A DNA stretch of 64,000 bases from Ianthella basta. Lineage: Eukaryota > Porifera > Demospongiae > Verongiida > Ianthellidae. Positions within the stretch are counted from its first letter, which is position 1; every line of letters starts with the position of its first letter. The notes beneath the pieces were generated by a model. It was not told the origin of the DNA. It searched no databases and worked only from the letters and a program-made list of their open reading frames with translations. The stretch is from the NCBI GenBank assembly GCA_964019415.1, contig OZ025869.1, positions 4,280,765 to 4,344,764 on the forward strand, written 5' to 3'. Shown in pieces: positions 1 to 64,000 of this stretch. A program made the translations under genes and the position numbers.

Positions 1-334
1 ACATGCAAACAGATGCAAATGTCCAAATTGTATCATTGTAATTATGTGGTTGTAAGTGCCTGAGACTAAATTATGCACAACTCACTTGCTCTAAGGAAAC
101 CCTAAGGGGATCTGATAGACATTTTGTGTCCATTTAATTCATTTGTTTTAATACCAGGTAATGTTATTAAGTGTAAACAAACACAGTGTAATAATAATAA
201 TAATTACAATATATAGCATTTGCAATATTGACTTTAAATAATAACTAAAATAATTTGAAATGTGGATTAATTTCTAAAATTATAACATGAATAATAAAGT
301 AATGGTCATGCTTCACTGTTGGCTAGTTAGCTAG
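1..334. other. AT-rich DNA without a gene
   Basis: No supportable ORF. The stretch is AT-rich with ATA/AAT runs and borders the 3' end of the minus-strand retrotransposon that follows. A 14-base string at 303-316 recurs inverted at 3673-3686. Confidence 0.6.
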
Positions 335-1486
335 TTAAAAAAGGAAGTCCTGACCAGGCAGCTGGCCAGTGGTCCCCAGCACTGATGCCGAGTTCCCTCT
401 CTGAACAGCCACAGACAGCCTTTGGAAGAGGTAGGTGGTGGACCTCTCATCTCCAGATGCTTGAGCTAACCGCTGACCCAACTCCTTCAGGAATGCCATG
501 GTCTGTGGCCCAAAGACTCCAGATGTCTCGATGGCAACTGGAGTGAAGGCATGCGTGGGGTTGAGATGGGCATACTTGGCTGTCTTCCTCTCCTCTGCCA
601 GGGCTGCCACAGCTCCTGCTTCCCTGGTGGCACTTGGGGAGTAGGAGGAAGCAAAGGTATCAGGACAGGTTGCATCCCAGATCAGCAGCTTCCCCTTCTT
701 CCAAGGAACCACTGTGATGCCATCGGGGCGCTTACCATCTGTACGATAGAGGCCAGAAGGCTCAAGGCGGGATGGTACTTTGGCTGCAACCAGGGCCCTG
801 TGCGTGATGTCGTTCACTGCTGCATGTCGATGGTGACGCCCTTCACTCCAACGGCAGCTGAGTCCATGAGTTGCAAGGCTGTCCACCTCTTCTCCGCAGT
901 GGTGGCACGTGTGTGGCCTGCATAGGGGGGCACCCAGGCGGAGGCCTGTTGCTATCCTGATAGTGTCGTCGTCCATGCGCAGGCCAAGGGAGGAGATGGG
1001 TAGAGCATTCAGCCAGGCTCCTGACTCCCAGGCAGAAGAGGCAAGAAGACGGGCACGTGATCTGGGATCTGGTGCGTTCTCCAGCAGGGATTCAGCCAGG
1101 GCAGATGTCTTAGGGATATTCCAGGCCTTCTGTTGATGTTGAGCTACACCCTCAGGAGGTGCTCGATTGTGATCCTTGGACCACAAAACACTTGCATCAT
1201 CCACGTTGGGGAGTGGAGAGCCTTGGAGCCGGAGTGGAACGATGTGGTGGACTAGGTCAGAGGATGCTGCAGCCGAAGCCAGAAAGGCAGAGGGTGCTAG
1301 CTGCACTGCACTCCTGATACCTAGTCCCCCCAACTTCACAGGCAGTGTGGCTTGTGTCCAGGTTGGGTCATCATCCTGGAAGTGTATATTTGTGATGCCA
1401 CTCAGAGTTGACTTCGTACTCCTGCAACACTGGGGAAAGGAAGCAGGGAGCAGTCCTGAGGTTGTAGAGGAGTTTCGGGAGTGCAA
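335..1486 (-). CDS. RT thumb, zinc knuckle and RLE endonuclease
   Basis: 383-residue ORF, frame-shifted relative to the RT ORF it overlaps; homologous reading resumes near residue 25 (WTQATLPVKLGGLGIRS, a typical post-RT segment). Residues around 195-215 form a C-x2-C-x9-H-x3-C knuckle (CHHCGEEVDSLATHGLSC). About 45 residues later comes the endonuclease core: RPDGITV, then 14 residues after the PD an IWDATC aspartate, matching the PD-(x)n-D active site of restriction-like endonucleases in R2-type elements. The domain would cut the genomic target. A 1-nt indel near 1410-1430 is the simplest explanation for the split; the copy is therefore probably dead. Residues 1-24 are out-of-frame translation. 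Confidence 0.8.
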   Translation of the reverse strand: MHSRNSSTTSGLLPASFPQCCRSTKSTLSGITNIHFQDDDPTWTQATLPVKLGGLGIRSAVQLAPSAFLASAAASSDLVHHIVPLRLQGSPLPNVDDASVLWSKDHNRAPPEGVAQHQQKAWNIPKTSALAESLLENAPDPRSRARLLASSAWESGAWLNALPISSLGLRMDDDTIRIATGLRLGAPLCRPHTCHHCGEEVDSLATHGLSCRWSEGRHHRHAAVNDITHRALVAAKVPSRLEPSGLYRTDGKRPDGITVVPWKKGKLLIWDATCPDTFASSYSPSATREAGAVAALAEERKTAKYAHLNPTHAFTPVAIETSGVFGPQTMAFLKELGQRLAQASGDERSTTYLFQRLSVAVQRGNSASVLGTTGQLPGQDFLF

Positions 1487-3056
1487 AGGAATGCTTCAGT
1501 AGAAGGAGGGCATCTTGGGCAGTCAGGCACTGCAGCCTCTCACCCATCCTCTTCAGCATGTTGGTCTTGATCGTGAGGGTGGCTGAGATGGAGGAAACAT
1601 CTCCGATTGGAGATCCCAACAAGGTGGCTGAGGAGGGCTCCACCACCAGGGCTCCTGGGAGAGATGACTGAATAGAGCCTGTGATGTCAGAATCAGCACA
1701 GATTATTTCTGATTTCTGCACGTTCAACTGCAGCCCGATCCTTGTCCCCTCTCGTTCCACCACTTCCAGATCACTCAAGAGGGTCTCCACATCTCCTCCT
1801 AGGGTGCCATCATCTAGGTAAAAGAGAGACAACTCCAAATTCAACTGTGTGACAAGCCGATGGATGCTCAGACAGAACAGGAGAGGCCCTAAGGGGTCCC
1901 CCTGCTGCACTCCTTCTGCAGATTGGATGGTATGGTCACTCCAGAAGAGAGATGAAGGTGAGGAGTACACTGAATGGACAAAGGGATAGAGGGCAGGCAC
2001 ATGTTCAAGAACAACAACCAGCATCTTGTCCCTGCGGATAGTGTTAAATGCATTCCTAAAGTCTGACTTCAGAACAGCCTTGCCAGGGTCAATGTCATGC
2101 AAGTAAAGCCTCACGGCATGGACAGCAGCCTCCCCTCCCCCCCTGACACCGAATCCCAGCTGACGAGGAGCCAAGAGGTTCCCCATCTCCTTCATGACCA
2201 GATTCCCAGCAAACTTGGCAGTGAGACGACGCAGGGTACAGCTCACAGCAATAGGCTGAATCCCCCCTTGTTTCTTGTGGAGGGCCGTCAGGTTGGCACC
2301 AAAGAAGAAAGGTCGGATGGATGGTGGAGTTGTGCCATCAAGCATCAGTTGAACAAAAGAAACAAGAGCGGGGAGAAGTGCTTGACGGCTGCCACCATCT
2401 GATAGCATGTCCTTCAAGTGTTGAGGTCTAAGGCCATCTGGACCTCCAGCAGATCCCTTGGGAAAAGAGTGGATTGCCCGAATAACCTCCTCCTCAGTAG
2501 CAATGAGGGTACACTGTTGTGAAGACTCTGCAGAAGGTGGGATGCTGGAGTCGGGATGCGGGGATGGATGCTTCTCCTGGAGGGCTTCAAAGGTGGCTTC
2601 ATTCATAGGTGCTAGCGTGTCATCAGAGCAGGCCAATCTGACTGCTCCCCTGAAGTAGCCTTCCTCGAGCTTTGCTGACACACGTGCTGCCAGAATAGTG
2701 GTTGGGTCATCTGCAGGAAAGAAGCGTTTCCTGGTGGTGGACCGAATTAGGGCAGGTGGTGGATCCGCTTCATCCCTCAGCTGGTTGTTGATTGCTGTGG
2801 CCAGGGACCTACGGCATTCTCCTCTGTCTGGGTGTCTGAGGCAGCGCCTGCTGAAGCAGAGCAGCCGATTCCACGAGGTGTGATCATTCTTTCGTACAAC
2901 AGCTTCTAGGATCGCGGCAAACTTCCTCGCGGCGCACTCCCTTGAGGCCTTCGGCAGACGCTTGATGATGTTCACCGGTGTTCTCAGGGGGAGAGAAAAC
3001 ATGGTTGACGGAGGTAGGCGTTCCATTTCCTCACTATCCTGGCCTCGGGTCATCAT
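1371..3056 (-). CDS. reverse transcriptase of RLE-type retroelement
   Basis: 561-residue ORF. RT motifs appear in order: KSDFRNAFNTIRRDK (motif A, catalytic D) about residue 335, EGVQQGDPLGPLLF (motif B) about 395, FYLDDGTLGGD (motif C, the YxDD box) about 425, then LQLNVQKSE and LLGSPIG (motifs D and E). The upstream PKGSAGGPDGLRPQHL is the usual RT finger region. The protein would copy the element's RNA at a nicked target. Its C-terminus runs into a short out-of-frame tail; the true continuation is the ORF at 335-1486 in another frame. The start codon is the first ATG of the open frame and may not be the native start. Confidence 0.85.
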   Translation of the reverse strand: MMTRGQDSEEMERLPPSTMFSLPLRTPVNIIKRLPKASRECAARKFAAILEAVVRKNDHTSWNRLLCFSRRCLRHPDRGECRRSLATAINNQLRDEADPPPALIRSTTRKRFFPADDPTTILAARVSAKLEEGYFRGAVRLACSDDTLAPMNEATFEALQEKHPSPHPDSSIPPSAESSQQCTLIATEEEVIRAIHSFPKGSAGGPDGLRPQHLKDMLSDGGSRQALLPALVSFVQLMLDGTTPPSIRPFFFGANLTALHKKQGGIQPIAVSCTLRRLTAKFAGNLVMKEMGNLLAPRQLGFGVRGGGEAAVHAVRLYLHDIDPGKAVLKSDFRNAFNTIRRDKMLVVVLEHVPALYPFVHSVYSSPSSLFWSDHTIQSAEGVQQGDPLGPLLFCLSIHRLVTQLNLELSLFYLDDGTLGGDVETLLSDLEVVEREGTRIGLQLNVQKSEIICADSDITGSIQSSLPGALVVEPSSATLLGSPIGDVSSISATLTIKTNMLKRMGERLQCLTAQDALLLLKHSFALPKLLYNLRTAPCFLSPVLQEYEVNSEWHHKYTLPG

Positions 3057-3379
3057 CGTCGGGGGCTCTGGGGGATGAGCGGGTGTTGACGCTGGCCAGA
3101 CTGGAGGTCAGCGAGAGCCAGGACACCGGGATGCAACTGGTCCATGTTGTCTGACCAAACCAGCGGCAGTGACAGCAATCGGGCGGAGACGGACGGAGCA
3201 GGTTGATTGAGGGTTGCACGCACTCACGCCGGCCTCTGCCACCATCTTGTCTTTATGTATAATGTCAAACACAGTGTCAAATAAATCTTGGTGCATGCAA
3301 TCACTTTATTCATAATTTGTATACTGCACCCTCGATTGCTTCGTGCATGAATAGTGCTTGATTGAAAACATGTTTTAAA

Positions 3380-3667
3380 TTACCCTGTCATTTTTCTGTA
3401 ACAGTTGTTGCAGAATCTCTCTGGGTGGACATTCACTAGATCTTGACTAGTGTCCACCATCATGCTCCCTTCAAGTCTTTTGGCATATTCACGGACAAGG
3501 TATGTTACTCTTCCTTTGCTTTTACTGAATATTTGGCCACAAACCCTGCACAGTCTTGCCAGGTTCTCCTGATGCTTCTCCATCCTATAACCACTGAGCC
3601 TGACTGGTGAGTTTCTGCCTATGGCATACTTCTTAAATAGAGCTACCTTTGTTGAGGAAGTGGGCAA
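3380..3667 (-). CDS. RAG1 N-terminal-like zinc-binding exon (N-RAG-like)
   Basis: 95-residue ORF with the pattern LCRVCGQIF ... VHPERFCNNCYRKM: C-x2-C followed about 40 residues later by H-P-x-x-F-C-x2-C. This matches the zinc-binding dimerization region of vertebrate RAG1 (LCRxCG ... HPxxFCxxCW) and of the N-RAG proteins carried by some invertebrate transposons. Only this domain is present; no RAG1 core or RAG2 sequence is seen. The 3' end of the open frame has AATGACAGG followed by GTAATT, a fair donor, so this may be one exon of a larger gene or a fragment of an N-RAG transposon. It is not evidence for V(D)J-type recombination. The similarity was recognised by pattern, not by alignment. 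Confidence 0.55.
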   Translation of the reverse strand: MPTSSTKVALFKKYAIGRNSPVRLSGYRMEKHQENLARLCRVCGQIFSKSKGRVTYLVREYAKRLEGSMMVDTSQDLVNVHPERFCNNCYRKMTG

Positions 3668-3829
3668 TTATGGTGAAGCATGACCAGTGTTGTAGCTTTT
3701 CCTCCTCCTACATCCTACTGACATATCCATTTCCCTTTCATTTGGACATAGCACATTTCAATATGTTGATTTTCAATGGAGGTAAGCTTGAAAGTCAAAG
3801 CTAACCATGCACATGCAAACACATGCATG

Positions 3830-3949
3830 CACTATAGAAACAGTGGTGGATTCAAGCCGCCATTGGCGGTTTCTCAGGGATGAAAGATGTTAAAGTGGTG
3901 GTTTCAAACGACTGCCTGTCCCTGAGAAACCACCACTGTTTTTACAGTG
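3830..3949. mobile_element. 120-bp MITE-like inverted repeat
   Basis: Left end CACTATAGAAACAGTGGTGG (3830-3849) matches the reverse complement of the right end (3930-3949) at 17 of 20 positions. Inside, TTTCTCAGGGA (left arm) pairs with TCCCTGAGAAA (right arm). The left arm carries about 20 extra bases. No ORF. Terminal CAGTGG resembles mariner-type ends. A clean TA target duplication could not be fixed by eye. Confidence 0.5.
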
Positions 3950-5521
3950 TGCATTGCAACAGTCCAGTAAAACATGCAAAGGTCCCATATGCATCAAGAA
4001 GATATCATCGGTTTTATCAGGGCTGAAGCATTTTTCTAAATGAACAGCCAACTCAATATTGACTGTAAAGAGATTGGCAATAACTACTGACTGCATGTAT
4101 ATTGTAAGTCATGATATTTTTACACGTGAAAGCATGCTTATTAACTTTGTCCCTAGCTAGTGTAGGGATAAACAGTTTTGCCAGACAAAGGCAGTTGCTG
4201 CTCCTTTGCGCACAGTGGAAATGTGAGCTGTGTTTGGGCACTCTCTCTGTGTATTTGTGCATGCGTGTTTGTGTAACATGACTGTCTCTGTCTCCATTTT
4301 TTCGGCCACTATCTCTGCAACGTATATCCAAACCCTGCATGGTAAGCTGTCGTGTATATATATCCCTTGCATCCCTTACCCTTGCAATGTGCACCTGCAT
4401 GCCCTCTTCCTGTGCAGTTTCCTGTGGCTTCACCTGAATTGCAGCTAGTGGATGGTAGCTTACGATGAATGTGCATGCATGGTTTTGTCACTTATAAACT
4501 CGAACTTACAATCATTCATCCAGTCTGCATTATTTCATGTTTCATGTTTTACAATATTATTTAATAATAATTATTGTTGAAATGAATCTATAATGTGCAC
4601 ATCTCATAATAACAATTATTGGTAATGTATAGTTATTATAATACTTCTGCATGCATATGCATGCATGCATGCTGCTATGTGTGTACGCACAATTATACAG
4701 TATTATAATATATATGGCCCTATAATAGCTCAGGGTATTATAAAACTATTATATATGCATGCACATTAATTATAAATTCAATGAGGAACAAAGCACTGGT
4801 ACTTCTCTTGACTGAATTTGACCACACTCAATCACTCAGTTGTATTTGACACTCATGATCAGCTGTTTATACCACTGAGCTGCTAAATAAATTTGACATT
4901 CAGCTGTTTGACTCATGCAGTTGTATGACATTAGCTGCTAGCTATATATTTAACACACTCATGATCGCAGTTTGTATAATTATACAGCACTCATGCAGTA
5001 TAACATTATTATACATGAGTTAAACCTCTACTTGCAATTGAGGATTCGAAGACGTGTCCTTGCTTCCTCCAAGTCTAACTCCAACCTAGCACATCAGTTA
5101 GCACTATTTACAAGATGCTTCTGGATGGACTGACACTGGACAGGGGAAGAGGAGCAGGGGAGACTTCATGCCACTTGATGTTATGCATATGGGAAGGTGG
5201 GTTGGACAGCTTAATAGCTATAGCTAGCTATACATACATAGTTATAGCTAGCTATTATGCATGTGCATGTACATTATAATTATGTATGGGGAGAGGAGTG
5301 GGATCGAGGTGGATATATGTGTGGGTGTATCAAGGTTTGGCAGCCAGGTGTGTGAAATATGTGAAAGGAAATTGCACAGGATGATGGAAAGCTATATACT
5401 TTGTATATACGTACAATTATGGGCTGGCTAGCTATACTACTTATAAGCTAGTGCTACCCAAGAAGAGACTGGTTCGTCAGATTATACCAATTTCGATCTG
5501 GTTCTGGGTGTGTAACTAATA
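3950..5521. other. intergenic, AT-rich, simple palindromic runs
   Basis: ORFs of 60-126 codons here (for example near 4053-4433) have no recognisable domain or codon character. GCATGC runs lie at about 4650-4674 and TAGCTAGC-type runs at about 5214-5262. No gene is supported. Confidence 0.5.
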
Positions 5522-6390
5522 ATGGAGAAACGTTGTAAGGTAAACTAAACTGAGTCATTTCATATAATGGTAAAGATAATTTCTCGGCATGTTCAATTGA
5601 TCGCCTAGAAGGAAGCTAAGAAGATTGCTCCTCAAGAACTCCCCGAGGTTACTTGTGTACCTGAGATGCCACTTAAGGCCAGTGAGTGGGAGGAGGAGCA
5701 GTGGGAGGTGTTCCCAGCAACTCCTCAAAAACCTCACAGGCGTACGATTGCTTTTGACCATTTGGACAGTGAGTAAACCGCATGCATGCAGTATAGATAA
5801 CCTGCTAGAATTTCCCTGCACTTAGCTAACTATTGTGTGTATACAGGCCCATGCAGCAGCAGTGAAAGAGTGATTTGTGACACACCCCCTCCACTACCCC
5901 CCGCCCACACACTCAAGTAGGTATTTGCACTATTGATGCTCTGCATTCATATATTATACGACGTATAATAATAGGACTTCCCATACTTAATAAGCTATAT
6001 ATACAAAAATTGAATGTCAAAATACAGTATATGAAAATATGTATATATGCTGTTTGCAGGCCCATTCAATAGCAGCTCTAATGTTGATGAAGAGGAAACC
6101 AGTAAGTCATCATTTGGTTTCATAGCAAGATGATTATATATGCACAAGCACTGAAAAGGTTAAATGCTATAAATATAATCATTCAATTTATGCATGCAGA
6201 GAACACAGAAGAAGAGGGAGAGTGGGAGCTAGCAGAATATGCTGAAATGGAAGAGAACGATGGGGATTATGTCTTCAAAGAAGAGTGGCTGGCTACATAC
6301 CGGTGCTTGGAAGCCCAGCCACTACAAGCAGAGGATTTTCCTTCTCCTGTATACGTACGCCAGTTGTACAAGCGAAGAAGACCCAACTGA
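5522..6390 (+). CDS. four-exon small acidic protein gene, unrecognised
   Basis: Proposed join 5522-5539, 5609-5768, 6060-6101, 6200-6390 (411 nt, 136 residues). Every junction has GT and AG ends and phases agree (0, 1, 1): AAG|GTAAAC, CTAG|AAG, GACA|GTGAGT, GCAG|GCCC, ACCA|GTAAGT, GCAG|AGAAC. The product starts MEKRCKKEAKK, has an acidic middle (SEWEEEQWEVF; EEEGEWELAEYAEMEEND) and a basic end (YVRQLYKRRRPN). I do not recognise a family. Introns are 69, 291 and 98 nt. A second sequence resembling the start of exon 3 (5847-5916) lies in intron 2; it opens in the right phase but its only donor would give a stop downstream, so it is probably a decayed exon copy or alternative end. Coding status rests on splice consistency and the strongly skewed composition. 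Confidence 0.5.
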
Positions 6391-7319
6391 TCATTGATGA
6401 ACAGCAAGCAAACTCCCAGGCATATATAGCATGATTCACCAGTTTGCATGTACGTAGTAAGCCTAGCAATTATATTATACTATATATATATAACATTACG
6501 TTACATTATTCATATCTTGGTACAAGGTTGTTGGTTTGCAGAACAGAAACACTGTGCTCTAGCCCCATTGTCTAGCTACAATGTCACAGGAATTTCTGCT
6601 TCTGCTCATAGGTTTTGGAGTATAATATTATATATTCATACTCAGTCCTGGATGTCCACGTACCTAATTATCCTGAATAGCTAACTAATGTAGATGCATT
6701 AATAACAAAGCGTATTCCACAAAAACTTCGGCGCGCAGCAGAATAGGCTCTACATCATTTTGTTATACGGTCTCTTGGCTATCTCTCAAGGTATGACTCA
6801 CCAGCATGAAAACCCGCAGGAATATGCTACGTACCGTTTAAGAACTGTGGATTAAAGTCGTTACTTGTAACTGGAGAAGGCATAAAAATACTAGGTGATG
6901 CAAGGAATCGCTTACCTATGGTCAATTCTAATCCATGCATAGGGTTTCATCTTCTTGGCATTAGTTTTAGTTTAGTAAAAGCTATAAAGCTCCTTTCACA
7001 TTCTTTCCTCGCCAAAAACTCGCTCGGCGTACTGGTTTCCAAACCAAACCTAAGCTGCCGCCATTTATATATGCGAAACAGCCGTGCCCTGCCGAGGAGC
7101 ACGCGGCGAAAAACCTCCAAACGAACGTCCGCCATATTGAATTTACGGAGAAAGTATACGGTTTTCCGCGCACGCTCCTATGCTGCCAATACAAAAGAAG
7201 AATCCCAACCGTTGTTCGCGAACTCCTCCCGCGAACGTCGACGAAAAGCGCCCAAACGCTCCCAGCCGTCGTACGCTGTACCTCACATCAATATAAGGAG
7301 GTAGATGTGCTAAAATAAG
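6391..7319. other. intergenic with dispersed-repeat sequence
   Basis: No convincing gene. 7000-7300 is GC-richer; the block GAGGAGCACGCGGCGAAAA (about 7094-7112) followed by GTCCGCCATATTG is a diverged version of the block near 7328-7376 (GAGGAGCGCGGGGCGAAAA, then GTCGGCCATCTTGG). It is therefore probably a degraded repeat rather than coding DNA. Confidence 0.4.
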
Positions 7320-7500
7320 CTGCTGCTGAGGAGCGCGGGGCGAAAACCCAGGATGAACCGACCGTCGGCCATCTTGGATCTGCGATAAACGTACAGGACC
7401 CCTCTACAGGACGCACTAGACCCCCCTACAGGAAGCACTCGACCACTTTACAATATACACTGGACCCTCCTACAGGGCTTGCCGAAGGCGGGGGGCCTTG
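7320..7500 (+). repeat. dispersed repeat R1, copy a
   Basis: Sequence from CCATCTTGGATCT through repeated units of the form ACTxGACCCxxCTACAGGA to CTCCTACAGGGCTTGCC and GGCGGG. The reverse complement of 31690-32010 carries the same string of motifs in the same order, with more internal units. No ORF. Confidence 0.6.
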
Positions 7501-7660
7501 CAGCTAGTAGTACTATATAATACTCATTACTACAAAGTTACGGCTTTCCAAACATGCTACAACGGTTACACCCACATGGTGCGCGTGTGGAATGCACATG
7601 TTCTCCTCTTTAAGCTGGTTGGACAGTGCAACTGTAGGTAGCCAACTCGACACACCCTGG

Positions 7661-7664
7661 TGTG

Positions 7665-7695
<31 letters not shown>

Positions 7696-7702
7696 TGTGT
7701 GT

Positions 7703-7738
<36 letters not shown>
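7661..7738. repeat. (TG)n microsatellite
   Basis: Nearly uninterrupted TG dinucleotides with two GTGG interruptions. Long VCVC/THTH ORFs across it are artefacts. Confidence 0.95.
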
Positions 7739-7741
<3 letters not shown>

Positions 7742-8498
7742 ATTCAATGTGCATGTGATGAACCTGGCTGTGCACTCCAGTCCTGGACCTAAATAAATAG
7801 CTATAAGTATATATCTCTCAGAACCCATCTCTAAGCCAAGGACCTCATCCATGGCAGGCAAAGTGGAGAGGTCAATTCTGTGTTCGTAGCTACACAGGCC
7901 CCGGACACACAACAGTCAGTAACACACCATCTGATTGAAGCCATGCGTGTGTGGTGGGTGTCGATACTCCCTCATCCCAATAGCTATACACTAGAGCTTC
8001 TCTCCCTGTCCTAGATGGTGCTGCCTTGTGCCTTTAGGAAGACACACTAACGCTATATTTTAATTATTTCCCCTCCTACATGATACAGTAATGCTATTAT
8101 AATTTACCCTCTAAATGGGCAAAGTGAGGAGCATCTTGTCACCCGGCCATGGACAACAGCTGGTGAGACAGAGCAGCACTGAATGATGGCCATGTACATG
8201 TATGGCACAGCAAACAGTGTCACTTGCTCTTTAAACCAACACTCCCTCCTCTGCATACAGCACTCAGTAACTTGCTCTCCCCTTGAGTTCATTGTCTTCA
8301 AGTACCTCAGCACATGCACACTCAATGTCAATGATATCCAGAACTGACCTGAGCGTTAATCAATCTATCAGCAAACATGGAGTAACTCATCAATTACAAT
8401 TAGTAACACATACATGGCTATTGTTACTGTATATTATCAGTTCATACTGTCCTAATACGTACATACATGGTACATGTAATTAATGCATTGTGCAAAGT
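7739..8498. other. possible 3' part of the leucine-rich gene
   Basis: An open minus-strand stretch at 8104-8331 ends in a stop (…CSSLCPFRG) and could belong to the gene at 8499-10363, but I could not connect it by splice phase. A second possible minus exon lies at about 7840-7900. Otherwise nothing is recognised. Confidence 0.25.
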
Positions 8499-10363
8499 TC
8501 ACACTGCAGCTCCTACAACGTGTGGCCTCAGTTCTAGCACAGTGACACTGTTGTGTTTAAGCTCTCTCCTCTCCACTGTTGCCCCACAGTTGCTCCCAGC
8601 AACGTCCTCCAACTTGTGCAGCATGCTGACCTGACTTTTAGCCACATGCACCTTCATGACAGAAGAGTCCGTCCTTTGAATGATGCCACTGACAACAGCG
8701 CACAACAGCTTGGTGGTTGCATCCAGTGTGCTTCCTGCCAAACAATCAGGCGTACCCATGGCCCAATTTTCATGGTACTAGCCAAACAATTCAATGAGTG
8801 AGAATAAAGTAATCACTGTAAAGTTTAGCTAGCGTGGTGTAGTGTGGTGTGGTGTGTTGTGTTGTGTGGATATTAGATACACCATATGTACGTATATGGA
8901 AAGGAGAAAGTGGTCAGCTATGCGAAGCAATGGTGTAGTGTGTGAGGTGTGATGTAGTGCATGGGTACAAGCACAGACAAACTGCACACACTCACATCAG
9001 TGTCAGAAGTACTAAACACTACTTCCCCACACTTGCTGTGTGCCCATGATGTCTCTATCTCCTCCAGTGTAGTCTGGTCAATGTGGTCCCACTCTGGACC
9101 AGGCTCCACCTGCATACAAGAACATCACTCACGTGTCACATGACATCAGAGACTCCAACAATGTGTAAGGATTGCAATATACTTACAGGCTTGCCCCACA
9201 TATGCACCCTCAGCTGTTCCAACTGTCTGGCAGCTCCCACTCCAGACAGGAGGGTGCCCCACATACCAACAGGGAGGTGCAATGCGAGGTGACACTTGAC
9301 GCAGGGGACTAAGAACTGTCTCAGCTCAGGCAGTTGAGCCCCCACTGCATTGGGAAGACAGGGGTACAGGCATGGCAATGATGTAGAAACACAACCATTG
9401 TGTTGTAACCATATGTCATACAGTTGTGGAGAAAGACTGAGGTGTGTGTGTGATGAGGTTTACAAGCTTCTCCACAGAAGCATGAAGGAAGCCGTGTGAC
9501 CTTTCAGGGTAGACAAGAAGTGACGACACACTCAAGTACAAACAATGCTAGACTCCATTTCCATTCAGTTGTGACACATGTACATATACGTGGTTTCACC
9601 ATGCATAAAGCACACATTGCATACACCTGCACATTGCCTGCACACAATGTACGTATGTAGTAGTGTTGGGTTGGGACCAACAACATCCACTGGTAAGTTT
9701 GGTGATGTGTGTCTTGCATGGGTACAGTTTAGGCTGTTCACTTGCAAATGGCATGTTTGGTATCTTGACCCCATAAGTCTGATCTGTACTCACTCACATG
9801 AAGTCAACAGGAATGGATCAAAGCACCTCACTGTCCTCAACTGTACTGGTGTTTGCAGCAAGCCCTCTTAAGATACATGGGAGTAACATTTCATCTACAT
9901 GCCCCATTATCACGACACACTTCAGAGATGTGTTACGAAGAGAGTCGGTAAAGGAACAGAGACTCTCTGGTTCACACTGCATGGGAAGTTGAATAGATAT
10001 TGCACTGTCTGTCAATTACAAATGGTTCCAAGGCCCACAAACAATAAACATACATTTATTATTATTGTGGCTTCACTAACATCTGCTATTATTGTGATAA
10101 TATCAAGTATTGGGATAATTTGGTAAGAATATCGCAGAATATCATGATAACATATTTTCCATTATCGCACAGGCCTAACGTGTACACAAGAAGTATTCTG
10201 TGTATAGTGCAGTGTATGAAAGTTCTCACTCGGATACTGGTGCACTCAAGCTCCTCCATGGTGCTGCTCTTAGTAGAGAGTGCTGCCATGAAAACCTTGA
10301 CAGGCATGTCTGTGAGAATCAATTTTCTCAACATGTGCTTTCCACTCAAGAAATCACACAGAG
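8499..10363 (-). CDS. leucine-rich-repeat-like multi-exon gene
   Basis: Minus-strand exons with matching phases: 10230-10363 (ends CCGA|GTGAGA), 9832-9976 (CATGCAG|TGTGAA; ends GACA|GTGAGG), 9187-9344 (CAATGCAG|TGGGGG; ends CCT|GTAAGT), 8996-9109 (TATGCAG|GTGGAG; ends GAT|GTGAGT). A likely further exon at 8499-8740 ends with a stop (ELRPHVVGAAV) but its acceptor is unclear. Exons 10230-10363 and 9187-9344 start in the same phase and share a shape: leucine-spaced helices such as ALCDFLSGKHMLRKLILTD and LLSGVGAARQLEQLRVHM. This spacing resembles divergent leucine-rich repeats of receptor- or NLR-like proteins, but no NACHT, death or TM domain is in view. The 5' exons are missing upstream of 10363. 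Function is unassigned; a decayed copy is possible. Confidence 0.4.
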
Positions 10364-11327
10364 CTTGACGGTCCACAGAGAGAAAAAGACAACATCAGGG
10401 GTGAACAAACATTTTTGCATTATCAAAGCTGCCGTACAGGTTACATGTAACATGTGCAACTGGTCTGCACTGTAGGTTGGGGTATTAGTCTTCTTCCAAA
10501 GTTTACATGGAGAGAAAATACAATTTATACTCTACATAATTACTGAAATCATTAAAATTTTGTTGTGTAAAAATTTTCATGGCTGCCTCCACCCACAAAA
10601 ATTATTCACACAAAATATCTTATAATAAACGTAACGCACATTTTCATTGTTTGGGATATTCTCCTTCAATTCCGGACGGAACATCACGAAACTTGGTAGG
10701 ATTACGATGAGGCATAGCGTGAGTAACATCGCTGAGCCGAATTTTGGTTTAAGGTCATTCCGTCCGAGTTCTTGCCACTTTTACGGTCACCACCATATCT
10801 AAGAGATAGGGAAAAGATCGTGTTTCGTTGTCCAGAAACTCCTCCTTCAATTTTCTACCAATCTTCACCAAACTTAGAAGAGCACATCACGGCAATATGG
10901 GGGGTGACCTAAGGTGGTTAGCGCCTTCGCCACTGGACTCTTTTAGGCGAAATGGACTAACATATAAGTAAATTCTGTACATACAATGTTTTATGGAGCG
11001 AGTCTACGAAATGCTCCCAATCAAATGGACAGTTTTGATTGGTTAAACGCTCAAATTACCAACTGTCGACTGATTCATATTCATATTCATACAATTTCAC
11101 TCAAAGTAAAAATATACTTGAGTTGGGTACACAGGAGGCATTGCCTATATATGTGCTCCCCAGTTCTAAAGATGATGTGATACAGTAACATGTTACATGT
11201 GATATAAATAGGTCTAATAATAAATAAGAAGGGAAATCAATAAAGTTATCAGTATGACATAACTTTAAGAGTGACATGTAATTATATAATTATATACAGA
11301 GATGGTTGGAAAATTTATTTAGCTGGA
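10364..11327. other. intergenic
   Basis: No gene supported. 10660-10920 contains two related phrases (CTCCTTCAATT … CACGAAACTTGGTAGGA and CTCCTTCAATTTTCTACC … CACCAAACTTAG), suggesting an old internal duplication within a dispersed repeat. 11220-11327 is probably the 3' UTR of the LINE that follows. Confidence 0.4.
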
Positions 11328-11835
11328 TTAATTTGTGGATAGGTGAGTGTATAAGACATGCTTAAATGTTGTAAAGGAGACAGTACTGGTGATATCAGTT
11401 GGTAAATCATTCCACAAAAAAGGTGCATTTACAAAATAGGAGTATCTAAAGGAATTAACTCGTGAAGGGTGACACAGTAGTCGGTGGTTGCGGCGGGTAC
11501 TTGGTTGGATATGGGGTGATAGTACTGGGTACAGATTGTGTAAGAGTCTGAAGGTCAGGCAATGTATGTGACATTCCATTTCCTTTCATGTACTAGCCAT
11601 TTTGCATCCATCCATCGGGCTGCACATTTCTGTACCCTTTCTACTAGCTCATCTGCCCTGCGGGTTGATGGTCTCCATGCTGGCTCCCCATATGTCAGTG
11701 CAGGTTTAACTATGGCCTCGTATGCCCTTATCTTACTATCTCTGGTGCAGCCAAACATGGTTCTTCGTAATAGGGATAGGGTTCCATTTGCCCGTGCTAC
11801 GGTGGCTTTAACATGATGGTTCCATTTCAGTTTGT
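11328..11835 (-). pseudogene. LINE ORF2 C-terminal region
   Basis: Continues the RT frame: KLKWNHHVKATVARANGTL, then YEAIVKPALTYGEPAWRP and ELVERVQKCAARWMDAKW, ending out of frame near 11560. A second frame (11328-11579) gives SRVNSFRYSYFVNAPFLWND and terminates. The two pieces are one ORF broken by an indel and probably a small deletion near 11560-11580. Confidence 0.75.
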
Positions 11836-11837
11836 TA

Positions 11838-11890
11838 CAGTAGTTTCACGATTTCTTGTCCCGATCGCACATTGCACATTGCACAATGCA
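11838..11890 (+). repeat. left terminal inverted repeat of the 4-kb transposon
   Basis: Begins CAGTAGTTTCACGATTTC next to TA. It pairs with 15831-15883. TGCACA-type repeats in the subterminal part could be transposase binding sites (inference). Confidence 0.85.
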
Positions 11891-12033
11891 TAACGCTCCA
11901 TCACGTGGCACGTGATACCCATAATGGCGACTATAAATAATGCATATCGCTTCGCTAAGGCGTCGTATGTCGTTCGTGGAACTACGCGAAGTAGCTAGCT
12001 AGCTATTTACAAATCGGACTTACGGTGAACATC

Positions 12034-12996
12034 ATGCCTCGAGCCTTCTCTGCTGACTTAAGATGGAGAATGGTGTGGTCATACATCTACAGGCAGCAAA
12101 GCGTCGCGGAGATCGCGGAGAATTTTTTCGTGTCCGCTAAAAGCGTTAGAAGATGCATCGATTTGTTCCTCAACACAGGAGAAGTAACCCAAGATGGCAG
12201 GAAGAGAGGACGCTTACCTAAGTTGCGAGAAGAAGAACAGCTTATGCTACTGCAGATTGTTTTCGACCTGCCTGGATTGTATTTAGAGGAGATCCAGGTA
12301 AAGCTGGAAGCAATGGGAATAGCAGTATCACTCAGTCAGATATGTACGGAAATACACGAAATGGGGCTCTCCAGGCAGAAAATGCACTTCATCGTGTGCC
12401 AAAGGTCTGAAGAGAAGAGGGCCAAATTTATCAATGAAGTCATGCATGTGCCTGCTAACATGTTCGTGTTTGTTGATGAAACTGGCAGCAATCAACGTGA
12501 CCTTCATCGTGAGAAAGGATATGGCTTGAGAGGTGTTGCACCAGTCTCCCTGAAGCTTCATATTTGTGGTAGAAGGATATCGGCCCTAGCAGCCATTACT
12601 GTGAGAGGAGTGGAAGATTTCTATTTGGTAGAAGGCTTAGTGGACGGGCATGTGTTCTGTGAATACGTTCGCAACAGCTTGTTGCCTGTGCTGAAGCCAT
12701 TCAATGGGTCAAACAGGAATTCAATTGTAATAATGGATAATGCCTCAATCCATCATGTTGATGAAGTCTGTCAATTGATCCTCAGCTCGGGAGCATTACT
12801 ATGGTTCCTTCCTCCTTACAGCCCTGACCTGAACCCAATTGAGGAATGCTTCCATCAGGTCAAGTCCTACATAAGGAGTAATTCCATTGTATTTCACGCC
12901 ACAAGTGATCCAAGACTTGTCCTTGCATCAGCGTTCGCATCTGTCAAGGAAGAGGACTGTCGCGCATATATCAAGCATGCTGGTTACTTGGTTTAA
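12034..12996 (+). CDS. Tc1/mariner (DD34E) transposase
   Basis: 320-residue uninterrupted ORF starting MPRAFSADLRWRMVW. Residues 1-110 hold two helix-turn-helix segments (QSVAEIAENFFVSAKSVRRC, then a winged-helix-like KLREEEQLMLLQIV), the usual paired-box-like DNA-binding part. The catalytic DDE domain follows: FVFVDETGSN (first D, about residue 148), IVIMDNASIHH (second D, about 240), and LPPYSPDLNPIEE, whose first E lies 34 residues after the second D. This is the DD34E signature of IS630/Tc1 enzymes, which cut and paste at TA. Length matches the family (320-350). No stop or frameshift is seen, so the enzyme may be functional. It sits close to the left terminal repeat. Confidence 0.93.
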   Translation: MPRAFSADLRWRMVWSYIYRQQSVAEIAENFFVSAKSVRRCIDLFLNTGEVTQDGRKRGRLPKLREEEQLMLLQIVFDLPGLYLEEIQVKLEAMGIAVSLSQICTEIHEMGLSRQKMHFIVCQRSEEKRAKFINEVMHVPANMFVFVDETGSNQRDLHREKGYGLRGVAPVSLKLHICGRRISALAAITVRGVEDFYLVEGLVDGHVFCEYVRNSLLPVLKPFNGSNRNSIVIMDNASIHHVDEVCQLILSSGALLWFLPPYSPDLNPIEECFHQVKSYIRSNSIVFHATSDPRLVLASAFASVKEEDCRAYIKHAGYLV

Positions 12997-13543
12997 CAGG
13001 ACATGCATATAGTTGTACACAATATGAGATTATGTAAAGATAAGGTGACCGTCATATCTGCAAAAGCTATTCATTATGTATTATGCATGCAATTGCTTGA
13101 TGTTCATGAACAGGTGTGATTGCTTTATGTAATATAATCAAGCACATGCAAACATGCGCACATTTTGGATTGATAATGTAATTATAACCCAACCACACGC
13201 AAAGTAACCCAAAATTGTGACATGATGTAAAGTACTTGCATACATGCATGCATCATGCAGTTGTAAAATTAAAGAGTGCAAAATCATAATGCTAGCAGTG
13301 CAAAAATGTGTAACAACGTCATGTTATCAGTGCAAAACAATTGCAGAAGGCCACTGTAATTACAAAACAAATTAAAACAGTAATGTGAACACTATAGCTT
13401 AAAAGATCAATAACGGATCACTGTTGCATGCAGAAAATCAACAAAGGATCAAAGAACAGCAAAATTAATACAGGATCAAGGCAAATTAAAGGCCAAGGTC
13501 GCCACTAACATTGGCCAGATGAACTATATGTGATTATGCATCG
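12997..13543. other. intergenic within the 4-kb transposon
   Basis: Space between the convergent 3' ends of the transposase and the second gene. AT-rich, no ORF of note. It presumably contains both polyadenylation sites (an AATTAAA-like string occurs near 13267). Confidence 0.4.
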
Positions 13544-15661
13544 TCACATGTTGTTCATCTTGTGCAAAATCAGATCTTTTTGTCTCGAATAGTCCTCCTG
13601 TGTGATGGCGTCAATAGCAAGTAATTCGTGCAGCTCTTTGATTTGTTTAATGTAAGTTGACTTCAGGGATGCAGCAGATCTAGGTGTCAGGGTGGCAGAT
13701 GATGGGCTCGATCTCGAGGCATGAGGCGGTGAGCTAGATGAAGAAGTGGTAATAGTAGCTGTTGCTGAGCATTTAGAGCCATTAAATTTCACTTTAGAAT
13801 GTCCAGTTACCACTGAGCTGGCTTGCTTCTTGAACATTGTTCCCGCTGGTGGATTGCTTCTGCTGTCATGGCTGCCACTCACAATGGCCTCTGCCCATAG
13901 CCTGTACTGTGGCCCAGAATACTCACTTCCATGTTGCTCCCTTAGTTCCTCAAAAATATCTTGCACATGGGCGCGTCTTTCTTCCATCACTGTCTTCTTA
14001 CGTTTCGGACTTGCAACGGACATGGACTTGTCATCACCAGAGTCTTCATCCCTGTCCACTTCTGTCAGCCCTTCACACCATAACGTGCCTTTGCCTTTAA
14101 CGAGTGTGGAATGAATCAACCTTTGCAGCTCCCCATCATCTTTCAGCCACACCTTCTTTCTTCCTTTCACTAAGTAGCCAACTGTGGAGATGCTGCGAAC
14201 AGGAATTTTTCGTGCAAGATAAAACTTCAAGTCTCTTATAGATTCTATATCTTTCACGTCAACATCAGACAGAGCAAACATTTTGTCTTGTTTGCTTTTC
14301 CTGCAGGAGACTTTGACCATGATATCCAGAGGCTGGACAGGTGCTGTATTTGCAGCTTTACTGGTATCCTCCTGAGCAGAGTGGTGCTCAGCAGGAACTG
14401 CATATGGCTGAGTTGGTATAATGGGCGACAACTCGTACGACATCTGAGGTGAAAACAGAGGCTGAGAAGTGATCGGTACTGACCCTGCAAATTGTGTTAG
14501 AGAGTCAAGTAGTTCTGAGGATGGTGCTACACAAAAGAGAAGCAACAGTAGCAAGCTACTATAGCTATACTCACAACTCACTGCATGAATCACTCTCCAC
14601 AATACTCACAAGTCATGCAGTGAACCACCTCCGCTACACTCACAACTCAGGCCTGATTTACAGTGTAGTGTCACGATTTCTAGTCCCAAATGCACAATGC
14701 ACATCATACACACTTGCATGTGCCACGTGATATCGGTGTAGCTATCACAGTGCCTGTGGAAGTCATTCTCCCAAGATTGATGGTGGGAAGAGAGGATGCC
14801 TCTATGCATAAGTTGGAAGAGACGCACATGAACACGTCCATGGCATGTGCGAGCCGTTGCGCATGCACTGTGTATCATGCAATGCGCAACATGTGATCAG
14901 GTGGACAAGAAATTGTTAAATTACTGTACATCAAAAAAAGGTTTTCGCCCAAATATGGAGCAATTCTGCTGCAATCACACGTTTACATTAAACAATAAAA
15001 ATATCCAGAAAACAGATGTTTCAAAAACAGAGAAGTGGAGCATTTTAAAACAGAGTCGTAGCGTATGGGTGTAGACGAGTAAAAATGACTCTGTTCAGCT
15101 TCGAATATATTGGAGATTTACCAGAATGACACATTCCATGAAGCAAGAGAGACTATTTCAGCATTGTCAGGTCTTATTTCCAGTCTTACAGCATTTCAAG
15201 CCAATCTGCTGCTATGGGTAGGGCAAGGATGAGACTTGATACTGACGATGACAAACCTCCAAACAAAGCTGCTTCGGTGATGTTACACTCAGTGTCCGAA
15301 ATGTAGTGCTTTCAACCAAAGTAATATTTCTTCATCCACATCGTCTTCAATGGCCTAACAGCAGCATCCCTGATAGTCTTCTTCTCAGCCCTTAGCTATA
15401 TTGTACTGTTCTACATGTGCACCAAGTTTAATTGCCAGTCCACACGTAGTTGCGAAGAACGGGTGGCCTATCTATCAAGCCGACCGAATCAAGATGCCGC
15501 GCCATATTCCAGCGTAATCGTTCTAGTGTAAACGCTACGAACACAGAAAGCTATCCAGAGCCTCGGTGAACCATGCTTGACTTACTTTGATCTGATTCTG
15601 TCCCTCCAAACAGAAGGTCCGTCAGCCTCGCGCTCTCGCTCGGTCCGTTCAGGTTCGCCAT
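13544..15661 (-). CDS. second (passenger) protein of the 4-kb transposon
   Basis: Proposed two-exon gene, 15586-15661 joined to 13544-14526, giving 352 residues. Exon 1 starts at ATG (MANLNGPSESARLTDLLFGG) and ends CAAA|GTAAGT; exon 2 follows TTTTGTGTAG and restores phase (TPSSELLDSLTQF). Around residues 95-190 lies a region (SCRKSKQDKMFALSDVDVKD … SISTVGYLVKGRKKVWLKDD) that may be a ubiquitin-like or PB1-like fold. A stretch near residues 235-270 (EYSGPQYRLWAEAIVSGSHD … NPPAGTMF) looks conserved in style. The last 35 residues (KELHELLAIDAITQEDYSRQ) resemble a SHOCT-type two-helix motif. A basic KRKK and Ser-rich linkers lie between. It converges on the transposase gene; the promoter would be near the right terminal repeat. 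Function unknown; an accessory transposition or DNA-binding role is inference. The ORF is intact. Confidence 0.7.
14661..14926. mobile_element. 266-bp MITE nested in the passenger-gene intron
   Basis: Left end CAGTGTAGTGTCACGATTTC then TAGTCCC; right end reverse complemented CAGTAATTTAACAATTTC then TTGTCC. Flanked by TA at 14659-14660 and 14927-14928. The ends are relatives of those of the 4-kb element, and the subterminal AATGCACAATGCACA and GTGCCACGTGA blocks also match it. It is thus probably a non-autonomous family member mobilised by the same type of transposase. It lies wholly within the predicted intron (14527-15585). Confidence 0.75.
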
Positions 15662-15830
15662 AACAACTCAGTACATGTATACAAATTGTCTCGCCCACTA
15701 TCACACAAATGAACTGCCTAAAAGAAGCCACAACCGAACAAAGATTCCACTGGCATGTACACATAAAACCACAACAACCCGAGGCGCCAAATTTCGCGTC
15801 ACGTGGCACGTGAACGCGTCATCTTCATGG

Positions 15831-15883
15831 TGCAATGTGCATTGTGCATTGGGTAACCGGGACAAGTAATCGTGAAACCACTG
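15831..15883 (-). repeat. right terminal inverted repeat of the 4-kb transposon
   Basis: Read on the minus strand it begins CAGTGGTTTCACGATTAC followed by TTGTCCCGG and AATGCACAATGCACA. Flanking TA is at 15884-15885. Confidence 0.85.
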
Positions 15884-15885
15884 TA

Positions 15886-16390
15886 TCCACAATTACGCCA
15901 AGGTATCTGTAGGTTTTCACTTCATCTATGGCAGCAGCATCTATATAGTAATGACAAGGGATGGTATTTCTTTTGTTTGTCACATTCATAGCTTTGCATT
16001 TGGATGGATTCAGTCTAAGTTGCCATTTTGCGCACCAGCTTTGGACATTATTTAGGTCTTCTTGCACCCCTTGACAATCGCTTGCACTCCTGATAGCTTT
16101 GAATAGGACACAGTCATCTGCAAATAATCTAATGGATGAATGTTGGATAGCACTAGCCAAATCATTAATATATATCAAAAATAGTAGCGGTCCAAGAGCA
16201 GTACCCTGAGGCACTCCGGAAGTGACCTTGGCCCAAGAAGATGACTGTCCTTGGATGATCACTCTTTGCTCCCTACCTGTAAGGAAGGCTGTGACCCACT
16301 TCAGGTATCTGCCCCTGATTCCAGCATGATTTAACTTTAGGAGCAATCGTTGATGAGGAACTGAATCAAATGCCTTACTAAAACTGACTG
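15886..16390 (-). pseudogene. LINE reverse transcriptase core
   Basis: Reads from SKAFDSVPHQRLLLKL (motif A, catalytic D) through VTSGVPQGTALGPLLFL (motif B) and IRLFADDCVLFKAI (motif C, FADD) to LRLNPSKCKAM and YRYLGVIVD. After the last aspartate the frame enters transposon sequence at the TA target. The frame itself is intact over about 165 codons, but the gene is 5'-truncated and interrupted. Confidence 0.85.
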
Positions 16391-16793
16391 AGAACCCACC
16401 TAAAGGGCGGGCATTCAGCTAGTTATATTATATTACATTATTTTATGACTTCAATACCCTTGTATTTTGCAACTCGCACCGTATATATATATATAATACG
16501 CGAACCTACGGTTGTACGTCAATGCTAACATTTATATTGAATGTATTGGGCGAAGTATTGGGTATAGGAAATTTATATTGTCGGCCATTTTATTCGGCCG
16601 GAAGTAGACCGTGTGCGAGGCCAAGGGACTTTGAAAACCGGCTTCTAAACGACGTCTTAGCGAAACTTTGGACCTTCTCTTCCGCCTCTGATCCTGGAAC
16701 AGACTCCTACAGCACGTTTGGCCGACGGGCAAAGAGACAGCTTCTAGACAGCGCCCAAGAAGTCATCGACTTCGCCCCGTGCCTTCTTCAACA
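16391..16793 (+). promoter_or_regulatory. possible promoter upstream of the 16.8-kb first exon
   Basis: Non-coding. 16580-16620 contains GTCGGCCATTTTATT and CGGCCGGAAGTA, which look like YY1- and ETS-type sites, located about 180-210 bases upstream of a possible start codon at 16794. This is an eye-level match only. Confidence 0.25.
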
Positions 16794-16863
16794 ATGGCAG
16801 CGCCCGCCTCAGAGGACTTCACTCCGCCGCCTGGAATACATGACAGGAGCAACGTAGAAACTG
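16794..16863 (+). CDS. possible first exon, unrecognised protein
   Basis: ATG in GC-rich context opens MAAPASEDFTPPPGIHDRS and reaches an AACTG|GTGAGC donor in phase 1. No second exon could be matched on the plus strand before 18 kb, so the gene may be truncated or the exon spurious. Confidence 0.3.
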
Positions 16864-17120
16864 GTGAGCGCCTTGACATGTATACGCTAACATTCTTCAA
16901 CCGTTTGTAGCATTGAAAAGCTTAGCTCGCACAGTTGCCCTTCTAAATGCTCTTCAGAACCTGGCCCACGTACTGCGCTGTAGCAAACGTACGTAGCTTT
17001 TGCCATCACAGACCACTAGCTACTCTGGCGACTGTGGCTTCCTTGGTACATTACGTTTCTGTCATTATTCACTGTAAATGCATGTGCTATAAGCAGTCAT
17101 GTGTCTGTCTTTGCTGGAGA

Positions 17121-17151
<31 letters not shown>

Positions 17152-17673
17152 ATGTGTGTGTGTGTGTGGGTGGGTGTGGGTGGGTGTTGTGTGTGGGTGT
17201 TTATTTGTGCGAGGGGTGTGGGTGTGGGCATGTAGTTCTGGTGTGTTGCATGTTTATCTCCCTCCCTCCCTACCTCCCTGACACTATGTCATGCTTACCT
17301 ATGTTGAGTGACAGAGCAGTGACTGAAGGAAGCAAGTAAACACTGCAAGATAGCAGCCAGCAGGTTGCAAAGTTGGTTGCCAACTATTACTACTAATAAT
17401 ACATACATGTACACTCTACAAATTAATGTGCACAACACACTATTGTTGTCCGCTGTGAATCATTATAGAGAACATAACTTCAACTCTTTCGATATTTGTG
17501 TGCTCGTATAATTTTTACTACATTCAGTGTATACTTCCATATATCAATGCTGATGGTAATCAATACAGTACAATAATTCTGTGAATATGATTTTATGTAT
17601 AATACAATGTATAATGAGAAAATGAAAAGAACGAGTGAAGATATATGGTTGGTTAAATTGTTAAGGGGCTAAT
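16864..17673. other. intergenic with TG/GGTGTG-rich repeat
   Basis: 17122-17240 is TG-rich low-complexity DNA, and TCCCTCCCTCCCTACC lies at 17260-17276. 17287-17336 is closely similar to 31052-31105 (CATGCTTACCTAT … GAGCAGxGACxGxAGGxAGC). No gene is supported. Confidence 0.5.
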
Positions 17674-18336
17674 CTAAAAGTATACATTTGCCCCTGATTG
17701 AACGTTCATCTTGTGGATGACCTGCAGGTTGAAAGAAGAAAAGTATGTTACATGAAAGCTGCATGCACTTGCATTTGTGTCTGCATGGTATGCGCATATT
17801 TCAATTTCAGTGTGATACTTACCTGGCTTTTACCATGGGATCTTCTCCCCTGCCTGCCAGGAGGGCCACCCTTCAGGCGATCCTCGGCTGTTCCTCTAGG
17901 TGTGCTACATTTGTAGCACACCTCTCGGATGCCGAAATTATAAAAGTAACACCTACATGTATGTAAATTGAAAAGCAGTACACCCGCATACACTAGCATA
18001 ATTATATGTAGCACCTAACTTACTCTGGGCAGTCCCAGCCTTTCTTCCAATGCTAGCCTGCTTTTGGGGGCTTAGCCAGGGACTCCCCAACTGCTGGGGA
18101 CCCCCCCTTTGGTGCCTGCCCTTCTGGCTTCTTGGAAGGTGAGGAGGAGGGAGGGTCAGAGCTCCCCTCCATAGGTTCTGTCTGGTTCATCTCTTCGCCC
18201 TGTAAACGCAGAACAAGTTGTGTACAAATTTAAGATAAACACTAAAGTGCACCTAGGTAGCTACGTACGTACATACCCGTATACGCCAGCGCCTGTGTGT
18301 GCAACTCACAAGAACTTTCTCAGTGCTTCCGCTCAT
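17674..18336 (-). CDS. RanBP2-type zinc-finger protein, copy A
   Basis: Four exons on the minus strand: 18310-18336 (MSGSTEKVL|GTGAGT), 18024-18199 (TTTACAG|GGC … CCCAGA|GTAAGT), 17823-17952 (TGTAG|GTGTTAC … AGCCAG|GTAAGT), 17674-17721 (CTGCAG|GTCATC … TAG). Phases agree. Exons 2 and 3 join to form W-D-C-P-E-C-x3-N-x6-C-x2-C (GWDCPECYFYNFGIREVCYK then C), an exact RanBP2/ZRANB2-type finger, a fold usually binding single-stranded RNA or ubiquitin. The tail is STPRGTAEDRLKGG plus Arg/Gly-rich sequence and ends MNVQSGANVYF. An in-frame TAG at 18053-18055 lies seven codons before the finger tryptophan; either the copy is a pseudogene or a short intron ends there. Close relatives lie at 34.5 and 39.4 kb. 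Confidence 0.65.
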
Positions 18337-18652
18337 GGCAGCTTTTACCGCATGCAAGAGTGACTACGTGTTGCGATAACGATGACTGTAGCCCGCTCTG
18401 TATGTGATTGGGCACTTCTTACAGTTCAAACGGTTAATTGTCGGCATAATAATATGCAAGATAGCGCAACCACAATGTTTGTGAAATGCAAAATGGCCGG
18501 TATAAAAAGCATTCACGCTGTCCTCCGGTGTACTAAAATATTACGCCAAGATTCCCCCGTGGCCCAAAGGGAGGGCCCTAAAGTGTGATGAAAGCCCCAA
18601 TGTGCACGACATGCTCATTGCCATAACAACCGCCTCTGGAATTCTTTGAAGG
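18337..18652. promoter_or_regulatory. candidate bidirectional promoter
   Basis: 316-bp gap between two divergent start codons (minus gene at 18336, plus gene at 18653). It contains AAATGGCCGGTATAAAAAG at about 18490, including a TATAAAA string. No ORF. The promoter role is inferred from the head-to-head layout. Confidence 0.35.
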
Positions 18653-18781
18653 ATGGACGTTTCGTTCAGTGACATGGTTGGGGCCTTTGCCCTATTCTGC
18701 CTAACAGTGTTCATCAGCGCTATGGTTCTCCACCATGGTTTCATCGCGGAGCCTGCGTTTGTGCTATCAAAGCCATCCTTG
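18653..18781 (+). CDS. first exon of a membrane protein gene
   Basis: ATG opens a 43-codon exon ending CCATCCTTG|GTGAGT in phase 0. The peptide is hydrophobic (VGAFALFCLTVFISAMVL, residues 9-26), consistent with a signal anchor or transmembrane helix. I do not recognise the family. Downstream sequence is a retroelement remnant, so any further exons lie beyond it or are lost. Confidence 0.45.
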
Positions 18782-19027
18782 GTGAGTCTCCTAGGCTACT
18801 GTAGCTTAATGTGCATCGTTCATTAGAAATGTATATTGGCTGTCCAAGTGCTCATTGGGAATTTCACCTGACTGTTCATTAAAACTGCTATGAAACTGTT
18901 ACACATCTACCTGTTGTGTTGTATGGCCAAGGATTGCTTATTGAGCTAAATTATATATGTGTAGCTGTTTAAGGTAACTGTACGTGTATGCGTGCATGTC
19001 TTTCGCTCTGTGTGTGTGTGTGTGTGT
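18782..19027. other. intergenic/intronic, TG repeat at the end
   Basis: No ORF. A short TG run at 19009-19027 abuts the truncated 5' end of the retroelement. Confidence 0.5.
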
Positions 19028-20742
19028 CTGGTGTCAAACATCTATGATGGACTCACTGCCGTCATCACCACCAAGTCGTGGACCACCGTCCCCATCCACC
19101 TCCAGCTTGGAGTCTACCAGGGTGACCCCCTCTCCGTCATCATCTTCAATACGGTGATGAACACCCTGGTGGATTCCACTACCCAATGCTGCTCCCAGCT
19201 TGGCTACAGCCTCACCTCCGTCCGCAGTAGGATCAACCTGCTGCAGTACGCAGATGACACCTCCCTGATCGGTGATGGACCCTCCTCCTGCCAGCACCTG
19301 TTGCGTCTCACTGAGTCATGGTTGGCCTGGTCAGGGATGCGGGCTAATGTCCCTAAGTGTGTGAGTGTTGCGATCAAAGCCTCCTCTAGGAAGGCCTTCG
19401 ACCCTGGACTCAAGCTTGGCAATGAGCCCATCCCCTACCAGGGAGACACCACATTTCGATTCCTTGGAGCCCCGGTGGCCATCCACTCCACGTCTGAGGA
19501 ATCCAGGGAGCACCTCAAGACCAAGCTATTGTCCATGCTGGAGAATGTCGATGCCACTCCCATCACCCGTCAGCAGAAGTTAAAGCTTTTCAAGGTCAGC
19601 ATCTGCCCTTGTCTGACCTGGGACCTGTCCATCTCAGACTTGCCAGTCTCCTGGTTGCAGAACCACCTCCAGCCCATCGCCACCAGGTTTCTGAAAAGAT
19701 GGTGGGGTCTGGCCCGCTCTGCTGATCCCAATCGACTCTTTCTTCCCAAGTCCAACGGTGGGCTGGAGCTCCCACACCTGGTCACTGTGTACAGGAAGCT
19801 CCATGCTGCCAAGGCTGGTTCACACGTGCTCAAGCGACTCCAGTGTCCGAGCTATCGCCACACAAATCACCCTCCGTGAGTCTCAACTTCAGTGTGCTTT
19901 GTTCTGGCCTTACCAGGAGGTGGTGGGGGTAATGAAGGAGGACCCCGGGGCTCCCAGGAAGAAAGTGGTCTCATGTCAAGGCCAAGATCCAGGCCGAAGA
20001 CACCACCTCCAGACTGGCTCACACCACTAGCCTTCCAGTTCAAGGGTTGACTGTGCGGGAGTTCGAGGGCAGGGCGGCCCAGAACTGGTCCACTGCCATC
20101 TTCAGCCTCCCAGAGTGGGTATTCAAGTTTGCTCTCAACGCGGTGACGGACACTCTTCCCCACAATGCCAACTTGTTCAGGTGGAAGAAGCTGTCCTCAC
20201 CACGGTGCCAACTCTTGTGGAGAGGTACAGTCTCTGGCCCATGTTCTCAACTCCTGCCAGAAGGCCCTCAGTCTGCGACGCTACACCACCAGGCACGATG
20301 ATGTGCTCAAGGTCATCTTTGACTTTTCCAAGCGCAACCTGAAATCAGGAATGCAAGTCATAGCTGACCTACCAGGCCAGCAGTACACGTTCCCCCAAGA
20401 CATTGCTCCCACGGACCTGCGCCCGGACATGGTTATCTGGGGAACTTCAGCCATCTACCTGGTAGAGCTGACAGTGCCTTTGAGACCAACATTGCAGACG
20501 CTGCAGAGAGGAAGGTCCATCGGTACCGGGACCTTGCAGCTGCCTGTGCTTGTTCCCGCCACACATCTATCATCACTCTTGAGGTCGGGTCGAGAGGCTT
20601 CCTGAGCACAGTGGGCTTTCAGCAGCTCTTCAAACTGCTACAAGCCAAAGGCAAAGACCGACAGAACTTCGAGATTGACATAATTAAGCATGTGGTTGCA
20701 TCGTCCTACGACATCTGGTGTAAACGGAACTGGTGTAGTTAA
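19028..20742 (+). pseudogene. second RLE-type retroelement, 5'-truncated and frameshifted
   Basis: Starts inside the RT: GVYQGDPLSVIIFNTVMNTL (motif B), then INLLQYADDTSLIGD (motif C, YADD), FRFLGAPV (motif E), and a thumb with FLKRWWGLARSADPNRLFLP. After about 19880 it continues in other frames: EWVFKFALNAVTDTLPHNAN, a knuckle CGEVQSLAHVLNSC with the first Cys pair split by a frameshift, then LRPDMVIWG … IYLVELTVP (PD…E of the restriction-like nuclease) and a C-terminus ending SSYDIWCKRNWCS. Same broad class as the 0.3-3.2 kb element but clearly a different lineage (YADD versus YLDD). Confidence 0.8.
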
Positions 20743-21295
20743 GTTTGCATGATCCTTTTTTTCTTCCCTCTTGAACTCTGCTGCATGTTCATGTTTAAGC
20801 TTTTGTAACTCCTGTACATAGTTAGCCTCTGGTGTCTTAACCATACTGTGCAAGTTCATCGTCAGAACTTTCCTTTTTTGGCAGTGTTAAGCTCACCTTA
20901 ATGTCACTTTTCTGTTGTTGTATGCATGCTCTTTGACCAGTCTTTAGCACTGGTGTTTCGAATAATAATGATTAGTGACATTAAAAGAAAAGTGTGTGTT
21001 TGTGTGTGTGTGTGTGCATGTCTCTCTGTGTGTGTGTGTGTGGTGTGTGTGTGTGTGTACATGTGAATGTGACTATGTGAGTGTCTGTAAGTGTGCCTGT
21101 GCAAGTGTGCACAATCATGTGTGCATTATGTGAATGCAGATGTTTGTGAGAGTGTCAATGCAGGTACCTGTATGTTTAGTTGTGCATACACACCTGAGCC
21201 GATATGATACCATAGCTAATGACACTAAGTCTGTCCAATGGAATTGCTTTGATATGTGGACACCATTATGGTAGTGCGTCTCTTCACAATTCTTG
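20743..21295. other. intergenic, TG repeat
   Basis: 20990-21060 is TG-rich simple repeat. The remainder shows no gene. The 5' end of the Helitron must lie in or near this stretch, but no TC terminus was identified. Confidence 0.4.
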
Positions 21296-21819
21296 CAGGG
21301 TACAAGTCTTAGGGTCAGGCTATCCAGGAAACATAAAAACAAGAGAAAATTGAAGAGAAGGAAAAGAAGGGTAAGTCATGTCAATCGTCAGAAGGCATGC
21401 ATGTTCAACGTAATGAAAATTGTGCATAATAAGTAAGGTTAGCATTCATTGCATTTGACATTTAATTCCTTCTTCTGCACTATAGTTTCAAGTTAATCTT
21501 CGACACAGAAAGTCTACATCCTGTGTGGATGAAGATGCCGATGCAGCTAAGACCTCCACAATATGTCCTTATGTACTGTGTCGTGGAACCCTGCTGATGC
21601 TGGTATTAGTTGGTGTTCTGTGTTTTGATTCCTGCTGCAGGTATGAGACTGAGCCCATGTATGTGGTTGGAGGAAAAGAACGTCTAGTGCAAACTGCACT
21701 CCTAGCTAGTGTAGAGCATGCTGATGATATGTGTGTGCAGAAACACTGTATGGTTGCATACACAGAAATCAGTTTTGTTTCAATGCATCAATTACCATAT
21801 GCATGCCTTGGCTGGCCCT

Positions 21820-22040
21820 GTTGCTGGGGTTGCTCACCCTGTTGCTGGGGTTATTTGCTCTGTTGCTTGGGCAATGCACCCTGTTGCTGGGGTTGCTCAC
21901 CCTGTTGCTGGGGTTATTTGCCCTGTTGCTTGGGCAATGAATCCTGTTGTTGGGATTCCTCATCCTGTTGCTGGGGTTATTTGCCCTGTTGCAGTTGCCT
22001 GGGCAATACACCCTGCTACTGGGGTTATTCATCCTCTTGC
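21820..22040 (+). repeat. minisatellite coding Cys/Trp-rich repeats
   Basis: About ten units of roughly 21-24 bp built on CCCTGTTGCTGGGGTTxxT. They are in the Helitron N-terminal frame and read as PCCWGCS/PCCWGYL. Confidence 0.75.
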
Positions 22041-22622
22041 TTAGACAGCTGCAGAGCACATTATTGCTGGGGTTACTATTTCAAGAACAGCTTGAGTTAT
22101 GCACTATTTGGCTTGCAATTGGGTCGGTCACACGGTTGCAACAACTTCTCATGTGGCTGGCAAGGTGGAAGGCCTAACTCCACTGCCTGTGAATTAAGTG
22201 AAATGGTCATGCAGGTAGTAGTGAATGCATATGACACGAAACTTGATGGTGTAAGTATGATTGCCACTGTAACACATGGACTATGTCATGGCCATTACAC
22301 TGACATTGATATCCATATACAGTATTATGGCATTCCAATGAGGCATTACCCATTGGTGAGCATTCTGAAACGACCATGGTTCAGGTGTTCATTGTGTTAC
22401 CTACTGCGCAGAAGGTGCTACTGTAAGCGCAATATCCACCTAGCTCGTGCATTGAACCTATTGCTACTGTTAGGAGGAGACGTTGAATTAAACCCAGGGC
22501 TGTGGCAGAATCATGACAATAAAGACGATGGTAGTGTACCTGCACCAGTTGTGAGTGAGATTGCTGTTGACACTGGAAAGGTAGCAGATGTAAGTTTGGA
22601 GAGTTTGGATGAGAGACATTCC

Positions 22623-23174
22623 AGACTAGCAATGCTGTCAGAGTGTCAACAGAAGCGATTGAATTCTGAAACTAGTGATGATCGTAGAGAAAGACTGGCT
22701 GTCCTCTGTGATAATCAGAGAAAGCGTTTGCAGTCTGAAACATGTGAAGAACGCGACAAAAGGCTTGCTGTCCTCTGTGATAATCAGAGGAAACGCTTGC
22801 AGTGTGAAGGGAGTGAAGAGCGTGATGGAAGACTTGCTGTCCTTTGTGATAATCGGAGGCAGCGTTTGCAGTCTGAAACGTGTGAAGAACGCAACGAAAG
22901 ACCTGCTGTCCTCTGTGATAATCAGAGGAAGCGTTTGCATTCTGAAACGTGTGAAGAACGCGAAGGAAGACTTACTGTCCTCTGTGATAATCAGAGAAAG
23001 CGTTTGCAGTCTGAAACATGTGAAGAATGCGAAGAAAGACTTGCTGTCCTCTGTGATAATCAGAGGAAGCGTTTGCAGTCTGAAACATGTGAAGAACGTG
23101 ACGAAAGGCTTGCCACCCTCTGTGATAATCAGAGGAAACGACTCCTAACAGAATCAGCTGAAGAGCAAGAGCTG
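22623..23174 (+). repeat. eight 69-bp coding tandem repeats
   Basis: Unit of 23 residues of the form RLAVLCDNQRKRLQSETCEE plus RDx. Outer units are more diverged. Charged E/R-rich repeats before the Rep domain are common in Helitron proteins and probably form helices. Confidence 0.85.
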
Positions 23175-23681
23175 CGCTTGAGCAGAAGCCAGGAGTGGAA
23201 GAAGGCAAGGAAATTGAATGAATCAGTACAAGAATGTACTATAAGAAAGGAGAAGGAGAAGGAGCAAGCTAGGCTGAGAATGAGAGCAATGAGGAGACGA
23301 AAGCAGCAAATGTCTGCAAAAAAGGGATCCTTAGCTGAGGACCCCGAAGCTGATAGCATTGCTCGAGTCAGACTTTCAAATGTAACTGTCACCAGCTGCA
23401 GCATAAGTTCCACTTGTGAGTCCTCAAAAGGATTAGATGGTATATCAAAGGTACCAGTTGGATTGATACCACCTCAACTGCATTTGCTAAGTCAAGCATC
23501 CACTGCAGTTGAAGAAAGTGCTGTAAAACCTGTACAAAATGAGGATGTACCACAACAAGTACAGGGAGCACAGCACGTACCAGCACAAGTTGTGCTGGTA
23601 CCACCACAAGCTGTGCAGGTACCAGCACTGCAGATTGCAGTGCCATCTAGACAGGACATGAAATTGAAGCGCAATGCATAA

Positions 23682-25085
23682 AGGTTTAAAGATGCAATTG
23701 CTGAAGGCCCTACTCATAAATGTTATTCCTGTGGAAAGCTGTGCTATGAGAGGTTGGGTGTCACGTATAGCAGGGTTATAGCTAATGAGCTATTGACAGT
23801 GGTGAAGGAATTGCTTGACGAAAGTGTTGGTCATGTGTGGTTCTGCAACAAATGCAAGAATGCCTTGCAGAGAAAGAACGTTCCAGCAGGGTCAAAGTTT
23901 AACAGAATGAAAGTCGCAGAGATCCCTTCTGAGTTAAGTGGACTCAACACTTTGGAGCAGCGATTGATTTCAAAGGCCACTGTTTTCATGAAAATGGTAA
24001 TCTTGCCTAGGGGTGGGCAAAGAGCTGTTAGGGGACAAGTAATTAACTTCCCCTCTAATGTGGACTCTGTCATTTCACAGTTACCACGTCTGCCTGAGGG
24101 TGAAGACATTGTCTACATCCAGCAGCCTGAGTCTGCAGAAGGGGATAATAATAGCACCAGCCATGAAATCGTATACCACAGCTGCCGATATTCCAAAGTA
24201 ATGCAAGCATTACAATGGTTGAAGCAGCATAACCCATTGTACAGTGATGTAACTGTGACAAATGTGTCAGAAGACATGTTTGATGGTGATGGAAGTAATG
24301 ACAGTGGTGCTGATGATGAGGAACAGCTGGAAATGGATGAAACTGGGGTTGTCAGGCTGGATGCTCTCCAGCCAAATGTAACTGCTGTTGAACTACTGCA
24401 AGAGTCTACATTGAGTCATCAGGTACATCAGTTACAGAGAGTGACTGCTACCCCTTTGAGCATATTTGAAAATAGGTGTGAGCTGGAGGTGCTGTCATTT
24501 CCAACTCTCTACCCTAATGGTGAAAATGGATTTGGTACAGCACGTGATACCAAAGTGTCCCCATTAGAGTACTTCCAAACAAGAATGTTGAGTGCTGACT
24601 CAAGATGGGCATGTCATCCCTCATACATCTTTTGGGCTTGCAACATTGTAGAAGCTCTGAAGTTGCAGAGTAGCATTTCAATTGCAATGAGAATGCAATC
24701 CTTTACAGACAGTCTTGGCAGGGGTAAGGCTGACAAGAAGACAGAAGAAATGTGCCAACTCACGGCTGGGTCATTGCGCGGATGACTAGATGACAATCCG
24801 CACTTGCGTGAAAACTGTTACAGTTTCATGCGAGACATCCGTGGTACACAAGCTTACTGGAACTCAGTGAAGATTCAGTTGTTTGCCATGTTTCGCACCC
24901 TTGGTCCTCCCACATTCTTTGTCACATTGAGTGCTGATGACAACAATTGAGCGGACCTGATGGTAGTGCTTAGCAAGAGCAGAGGACAGGAACTCTCTAT
25001 CGAAGATGCTGCCTATCTCTCTCTGAGTGAGAAGAGAGACTTGATGTGTACCAATCCTGTGGTGACGGCTAGACATTTTGCCCAT
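23682..25085 (+). pseudogene. Helitron zinc-ribbon and Rep N-terminal part
   Basis: Continues the frame after the stop at 23679: CYSCGKLCYERL and WFCNKCKNALQRK form a four-Cys zinc-binding segment, then LSGLNTLEQRLISKATVFMK and GGQRAVRGQVINFPSNVD (the conserved region before Rep). Further on are FPTLYPNGENGFG and a TGA at 24784, after which RGTQAYWNSVKIQLFAMFRT, LGPPTFFVTLSADDNN and another TGA (24948, probably replacing Trp) follow. The latter block is the well-conserved start of the Helitron-like N-terminal domain. Confidence 0.8.
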
Positions 25086-25461
25086 CGCTTTTCAGTGCTT
25101 CCTTAGGGAAGTTATTAAAGGTTCTGGGCAACCCATTGGTGAAGTGCTGGACTTCTTTTGGAGGATAGAGTTCCAACTGAGGGGTTCCCCTCATGTGCAT
25201 TCCATGTGGTGGATAAAAGATGCACCAAATTTAGACACTGCATGTGGAAGGCAGGTTGCTCCACAGTACATTGACCAATACATCAGTGTACACATTCCAC
25301 CGCAGGGTAGCAGTGATGAGGAGCTGCATTCCCTAGTGATGCGTGTGCAGCAACACCATCATACAACCACATGCAAGAAGACGTCTAGAAGGCGGCGACA
25401 TGTGGTAGACTGTAGATTTGCTTCAGCCCCTGTCGGAGGAAACACGGCTGAAGAGTCGTGA
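25078..25461 (+). pseudogene. Helitron Rep, HUH motif segment
   Basis: Encodes FQCFLREVIKG … DFFWRIEFQLRGSPHVHSMW: the HxH (HUH) metal-binding motif of rolling-circle Rep nucleases (PHVH). Then YIDQYISVHIPP and VQQHHHTTTC. The frame is shifted relative to the preceding segment at about 25075 and is lost again near 25430. Confidence 0.85.
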
Positions 25462-26428
25462 TGATCCTGGGAACTAATCAAGATTCTATGTCTTGAAAAG
25501 GTCACCTGGGGAAGAAAACTGCAATCCCTATAATGCACACCTTCTGAAGGCATGGAAGGCAAACATGGACATACAGCTAATTGGTTCGGTATATGGCACA
25601 GCAGCATATGTTTGCTCATACATTTGCAAAACAGAAAGCGAAGAGGTCCAGAAAGCTATCCGAGATGCTTTGGAAAGCTTGCCTCCGCAGGCATCTACAA
25701 GAAAGCGTCTGTCGAAAGTTGGAAACACTATGTTGACGCATCGTGAGTTGAGTGCTCAAGAGGCGGCATATCGATTGTGTTACCTGCCACTCAAAGAAAA
25801 CTCTAGGAAGGTGGTTTTTATAAATACAGCCAGACCCGAGAAGAGAACGCGATTGCTCAAATCAAGGTCTGAGCTGCTGGAGTTGGAGGACGACTCATCA
25901 GACATCTTTGCTCCTGGCATGTTTGACAGATATTCCTCTAGACCAGACATGCCACTGTTTAGAGGCATGACATTGGCGCATTTTGCAGTCTGGTATGATG
26001 TGAACACACAAGGCGATGAGGCAACTGGAAGCGGAGCTGCACAGCCTCGCTACCAGTTGCAAAATGACATGGGATGGGTTAGACTCAGAAAGAAGCAAGC
26101 ATGCCTTCGCATACCAGTGCAGACAGCAGAAAGTCATGGCGATGATTATTACTACAGTTTGTTGCTTCTGTACATCCCTTGGATGAAGGAACCTGAAGAT
26201 CTGCTACTAAAACATTATTCCGCAATGGAGGCATTCATTGCAAGAGAAGGAGAAATGGTCATTCTCAATGCACAGAATCACAGCTTTGCAGATGAGGTGC
26301 AAAGGGCTGTTGTGCAACTGCAGACCTTGGAAGATGATGCCTACCAAGATGCAGTCGCACCTATGGCGCGCAGCAGGCTCAGAGGGAGGATGCTGCTCAA
26401 CCCTCAGTGGAGGCTGAGGGAGGGTTAA
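25462..26428 (+). pseudogene. Helitron Rep, catalytic tyrosine segment
   Basis: Reads FYVLKRSPGEENCNPYNAHL, LKAWKANMDIQLIGSVYGTA and AYVCSYICKTESEEVQ. The two tyrosines in YVCSYICK correspond to the Rep active-site Tyr pair that cleaves and carries the DNA strand. Downstream LTHRELSAQEAAYRLCYLPL and VFINTARPEKRTRLLKS are also typical. In-frame TAA at 25472. Confidence 0.85.
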
Positions 26429-27279
26429 TGAACCCAGAGCATTTTGTTGACCCTGCCATGCTTGATGAGGAGAATGTGGGTGTGGACAGTGAAGACAAAG
26501 GCATCTTAAATGATGATGATGATGATGATGCAGTTGGGGCAATGGCCAGGCACACCCTTCCTGGTGGGGAATTTAGGAAATTGGTTGCCAGTCTCAATGC
26601 ACAGCAGCGTATTGCATTTGACATAGTTGTGCAGTACACTAGGGAGTTACACAAGCACAGGATGAAAGTGTGTCCAGATCCTCCACGGCCCTTTCACCTA
26701 TTTGTTACGGGAGGAGCAGGCACTGGAAAATCGCATGTGATCAAGGCAATGAAGGAACATTTGGAGCACTCTGTGATGGGAGGCCCGAATGTGCATGCGT
26801 GCATGTTGATGGCACCCACCGGCGTTGCTGCTTTCAACATTGGCGGTCTCACTATCCATAAAGCATTGAGGCTTCAGGTGGAGCACGGTAGGACTGCTCA
26901 CCAACTTCAACTGAATGCTTTGGCTCTGCATGATTTGGGGAATTTGTGGCAAGGTGTGCATACAATCATAATCGATGAAGTCAGTATGGTGTCCTATCAG
27001 GTACTGAAGTCAATTCACAGTCGACTGTGTGAGATTTTTGGCAACGACGACATGTTTGGAGGCTTGAATGTGGTAGCTGTGGGTGATTTATACCAGCTAT
27101 CCCCTGTGAATGGTAGCTATGTTTTCAGCAAGAAGCCTGGGCGCTCATCGGGGCGATTGGCTTCACATCTCTGGAGGGATTACTTCAAAGTGATTGAGTT
27201 GGAAGTAAACATGCGCCAGCAGAATGACATCATTCTCAGAGATCTTGAACCGGATCAGAACTGGCATTCACACCAATGA
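26407..27279 (+). pseudogene. Helitron Pif1 helicase, N-terminal half
   Basis: LNAQQRIAFDIV, then LFVTGGAGTGKSHVIKA (Walker A) near residue 100, LMAPTGVAAFNIGGLTIHKA (motif Ia), HTIIIDEVSMVSYQVLKSI (Walker B) and VVAVGDLYQLSPV (motif III). A 5'-to-3' DNA helicase that unwinds the donor during rolling-circle transposition. The frame is lost after LEVNMRQQND near 27245. Confidence 0.9.
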
Positions 27280-27596
27280 AGATGTGAAGACACTCCAAAC
27301 ATGCCTAGTTTCTGGTGGGTCAGTGGATTTGCTAGCTCCCCCGCACAGTAGATGTTGAAGAGTACAATGCAATGCAGATTGCACATCTGTCAAAGAACAC
27401 TCAACTCTATAGTATTGAAGCAGAGCATGCAATACTAGAGAGTAAAGGACAGTTCTATGCCAACGTGCAATACAATGAGGTTCCAGAGCGCCTCATTCCA
27501 CAAGACGACAAAGACTGTGCTGCACTGCCACGTCGACTCAAACTAGCTGTTGGTGCTAGAGTCATGCTGCACTGAAACATCAACTGTGGCAATGGT
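27280..27596 (+). pseudogene. Helitron Pif1 helicase, middle
   Basis: The true frame resumes as LNRIRTGIHTNEDVKTLQ, then YNAMQIAHLSKNTQLYSIEA and LPRRLKLAVGARVMLH, ending at a TGA (27573-27575). GARVML is the conserved strand before helicase domain 2B. Confidence 0.75.
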
Positions 27597-28826
27597 TTGG
27601 TGAATGGTGCAAGAGGAACTGTGATGGGGTTCAAGTGGCCAGGACGTGCAAGCAATCAGAGCACACCTGGTGAATTGCCTATACAGGTGTATGTGAGATT
27701 CCTGGATTCTAATGTCGGAAAGCTGTCCAAAGTGCCAATTGCCTCTGGACAGCAGGAAGTTGTGCCAATTCAACCTATTTCAGCACGCTTCTATGGAAAG
27801 GAAGGTACACTCCTGCAGAGAACACAGATTCCCTTGATTCTGTGTTGGGCAGCAACTGTGCACAAGGTGCAAGGGTTGTTCCTTGATTCAGCAGTCATGG
27901 ATCTTGGCAGCAATGTGTTCGAGCCTGGAATGGCTTATGTAGCTCTTAGTCATGTGCGCACCCTGAATGGAGTGGCACTGCTACATTTTCAGCCAAGGAA
28001 AATGACTGCAAACAAGAAAGTGCATGAAGAAATGGCACACTTGCGACAAGAGTCTGTTTGTGGTGAAGATGGGGTTGCATTGGATCCGACCCCAGGAAAT
28101 GACATTGGTAAGTTGCAGAGTGAGCCGATGCCTACTCCTTCAATGCAGAACAATGATGCTTCATTGTGCACTGACAGTCAGATGCCTGAATATAGTGTTT
28201 CTGTGCAGACAACAATTGGTAGTGTGTCAGAGAAGAAGCTACCATCAGAACCAACAGTGATAAGCTGTCAGCCAGTGCAATTGATCACCCCAGTTGCTGA
28301 TGTTGATGCACAGGTACATTCACTTCAAAAAGCACTTGAATGTATTGTAAAGGGCATTAATCCAACCACTGCATCAATAGTCAGTTGGGCAGAAAGCCAT
28401 CGTAGTGACTTGGATAGCATACTGAAAGTGATCAATCAGCCTGGCCGTGCAACTTTCAGCAGTTTCCACCAGGTGAACACAACTGTGATGAACAAGATGT
28501 TTGCTGCCTTTACATCACTGTATGTGCCAGTGGTCACCAAAGGGGGCGGCAATTGCATGTATCACATAATCTCATTGGCTCTGTGTGGGACAGAGAAGTA
28601 CATGTGTCACCTGAGGCTACTGACTGCATATAGTCTCATTGTGCACCAAGAGATAATGCTGGAAGTAATGCGTCCCACGGTTGTGATACTTTTGCCAGTA
28701 GAGAAAGGAGATGCACTTCAGTTTCCAAAGCGACAGAGGCTCATTGGCTGGAACTCCTTCGTAGTTCTATCCGTGACAAATCGTGGGGGAACCAGTTTCA
28801 TTTGCAAGCACTGGGTATGTTACTGA
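27597..28826 (+). pseudogene. Helitron helicase C-terminus and OTU protease start
   Basis: GLVNGARGTVMGFKW, IPLILCWAATVHKVQGLFLD (motif V) and FEPGMAYVALSHVRTLNGVA (motif VI) complete the helicase. After a low-complexity linker comes VPVVTKGGGNCMYHIISLAL with CGTEKY, the catalytic Cys box of OTU-type deubiquitinases. The frame shifts near 28800. Confidence 0.85.
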
Positions 28827-29131
28827 ACAGGTCCATTTGGCTGTATGGAGTGATGAGAAATAGAAGTCTTCAGCATGAAGGCAAGTGGCTGCAACCCATC
28901 AAGCAGAATATTTCATTGACTGAATTGCAAGAGCTTTTTGAAATGAGAGATAAGTGGCTGAACAACAGCATTTGTTATCAGTCTGCCTCTGCCCAAGGAA
29001 AGTCCTTACCTCTGCTAGGTTTTCTTCATTCCTCTCATTTCACAGCCATCCTGCCAGTGGACACTGCAGAGTTGAGTGTTAAATTTGCACCTTTCACCAC
29101 ATTTCAATCACAGTGGGTTCCTGAAGAATGA
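28802..29131 (+). pseudogene. OTU protease C-terminal half
   Basis: In-frame continuation of the OTU domain: LQALGMLLNRSIWLYGVM … LPLLGFLHSSHFTAILPVD. The HFTAILP histidine is the expected second catalytic residue. OTU domains are known passengers of some Helitrons. Confidence 0.7.
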
Positions 29132-30233
29132 ATGGCTTGATGTCACTGTGAAGATGCCACACATGCACAAAGGCTGCAGTGAGGCGTATGCATGATTGCA
29201 TGATGTGCACGCGTGTGTCTTGGGATGGGGACGTACTGTGGCATTCTTGCATGTGTAGATGCAAGTGAATGTAGAGGTGAATTTGTCTCTATAGTATGTG
29301 TCCCAAGGTTCTAGTATGTAGTCTTAATGAAAGTGCACTATTTCTCATGAAATGTTTCTATTTGTAAGGCATTAATTTGTTTGAATTTATAATTTAAATT
29401 AATTTATACTAAGTCTTCAAAATCCATTTTTACTTTCCATCTTCTGTTTCCAAATTCCTTTTCATTCTATTATATATATATAATATATTTGTAGCGATTT
29501 TGGTTTGAACATAACACACATGCATCTTGATGCTGGTTCCCTTACACTTTGTGTGTGATGCACAAGTGTGACAATTTAAGAACACTGCTTTATGTGCATG
29601 TGTGTGTGATTGGTATATTTAAGTTCACATTAATTACATTTATTGTTTACTTTACAGTATGTATATTATGTCTCTATCATTTTGATGTGGTCCATGTGGT
29701 CCATGTGTGTATTGTTATGTGTTGAGTGTTTATGTGTGATCATGAACGTCTGTATTTAATTCATTTCATCATGTTTGTGTACCTCAAGATGAGTAAACTT
29801 ATTACATAACTATGCCATGCATTGAATTTGCCCCTCTATATTTTGTGTAAACTAATGACAATTTTATATTTTATCATTTAATTCATCTGATAAGATCTCG
29901 ACATCAACAAACATGTCAACTGGGTAAGTGAATACTTGACATGGAGACATGGAGCTATATAATAGTCATCACATACAAATGTAAAGGGACCTGCATGATT
30001 TATAAGTTTTCAAGTTATATGTCTCTTTCTTTGCAGGGTCTCTCCTCGTCATCCTTCACATGTGGCTATTTAGAATGATGCCATATTCAACAATGGCACA
30101 AAGTCTTAGTAATATGCAGAATTGAATGTAAGTCGAAGCTACAGGTACAATACTTAGTAATTTAAAGCTATTTCATTGTGGCATCAGTTACTGTGTTTGC
30201 TATTATGATAAAATGTGTTGTCCTCCACTGCAG
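29132..30233. other. intergenic, AT-rich
   Basis: No ORF of interest. TATATA at 29471-29486. TGTGTG/CATGTG-rich stretches occur. The 3' end of the Helitron should lie here but no hairpin-CTRR end was seen. Confidence 0.5.
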
Positions 30234-30380
30234 TTGCCTTTCGTTACTTTCTTGAAGTTTGCAGTTGCACCATTTCTCATTGAGAATATCCTACATTGGA
30301 TGAAGTTTGAAGTAATAGATCCAGTTTCATATCAGTCCAGCATTATGAAACATAGAAAGAGGAGGGAGCATAGATTATAG
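30234..30380 (+). CDS. possible terminal exon, unrecognised
   Basis: CCTCCACTGCAG acceptor followed by 48 open codons and TAG: LPFVTFLKFAVAPFLIENIL, ending KHRKRREHRL. The length and strong acceptor suggest a last exon. No upstream partner was assigned. Weaker open stretches at 30394-30930 on both strands were not assigned. Confidence 0.3.
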   Translation: MPFVTFLKFAVAPFLIENILHWMKFEVIDPVSYQSSIMKHRKRREHRL

Positions 30381-31051
30381 TCACCAGAAACATGTGGTAC
30401 AGCAATACAGTCAACAAACATTCACCTTGATGTGGACTTTCTGCTGTGCTATCATCACAAGCACTAACAGTCGTGATCAAATGTCACTCACCTGCAGCTG
30501 GGCACCTCAGTGTTTGCACAGCTGTCTGAATGTCCTCTACTGCTCCTTGACCGCAAATCATCCCATATCGCCTCAAGGACACTCTTCCACATATGATTCT
30601 GGCTCCCTGCCCCAAGAGACTTCTGCATTGACACATTTCTCTGGTCGATTTGCTTGCTCTTGCTCATGAGCAACACCATCCAGGACAAAGGGCTTTACAT
30701 CTATGACTATGCCTGCCACTTGGATGATACATGGGGCACTGCAAAGCACAATATATTCCTCAACATGGGCTGGTTACTTAGTGATGTCACAACCACAACT
30801 GCTTCGTAGAAGACGGAGGAAGACAATAGTTATGATAACCTATGTGAAATGCAAGTATATTGCAAGATTCCTGCAGATTGTAAACAGGAGACCACAGTTG
30901 CATAGCCATGGTGACACAATTAGTAAATAATGACTATTCACACATCAGTGTTGTGTATTCATCTAGATAGTTTTACATTGCACATTCATATTAATATTAT
31001 TGCAGCTAGACAATGTCTGATGTTGTCGCATCGTGGCTGAAGTGCCTCATA

Positions 31052-31105
31052 CAATGTCATGCTTACCTATGAGTGACAGAGCAGCGACCGGAGGGAGCAA
31101 GTATT
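31052..31105 (-). repeat. 54-bp element shared with 17.3 kb
   Basis: Closely similar to 17287-17336. On the minus strand both end CTxxxAG|GTAAGCATGAC, which looks like a shared exon end with a splice donor. Confidence 0.4.
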
Positions 31106-31268
31106 TCGATTTGGGGCGGCAGCCCCATGAGAGTTTTAACTCGAAATACTTGTTTCAGAGAGAACGGAGTGATCAGCTGGCAAGGTAAGGAAGCTAAGCG
31201 TCCGTCCACATCTAAGCTACTGATTATTTTGTTTCTAGCACCGAACCGGTTTGCTACAGCTAATGGCT

Positions 31269-31560
31269 ATATTGGTATGCTTACCCTAGGCAGCTGGTCT
31301 TCCTCACAGAATCTGTCCAGTACGTACTGCGTTGATGGACCTGGATTGGATGGCAACAGTGTGGGATCGGTAAGGTCCCTTTGTCTCTCAAGCACCTGTA
31401 CAGATGCTGGCTGGTAAGCTGGAAATAGGCTCTGTAGCTTCTCCAAGTTGTCGTGTTGGAGGAACTGCTCCCACTCGATTTTGGAGTCCTCCTTCAACCA
31501 ACAGTACCACTTTGTCATGTCTGAACCAACAGTACCACTTTGTCATGTCTGCCTTTAAGG
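31269..31560 (-). pseudogene. unrecognised minus-strand exon with a 28-bp duplication
   Basis: Encodes EWEQFLQHDNLEKLQSLFPA … LERQRDLTDPTLLPSNPGPS … RFCEEDQLPR and ends at a CCTAGG|GTAAGC donor near 31286. At its 5' side the sequence AACCAACAGTACCACTTTGT plus CATGTCTG is tandemly duplicated (31499-31554), which shifts the frame. Family unknown. Confidence 0.4.
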
Positions 31561-31689
31561 TAGGGAGGTCAGGCTTGTCTGTTTGGGGGTGGCATTGTCT
31601 GGTGTTGTTTCCCGGACGCCCCTGAGTAAAGTAAAAAACAAGAATTTAATAGACAAGATCAGTCAATGAGTTTTGTTTGTTTCTTTTGT

Positions 31690-32010
31690 ATAGTTATACA
31701 GTATCAAGCTGCAATGCCCGCCTTGGGCAAGCCCTGTAGGAGGGTTCAGTGTATACTATAATGTAGTCTAGTGTGTACTGTAAGGTGGTCACTCGGTGAG
31801 TTCTTCCTGCAAGCTAAGGGTCCAGTATGTGTTCTGTGCAGGAGGGTACAGTGTGTCCTGTAGAGAGTTTGGTGTATACTGTAAACTGGTCCATTGCGGG
31901 TTCTTCCTGTAGTGGGGTCTAGAGTGTCCCATAGAGGGTCCAGTGCATTCTTCCTATGCATCCTGTACATTTCTTATAGATCCAAGATGGAAGTCAGTCG
32001 GTTTATCATG
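31690..32010 (-). repeat. dispersed repeat R1, copy b
   Basis: Reverse complement of the 7320-7500 repeat. It contains at least eight short units related to CACTxxACCCTCCTACAGGA, flanked by CCTTGGGCAAGCCC on one side and ATCCAAGATGG on the other. Longer than copy a because of extra internal units. Confidence 0.65.
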
Positions 32011-32129
32011 GGGCTTTAGCTGTGTGCTCTTTGGCAGCAACTTAATTGATTAATATGCGATGTTTGACTGAAGTGTTAAGACCAAGCTACATATGCATTA
32101 TGTACATTGATGTTAACTACACTGAAACC

Positions 32130-32780
32130 CTAAATGTATGCAGTTAGGTCTGGCTTCAGATTTAAAAATGTCCAAGGCAAGCTCACCTTCAGTGACACAA
32201 TTCCCTTCTCTGACCATGGCTCTGTGGTCCACCTTTTGTAGTGGAACTTAGTGCTGTCACCATCCTTTGTAAATCTGAAGTGAAGGGGCTCTGAGTGGCC
32301 ATGATGGTTATGTAGTACTGGGGACAGCCACTCCTTCACGTCATGAACAAACTGCATCGGAATTACTGTTGGGCTTGGGCTGTAACTGTTTGAAACAGCA
32401 CTGGCAAGCTCTGCAGTGTACATGTAGTCAAAGATAGCAGGGTCTAGCAGTTTTTCCAGCTCATTAGCATGTTGTTACCTGTCAGTGTTTCTGCTCCATT
32501 TTCCTCAGTTGGGCCAATACACATGAAAACATTTGGTCAATGTCTTCATGTGTATGACCCACTGGCAGGAAGCTGAGTTTGATCTGCAGCACGATAGCAG
32601 GTATGTAATCATAGTGTAATCTGTATACGTACAATTAGACTTGGTACATTGTACTCTGCATAGATATGAAGCAAACACACGTACCTTCTTGAATACTCCG
32701 ATGTCCACTAGGAGAGAACAAAATCCAAGCATGAATTGGTTTTTGTTCTCTCGGAAGCAGTTGTCGAGCCGAATGTACAA
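32130..32780 (-). pseudogene. DUF7869-type transposon-associated protein remnant
   Basis: Exon 32685-32780 gives YIRLDNCFRENKNQFMLGFC and VDIGVFKK|GTACGT. Intron 32584-32684; the next exon starts CTGCAG|ATC in phase: IKLSFLPVGHTHEDIDQMFS. LDNCxRENKN … FLPVGHTHEDIDQ is the hallmark of the DUF7869 (RNase H-like) family found in many invertebrate transposon-like genes. The frame then breaks (TGA near 32495, TAA near 32482) and resumes in another frame as ELEKLLDPAIFDY, FVHDVKEWLSPVLHNHHGHS and TTEPWSEKGIVSLK|GTGAGC. The asparagine/aspartate in LDNC and the HTHED cluster would be the acidic/metal site. The copy is dead. Confidence 0.7.
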
Positions 32781-32957
32781 AGTGGGGGTAGTATATCCAT
32801 GGTATGTAGTAGATGTAGCATCACAGTGATTGTTAAGTTTACATACAGGAAGTCATTAATTTTCCAGATGCTGCCTTTCTGCACTAATTTTATCTTGGAC
32901 TAACTCGGAAAAGCGGCTACTGGAGTACCGAACGTACTGGTAGTAGATACATCTAAA

Positions 32958-33149
32958 TTGCCATCCCTGGGATACATGGAACTTGTACCATGCCATGATG
33001 CTGCCACTTTACTCCCGATCATTCAGGCTCACACTAAGCCTGGTATGATCATACATAGTAATGAGTGGGCTGCATACAACCAAGTCCAGTCCCTACCCAC
33101 CGTTGCCTTACATCAGACTGTGAATCATGCATGGTTGGAGTTAGTCTAG
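32958..33149 (+). pseudogene. ISXO2-like transposase, inverted middle segment
   Basis: 63-codon open frame: LGYMELVPCHDAATLLPIIQ, HTKPGMIIHSNEWAAYNQV and VALHQTVNH. This is the block that normally follows IWVFG in the same family (second catalytic D is expected at HSxxWxAY; here it is HSNEWAAY with N in place of D). It lies in opposite orientation to the N-terminal half, so the element has been internally inverted or two fragments abut tail to tail. Confidence 0.75.
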
Positions 33150-33154
33150 CAAGC

Positions 33155-33600
33155 TAGCCCCTCTCCGCCTGGGGCCAAATACCCAGATTTTGTTGGTGGT
33201 TGTTCTTCCACAATGGTTCTATAAACATTGTATGGGCGAAGACAAAGAATACACCCAATGTTAGTATGCAGCCAAAAACACAGGTACCAAACTGACCTTA
33301 CGTCTGTATAGAGATTCATCGATCTGAACAATAATACCAGGTCCTCCCAGTAATATGGGTGCTTGTAGTAGCTTTGCTGTACATACGTCCCTGAAGTACT
33401 GGTAGACTTGTACTCCTGTTGTCCTTGTTACTTCTGCTTCCTCACTTGCATCAGAAACAGGGTACTCTCGCACCCATCAGTAGAGGAGTATCAGCCATTT
33501 CTGAAGAGTCATCTTCGACTTTGTGAAGAAACTCCCTTCCCATACGCTTATGCACTTGTGGCACTGAGGACAACGCCAGAATACAAAGAAAATTTCATTT
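33155..33600 (-). pseudogene. ISXO2-like (IS1595-type) transposase, N-terminal half
   Basis: Minus strand: WRCPQCHKCISVWEGSFF (zinc-ribbon-like), an in-frame TGA, then VQVYQYFRDVCTAKLLQAPI, LLGGPGIIVQIDESLYRRK (first catalytic D in QIDES) and, out of frame, TTTNKIWVFG. These are the conserved blocks of eukaryotic ISXO2-like DDE transposases. The C-terminal half is found on the opposite strand next door. Confidence 0.75.
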
Positions 33601-33876
33601 CAATTATTGCTGAATTCAGTGTGTACTTTACATGGGCATAGCAAGGAGTCTGGGGGGGGGGGGGGGCTTATAGGGTGCACTCCACCTATAGCTACTAAGG
33701 ATTAAAAAATGTACATTATCTATGTACATTTTTGTACAGATTGGTATTCCTGCGCCCAACATGGTTGATGTCCAGGGGCAGCAAGCAATATGTCCTGGTC
33801 TTCCGCACCTCTGTAACTTGTGCTGGTGTGAGTTTGTACCAGCAGCTATATAGAACATACAGATACATGCACTGTG

Positions 33877-33927
<51 letters not shown>

Positions 33928-34510
33928 CTATCATACACTCACATACACAATGCTTGTCACTGTCAAGGTCATGGGGTCAAAGGTGTGCACACACACTAGT
34001 CTTTGACTGGGTGATGGCTGCAGTGGAGGAGAAGAATGGATAGTTGAATTAAGGTCAATTCATTGAATGGATAAAGCAAGGAGCTGCAGACAGTTCCTGG
34101 TAGCCCAGGGAACTGTTTCAGGAGTGCTTGGCATTATGTATACAAAGATAAGGACTGCTGTAAGCAGAACCTGGCATGTATATGCATTTATATTATTCCT
34201 CCGAAAGCCAGAATCAAGTGACCATTACGTAATATTTGTCTGACAGCCATACCAACTGTGACAGAAGCAGACACTGTGCATGCACTGAACAGCTGCAATC
34301 TTGCATGTACAATCCATGACATGCATGCACAGCAGGTACATGCATGCACAGCGGTACATGTCACAAGTAACTTATGCCATTCCGCTGAATTCTGCTGATA
34401 TTCTGCGCAGCAGCCTTGAAGCTGCTGCGCCGCGCAACACGCTGTGAAGAGTCCGTCAATCGTCTCTGCAGAGTCCGAAGAATTTCTGTGTCCGAGTGCA
34501 GAAGACAACC
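33601..34510. other. intergenic; poly-G and (CA)n
   Basis: Poly-G at 33652-33666 and (CA)n at 33881-33926. Short GCATGCA repeats near 34320. No gene is supported. Confidence 0.5.
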
Positions 34511-35312
34511 ATGTGCCAGAAAGTTTTAAAGCGTGCGTATGCGGTGAGCTTACATATTACAATAATAACCATAATATAAAATACCTTTTCACAGGATGGG
34601 CATCTCCTTGATGCCACCGAGGAGATGGATGCCCAGGGAATGTCCCACCCTGTGGCAGTCCAGGAACCCTCACCTGTGGTGCCTGTAGAGGCAGTCCAGG
34701 AACCCTCCTCACCTGTGGTGCCAGCAGTGGCAGCTACAGGTCAGGGTCCCTCTCACCAGGTGGGACCCTCCCCAGTAGCGGCAGTGGCAGGTCAGGGTCC
34801 CTCTCACCAGGTGGGACCCTCCCCAGTAGCGGCAGTGGCAGGTCTGGAACTCTCTCACCAGGTGGGACCCTCCCCAATAGCTGCAGTGGCAGGTCAGGGT
34901 CCCTCTCACCAGGTGGGACCTCCCTGGTAGCAGCACTGACCTGGCCGGATACAGTTAAGGGGTGGGATTGCCCCAAGTGAGATTTAAATTAAGGCACTAA
35001 AAGTAAATATAATTTAAATGCATACAATGTCATGTGTTTCTTACTCTAATTATGCAGCTGCAGGGTCTACAACTTTCCAAAACGAGTCATTTGCTTCCAC
35101 TGCGGGAACCCACGGGGAACTGCGGTTGGAAGGATAAGGCATCCCCGCCGTGGTAGGGTGAGGAGGGGCCACAATCCCTATAGCCGTACGCAAGTATGTG
35201 CTACATGTGTATAATTAATCATGTAACGTAAGTACCCTTATGATTAATTGCACTTCTCATTTATTCCTTCAACAACACTACATTCAGTGGTGCAAATGTG
35301 TATTTTAGTTAA
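34511..35312 (+). pseudogene. RanBP2-type zinc-finger protein, copy B
   Basis: Exons 34511-34543 (MCQKVLKRAYA|GTGAGC), 34595-34976 (TTCACAG|GATGGG … CCCCAA|GTGAGA), 35058-35193 (TATGCAG|CTGCAG … ACGCAA|GTATGT) and a last exon ending TAA at 35312. The finger spans exons 2 and 3: WDCPNCRVYNFPKRVICFHC, i.e. W-x-C-x2-C-x3-N-x6-C-x2-C, then GNPRGTAVGR and an Arg-rich tail; the end is SGANVYFS. Exon 2 holds a Pro/Ser/Ala-rich repeat array. Two defects: a 1-nt deletion in the last repeat (about 34917) throws the frame before the finger, and the last exon has lost an obvious acceptor. Same intron positions and phases as copies A and C. Confidence 0.65.
34738..34930 (+). repeat. 51-bp coding tandem repeat in copy B
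   Basis: About four units encoding GQGPSHQVGPSPVAAVA. The last unit is truncated and carries the 1-nt deletion. The array is absent from copies A and C. Confidence 0.8.
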
Positions 35313-36701
35313 CTTTGCTGCATCTATTAACTTACATATGTAACAGTACAGTATTAAACGTTAATGCACCTTAAAAACAATCTCATTCACATGTTATTAA
35401 ACAGTATCATTATAATTATACAAATTTTCAGAAACTCATCAGGATTGTAACTGTGATTACTAATAATAATCATATTCCAAATGATGTATATATGTAAGGG
35501 AAATGGATTGCATGGGGAGAGGTAAATTAAGGTAGTAGCAGTGGCTCAAAGCTTCCTTTAGGGTACATTGCTTATGACTATGTAACTCTAAAACCATACA
35601 ACCAATCATCTCGATTACTACAAATGTTATAAACAAAGAAATTTCCTATAATATGGTGTGAATCATAAATTGATTGACACTTCTGTTATTGAAATAATCT
35701 AATTGAAAAACGAAAAATTTCCCAGGAAATGACTTCAAACAACTCCACGAAAAATCTAATTTCCTCTGAATGATTGACCACTACCAAAGCTGGACTATAG
35801 TACCTATGCATGTGTGCATAAACGAATGGCAGGACACCTACATATTTGCTTGCATAGTGGAGCTATTGACTTCTCATTTCAAAGTTCCAAATCTTGCAAT
35901 ATCTTACCCACAATAACGATGTTCTGAGTGTCCTGCCATAGTTTTCTGTGCATTGACATGTACATTGCAATGGAACCAACCACATGTGATGTGCTCGTGT
36001 CGTTGCCGACTAGATAGCCAAGCAACACCTTGGTTCCACACACTGCTGTAGCACTGAGAGTGCAGTAAGTTGAATACAGCGGAAAACTGTAAAGGCATAT
36101 ACAGCACTGCTTGCAAGAGACCACCAGAAGGCTTCTTTGGTGCTTAAAATGCTTTCACTGTGAAAAGAACCGCTGATTTCAATCTACGTAGACTCGGGCC
36201 AATAATTGATTAATTTTCACACCTTAACTTCAAAGCTCCAGATCCAAGATGGCAGCAATTTGGTCAGTTGGCAGATAGCCGTTGACTTCTGTAGGAGCAC
36301 AGCGGCAACGATTTGAATGTCTCTTGCAATTCTACCACGTTTCATGGCGTTCCGTCCAGAAATAAAGAAGTATAACCCGAACAACAAGTGTTGAAGTCTC
36401 TCTATCCTTGCAATTTCGTGAATATGTGTCTGTAGAGATCCTGTGGCCAGGATGTCAGCAGATGAACTGCTGGAGTTGCCTTTTGTGAAGGAGCATGCAG
36501 GCAAAGGTGCACTAGCACGTGTAGTGACATACATGTGACTGTGATATCAATTTTAGTCATGTGATGTTTTTAATCATGGTAGGGGGAGAGTTTCTGAGCG
36601 TAAGTGCAGTGACTGGATCAACTTCAATTAACTTCAACTCAAACTTCAAATCAACTTCAAGGATGTTTCGGTCCAAGGACCTTTCTCAACTGGTACAATA
36701 A
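35313..36701. other. intergenic
   Basis: No recognised gene. A minus-strand ORF at 36217-36534 (contains HLLFGLYFFISGRNAMKRGR) is unassigned. ATCAACTTCAA-type short repeats lie at 36618-36660. Confidence 0.4.
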
Positions 36702-37042
36702 TTGACACAATTTAAGAAAAACTTGACTAACGCATTCGTCGAGCCAGAGTACTCCAACCCCAATGAGGAGAGTTTATGGTTATCTACTACAGTGTGTAGG
36801 AACCCTCTCACAAGAGGAGCTCTCTCTTTTCCTGAAGTTCGCGACAGAAAGTTCTGTCTTCTGCGGCTGGCCCATTTACATTATCGTTCAATGGATTGAC
36901 AGGGATGGCACAAAGGCCCATTGCTCATTGCTGCACCTGTATGTTGGAACCTTCATCGGCATACGAATCCTTCTTTGAATTCAACAGGGAAATGAAAACT
37001 ATCCTAACAGAGCAATCAGCTTTTGTTATGAATGCTCTGTAA
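36702..37042 (+). pseudogene. HECT-like E3 ligase C-terminal fragment
   Basis: Frame 1 gives CVGTLSQEELSLFLKFATES; a frameshift near 36890-36905 leads to MAQRPIAHCCTCMLEPSSAY and a C-terminus AFVMNAL. The pattern (SxExLxLFLxFxTGSS … HTCxxxLELPSxY) is that of the C-lobe of HECT-like ligases often found in transposon-rich invertebrate genomes. The conserved catalytic cysteine position is occupied by HCCTC. Truncated at the 5' side. Confidence 0.5.
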
Positions 37043-37660
37043 CTCCTTGGGCAACAATGACAGCTGCAGGTGTTGTGACATGGTCCTTTAACATGACCAT
37101 CTTGCAACATTAACATTCATTCATTTTGCCAACTATATTCCACTTTCTTATAATTATATGGTTTAATTAGTGTAAACACTGCACGTGACATTATATAATT
37201 ATTAAAAGCACTTCCCACCTGTGCCACTGCCACCCACATTTATTCATTATGTATTCTTGTCACCATAAACTGTACAACTTTCAGATTTACTTGGTTCTTT
37301 GTGTTCTGTTGCAGATATGAGAGAGTACGATAGTACTCTCTATGTAGGGATGGTATAGGGTATTCATATCACGATATAAAATGTCGTGCTAGATGATATG
37401 AGATTAAGCCATAAAGTGGCAGGCCTAAAACACTCCATATAGCTGTAACTATTACAATAACATAGTAAAGATCACGGGCAGACACAACACAAACAAGCAG
37501 CACACAGCATGTAATATCAGGTAGTAGCCATACAGGCGCATGGTGATTGCTCGCACATATGCTGTGCAAAATGGATCTAATAGGGAAAAGCAGTAGCCAC
37601 ATACCAATGTAGCTACTACAACAGAGAAAGTCGACCACGAAGAAGCACAGGCTGTGTAAC

Positions 37661-38910
37661 TAGGTGTGCGCAATTTAATCAATTTCGACGATTAATCGAT
37701 GATCTGTCCGTGAATTGAGTATAATCGCAAGGGTAAATCCCAAATCGATTAACTGTGCAATAGCTTCTGTGACGCAATAATGTGTCATTCGTAGTGCGAA
37801 ATTGGCGTGAAACTCCTTTTCTGTGTTTTGGAATGGCCGAGTGCGACGGGAACCTAGTTCAAGCAGCGAATCTACTTCCTCTGAAGAATTCTACCAGCAA
37901 GGTGTGGAAGTTCTTCAGATTCAGGCATGAGAGTGGAGTCATCACAGACCACAGCCACGTAAGTCGATGACGGATCTTGTTTTCCATACTGCGCATCCAG
38001 CGAACGAACTAGCTTTTCCTTCTCCCCAGCGCATGTCTCTGCAGTTAGATAATCTTAGCCTTTAGCGTAAGTAAAAGTGAAGTATGTGACAATCTCTGCA
38101 ATTCGGCCACTCATTCACCACCTCACACAAAAGGCCCTGCAAGTGGGAGATGCTGACACATCAGTCATTTAAAGCCATGAAACGAGAAATGGCCAAGAAT
38201 CTGGATTCGAGATACCAGGAGCCAATTGTCAAGGAAATGCTTGACTTTGCCTGCTTTGCAGACCTCAGATTCAAAAGCATGCCATTTTTGGATGCAAATG
38301 AGAGAGATGCGCTTCACGAAGACTTTGTGGCTGAGGTAATAATGCATGTCTTTCCAGATGGGCAGGAGGATGAAAATTTGGACTTTGATGGAGACAGGAC
38401 TTGGACTGCTCTTAGGTGACATGTTCACCAAGCCATCGAAAAAGGCATGAATATCCATCCGAGAAAGGGCAGAGGAGATGCAAATGTACATTCAAGAGCC
38501 TTCTCCATCTATGGATAGTAATGTATTGCAATGGTGGAAAGAAATCTGCAGCCGCTTCCCTGCTATTGCTGAAGTGGCACGAAGGCGACTGTGTGTACCA
38601 GCTACCAGTACACTATCAGAAAGGTTGTTCTCAAAGGCTGGATGCATCATTAACCCTAAGTGAGCAGCTTTGGATGCAAATAATGCTTCTATGTTATGTT
38701 TTTTGGCTGAGAACTTGCCATAGACAGTATTAGACACGTGTATTTGTAGAGTTTTGTATCATGCTATCATATTGTTCATGAGACACTGTTTTACACATGT
38801 ATATATCTGTCAGTTGCAAGATTGCCAATTAATCGATTAATCGTGATACTTCATAGGCAATAATCGGCAATAATCGTGATACCACATTCTTTGATAATCG
38901 CACACCCCTA
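37661..38910 (+). mobile_element. ZBED-type hAT transposon, internally deleted
   Basis: Left end TAGGTGTGCGCAATTTAATC; right end reverse complemented TAGGGGTGTGCGATTATC. These are typical hAT terminal repeats. Flanking GTG-TAAC (37654-37660) and GTGCTAAC (38911-38918) look like an 8-bp target duplication with one base lost. The interior encodes pieces of a BED-finger hAT transposase. At 1.25 kb it lacks most of the catalytic region. Confidence 0.75.
37833..38663 (+). pseudogene. hAT transposase fragments (ZBED)
   Basis: N-terminal MAECDGNLVQAANLLPLKN and SKVWKFFRFRHESG (start of a BED finger, 37833-37970). Then ISAIRPLIHHLTQKALQVGD out of frame with FKAMKREMAKNLDSRYQEP (38100-38270), and the dimerization region VLQWWKEICSRFPAIAEVAR and VPATSTLSERLFSKAG (38520-38650). 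The middle, with the catalytic residues, is missing. One indel lies at about 38165. Confidence 0.75.
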
Positions 38911-39368
38911 GTGCTAACCTTGCTCCGGGAGGTAGGGTAGTTTAAAATAAGGTGCTCTTTTGACCGCATCACTGACAATGTCCTGTGTTTGCATGGCTTT
39001 CAAGAAAGATTTAGTGGCAGTTTGTTGCGTAGCTAATAAGGGAAGGGAACAAGGGAAAGTAACCATACTAAAAACGACAAAACAACACAGGAAATCGCTC
39101 AAGAGGACGAGGGACTGAACAGTACTAACCTTACTTCCGAAGGCAGCTTGGCTTAGAAGGTGGCGCCTTTTTGGCTTGCAATATCTATTTAGTTTAGGCT
39201 TGAGTATTCTGACCAAACGGCTATTTTCGGATCACGTGACATTCTTACTATACTAATATTCATGGCCCGTCACAATGGCTCCATTGACCGAACGTCGCAA
39301 TGTCGCTGCCTGATTGGCTTAACCAGCATCCGTAACGACTTGCTTTGTTATCCAGTTGACGCCAAACA

Positions 39369-39958
39369 ATGGCAGAGATTCCTGTAAGGAGAAGTGCGGT
39401 GTTTAATGCAAATAGTTCATACGGCTACATTCCTGCTTTGTTACAGGACGACGCAATTCTGGACGAAGCAATGGACGAGTATGAGCAGGAAGGGCAGGGA
39501 CCTGCACAGGTGCAGGGACTTGCACGGGGCCAGCCAGGACACAATAGAAGACAGGCTGGGTTTGCAGCAGGTACATACTAAACTTAAGTGGATTACCAAT
39601 TACATTATTTTGTATGTATAATGGTATGTTACATATACATATATGTTATGTTGTCTATACTATATTTTTACCCCACTCGTAATTGATTTAATGTTTTCTT
39701 TTTTGTGCAGGTGCAAGTTTTATAACTTCAGCATTCGAGTAAGCTGCAGGAGGTGCACGAAAGCAAGGGAAGGGGAGGAGGAGGTGGAGGGGGGCGCAGG
39801 GCACAGAAGCCCTATCAAGCTGCCCACAGTGGTAATGTACGCGTGATACATGGGCTATGCTACTCACATGCTGACATGTTGATGCTTTCTATCGATCCTC
39901 TACACAGATCTTCCATATGAATGTGCAGTCTGGGGCTCATGTATACTTTAATAATTAA
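39369..39958 (+). CDS. RanBP2-type zinc-finger protein, copy C
   Basis: Best-preserved copy. Join 39369-39509, 39548-39570, 39711-39831, 39908-39958. It starts MAEIPVRRSAVFNANSSYGY and runs through an acidic segment (DEAMDEYEQEGQGPAQ). The finger is WVCSRCKFYNFSIRVSCRRC, exactly W-x-C-x2-C-x3-N-x6-C-x2-C, split by an intron after the second-Cys codon start, as in copies A and B. The tail is KAREGEEEVEGG and the end is IFHMNVQSGAHVYFNN. Donors/acceptors: CACAG|GTGCAG, CAATAG|AAG, AGCAG|GTACAT, GTGCAG|GTGCAAG, AGTG|GTAATG, TACACAG|ATC. The first intron would be only 38 nt, so a small indel is an alternative. The RanBP2 finger suggests RNA binding (inference). About 112 residues. Confidence 0.6.
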
Positions 39959-40466
39959 AGAATCTTTATGCTAACTCACTATCTGCACTGTTTTAGTGTA
40001 AGAGGGATGACCTCCAGCACTGGAGATAAATTCACTTTTGTGATTGATTGATTGATTGATATTAAAGAATATATACTTATTATTACTATCATCATCAGTA
40101 CTGGTATATACTAATATTAGTATTATATATTATTACTACATTATTCATTGTTATTTATACCCAGTTGCCCTGGCAATGGATATGTTAATGCATGATGGAG
40201 TATATTGTGTGTATACGGGTGATTTGCTACTTAGCTAGCTGAAACCGGCTCTGGTTTCATGTTGCATGGTCGCTTTAGGATTGTGCAAGTATTGCTCAAC
40301 GACGACCCCGTCGACCTGACGAGGAGTCAACGTAGAGAGTCGTCATCAGGAGACGGTAGGGCATGGGCTGAGTAATCATGGCCCCTGGGAATGTGGTGCA
40401 GGGGCTGCGGGAGGCCGTGGTTACAAGCTGTGGACAAAGCCTGGCAACGCGGAAGAACTGGCTACA
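39959..40466. other. intergenic
   Basis: ATTGATTGATTGATTGAT at 40041-40058 and AT-rich runs. Then GC-richer sequence leading into the tandem repeat. No gene. Confidence 0.5.
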
Positions 40467-40815
40467 GAGGTGCGCAAACGCACATTACAATCTAGCCTGG
40501 GGGCTAGCCCCCAGACCCCCAAGGCAGGTTTAGGACTGGCTATATACAGAGGTGCACGAACGTTCATTACAATCTAGCCTGGGGGCCAGCCCCAGACCCC
40601 CAAGGCATGTTTAGGACTGGCTACAGAGGTGCGCGAATGCACATAACAATCTAACCTGGGGGCTGGCCCCTAGACCCCCAAGGCATGTTTAGGACTGGCT
40701 ATATACAGAGGTGCATGAACACACATCACAATCTAGCCTTGGGGGCTAGCCCCCAGACCCCCAAGGCATGTTTAGGACTGACTACAGAGGTGCGCTAACG
40801 CACATTACAATCTTG
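40467..40815. repeat. ~80-bp tandem repeat with palindromic core
   Basis: Just over four units starting at about 40467, 40549, 40625, 40708 and 40787. Each contains GAGGTGCGC-AACGCAC, CAATCTAGCCTGGGGGCTAG with CCCCCAGACC, and TTTAGGACTGGCTA. CTGGGGGCTAGCCCCCAG is a perfect palindrome able to form a hairpin. Not CRISPR: repeat and intervening sequence are both conserved. Confidence 0.85.
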
Positions 40816-41135
40816 TTTTGCTGGAAGAAGGGCCTACTGGTTCCCAAAGGGCTACTAGTGCTGACCTATGTACGAGCTGGCAATGAAGAGAATTTGCCAA
40901 GGGCATGAGGATTGGATGTGGCCACGTGTGCCTGTGGGAGCCACAGTCAGATGCTGGCCATGTTCAGTTAAATTGCAACGCTACAGCACATGCAGCATAC
41001 ACTCTGTACACTGTTACCAGTGGCTTAGCCATATGGGCCTCACAATATGTGGATTGGAAGGTGATGTTGAACTGCTGTATCTATGGCACTTGTTCGTGGT
41101 GTGTGTATAATTAATGTAATGGGCCATGACAATAG
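40816..41135. other. intergenic
   Basis: Short overlapping ORFs with no recognisable domain. No gene is supported. Confidence 0.4.
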
Positions 41136-41830
41136 ATGCTGTGTAAATTATATATAGAATACGTATGGTGCCTAAATGGTCAAACACCTTTGCATATTAT
41201 CAACGATGATGCCTACCTAAGTATGTTTCAGGCTGCTTTAGCTATTAGCTCCAGGGAAGGTCCCAACACTGCTACTACTGCAGATGTTGGAAGAACATAC
41301 AGCTTGCAGGAATGGAATGCACCAAACATAAGCATGTGGCAGCTTTTGAGGACTGTGTTGAGAGCTTCAGCATATTGGGGTTCTCCCTGTTTGTCGGTGC
41401 TGACGCCAAAGTGAAATGGCAGACATTCACTGACAAGTGAGCTCAGAGATATTCTAAACCAATAGTCATAACATATGTCACTCTACTTAGTTGATATTTT
41501 CATCCCATAGGGCCTGAGAACTGAAGCTGATGTCGAGAGCTGACCTTTCAGTGTTGCTACCTGCAATAGCTCCCTCAAAGTTTCTATTATGCTATTATTG
41601 TGGGTTGAGCTCCTTCGAACCAACAAACTACTGGGGAAGCCCCGGCTGAATGAGGGTTCCATTGACTTTGAAGAAATGACCAAAGCTTGGGTGGTCAAAT
41701 TGTGCACCATCTACCAAAAGACTAAGGTGACACCATACATCCATGCAGTTATTGAGGCAGCATTGACATGAAGGCTTTCTGCCATTTATGCAGCAGGGGA
41801 TTGAGAAGTACGATTGTCTAACAAAGACAT
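41136..41830 (+). pseudogene. unrecognised transposon-like coding fragments
   Basis: Two separated plus-strand pieces: YSLQEWNAPNISMWQLLRTV (about 41300-41360) and DFEEMTKAWVVKLCTIYQKT, KVTPYIHAVIE (41664-41760), followed out of frame by QQGIEKYDCLTKTY before the TG repeat. The phrase WxxxFxxxYxxxxVTPYxH recurs in uncharacterised transposon-like proteins of marine invertebrates (recalled pattern, not aligned). Degenerate. Confidence 0.35.
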
Positions 41831-41832
41831 AC

Positions 41833-41908
<76 letters not shown>
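41833..41908. repeat. (TG)n microsatellite
   Basis: 76 bp of nearly perfect TG. A second short TG run is at 42294-42322 and a third at 42429-42444. Confidence 0.97.
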
Positions 41909-42074
41909 TAATGTGTTTTTGCCAACCAGATCAACCAGCATGAAATCCATGGAGGCACTGACACAGGTTATGGAGAAGTTGAAGTTTTTCGCCGACAGTG
42001 GGCGAAAGACAGCTCCGAGGGATGTGGAGTGTAGAAGAGGTGGACCAAGATGGAAAAGTAGTCAGATGTGTTAG

Positions 42075-43309
42075 TGGTGGGTATCTTTATGTTTCAAATT
42101 TGTACGTATTGATGGTGCTTCCGATCAGTATTCAACTGTTTGTGACATTCACTAGTGTCTCTCATGGACATGCCTTTGTACCTCACGTACCAGCTGTTTT
42201 GTCATTGACAAATAACATTTTCAAAGCTACCAACAAATGATAGATTATCATTTACTGATCGATTTGGTCTCTGTGTGACAACACTTAAGAGTGCTGTGTG
42301 TGTGTGTGTGTGTGTGTGTGTGTTGTGGTATCACTATTGCATGTTAAGGTGTGCTGCACTGATGAGGCCTAATATGAGGCCAAAACAGTTCACTGGTTTA
42401 TGTTGCTTACCTGCATTGGATGCAGCAGTGTGTGTGTGTGTGTGTTGCATTACTTTCTGTCTACACATTACTGCACCAGCTCAGGGATGTACAAGTTATC
42501 CTGGTGTTAGCCTCGTCCCCAGGCCCTTCGCGTTAATTGCGGGGAAGGAGAAAAGGGCGTGGAAGCCACTGATCTGCGACATCATACTTCCGTACCGAAA
42601 TGGCGTGGTGACGGCAATAAGCACAGCCTTCATAACACTTTGCACATGCAGAGTTAGCTCGTCAGACGCGTCTCTAAACCAATCGTCCTCGTCGTTCAGC
42701 TGAAATGGGCTGAAGGAAGACCTTCCCTGGCACTTTAGTCGGTTACTGTTGGTGCCAATTTAGGATGGCAACGGGTTGCCGCAGTACGCGTGCAAGAATT
42801 GCCTAGCAACAGCTCAGTCCATCGAAGAACAATGCTGCCAGACTTACTTCCAGCGAAGTCAAAAAAGAAGGGCAACACCTAACAGCATAACAATTAGGCC
42901 AATCCAAAGCTTGCTTCATGTAGACAATGAAGTGAGCATTAATGGAATACACATTGTGTGTATTCCATTTAGGCTAATCTAGAGTCTGCTTCATGTAGAC
43001 AATGAGGTGAGCACTAATGGAATACACATAGTGTGTATATTATATTAATTAATTTAGATTAGTGGTGTATATTGTAACTTGCACTATATTGAGTGGACAC
43101 CAATTCTGGGTCAAAATCCACATCCTATTCCCTCAGGGTGGGTTCAACAGGTCTTAGTGTGTCAGTCTCCCCCTCCCCGGTGATGGGAGCTACCACGACA
43201 TAGCCTCATCAGCAGCACAGTGGCCAGGTGGTCGGGGTGCTCTGCTAGTATGTAGATGGTGGCCACTGCCTCTTCCACAAGGGGGATCCACAAGAATAGC
43301 AGCTAAATA
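42075..43309. other. intergenic with small duplications
   Basis: No gene. Contains the TG runs noted, a direct duplication at 42911-43035 and a hairpin. 42500-42720 is GC-richer (CCTCGTCCCCAGGCCCTTCG), probably an old repeat. Confidence 0.4.
42911..43035. repeat. tandem duplication with hairpin
   Basis: TGCTTCATGTAGACAATGA followed by GTGAGCATTAATGGAATACA occurs at 42912 and again near 42981 with few changes. Between them 42941-42953 (AATGGAATACACA) and 42957-42969 form a perfect 13-bp hairpin with a 3-nt loop. Confidence 0.75.
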
Positions 43310-43480
43310 CGAGCACCTCATTGGTCAGGAGTCACGTCAGGTGTGAACTAATCGCTATGTGTGCTGGTCAGATTAAACTGTGGGTCACAAAATTGTGTCC
43401 AAGATTCCTAGTACAATGCACATAACCAGATCACATGCAATTTCACAGGTCAACTGTGGGTCAAGGGCAGATACCTAGTA
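43310..43480 (+). repeat. dispersed repeat R2, copy a
   Basis: From ACGAGCACCTCATTGGTCAG through GTGTGAACTAATCGCTATGT to CTGTGGGTCACAAAATTGTG and CACATGCAATTTCACA. Same order as 47130-47400 in the same orientation. Confidence 0.8.
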
Positions 43481-43959
43481 GTATGGTGGAGTATCTACTG
43501 TTCGTGTAATCATGGAGGCATCAGATCATACCTGCCTATCTCTGCAGAGGACAGAGAAAGCCATGTGTCGGTAGGTGGTGTATGACAAAACATGTGAGTT
43601 ACACGACCGTGACGTTATAATGTAAAAAATGGACTCCTAGGAAAGAGGAAGCGATGACGACAACCAAGTGTTCATAGGTTTTTTGACGGTCACGGCAGAA
43701 AAGAAGCTGCTCAGTACACCATATACCACTTGTGGGATGACACACAGTCATTCCAGGAGGTTAAATCTGCTGAAAGCGACATGGTGAAGTAGCCAATTAC
43801 CCAGGGGCTCAGGAAGACCCACAATGACATGTGGGCTGTTAGAGATAGTTTGCAATTGGAAATTGCACAATAAAGTTTGTGCATAAAAGTATTTATATAA
43901 TAGTATGTGTATATGTAATATTTTCTTAACCCTATAGCTTCCGGGAAAGCAAGCACGCA

Positions 43960-44231
43960 TGGACACAGCAACACATCAGGAACAACAGCATCGGTGGCTA
44001 TCATCTGGAAGGAAAGACTCTTCTTTGCCAACGTTGATGGTGACCATCCCATCCACTAATCCAGCCACTCTAGAAGCACTAGTCCTTACCCGTGATCGCT
44101 ACCCTGCGGATGTGACAGAACAGGAAAGAATAAGAAGAATTGGTGGTGAGATCAAGATTTGTAGACATGGAGAAACACGTGTAGTTTGGCAGAGGCCCAA
44201 TGCTGAACCAGTTCCCTTATTGCATTACTGA
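43960..44231 (+). pseudogene. PPM1D-like protein phosphatase remnant
   Basis: Frame 1 reads ALVLTRDRYPADVTEQERIR, RIGGEIKICRHGETRVVWQR followed by P; another frame just upstream gives VAIIWKERLFFANVDGDHP. LTRDHxPxDxxExxRIxxxGG … RVVWxRP is the pattern of PPM/PP2C phosphatases, closest to PPM1D. The AxVGDS metal aspartate region is disturbed and frames disagree, so this is a decayed fragment. The downstream ORF 44406-44714 (Pro/Ser-rich) is unassigned. Confidence 0.45.
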
Positions 44232-45040
44232 AGTGAAGAAATGCCAGGCTGGGTCTTAGTATTAACTCTTTTCTTAGCAAATGTAGGGTAAAGACCTTTA
44301 AGACACGTACGAATGCGGAGGAGATGAATAAGGACCACGTCTTCCACCAGAATAAAATGACATCGACCTGCTAGCACCGTCATAGCCTGCTTATCATGGA
44401 CCACCATGCCCTTCTCCCCCTATGGCCCAGACAAACCATCCCCCAATTCTGGGACAAGGAGTAACAGTTCCCCCACTGCCCACGATGATAGTGGGGCCCA
44501 TGATGCCAACACACTGGGCACTGGATTACCACAAAGACCCCCAAAGAGGACACCACTAATCCTCCTAATGAAAAATGAGGCAGGTGTTACTGCTTACAGT
44601 ACGGTTGGCTTCTGGGCACAGGATGCACACAGCACCCCAGGAGTCGGCCTCAGGTGTATTGAAGTTCCCCTTCGACAGAACTTTGTGGTCTACAGAACCA
44701 CCAAACAACTGTGAACCACACAAATACAAGCATTCACAAAGGAAGGACAACTGGTAGTCGTCTTCCAGGAAGGCAACAATGAAGGCACATTTAGCTATTT
44801 GGCAACTGAAGCAAACAGGAGCTACAGTGATGCAGATATCCCCTGGCCATTTTTCGTAGACAGGTCGCCAGTAACTAAAAATGGTTAGGCTAAACCTGGG
44901 TCTGCTAAACCAAAGATACTACTTTATACAGACTAAAACAGTGTACACGTGACTCACCTCTGCAACCAAGCAGTTAGATTGTATCTGTTCGTAGCTAGTT
45001 CCTGTCAATGTGGGTAGTAGTGTTGTTTTAGTAAGCACAT
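44232..45040. other. unassigned region
   Basis: Contains a plus ORF at 44406-44714 (MPFSPYGPDKPSPNSGTRSN …) with no recognised domain and a minus ORF at 44225-44407 (LIHLLRIRTCLKGL). Neither is supported by splice or domain evidence. Confidence 0.3.
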
Positions 45041-45860
45041 TCCTTTATGGTATAGTTATAGTCAGCAACACGCAGAGCAGTAATGACTTGATATTTTAGT
45101 ATTAGTTACAGCACCATGCTGAATTCTAATTTTGGTTACAATTAAAGTCTGCCTAACTTGAAAGTCTGTCTAACAGTTATAGTTACAGTTACAGCATAAG
45201 TTATAGTTTCTAATACTATAGCTACAGTACATGTGTGCAAACATGGACTCTGAGACAAAAACATAGCAAGAAGCAGAGCCACCTGCAAAGAAGTCAGAGA
45301 TATTTCATTACTTATCGTCAATAATCAAGAGGAAATGAAGACAATGACGAAGCAGCCAAGCCAGCAGTCCTGTATGTCCTATTGAAAATGAGGAGCCGAT
45401 GATTGTGCACTACCTGGAAAGCTCCCCACATTTGGATGAAGACTTTGACCCCCTGCATGGACTTCTAGATTGAGAATGAGAAGTCCTATCCAATGTTAAG
45501 CCCCCTGGCTTGCGACCTTCTTACCACTCCTGCATCTAGCACAGCTATTGAGAGGGTTTTCTCAACAGCTGGACTAGTTACATCTGGCAAGCGGAATCGG
45601 TTGATACTCATTTATAAAGAGCAATCCTTCTGAAGAACGAAACATACTTATATCTGCAAGTACAGTAGAATCCATGCAATTTTATGTCAGTGGACTGTAA
45701 GTGGATTTAGTTATAGCATAGTTAGGCACAGCAGCATTCTTTTCAGTTATAGTTTACAATTAGTTTCTTTAGCATTTGATAATTATAGTTAGTTATAGTC
45801 ATAATTAACTAAAAAATCTAACGGCTTACTAAATTGCATTCTAGTTATAGTAGTGATTAA
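45041..45860 (+). mobile_element. hAT-like element with GTTATAG subterminal arrays
   Basis: A hAT transposase remnant (45258-45640) is flanked on both sides by clusters of GTTATAG/TTAGTTA (about 45051-45230 and 45700-45860). Subterminal short-motif arrays are typical transposase-binding regions of hAT elements. Terminal repeats and 8-bp duplications were not fixed. Confidence 0.5.
45258..45640 (+). pseudogene. hAT transposase C-terminal region
   Basis: PPAKKSEIFHYLSSIIKRK then, after stops, ENEEPMIVHYLESSPHLDED and ENEKSYPMLSPLACDLLTTP, ASSTAIERVFSTAGLVTSGK with RNRL. The last blocks are the hAT dimerization domain (YPxLxxLAxxxLxxPASSxxxERxFSxAG). Several stops are present (for example TAG at 45466), so it is dead. 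Confidence 0.7.
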
Positions 45861-47129
45861 CCAAAACAACTCTGGTTGGTAGCCTATCAATTTCCTGAAA
45901 ATCGTGAAATAAGTAAGGTAAATCTACCTAGTCTGATCTCCCAAATTCCTATCACAAGAAATTTATAATTATTGTGAGCTACTTAAGAAGAGTGGGGAAG
46001 GGTCTGGTCTAGTGCTATCCAAATTTTGTTCCGTGCAGCTGGAAATCGTGCGCCCAATCAGATCACCGAACGGACCTAACGCGTTTTAACATGTACACAC
46101 TCTGGTGGAAGTCGGCTCAGCAGGATGTGTCGGTGAGAATGAGTATCAGGGGAGAAACGAAGCCCAAAATCATTCCGCCAAGAAATACCTACCACATTCG
46201 GAGCCACCCTCATGAGCAGGTGGTTAGGACATTTAGACGACACAGCACAAAATTGAAATAGGTAAACACTACTGTAGCTAATTGCTTATATCTAGCTGGT
46301 TTGCTAGCTACGGTTTGCTTTAGTTTTTCTTGGACTGTTTGGCAGAGCAGATCCAGGGTCTCTCAGAGCTTCCTTATCTTGTCGATCACCGCGAAAGACG
46401 TCCTGCACAATTAGTCGTTGCTACCCACGCTACTGCTTCTTGTCAAAGGCAAAGCACTTTCTCGCATGAGGTCTTGCACTCAGAATTTGGCGATACCTTG
46501 GCACAGCACCTTTCAAGCAGAGCCAGCAAGGAAACCCGGTGTTTCCTTCAGCTATCTGCAAACTGGGAATAAAATTCTGAGCTGGTGTAAAGTAATCCTT
46601 CGCCTTAACTTCGCGTTTCATGCTTTTGTGTCATTTTCAGTCTGGCTAGCTAGACTGTTCCCTAATATAAGCGCCATAGGCACAGAAGGAAAGGGACGAT
46701 CAAAGCGTACGTAGCAATTAGTTCACACCCTCCACTTAGATACGGCAAGAGGGAGGTGTGGTATAATTAGCAGATGGCTGAAGGGACTGGCTACGATGGT
46801 CAAGCACAGATGCAAGAACAACTGCAGCTACGTACCCTTCAGATTGTCATAATCCTCTTTCATCAGACAGGTACCAACTTTATCGTGCTTATTCATTGAC
46901 TAGACAGGCGCTTTGCTGTCTAACATCATGGGGGAAGACCTATCCCTGGAAACATGCAGCGTGCTCCACAGATTTTTAAGAGTTCATGTTTCGATAGAAT
47001 GATATCCTTTTGTTCTAACTTTGATACAATAAACAATTTCACTTCCTCGCTGCCACTCAGGTGACGGCCATACCCACAAAACTATGAATACCGTTGCCAA
47101 GAATCCTTGGCAATTGTATTCATAGCAGC
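45861..47129. other. intergenic with weak exon-like segments
   Basis: A 57-codon open stretch at about 46091-46258 (begins MYTLWWKSAQQDVSVRMS, ends at AAATAG|GTAAAC) could be an exon. ORFs at 46330-46714 show no domain. No gene is assigned. Confidence 0.3.
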
Positions 47130-47400
47130 CAATACGAGCATCTCATTGGTCAGGAGTCGTGTGCGTAGGTGTGAACTAATTGCTATGTGTGCTGGTTAGA
47201 TTAAACTGTGGGTCACAAAATTGTGGCCAAGATATAATACATACATAGCACACAAACAGAACCAGACCACATGCAATTTCACAAAGTTAAGTGTGGGTCA
47301 CAAAATTGCGTCCAAGATACCTAGTACAATATACATAACCAGATCACATGCAATTTCACATGTCAACTGTGGGTCACAAAATTGTGTCCAAGATATCATG
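47130..47400 (+). repeat. dispersed repeat R2, copy b, internally expanded
   Basis: Matches 43310-43480, but the unit TGTGGGTCACAAAATTGxG to CACATGCAATTTCACA is present about three times (about 47209, 47293 and 47366), indicating local tandem expansion. Confidence 0.8.
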
Positions 47401-47500
47401 ACATACACAGTGGCTCATTGCAATGGTACACATAAAATTATAGAATTAAATATATATTGCAAATGTCTTTATCTTCATGTTTCAGGTGAAATCTCCCGTG

Positions 47501-47743
47501 TCTGTGTTCAAGTTGGAAGAGATGTCATCATTTTCAATGCAGATATGATGGCAGAAATTCAGTTTTTTTTTGGCAATAGCCAGCCAAGTGAATGAGGAAT
47601 GATACATGCTTAAACTTATTCAGTGTCTGTGTTCAAGTTGGAAGAGATGTCATCATTTTCAATACAGATATGATGGCAGAAATTCAGTTTTTGGCAATAG
47701 CCAGCCAAGTGAATGAGGAATGATACATGCTTAAACGTATTCA
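47501..47743. repeat. tandem duplication, about 120 bp
   Basis: GTGTCTGTGTTCAAGTTGGA … AATGATACATGCTTAAACxT ATTCAG occurs twice in a row (about 47501-47624 and 47625-47743), nearly identical apart from a longer T-run in the first copy. Confidence 0.9.
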
Positions 47744-49454
47744 GCCAACACTGACTACATTATAACAAACAGTTGTGGTATGCACCGTTTATTCATCATC
47801 ATAAGGGTGTTTCAACTTTACTCTCACTTAGGTTCATCAATATGTACCACTGAAACTATACAACCATTAGCAATTGCTGCAATAACATGATTTCCAAACA
47901 GTGATGAACTGCTACAACGATGTTAGTGACGTAGCATTGGAGTAACTACGATCTGTTTTATGCACTGTTGTAAGTTTGAACGTAAACAGCCAACACATCT
48001 CTCTAGATTTCTATCTATAAGTATACCACTTTTACTTCCTGCTAGCCACTACAGAACGAAACCGACCGTACTAAGAAACAATCTGAACAAGAGGTGAACA
48101 CCGTACACCTGTTGCTGCGCCGATACAGACGTCCTTGGCCGTGCAGCTGCAGCCGCGCCAACAGCCCTGTCAGCCATTTTGTCTTTCGCTTACGTCACAC
48201 ACGTGATAAATTGCCATGGAAACGGCCACCTTTGAAGGTGTGAGAAAATGGACGCCTCACTGTCGAGTGGTGTTGAATTACTCTAGCAAGGATGTTGACG
48301 AAATGCTTTGACGCGAGCAGAACTGGAAGGGAAAGATGAGGATGCTACTTGTGGGGATTATTTGTACCAAGACGAGTTCAAGGAACGTCTGAAGAATCTG
48401 CATGACAGCTATTAGTTGTGTTTGGTACTTCGAGAGAGTTCCTATGCGCTTATAGCCCAAGCCCAACAATCGTGTCCGTCCTGATTTTGTAATTTCGTTT
48501 TCGTAATAGTAATGAGAACAAGAAGAAACAGTGGATTCGAGACTGGTTTTGGGCAAATAACGTGTTGGTTGTTGAATGGTTCCATTCTCTATTTTTAGCT
48601 CCTAAAGCTCTTTAAAAACTTATTTTTGAATTGGCATGCAACATTTATAAGTCAATAATGGTCGTGTGATGAAGCTCATGATGTTAAAACTTGGTGGTAT
48701 AAAGCTTTTCTGTTACGATTCTTTAAAGACAATGTGACTGTGGTAGCAGAACAATGTAGTCGAGGTGGATGGCCATGGGGACTATGGTTAATTGCTTTAA
48801 GGAGTTTGAAATCAATAAGGACTGAATAGGATTGCGGTTCATTAGGTATTTGCATTGGTTGCATGGATGACTAAGCATATACATTAATTGTACAGGCCAG
48901 CAATATTGGCCTGTACGCCGGGTATTGTAGGTGTAAATGGTTTGGAATCATTGGTGAACTTGCCAAGGTGTTACCCAGTTTAGTGGTGTTATTGCCAAGT
49001 ATTGCCTGTCGTCTTCCTCCATGCTTGCAGACAACTCAGTGCCAGCAACTCCTCTCCACTGATGATACAACTCAGTTGGGCCGCCCCCTCAGGACAACTC
49101 GCACTGCAAGCGATACTTGGGTTTGCTCTTGGGAAGACAAAGCCTCTGCGCGTTATCGACCAATGAAAGAATGTATTCATTAGAGTGTGGACGGATAGAG
49201 GGCATCACGACTCAGAATCGCCCAGGACTTCAACTTCTGGTTGTTCGTATGTGTATATAGGTACGTACGTAGCTACAACCAAGCAAAAAGCAATTGGTTC
49301 GCAACTTGGCATGCAACTCCATCGAAATGCACTACAAGATATGAACAACCATGAATAGTGAGCAAGTACAAGAGCAATAGGAACGAAAACAGGAGAAATA
49401 TGGAAAGAAAATGGTCAAGAGTATACCAATTAGCTAGGAAAGGCATTTTCTGAC
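47744..49454. other. intergenic
   Basis: No gene is supported; minus ORFs at 48278-48556 and 48676-48864 lack domains and splice context. Confidence 0.45.
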
Positions 49455-49880
49455 TGTCCACTGTAGGCCTTAGCTTTCTGCAGACTTCATCTATTGTGCA
49501 TCTCTTTTGGCAGCATGGCTGGTCTCTAGCCTCTCCAAAGAGTAATTCACTTTGCAGCAGGAGTGAATTGCCTTTAGTTTGAGGCTGTTCAGACTGAGGT
49601 TCAGAGCTTTCTTGCCACAGGTACCCCTGCAGTTGCTCTTAACTTTCTCCTGGACAGTGAACAACTAGGCAGCTAAACAACCTGCCAAGTTCCTTCTCGA
49701 CTTGCATGCTCTCAAGCAGTTCGTAAGAAGTTCTGGGGGTATGACTGACTCATGGCCACTGGCACTAGTAGTCAATTCACTGGCACTCATGTTGGAGACA
49801 TCTGCAAATGCTGGAGATTCAAATCGTGGCTGTGGTGTCCATAAAGTGTGTGTTGGCATCTCCATTTCTTGGTGTGATGG
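49455..49880 (-). pseudogene. BEN-domain fragment
   Basis: Minus strand reads NCLRACKSRRNLAGCLAA, stop, LFTVQEKVKSNCRGTCGKKA, then KLKAIHS, and near the end CTIDEVCRKLRPTVDSQK. This follows the BEN domain pattern (LxxxLFxxxExxxSNxxGxxGKxxLxxxKLxxIK … IDExCRxL), a DNA- and protein-binding domain of chromatin factors also captured by transposons. At least one stop and one shift are present. Confidence 0.5.
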
Positions 49881-50104
49881 CTGCGCTACAGTGGCATTTT
49901 GAAAAAGAATCTATAGAGTCTTGTTCCAATTGTCTCCGTTGCACAGACTAATTTAGACAGTTGTATTAGGACGTGCTACACTTTTATACTTCATTATCTT
50001 AGTTTAGTAGCTATATCATTGTGCAAGTAGGCTGGCACTGATGAAGTTAAACATGTCTATGCAGTCAATGGTGATGTCATACAGTTATACTTGCTAACAT
50101 TAGT

Positions 50105-50690
50105 TGTTCATTGGCCCGCTCACTGAAAACCCGAGTATGGTACTGTTGGAAGCAGTCTGTCCTGGTGACCTGTATGGCAGAAGTGATGTTCACAGTCACT
50201 GCATGGCATTCATGCTTGTACATGTAGCAGTAATGGCATCAGCTGCATTTCCCAGATGCCTTTCTTGGGAAGTGCAGTCGACAGACCCTTGTTGCTGATG
50301 GTGTTGTGATGGATGGCAGGTCGATCCTCTTCCTGTTGGTGTAATTACCTATTAGCTCCCATGCCAGAGTTACATGGAAGTCCTTTGGCTTCTTCCCATG
50401 GTACTCAGGGAAATTCTGGCTGAGTATGTATGCATTGGTTATTGACAAGTCGAATAGGAACCAGAATATGTATTTGTAGTGCTTTCTGCTGTTGAGGCAA
50501 ACATGATAGTATGAACGCAGCTGATCGTTTCTGTCCACACACCCCTCGTACCGGTTGTACTTTGAGACTGAGTGGGGACATGAATAAGAAATGCTGGTGC
50601 CATCACGTTTCTTTTGCTGTACAGTGTCAGTTGTTGGATGCGAGTTGGTTGCTATACTAGTAATCAGTGGTAGTTGCTTTCGCTGTCCAG
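50105..50690 (-). pseudogene. piggyBac transposase C-terminal region
   Basis: Reads TDTVQQKKRDGTSISYSCPH, SVSKYNRYEGCVDRNDQLRS (third catalytic D in GCVDRNDQ), YYHV and SRKHYKYIFWFLFDLSITNA, YIL. It ends in a degenerate Cys/His-rich tail (CHYCYMYKHEC, CFQQYHT). These are diagnostic piggyBac blocks. An in-frame TGA interrupts the tail at about 50257. Confidence 0.85.
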
Positions 50691-50743
50691 AAAGCTAGCT
50701 CATGAATGCTACTCTGTAAATTTTCCTGTTCCTATTGCTTTTT

Positions 50744-51130
50744 CTATTGCCTACATACCATTTCCTCCTCCCTTGTCTGTAGTTGCCATCTGCAGTTAGC
50801 TTGGATTTCCTTCAGCCTCTGTTTGAAATGTTTCCTGTGAAAGGGAGCTGTCCTCCTTGCGGTTATCAAATATTTCTTTCTTCTCATCATCTGTCTTTGA
50901 CCAAGCCAATCACTAGTTTTGTTATTGGAATATATGATCATGACCTGTATGGCTAGGGTGGTTGCATTAGGCTTCTCACGTAGCAAGCGGTCAAACTTAC
51001 CAAAATATCTCTTACTGATTGCGTTGGTCTTAGGCACAGACTTGGTCTCCTCTTGTAGAGTGCTAGAGTGTAGTGTGATACCTTCCTCCTTCCAAGTGAT
51101 TTGCAAGCATCTGACAAACCAATACTTCAA
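50744..51130 (-). CDS. unrecognised coiled-coil-like ORF
   Basis: 128 codons without interruption: contains LLREKPNATTLAIQVMIIYS, NNKTSDWLGQR and KQRLKEIQANCRWQLQTREE. Charged and helical, of a style seen in transposon-associated invertebrate proteins (recalled, not aligned). No splice partners assigned. Confidence 0.35.
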   Translation of the reverse strand: MKYWFVRCLQITWKEEGITLHSSTLQEETKSVPKTNAISKRYFGKFDRLLREKPNATTLAIQVMIIYSNNKTSDWLGQRQMMRRKKYLITARRTAPFHRKHFKQRLKEIQANCRWQLQTREEEMVCRQ

Positions 51131-51163
51131 TTGATTTCATTAATAGTTGCTGGCACTCAGTAA

Positions 51164-51410
51164 CTATGAAGGGGCAGTTGGTCGCTTGCCATGTTCCCTG
51201 GTCAACTGAACCATAGCCTCACTCGATGGTCCTGGTCCATATCTGTACCTAGCTCTGACTGTGAAGGAGTACTCCGTGAAGGGACTCAGACCAGTCACAT
51301 TGGCCTCATGAGAGCTACCCTCAACATACACGGTCCTGGTTGCCTTGGTTACCAGAGTCTCCACAGTGATTATGTAGCCGGTGACAATGCGATGTTGTCA
51401 GATAGCATCA
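51164..51410 (-). pseudogene. fibronectin type III domain fragment
   Basis: Minus frame GYIITVETLVTKATRTVYVE … ANVTGLSPFTEYSFTVRARY, RYGPGPSSEAMVQLT. The LxPxTxYxFxVRAxxxxGxGxxS pattern is a standard FN3 F-G region. It is preceded by a stop, so it is one exon or a fragment. The ORF 51398-51598 just upstream on the same strand is unassigned. Confidence 0.6.
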
Positions 51411-51854
51411 AGATGCTCCTTTATCAAGGCATCCATGACACTGTCAGAATGCAGGAGGTCATCATCGCCAAGCAGTGTATCTTTGCAATGTAGGAGATTG
51501 GATGCATCACTTGCCCAGGTCTCAAACTTCTCTATCATACGCACACAATTATCACTCATATCTGTGATGGACACATTTGATTCTAATAGCCACCACAATG
51601 AGCTGGTTACTAGCTTATTTATGAGCCCAGTGCTTTACATCCTGCACTGTAGATGGGATTGTGGATGTCTGAGTTTATAGACTGTAGGAGTCTATTGCCG
51701 GTAACATAACCTTTTGTGAAGAACTCCCACAAATGCTCATGGAGATAAAGCACTCCACGCCCATCATAAAATATTACATTAAACGTTTGCTTTTGATAGC
51801 AGCCAGAGTCAAAGAATCAATCCCTTTATCCCTTTAAAATTCACAAAATGTGGT

Positions 51855-52169
51855 GCGGTGGAACCTTTCCTTGCGGACACCCCTGAAAAGCAGATGCCTC
51901 GATTATGCGGTAACTTTCTAATGTCCCAACGATTGGTCCTATTCTATTAATATAAACTTCCCTCTAGAATGCGTTAATCTGTATTGCGGACAGCACCTGG
52001 TGTACCGGTCTATACAATGCCCTCGCTAGAGTCACTTTGCAGAAACGTTGAGAACTGCAAGAAAGACAGCAATGGTACGTGCCCCTTGACCTTGTCTCTC
52101 TCGCAGACTGCTAAGCATGTACACAAGACACAGGGTATGAAACAAGTAACATTGGATAAATTCAGATAG
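51855..52169 (+). repeat. pogo/Tigger-like transposon fragment
   Basis: GGTGGAACCTTTCCTTGCGG followed by ACACCCCTGAAAAG is the style of pogo/Tigger terminal sequence. The ORF at 51984-52169 ends MKQVTLDKFR, a PIP-box-like C-terminus as in Tigger-type transposases. Orientation and the second end are unclear. Confidence 0.3.
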
Positions 52170-52185
52170 TAGTAACGGGCCGCCT

Positions 52186-52435
52186 ATCCTGCCAAACACT
52201 GACACAAAAGGTTTCCAGCAAACTGGTCTCTAAGCATTTTGATGATTGGCCGAATCTTGCCAAGCTTGTCATATCCTGCAGTTTGTAGTGCTGCTAGATC
52301 ACTGTTGTTGGCAAAGTGGAGATACTTTCATTGATGCCCGGGGAAGAAGTTGTCATCAATACCATCTTCCTCCTCATCCAGCAAAGCAAGAACTTTTTCC
52401 CCAGTGAAATGGGACCTTGAAGACTGCTCTGCCAT
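52186..52435 (-). pseudogene. piggyBac transposase N-terminal region
   Basis: ATG at 52435: MAEQSSRSHFTGEKVLALLD, EEEDGIDDNFFPG, then a TGA and in the same frame NNSDLAALQTAGYDKLGKIR, PIIKMLRDQF. The acidic start and YDKLxKIRPxxxxLxxxF are typical; roughly 150-200 residues that normally lie between these blocks are missing. Confidence 0.7.
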
Positions 52436-52797
52436 TGTATTTATTAGGTTATTTGTATGATTTATTACGATAATTGGTAATGGTGACATGTTATTGTTGT
52501 ATGTGCAGAGGTAACTTACCAATTGTTGAAGGTGGAAGTGCGCAAATATGTGCTAACTTTAACGGCTGGTTGAGGCCGTCAGGCGCGGCAAGGAGACAGG
52601 AAAAGCAAGCTAAGCAAGGTCCAACCACTGCTCTAGGTCCTCTAAGAAAGGTAGTCCGCGTGAATGTTTGTGGCAAAAGAAAACAGTTCGTAAACCGTGC
52701 CAACTTCTATGACGAGTAAACTTGTCATTCGCGCTTAAGTGTATACATAATTTAAGACGAGTTTACTCGTCATTTGCACCTAAAGGGTTAATTGTCA

Positions 52798-52980
52798 TTC
52801 CAATGTATGATCTGACAGGCAATTCTCTTGAACTGGAAAGGGAGCTCACTGTCCAAGGGGGTTAGGGGAATCCTTGGTATGAAGATCACTTCACTGGTAA
52901 AAGGGTCCTCAGAAACTTTAACTTCTAAGAGGTTAGGCATGTCTTTTGTCAAGATACATTGGGTGCCATTCATGCCTCAG
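52798..52980 (-). pseudogene. Pif1 helicase fragment of a second Helitron
   Basis: Minus frame GMNGTQCILTKDMPNLLEVK … SEVIFIPRIPLTPLDSELPF and QFKR. NGTRCxV … VFIPRIPLxPxDxxLPFxxxR is the conserved stretch before helicase motif V in Helitron/Pif1 enzymes. It stops at the piggyBac TTAA: GGAATGACAATTAA reads GMTIN in another frame, the expected next residues. Confidence 0.75.
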
Positions 52981-53055
52981 AGGATTTTTCTTCCTCTGTA
53001 TGAGGCAGCTCCAGGATGTGTATTGCTGGGCGGCAAGCAGTGCATGCTACTGACC

Positions 53056-53121
53056 CTCTGAGGCTCATCTTGGTAACATCGTCTGCTCCTCTGAGGCTCA
53101 TCTTGGTAACATCGTCTGCTG
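53056..53121. repeat. 33-bp tandem duplication
   Basis: CTCTGAGGCTCATCTTGGTA plus ACATCGTCTGCTC occurs twice in succession. Confidence 0.9.
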
Positions 53122-53519
53122 GCAGCTGTAACAGATGCACTGTTGCGGGACAGAGTGTGAGGGGGTTCTCTTTGCCATTGCACCATTTCATATTCCACTA
53201 ATAAAGGAACCTCGCCTACGCCATCCGTAAGTGCACAGAAACATGGTGTCAATTCCTGTAATGGAGGGAAACCGTGCAGCACTCTTCACAGGCACAGCGA
53301 ATCGTTTTCCGTCTACCCCCTTATGACCATATCCATGTGGTGCCATGTAATCGTACCGAGTTTCACGTCAATTGTACGCAAGCTGTCTGAGTGGTTTGCG
53401 AACAGAGGATGTCCTCTCTGCCAAAATATATAGAGAGAGGGGAGATGGATGTGATTGAGTTAGATATGCATTAGTTGGACCGTAGGTATTTCAATATCTA
53501 GCAGATAAACTGTGGATAG

Positions 53520-54075
53520 TTGGGGCTTCTCTCACAGCTTTGGGAAGGGAATTCTACATGGTGGTGGCTTTATATCTGAAATAGTGTTGGAGCCAGTTTG
53601 CTCTTGGATTGAGTATGTACAATTTGTCGACATTGTTTCCTGATGGTCTTTCAAATGCTTTATTCTTGAATGATTTAGCCAAGTAAGATGGGGTGATGCC
53701 AGAGAGTATCTGGTATGTGATTTGGCAAATCGGAACTGTCTTCCTTTAGCAAGGGTCAACAACTTGAGTTGGTGCTGCAGTAGTTCCAACCTTGGGTTGT
53801 TGTTGGCTTCTCCAAGATACAGTTCATGGCTCTGTTTTGAACCCTTTCTATTTTTTAGAAAGGGTTGCTGCAGCTGGATCCCAGACAGTATGGCGGTACT
53901 CTAGATGGAGTGGAACTAGTGCATTGTGCAGTAGAGCTCGTGTAGCAAGCGAGAGGAACTTCTTAGCCCTGGTGGTAGGGTTTTGAGTGCTCCATATGCT
54001 CCATGAGTAAGTTTGGATACATGGTCAACAAAGGATAGTTTATCATCGATTGTGATTCCTAAGTAGTCAATCTAT
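53520..54075 (-). pseudogene. LINE RT C-terminal fragment
   Basis: Minus strand: YLGITIDDKLSFVDHVSKLT, HGAYGALKTL, then in shifted frames YRHTVWDPAAATL, SHTRYSLASPHLTWLNHSRI and finally HYFRYKATTM, stop, NSLPKAVREAPTI. These match the thumb and C-terminal tail of LINE reverse transcriptases (YLGxxID … RYxxxxxWNSLP). Several indels. Distinct from the 11-16 kb LINE. Confidence 0.7.
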
Positions 54076-54128
54076 GATTTTTTCACAAAGAAACACCCAA
54101 TCCCCCCTTTCACACAGGGACACCCAAT

Positions 54129-54971
54129 CCCCCCTTTCACACGGACATGGTGAATCCAGATTCAAAAACGTATTTCAATCCAGATTCATGCCAATCACCT
54201 GTGTTGCATTCACACGGGCAAGCAGACTTGGTTAATGATATCATATTTGTGGTCAATGACGTCATTTGTTTATAGACTGTCAAGTGTCAAATTACGTCAT
54301 ATTCTTTAGTAAGCGGCGAAAATGTCTACAGCAGAACTTCTGATTGTCTTTGTCTTGGACTTGCGTGGTACAGCTGGGGACAGTTGCAGCGATCCAGGAG
54401 GAGGAGGAGGAGATGATTGGCAGCTAGGAGACGATTTGATGCTTTTTTCGATTCCCAAGAGCAGGAACTAAGCGGTGTTGCAATTGTTCTTGTGTCAAAT
54501 CGGACGTCTCGTCGTCCTCTTCATCAGATTCTCGGCCAGTGCCGCTTCTGCATAACATGTCGCATGTCTCTTTGTATTTTTTCTTTAATGCAATTATTTT
54601 CATCCGACATTGGTCCCCTGTCCTGATGAATCTGCGCTTCACTAGCTCGTTCACCAACTTTTCGTAGACTGCGTTGTTTTTAACCTCCCCCTGAAGCTGC
54701 CGCTGGATGGAACTCTTGCTCCAGATGTCCAGAAGGGCTCTACTCTCTTGCTCCGTCCACAGGTGTCCCTTTTCCGCCATTTTATTGCACTTCAACTAAT
54801 GACGGTATGACGTAACCATATCACGATCCGGATCGAAATCCTGCTCCGTACCAGGATTCACTAATCCGGATTGAATCCGGATCCGATCCGGATTGAATCC
54901 GGATCCGATCCGGATTAAGGTGCCCATGTGAACGGCACAATCCGGATTACAGTGCTGGTGTGAAGGGGGGC
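54129..54971. mobile_element. short transposon carrying a Myb/SANT-like gene
   Basis: Left end CCCCCCTTTCACACGGACAT; right end reverse complemented GCCCCCCTTCACACCAGCAC. The interior holds one minus-strand ORF with a Myb-like domain. The right subterminal region has repeated AATCCGGAT/GGATCCGATC palindromes (about 54830-54955), and the left has related ATCCAGATTC. Resembles PIF/Harbinger or a related superfamily, where a Myb-like protein accompanies the transposase, but no nuclease is present. The left 27 bp are duplicated (54093-54119, 54120-54146). Confidence 0.6.
54424..54780 (-). CDS. Myb/SANT-like DNA-binding protein
   Basis: ATG at 54780 opens MAEKGHLWTEQESRALLDIW, with a trihelix pattern continuing VYEKLVNELVKRRFIRTGDQ and CRMKIIALKKKYKETCD. 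Conserved W12, helix 3 with RTxxQCRxKIxxLKKxYK: the Myb/SANT-like family (Myb_DNA-bind_4) used by many transposons to recognise their ends. An acidic tail (ESDEEDDETSDLTQEQ) follows; the last residues may be intron. 118 codons, intact. Confidence 0.75.
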   Translation of the reverse strand: MAEKGHLWTEQESRALLDIWSKSSIQRQLQGEVKNNAVYEKLVNELVKRRFIRTGDQCRMKIIALKKKYKETCDMLCRSGTGRESDEEDDETSDLTQEQLQHRLVPALGNRKKHQIVS

Positions 54972-55132
54972 CTGAGGGATATTTGACTATTGGTACACTC
55001 TTGAACTAAGTGAAGTTGTTTGGAACTCAAGGACATGATGTCTTCATGTTAATTGAGAGGCTGTTGGGGTCACACTAATTTGATTAATGTCAGATGTAAG
55101 GGATCCTGCTGCTGCTGTCGCAATTTTGCCAT

Positions 55133-55771
55133 CTGCATAGAGCTGTGTCATTAGCAAACGTTAATGTTAATGTAGTAAATGTCAGTATTGGTGTCTGTAT
55201 GATGTTGGCAATGGCTTTAATGACCAGATCACCCATTTTCCCAGAAAACACCAGGCTGCAGGAATTTCTTAGCCTACACCTGCTGATTTGCATGTGCAAG
55301 GAAACTCTGGTAGTCCTCACAACTACTGTTTACACATTCTGGCATGCAGAAAGTACCATGCTATGCTTTTGAGCAGTACGTCTGCCACCACTGCCAGAGA
55401 AACAGTTTCTGTTTCGTCTCCTGCAGCATCTCTAAACAGATGTATGTGTAGGTGTATATCCTGCAGGGTCTATAGGGTGTACACCACCTAGAAGGTCTGT
55501 AGTACCTTGCTACTATTGTTATCGCTTTTCTATTGTTAGTAGTAGAACTACTAGATAAAATGGCATGATATACATATTTGGATCCACCCTGTATGAGGGA
55601 ACTACCCTCCAGTGGCAATCATATTCACCTCTCTGTTAAGTTTTAATACCCAACCCTCTACTTGACACTTCTACAACCCAACTGCTGTTGCAGCCCTGAC
55701 TCTGGGGATGGTGTCATCAACAGAGGATGTCAGTAAATCTTTTTCCCGACTAGCATGCCATCGTTATCTAA
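55133..55771 (-). repeat. duplicated segment R3, copy a
   Basis: Closely similar to 60720-61703 in the same orientation. It lacks about 345 bp present in copy b (between 60912 and 61256). Minus-strand open frames in both copies (NLVFSGKMGDLVIKAIANII-like; MPLEGSSLIQGGSKYVYHAI) suggest it derives from a coding gene, unrecognised. Confidence 0.8.
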
Positions 55772-56019
55772 TCAGGGCACTTGGGACTGTTCAAAGTTGT
55801 CCTAAAGGTATCCAGAGTTGAGATATCTATAGCAGAGTCAGGTAATATCTGAATGTTAAACTCAAAATCAGTCAATTGACCATCTTGTTAGGCCACATTT
55901 CTCTTACCCTGGCATTTGAGGGTTCAATCTGGAACACACAAACGTATGTACATGCTCTTAATGAAATGTTTTACAACACTGCCTTGAGCCTACTTACATT
56001 GTTCTATTACTCAACGCTG
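55772..56019. other. intergenic
   Basis: Nothing recognised. May belong to the 3' part of the ankyrin gene. Confidence 0.4.
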
Positions 56020-56407
56020 CTTCCACTTTCCAAAAGATAGGACCTCTGTGTGGCCTGCCAGTGCTGCCAAAGTAAGTGGAGTGTTACCAACCTGTACATG
56101 AAGTAAACAGAAATCCAATGGGGAATGACATGTCTACTAGAGTACCACACGAACTAGTGTACATGTGCTGATAACATTTCTAATCAGAAGTTGTATTACA
56201 AAACACAGGAGCTAATTTTGAAATGTGAATAAGTACAAATGAAAACACTGTGAATTTCATTGTGTTATGTTGAAGAGAAATTCTGTTGTAGTGTGTGCTC
56301 GTGCAGTTTACCTTATCCTTCACATTCACTGGGCATCCCTGCCCAACTATCTCCTTCACTTTGGTTAGGTCTCCTTTGTAGGCTGCATATAACAACTCCT
56401 CCATCTC
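56020..56407 (-). pseudogene. ankyrin-repeat exons
   Basis: 56331-56407: MEELLYAAYKGDLTKVKEIV, GQGCPVNVKDK|GTAAAC. 56020-56092 after CATGTACAG: VGNTPLTLAALAGHTEV, then after a 1-nt slip LLESGSSVE. GNTPLxLAAxxGHxEVxxxLLExGxxVE is a canonical ankyrin repeat. The slip and immediate stop suggest decay. Could be the end of a longer ankyrin protein. Confidence 0.55.
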
Positions 56408-56734
56408 ATGTACACACACAGTAACACAGTGAATGCATGCCTTCACTAAGTGTGGACCCTCTGAGAGGAACTCCACATTACATTGCAGACAGTGACTCGC
56501 CCATCAAATATATCAGTGTGTTCTGCTTTCCATGTTACACCAGTAATCTCTCCAGGCCAGCCAAGGGTGTAGGCATGCAGCTACTGTTTGGGCTGGAGAT
56601 ACTATGTCAAAGTGGTCACTTCCTTGTGGCTCGGTTTGCTGTGGATGCTTGCATATGTGCCTCTCCCAGGCGGGACTGGGATTGATTGATGGCTGGAGTG
56701 CAGGAGGCCCATCCCTCTACCAGCTCCACCCACC

Positions 56735-56945
56735 CCCACACATGCACACACACACACAACACACCTACACACACACACCACACCTACACACACACACACA
56801 CACACCACACAGATGCACACACCTACACACACACACACACACACCAACACACACACACAGCACGCACCCCTAATCTACTTTCCCTTACCTGCTTACATGC
56901 CAACACACACACACACACACACAGCATGCACCCCTAATCTACCCT
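56735..56945. repeat. (CA)n and 80-bp repeat
   Basis: CA-rich simple repeat 56735-56860, then CAGCAxGCACCCCTAATCTA … CCCTTACCTGCTTACAT twice (56859-56898 and 56923-56961) separated by more CA. Confidence 0.9.
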
Positions 56946-57154
56946 CCCTTACCTGCTTACATACCGTACTCCGAACATATACCCCTTCATGCCGTATGCT
57001 TTAATGACAAATTTTAACACAATAATTGTATACACTTTAAATGATTGTTTCTGTTAATAGTACATGGTGGTGCTTACTTAGATATTACTTTAATTAATGC
57101 TTATACATAATGAAGTGTACATATGTAATTGATGTTGGTTACATGTACTATGCG

Positions 57155-58194
57155 TTACTGAAGTGGGGGATTACATGTGCCGGCTGTTATGCTGCGAGCA
57201 ATAAGCTCGAACAGCTGCCTGCCCGGAGATGGTGGCACAAGCACTGGTACCACTGTTCCCACAGGAGGTTGAGGAAGCAGCTGTGGTGGCTGCTGCCCGC
57301 TCCTTCTTTCAAAAACACCGCTCCCTTTGTAGCATGTCCCTCTGTAATGAAGTTTCTGTTTGTAAATAATACATGAAATTCACACACTATCTTTGAGTGT
57401 ATCGCCTACCACTTTCTCTATTTCACTGTCCTCCTTCTTAACGTACATGTATGAATGTAAGAATTAGGTTGAGATAGTATTAGAATGCATGCTGTACACA
57501 CCCTTACTTCACTTACGTACCTCAGCCTCATGCCCCTCTTTTGCCTGCTGTAGGTCTGTTTGATGGCTCTCCTGTAGCTGCTGCATTTCGGCATAATGCC
57601 CCTCTGTCACCTGCTTCAACTGGATGTAAGTGATTTTGGTGTCATTCATGTAAATGTTGCTGTCCTTTTCATGCACATTCATGCATCTTACAACTGGGAA
57701 ACTTAACAGTTTTCAGGCACTTCCACCTTTGCAGTAGTATCGCCAGTGTGAGAAGTAGGATGGCCTATTTTAATGGTGATTGTATTCAATGTGCATAAAT
57801 CATTAAGTTTTTGTATTTTGTAAAATGCATACTGCTTAGGAAGTTTAACTCACTATTGCTGTAAGCCACTCTTTGGTCAGTAATATGCCACAAGTTGCCA
57901 CCCCAAGGCAGAAGACAGTCTAAATGCAGAAGAATACAGTGTTGTGTGGAGTCAAGTATACGAGCAAACCGTCACATGTAACTCACAAAATACCCGGAGG
58001 CCATGCTGTTCCACAGTTCCGTAGCTTTGGCTGTAAGACCTTCCATGCTTGGTAGCCTCAGTGCCATAGTAATCGAGCTCTGCAAGATCACACCAGCTTC
58101 GCGCGTGGTCCACGGTCAAATCATAAGTCTGTAGAATTGCCATGGAAATTGTTTCTGATTTAAGGAAATTCGCGATGTGTAGTCTCACTACCAT
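57155..58194 (-). CDS. TM and coiled-coil protein gene, unrecognised
   Basis: Four exons, all phase 0: 57994-58194 (MVVRLHIANFLKSETISMAI … CTCCGG|GTATTT), 57854-57919 (ATTTAG|ACT … GCAATA|GTGAGT; TVFCLGVATCGILLTKEWLT, a likely membrane segment), 57521-57610 (AAGCAG|GTG … GCTGAG|GTACGT; EMQQLQESHQTDLQQAKEGH, coiled coil), 57155-57341 (TTACAG|AGG … TAA). The last exon opens RDMLQRER, then needs a 1-nt shift near 57315 to read QQPPQLLPQPPVGTVVPVLV and GRQLFELIARSITAG. The shift suggests recent decay or a sequence error. An alternative donor (TTTT|GTGAGT) for exon 1 would break the phase. No family recognised. Confidence 0.45.
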
Positions 58195-60059
58195 GCTGAC
58201 TTTTCGTTACTTCTCCAAAGCTGATGGTTCCCTCAAGCATTCAGGACTTTGTCCTTTACATCCTGTGTGCTATTCTACTTTGCCATTTGGTGATGAGAGT
58301 GCTTTTCAGCGCTAAAACCCTTGTAGGATACCTCACAGCAGTAAGCACAGTAGCACCTGTAGTTCCTAGTTGGTATAAGTGACGTTGCTAATGCTTGCAG
58401 TGCAATGATGTGGCTGTAATAGTCTTGAATGAGCCCCCCCATTTGTTTCCCCTTCTACTTTCGGTGACAGTTACTAGCCAACAAGCTTTATAACGACGAT
58501 TGTAATGTAATAACAATAGCAGTCATAGGTAAAATACACTCTTGTATATACGTAGGCTGTTGCTGTACTATATAGTAGGTTTATGCTATTGTGTAAATGC
58601 TGTTATTGCTGTGTTAATTTATCTACCACACACCTTTACCTTCTGCACCCTTATTGGGCGCCGAAGGCTTGGGAATATGAAGTGTGTAGCTAGCTAGCTA
58701 TAGGAACTCTCTTGGTGATCTGATGATCAGACATGGCAGTTGACAGTCACCGTCAAAAGCAGACACAACAACACTTGAACACTGTCTGACAAAATTTAGG
58801 CTCAGTCACATAGCACCTGACAAGTAATTGTCAGGTAAACTCACTGCATATCACAACAACAACAACCCACATCACCGATCACACGCTTCTCACGAGATAC
58901 GCTCCATTGGCAGAAGTGGGCCAAGTTGAAATCACATGGTGTGCCCTTGAGAGTGGAGAGATGGTGGACGAACAGCATAACGAACAGTATAAAGCGAAGT
59001 TGAGGAAAACTGCTACAGTGAACTATAGACGGATGATCAGGTGCCCCATAGCCGGGGCTAAGCGCGTATGCCTGCGATCACACCGTAGGTGTGCTCAGTT
59101 TCCTGGGTCGGAATTCGGACGTGCCAAAGCAAACACCCAATGGCAGGATCTTCAAGTGGTCGTCTTCCTCCCTCCCTCCTCAGGTGCAGTGCGAACGCCT
59201 CGCGCTCTCTCCCTTTTAACTTCAGGTTAGTTATGGTTACAGTAAGTGTTACTGCGTGTATAAGCTGGGGTAATTCTGAATACAGGGTATTTCTAATCAC
59301 TCAAAAAAAGCAGTCCTTTACTGCCAACTGCTACTCTATCAAGCACAACTATATCGCATTGTTGCGCCACTAGCTCCCAGGAAAAAATAGTCAAGTTCCC
59401 ATGATGGGTTTACAATGTGAAATCATTATTACCCGCCATGGCTTTTCACCTAAACACATTAATGTGAGGTTGCAGCATAGACTGGCCTCAGGAATCAGGC
59501 AAATCCCATTACTTAACACATTGGCGCCCCTATATTGTTTTCACCTTTAGGTATTCGTATGGCTTTGTGTTCGTATGTATGTATGTATATTTCTGTCATT
59601 GCAAATGGCGGCGGCACTCGTCATTCTTCACAAGCTTTAATTTGTCTCTAATGGCATTCCGTCGTTGAATCAAACGAAATGTGTTTATGAACATATGTTA
59701 ATAACAGAGTGATACTAATAAAAAGCTTAAGGAACGTCTCTTCTGCGAGATACAGCTCCAATTATCACTGACGGGCATTGTAGAATGGTTGCACGCTCGA
59801 CACTTTCTGTTTGCTAGGATCAAATATGCTGCAGAAAGGGTCTTGTTTGACTGAGTATTGCTCTTTCCAGTTTACCTTTATATTGCAGTGATAGCATCCA
59901 TCCCCGTACATATAGGTAAGCAATATATGATTAGAAGTATGCGTGTTTTAAGAAGTTTGATGCTATATATATATATATATACCGTCGATCCTTCCCGATA
60001 AGCAAGATAATGTTCTAAGTGCGCGTGTGACTCTTGAAAGTGACTGTCAGGAGTGGTGG
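58195..60059. other. intergenic
   Basis: An ORF at 58907-59230 and short repeats (GTATGTATGTATGTAT near 59571-59590; TATATATATATATA near 59964) but no domain or splice support. No gene assigned. Confidence 0.4.
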
Positions 60060-60150
60060 CACACCACAACCCTGGAGCTGGAGGCTTGTGCTTCAGCAAA
60101 GGCTCTGGTGAAGGCATCTGAAGCATCAGGCATTGGTATGGAAGCCCTGC
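60060..60150. repeat. dispersed repeat R4, copy a
   Basis: CACCACAACCCTGGAGCTGG … GAAGCATCAGGCATTGG is nearly identical to 61863-61941. Confidence 0.9.
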
Positions 60151-60719
60151 TATAGCACAATGCAAGGCATGGATCATCATCAGCCCACGGCAAGTGAAAG
60201 TACATACCTAGACTTGTTTTGGCCACCTCCCTCCTTGCTCGCTTTGGTAGAGGCACATCTCGTCGCAATCCCAGTTCTTGCAGGGGGGGCAATAATGTGC
60301 TGTGCCAACTCCCTGTCTACCTGAGGCAGCAGCATGCAAGAACGCTGGCTGCAGGCTATACAAGGCCTTTTATAGGGGGTCTACATCCTGCAGCTCTTGC
60401 AAGTTAAAAGCACTGACAGCAAAATTTGAGTCAGTGCCATGTGAAACATGCAAATTGGTGACAATCTATAAGAGCATGTTTCCTGCTGTTCTTGCAAGTT
60501 TAAACAAGGTTTGCAGGAGACTGGCTCCTTTTCAGCATAACTAAGCATTTTCTACCAAAGTACTTGCCTGCTTACAGGCTATATGCAGGTAACAAAACAC
60601 CATAAACAAATGCATCCATGTACGCCAAATACACTTACAGGGTGGATGTTAGTGTGTGTGTGTGCGTTTTGCATTTCTTGCAACCTGTCTAAGGTGGCTG
60701 GTTATGGCCAGTTCAGTTA

Positions 60720-61703
60720 CAGCATAGAGCTGTATCATCAGCAAACACGTTAATGTTATTGTAGTAGATGTCACTATTGGTGTCTGTATGATGTTGGCAA
60801 TGGCTTTAATGACCAGATCACCCATTTTCCCAGAAAACACCAGGTTGTAGGAATTTGTTAGCCTACACTTGCTGATTTGCACGTGTAAGGAAACTCTAGT
60901 AGTCCTCACAATTTTCTTCAAGTCACTCCTCAACAACTAGACACCTGAGTGATAGAGTCATGCTGCTACAAAAGTTATGCTTTCCAGAATCTCACTGATG
61001 ATTCGATTACCCTGTTGGATGTGAGGCCTTATGCCATGGGCAATGGCTGCAAACAAGCGATTACTGTCAGGAATAGTAGCCACATGGGCAAATTCCAAGT
61101 GTAAATATTTGTAATTGTAAGTCTTTGGTCATGATTGACTTGATCTACTTCACTCACTTCTGGTACTACTTCAGAGTCACACACTATCATGATGATGCTG
61201 TCGAGCCATCTCTCCAAGAATGGTCGATGTCATAGGTTCACAATGGATAGACAGTTTCCACATTCTGGCATGTAGGAAGTACCATGCTATGCTTTTGAGC
61301 AGTACGTCTGCCACCACTGCCAGAGAAACACTGTCAGTTTCTGTTTCGTCTCTTGCAGCATCTCTGAACAGATGTATGTGTAGGTGTATATCCTGCATGG
61401 TCTACAGGGTCTACAGGGTTTACACCATCTACAAGGTCTGTAGTACCTTGATACTATCGCTTTTCTTTTATTAGTAGAACTACTAGATAAAATGGCATGA
61501 TATACATATTTGGATCCACCCTGTATGAGGGAACTACCCTCCAGTGGCATTCATATTCACCTCTCTGTAAAGTTTTAATACCAAACCCCCTACTTGATAG
61601 TTCTACAGCCCAACTACTGTTGCAGCCCCGACTCTAGAGATGATATCATCAGAGGATCTCAGCAAATCTTTTTCCCGGCTAGCATGCCATTGTTATCTAG
61701 TTG
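60720..61703 (-). repeat. duplicated segment R3, copy b
   Basis: Longer copy of 55133-55771. The extra 60912-61256 is minus-strand open in part (DSVSLAVVADVLLKSIAWYF; LTITNIYTWNLPMWLLFLTV), so copy a is more likely a deletion than copy b an insertion. Unrecognised protein. Confidence 0.8.
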
Positions 61704-61862
61704 GTATCTTGCGTTTCACTACCTCTAGCATCCTCGCTATCATCAATGTCATCTTGTTTGCCATATGGATGTATTGTTCTTTGCCTCATTGCCTGCTGCT
61801 TGTTCTCTTGTTCCTCTTGTAGGCAAACAGCGTTATTCCCAATGCATCTCTTCTTCATAGGT

Positions 61863-61941
61863 GCACCACAACCCTGGAGCTGGAGGCTTGTGCTTCAGCA
61901 AAGGCTCCGGTGAAGGCAGCTGAAGCATCAGGCATTGGGTA
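61863..61941. repeat. dispersed repeat R4, copy b
   Basis: Matches 60060-60150 with few changes. Confidence 0.9.
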
Positions 61942-64000
61942 GGAAAACCCTACCCGTAAAGGCACTCGCCAATGGAGGTGGACGTTCCTTGGTGGCTAGA
62001 AGTAGTGACGGCAATTGTGCAAATTAGCCTTCTGCCATGAACGTCCACCTCCCCAGCCTTGTGGATGATGGCAGTGTGGGCTTTGCCCACAAGCCTTCGG
62101 GCGGAACAGAGGGCTTCATACCTCAGGTGGTGGTGGGCACCATCGGGGCAGTGGTAAAGATGGTTGATCTCAAGGGCATCGTGGCCATGGCACCTGAATG
62201 CCACCAGGTCACCACGCATGCCCTCTCACCAGATAATGGCTGGGGCTCTCATGTACACAAAGTCTCTCAGCCCAGGCATGTGGGTGACTACGAGGTAGCC
62301 TCCGTCGCCATCAACTAAGATGATGGCCTGCTCAGGATGGGCGGCTACCTCAAAGTGGTGCCACATGCCAAGTTGGCTGTGGGGGTAGGAAGAGGGATCA
62401 CCTGCTGATGGACATGGCAGATGGCCTGGTGAGTCCCAGCTGCCAGCAGCCGGGCATGGGTTGGGATAACTATGGTGGACTCAACACATTGGGTGAAGAG
62501 TGCGTGGGTGGAGGGGAGCCAGCATACATCTGTATGCACTGGCAGAAGAAAGATGGTGTGATGTTCGCCAGGCTGTCCCTGGCAAACATACCCATGACCT
62601 GTGATGCCTTACACAGCATCCTCACTCCAGCTGCTCCCTGGCCTGGCCGACAAAGAGCATGTGTGCACTCCTCACATCCACAGCTGTACAGGATGGCATC
62701 GTAGCATCGGATGGCCAGTTCAGTTATAGCTGGCTCACAGGCAGTTGCATTTGGCAGGTTTGACGGTATATATAGCACCAAACCTGGACTTTAATTATGA
62801 ATTGCATGACCACACACTGCCAATGCTGGCATAAAAATCACTTATGGATATACATCCTGCTGTGGGCACGCAGGTTTGTACATGGTGAATATCAAGTCAA
62901 CTTATTCAAAGGCATAATCACCCCAGGTGGCTATCAAGTGAATCCATTCAAATGGCTTATATGCCCTCTGTATAACATATACTATGTAGTCTATATTTGA
63001 ATGCACATGAAGCCAGTATTATTCACTGTCATTATTAATTTCATTATTCAAAATTGTATTCATGTTTTAATATCAGCAAAATAGTGTTCGTGACAAGTTA
63101 TTGTTTCTAAAGCCATGCATCTTCTTAACTATTTTTCCTAGTAAAGCAACCATCATCAATGAAAGTCTTGGTAATTTGTCATCACAAGCGCTCGCACCAG
63201 CACTGAACAACAGCAGCCTCTTTTAAATCCAATAGACTGATCACTGTAGACTTGCTGCAAAGGTGACAGTTGGCGTGGGAGCTCTGCATCAAACTGGCCT
63301 CGAGTGGCAATCACTAAACGTTGTGCCTGCCTTCTCGGTTAGTGGCAACCCGATCAGCGAACACTGCTATTTCTTCACCTCCCTGTCCACAATCCGCGAA
63401 TCCTCCACTCTGTCTTCAGCCAAAGGAGTATGTGTGCATGGGGTAGTCCCCACTTCTGCCATTCAAAAGAGTACGACCAGCACTGGGGTGACCCAAACAC
63501 TCCTTAGGTCAGCATGCCCATCAACCTGGAAGTCAAGAAAGATAAGTGGCTATAAGATTATGTTGGCACTGTCTACGGAGCTGCATGTGTGTCCCAATTT
63601 ACGTCTTCAGCTTGTGTGCTGTAGCTGTCTGCCCTTAGCTTCTTTCGTTCGGTGTAAATGACTGAGAGACACTGACTCAGTTTTGCGGTGCATGTGTAAC
63701 ACAAACTGCTGCACAGATCTCCTTCCACGTAAGAAGATGTTAAAAGTCATTCTGACGTTGCATCAGCCTGTTTGCATATATGTTCATGGCTGACAGCTAT
63801 ACCACTTTTGCTCTGCGTCTCTCGGAACTGGATGTGGTAAACAATGATAAACTTAACTGAACTGAACACAATGTCTCAGAGAGCAAAGAAGTTTGTGGAG
63901 AGAAGGCACCACATTTTGTCAAGTCACTGGTTTGACATGCTATATACCACAGTCCATGTAGAGAAATGGAGTGTTATGCTGTCATTGTGCCACTGGCATC
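61942..64000. other. unassigned; GC-richer block then intergenic
   Basis: 61960-62770 is GC-richer and open on both strands (plus 62037-62318 with GFIPQVVVGTIGAVVKMVDL; minus 61950-62219), so it may be a transposon or gene fragment, but no family was recognised. 62800-64000 shows only short ORFs (63263-63661) without domain support. Confidence 0.35.

Follow-up and report, generated by a model that had tools for sequence, protein, structure and literature searches.

A tail-to-tail, two-gene IS630-Tc1-mariner element with a conserved accessory protein in the genome of Ianthella basta

A complete transposable element of 4,046 bp occupies positions 11838-15883 of the window, the 64,000-nucleotide stretch of Ianthella basta DNA analyzed here; it has inverted ends, a flanking TA on both sides and two genes. 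On balance, we favor the reading that it belongs to an old two-protein, tail-to-tail lineage of the IS630-Tc1-mariner superfamily, and that its second protein acts as a nuclear transposition cofactor, a function that we infer.

The boundaries are those proposed in an earlier note on this DNA, namely matching inverted repeats next to TA. Counted with the TA target-site copies (11836-11837 on the left, 15884-15885 on the right), the two arms span 11836-11890 and 15831-15885, are 55 nt long and are 84% complementary; the left terminal inverted repeat itself (CAGTAGTTTCACGATTTCTTGTCC..., plus strand) covers 11838-11890, and the right one (minus strand) 15831-15883. The target-site copies are evident in the sequence, in all seven full-length copies of the element, each of which terminates in TA, and at the empty site. 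Indeed, a 214-nt query made of both flanks and a single TA was matched at full length at seven places (97-100%), and at two further places at 76% and 69% among the 15 matches listed. The seven places are retroelement paralogues, uninterrupted at the joined-flank site. Insertion of the element into TA was precise.

The search of the 209-Mb host genome for full copies, which the same note had recommended, yielded seven that are 99.1-99.8% identical, all with both genes. As two copies on contig C1 have the same 30-nt flanks, they represent six independent insertion sites. The family of the 4-kb element has recently amplified. The transposase frame is intact in five of the seven copies and exon 2 of the accessory gene in six, while the accessory splice sites are identical, and exon 1 is open from its ATG, in all seven.

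The plus-strand gene runs from ATG 12034 to the stop at 12996 and encodes an intact transposase of 320 aa; we set its start at this ATG, although the open reading frame listing begins at an earlier GTG. Its catalytic triad consists of D148, D235 and E270, with 34 residues between the last two by hand count, and is therefore DD34E, as had been claimed. The protein exceeds the cut-offs of both Pfam DDE_3 (98.7 bits, cut-off 28.6) and the NCBIfam IS630 model (146.3 bits, cut-off 100), and its amino terminus matches Pfam HTH_29, HTH_33, HTH_23 and HTH_28, each below its own cut-off. With its TA target, TACAGT ends and DD34E transposase, the element is a member of the IS630-Tc1-mariner superfamily.

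The accessory gene lies on the minus strand and is predicted to encode 352 aa in two exons: exon 1 (15661-15586; MANLNGPSESARLTDLLFGGTESDQ), a 1,059-nt intron (15585-14527) with a GT donor and an AG acceptor (GTAAGT / TTTTGTGTAG), and exon 2 (14526-13544). Within the intron lie further dispersed repeats (14936-15507) and a nested insert that resembles a MITE, has related inverted ends and is flanked by TA (14659-14928); of the 45 matches listed for the repeat stretch 14936-15507, 38 are partial, at 67-88%, and outside the seven copies. Splicing, inferred from sequence features, is probable. Exon 1 retains its ATG and GT donor in the diverged copies L016 and L015. From ATG to donor, the only gaps in L016 are of 9 and 6 nt, which keep the frame; L015 shares both and has single-base gaps in addition. 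The intron region of L016, a relative on C17, is only about 200 nt long as estimated from alignments, versus 1,059 nt here. If the intron were not spliced, both frames would still be real and the protein would begin inside exon 2, which by itself sits in a 353-codon open frame; the conservation in diverged copies of an ATG, frame-keeping gaps and a donor, together with an exon 1 open in every full-length copy, makes this very improbable. Moreover, the amino terminus of the single-exon protein of the L045 type (DLLLGST...SEDEELPSLL) resembles by eye that of the spliced product (DLLFGGTESDQTPSSELLDSL). L015, in which exon 1 apparently ran into exon 2, was considered as an intronless copy proving splicing, and was rejected because its DNA alignment shows the conserved donor followed by intron sequence. 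The alignments support the two-exon gene described in the earlier note.

The association of the two genes extends far beyond this family. Searching the genome with the main part of the accessory protein identified 48 places. At 35 of them a related transposase lies no more than 1 kb away, in every case tail to tail with the accessory gene. These paired loci make up many families, with identities down to 24% for the accessory protein and 32% for the transposase, and several have TACAGT...TTGTCC ends of their own; a pair is also present on a contig from another source. The distances of the two proteins correlate across pairs, and the accessory protein is conserved while synonymous sites are saturated. 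The association of the two genes is thus long-standing, and they have diverged together. Recurrence of the pairing in many families and in another source supports the proposal that the second protein is a family-specific accessory factor. The open frames, put down earlier to recent selection or recent insertion, can be accounted for by recent amplification of the family as well as by long-term purifying selection of the lineage.

Could the accessory gene be a captured host gene, or a passenger that lies within the ends by chance? The genome does contain host PB1 genes (four matches above the cut-off), so that a single capture of a PB1 domain is possible. The test that had been set for a passenger, copies that lack the gene or the gene without the ends, gave a mixed but overall favorable outcome: both genes are present in every full-length copy, but the diverged copy L015 keeps both ends and, of the accessory gene, exon 1 alone, and 13 of the 48 places have no detected transposase. 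None of these 13 covers the query free of stops and breaks, so that no free-standing intact accessory gene was seen. Because the orientation is the same in many families, the two genes have diverged together and a second source also has the pair, we give capture or passage by chance almost no credence, and the pairing counts refute a recent passenger. An ancient capture followed by use as a cofactor falls within the explanation that we favor.

More than 6,000 transposases related to that of the element were found by database search. A transposase tree was built from 127 sequences (16 accessory-bearing ones from the genome, L060 and 110 database rows), leaving out P0016 and database rows of less than 280 residues. 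On this tree the pairing label requires seven changes, at least six of which are forced by well-supported branches; because the database rows are known without gene context, the tree leaves one versus several origins of the pairing undecided. Separately, a second Tc1-like lineage in the genome is paired tail to tail with a different, unrelated gene, which in one copy encodes a BEN domain.

The accessory protein has four recognizable features, all encoded by exon 2: a PB1-like domain, a basic patch resembling a nuclear signal, a conserved helical box of two helices (the W-box) and a SHOCT-like carboxy-terminal hairpin. The ubiquitin-like region suspected earlier corresponds, in a predicted model, to a beta-grasp at about residues 64-154 of exon 2, but PB1 domains are its closest counterparts. 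This likeness comes from the model: Pfam PB1 (PF00564) was unmatched at E up to 5 by 19 accessory members, and likewise by L061, L045, L056 and L068. The first-strand lysine is kept, and a basic KGRKK replaces the acidic loop. The suggested SHOCT-like carboxy terminus stands as a resemblance below the Pfam threshold (PF09851; 19.3 bits, cut-off 27; 20.2 in L068), and SHOCT matches at E up to 5 occur in 9 of 19 relatives. Identity is 0.20 at residues 81-96 and 0.65 at residues 225-240. A sequence search of solved structures gave no match, and a protein search with the central region matched P0002 only. A viral or prokaryotic origin was rejected, as no confirmed relative was found in IMG/VR, GTDB genomes or phage records. 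Pfam scans detected neither zinc-finger/kinase nor recombinase domains, and no Myb match.

These features suggest how a cofactor might work. The conserved basic patch would carry the protein into the nucleus, where the W-box may make contact with the transposase, with chromatin or with DNA; with its lysine and basic loop, the PB1-like domain might serve for docking to an acidic partner (type I PB1) of the host or of the transpososome, and the hairpin might multimerize the protein. It would thereby assemble or target the transposase complex, as does the Myb-like protein of Harbinger. A different role, which we regard as unlikely, would be to counter silencing of the element by the host without aiding catalysis or assembly. 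VANC of the plant VANDAL elements is such an anti-silencing factor; a basic-faced docking surface might bind host regulators, regions outside the W-box diverge much faster (0.20 versus 0.65), and co-inheritance is equally compatible with this role. However, Pfam shows no known anti-silencing domain, and the conservation of W-box and hairpin exceeds what would be expected of a part that chases host targets. The small number of full-length copies (seven in the 4-kb family; six in the one near-identical family that provides the accessory matches at 33-34% identity) would also suit a repressor, encoded by the element, that keeps transposition or copy number down. Yet repressors are easily lost from individual copies, whereas exon 2 is open in more copies than is the transposase (6/7 versus 5/7), and we hold this to be improbable.

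Self-sufficiency of a transposase is usually illustrated by Tc1/mariner, hence the use of these transposases as gene-transfer tools; a lineage that retains a second protein suggests that some of them need, or benefit from, an element-encoded partner. Near-identical copies with both frames, together with an exact empty site, make the partner's contribution directly testable. It is conceivable, though doubtful, that the pair goes back to the ancestor of a large, unrecognized animal branch of IS630-Tc1-mariner. Many of the related database transposases would then be products of two-gene elements, the partner having been overlooked because it lies on the opposite strand and can be split by an intron, and, given the unrelated partner in the second Tc1-like lineage, partnering would have arisen more than once. 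On this reading, the PB1-like and hairpin domains would assemble a transpososome of higher order or link it to a PB1 protein of the host, a kind of control that we do not know from Tc1/mariner.

Among known systems, PIF/Harbinger elements combine a transposase with a Myb-like (Myb/SANT) cofactor and have a 3-bp target site. They resemble the present element in pairing a cut-and-paste transposase with a second gene, for a cofactor (a probable one here), and differ in transposase family, in target (2-bp TA here) and in their unrelated accessory protein, ours having no Pfam Myb match. With PB1 proteins such as p62, NBR1, Par6, p40phox and MAP2K5, the accessory protein would share the predicted fold, and its first-strand lysine by eye matches the type II pattern; it differs in having no Pfam-level sequence match and in KGRKK in place of the acidic loop. 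A link between PB1 and transposon biology is also found in the plant MUSTANG-B (MUGB) genes, where, in the portion of PMC8616336 consulted, the domain is part of a domesticated Mutator-like gene and not a separate protein of a mobile element. According to excerpts of PMC12242761, Tc1/mariner elements typically encode the transposase alone; ours has their TA target-site copies, inverted ends and D,D34E transposase with DDE_3, and adds, on the other strand, a second gene that is conserved. Among the matches listed from open-access PMC, none was a Tc1/mariner element of animals that carries an accessory protein of this sort; PMC5753468, considered as a two-protein precedent, was rejected as its subject, in the text retrieved, is L1. 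In the literature excerpts found, the known exceptions to the transposase-only rule are the ciliate TBE and Tec elements, whose accessory proteins comprise, in TBE, a 57-kDa zinc-finger/kinase protein and a 22-kDa one in which no domain is predicted, and, in Tec, a site-specific recombinase; those of TBE are reported to be under purifying selection (excerpts of PMC7325037 and PMC12242761). Compared by description, TBE and Tec are, like the present element, Tc1/mariner transposons that have a DD34E transposase and further genes; what sets the sponge element apart is its tail-to-tail partner, a PB1-like, W-box and SHOCT-like protein.

A Tc1/mariner transposase and a second, minus-strand gene, designated here the accessory, recur as a pair across the Ianthella basta genome. 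A 258-aa query comprising the bulk of the accessory protein gave 60 genome matches, which cluster into 48 places; the transposase query gave at least 126 matches at at least 98 places, both minimum counts, since scoring covered 125 of the 183 candidates. A transposase lies within 6 kb at 35 of the 48 accessory places (actual gaps 4-917 bp), compared to 0.27 pairs expected by chance, and these 35 include near-identical copies, namely 7 of the window family and 6 of a 33-34% family. The earlier note had named a chance passenger as the alternative to a family-specific factor. All 35 pairs are tail-to-tail, which speaks against a passenger, but no transposase was detected at the other 13 accessory places, none of which spans the query free of stop or break. 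Conversely, the accessory was not found at first at 11 transposase places of at least 38% identity; among the four inspected, it was present at three (exon 1 beside the transposase at L015; a frame of 169 aa at L061, HMM E 1.3e-36; and C1:10486514, with L120, E 1.8e-13) and absent at L060.

The copy under study (11838-15883) has a TA dinucleotide on each side, and its inverted ends (55 nt) show 84% complementarity. An empty-site query of 214 nt, made of both flanks and a single TA, had 15 matches in total: full-length at 7 places (97-100%), with two further matches at 76% and 69%. Because the joined flanks matched uninterrupted elsewhere, both element ends are exact, and the earlier proposal of an element bounded by matching inverted repeats and TA is borne out. 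This is a standard TA insertion, whose target here is a non-LTR retroelement. Elsewhere in the window, there are two reverse-transcriptase ORFs (RVT_1; 1374-3056 and 18992-19876) and, on the plus strand, a block that we label Helitron-like (21525-28826), with separate ORFs for STPR repeats, DUF6570 and a PIF1 helicase.

The plus-strand transposase (320 aa) matches Pfam DDE_3 (98.7 bits) and the NCBIfam IS630 transposase (146.3 bits); its triad is D148-D235-E270, with 34 residues separating the last two. Among the 7,998 database proteins scored, 6,033 count as its relatives at E <= 0.001. The search for further full-length copies suggested previously, over 209 Mb in 96 contigs, yielded seven TA-ended copies; relative to the window copy, which is one of them, the other six carry 8-22 substitutions and show 1-17 gap columns. 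Two copies on contig C1 (478600-484700 and 774400-780500), about 296 kb apart, have identical printed 30-nt flanks and one substitution between them; they are either products of recent duplication or one copy assembled twice, and were counted as one insertion. The frames are open in 5/7 copies for the transposase, 6/7 for accessory exon 2 and 7/7 for exon 1.

The accessory gene (352 aa, minus strand) has two exons, 15661-15586 and 14526-13544. Exon 1, with its ATG and GT donor, is kept in two diverged relatives, L016, which has two gaps (9 and 6 nt), and L015, which has single-base gaps in addition. The intron is about 200 nt in L016, as estimated from alignments, versus 1,059 nt in the window family, where it has grown through nested repeats. 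It contains a TA-flanked MITE of 270 nt (14659-14928), whose ends are related to the element's own and which is present in all seven copies, with only 4 partial matches elsewhere in the genome, and further dispersed repeats (14936-15507) with 38 partial matches round the genome (67-88%). The intron thus reads as a nest of older repeats; as its inserts are common to all seven copies, the copies derive from one ancestor with the enlarged intron.

In related families (L045, L042, L044, L048, L032, L037, L039 and L040), both genes are enclosed by inverted ends TACAGT...TTGTCC, the first three being 2,687 bp each. L055 shares this right end and has TGCAGT at its left, L038 has related ends (TACAGACC...GGTTG, 80%) and those of L061 are diverged (75% identity); in L056, L057 and L058 ends were not found within the fetched sequence. 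Transposase and accessory pairwise distances are correlated (r = 0.94 for 17 elements; r = 0.76, permutation p 0.0004, for 9 dereplicated elements). Between families, pS and pN are 0.76-0.84 and 0.35-0.46 for the accessory, and 0.81-0.90 and 0.20-0.38 for the transposase; as pS is saturated, no dS is computable for the accessory at this distance. Two of the four comparisons made between recent copies show pS close to pN (0.015 against 0.021 for accessory L045/L040; 0.013 against 0.014 for transposase L032/L036), as expected from decay following insertion.

Relatives were also found in other sources. A search returned 50 loci, and among the five examined for the accessory the sole match was L068 (JACERO010000096.1), a 4,896-nt contig assigned to a Nitrosopumilus MAG. 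Its transposase frame (1049-2068) matches residues 4-318 at 37%, and its accessory frame (2278-2976, HMM E 1e-19), tail-to-tail with it, contains the PB1-like part, the W-box and the SHOCT-like end; this two-gene transposon is of eukaryotic type, and from its G+C (44%) and content, L068 is probably a eukaryotic contaminant of the archaeal bin. The accessory profile detected 15 relatives among 7,991 scored candidate proteins. For two of them, the record's longest contig has the same size as that of a listed transposase (9,485,673 and 4,782,461), which suggests, but falls short of proving, that they are linked to a transposase in their genomes.

Two distant Tc1-like transposases (28% identity), L118 (C11:739300-743300) and L119 (C2:8505500-8509500), were also observed. 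In this group the PB1-like accessory is not present; downstream lies another minus-strand frame with a basic N-terminus (KPKKRKK) and a long Pro/Thr repeat, without recognisable kinship to the window accessory (BLASTP E 6.8). A Pfam scan gave a BEN domain for the L118 frame (30.7 bits, cut-off 23.2) and no BEN match for that of L119. The N-terminal 88 residues occur at 22 genome places, with a related transposase within 6 kb at 11, tail-to-tail in 10 of these 11 pairs; element ends were not found in the flanks examined. This group may be another, independent Tc1 lineage with two genes, its second frame being a candidate element gene.

TA insertion and two maintained genes are established for the window element. 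As for function, the accessory probably acts in the nucleus, where it would assemble the transposase complex or direct it to its target; the main rival reading makes it an anti-silencing factor. As an assembly or targeting protein, it would dock via its PB1-like face and multimerise via its hairpin. Among the open-access PMC matches listed, we did not find any animal Tc1/mariner lineage described as carrying this accessory. PMC12242761 gives the transposase alone as the usual coding content of Tc1/mariner elements, and terms the accessory proteins of TBE surprising. TBE and Tec, as described in PMC7325037, are Tc1/mariner elements with three ORFs apiece.
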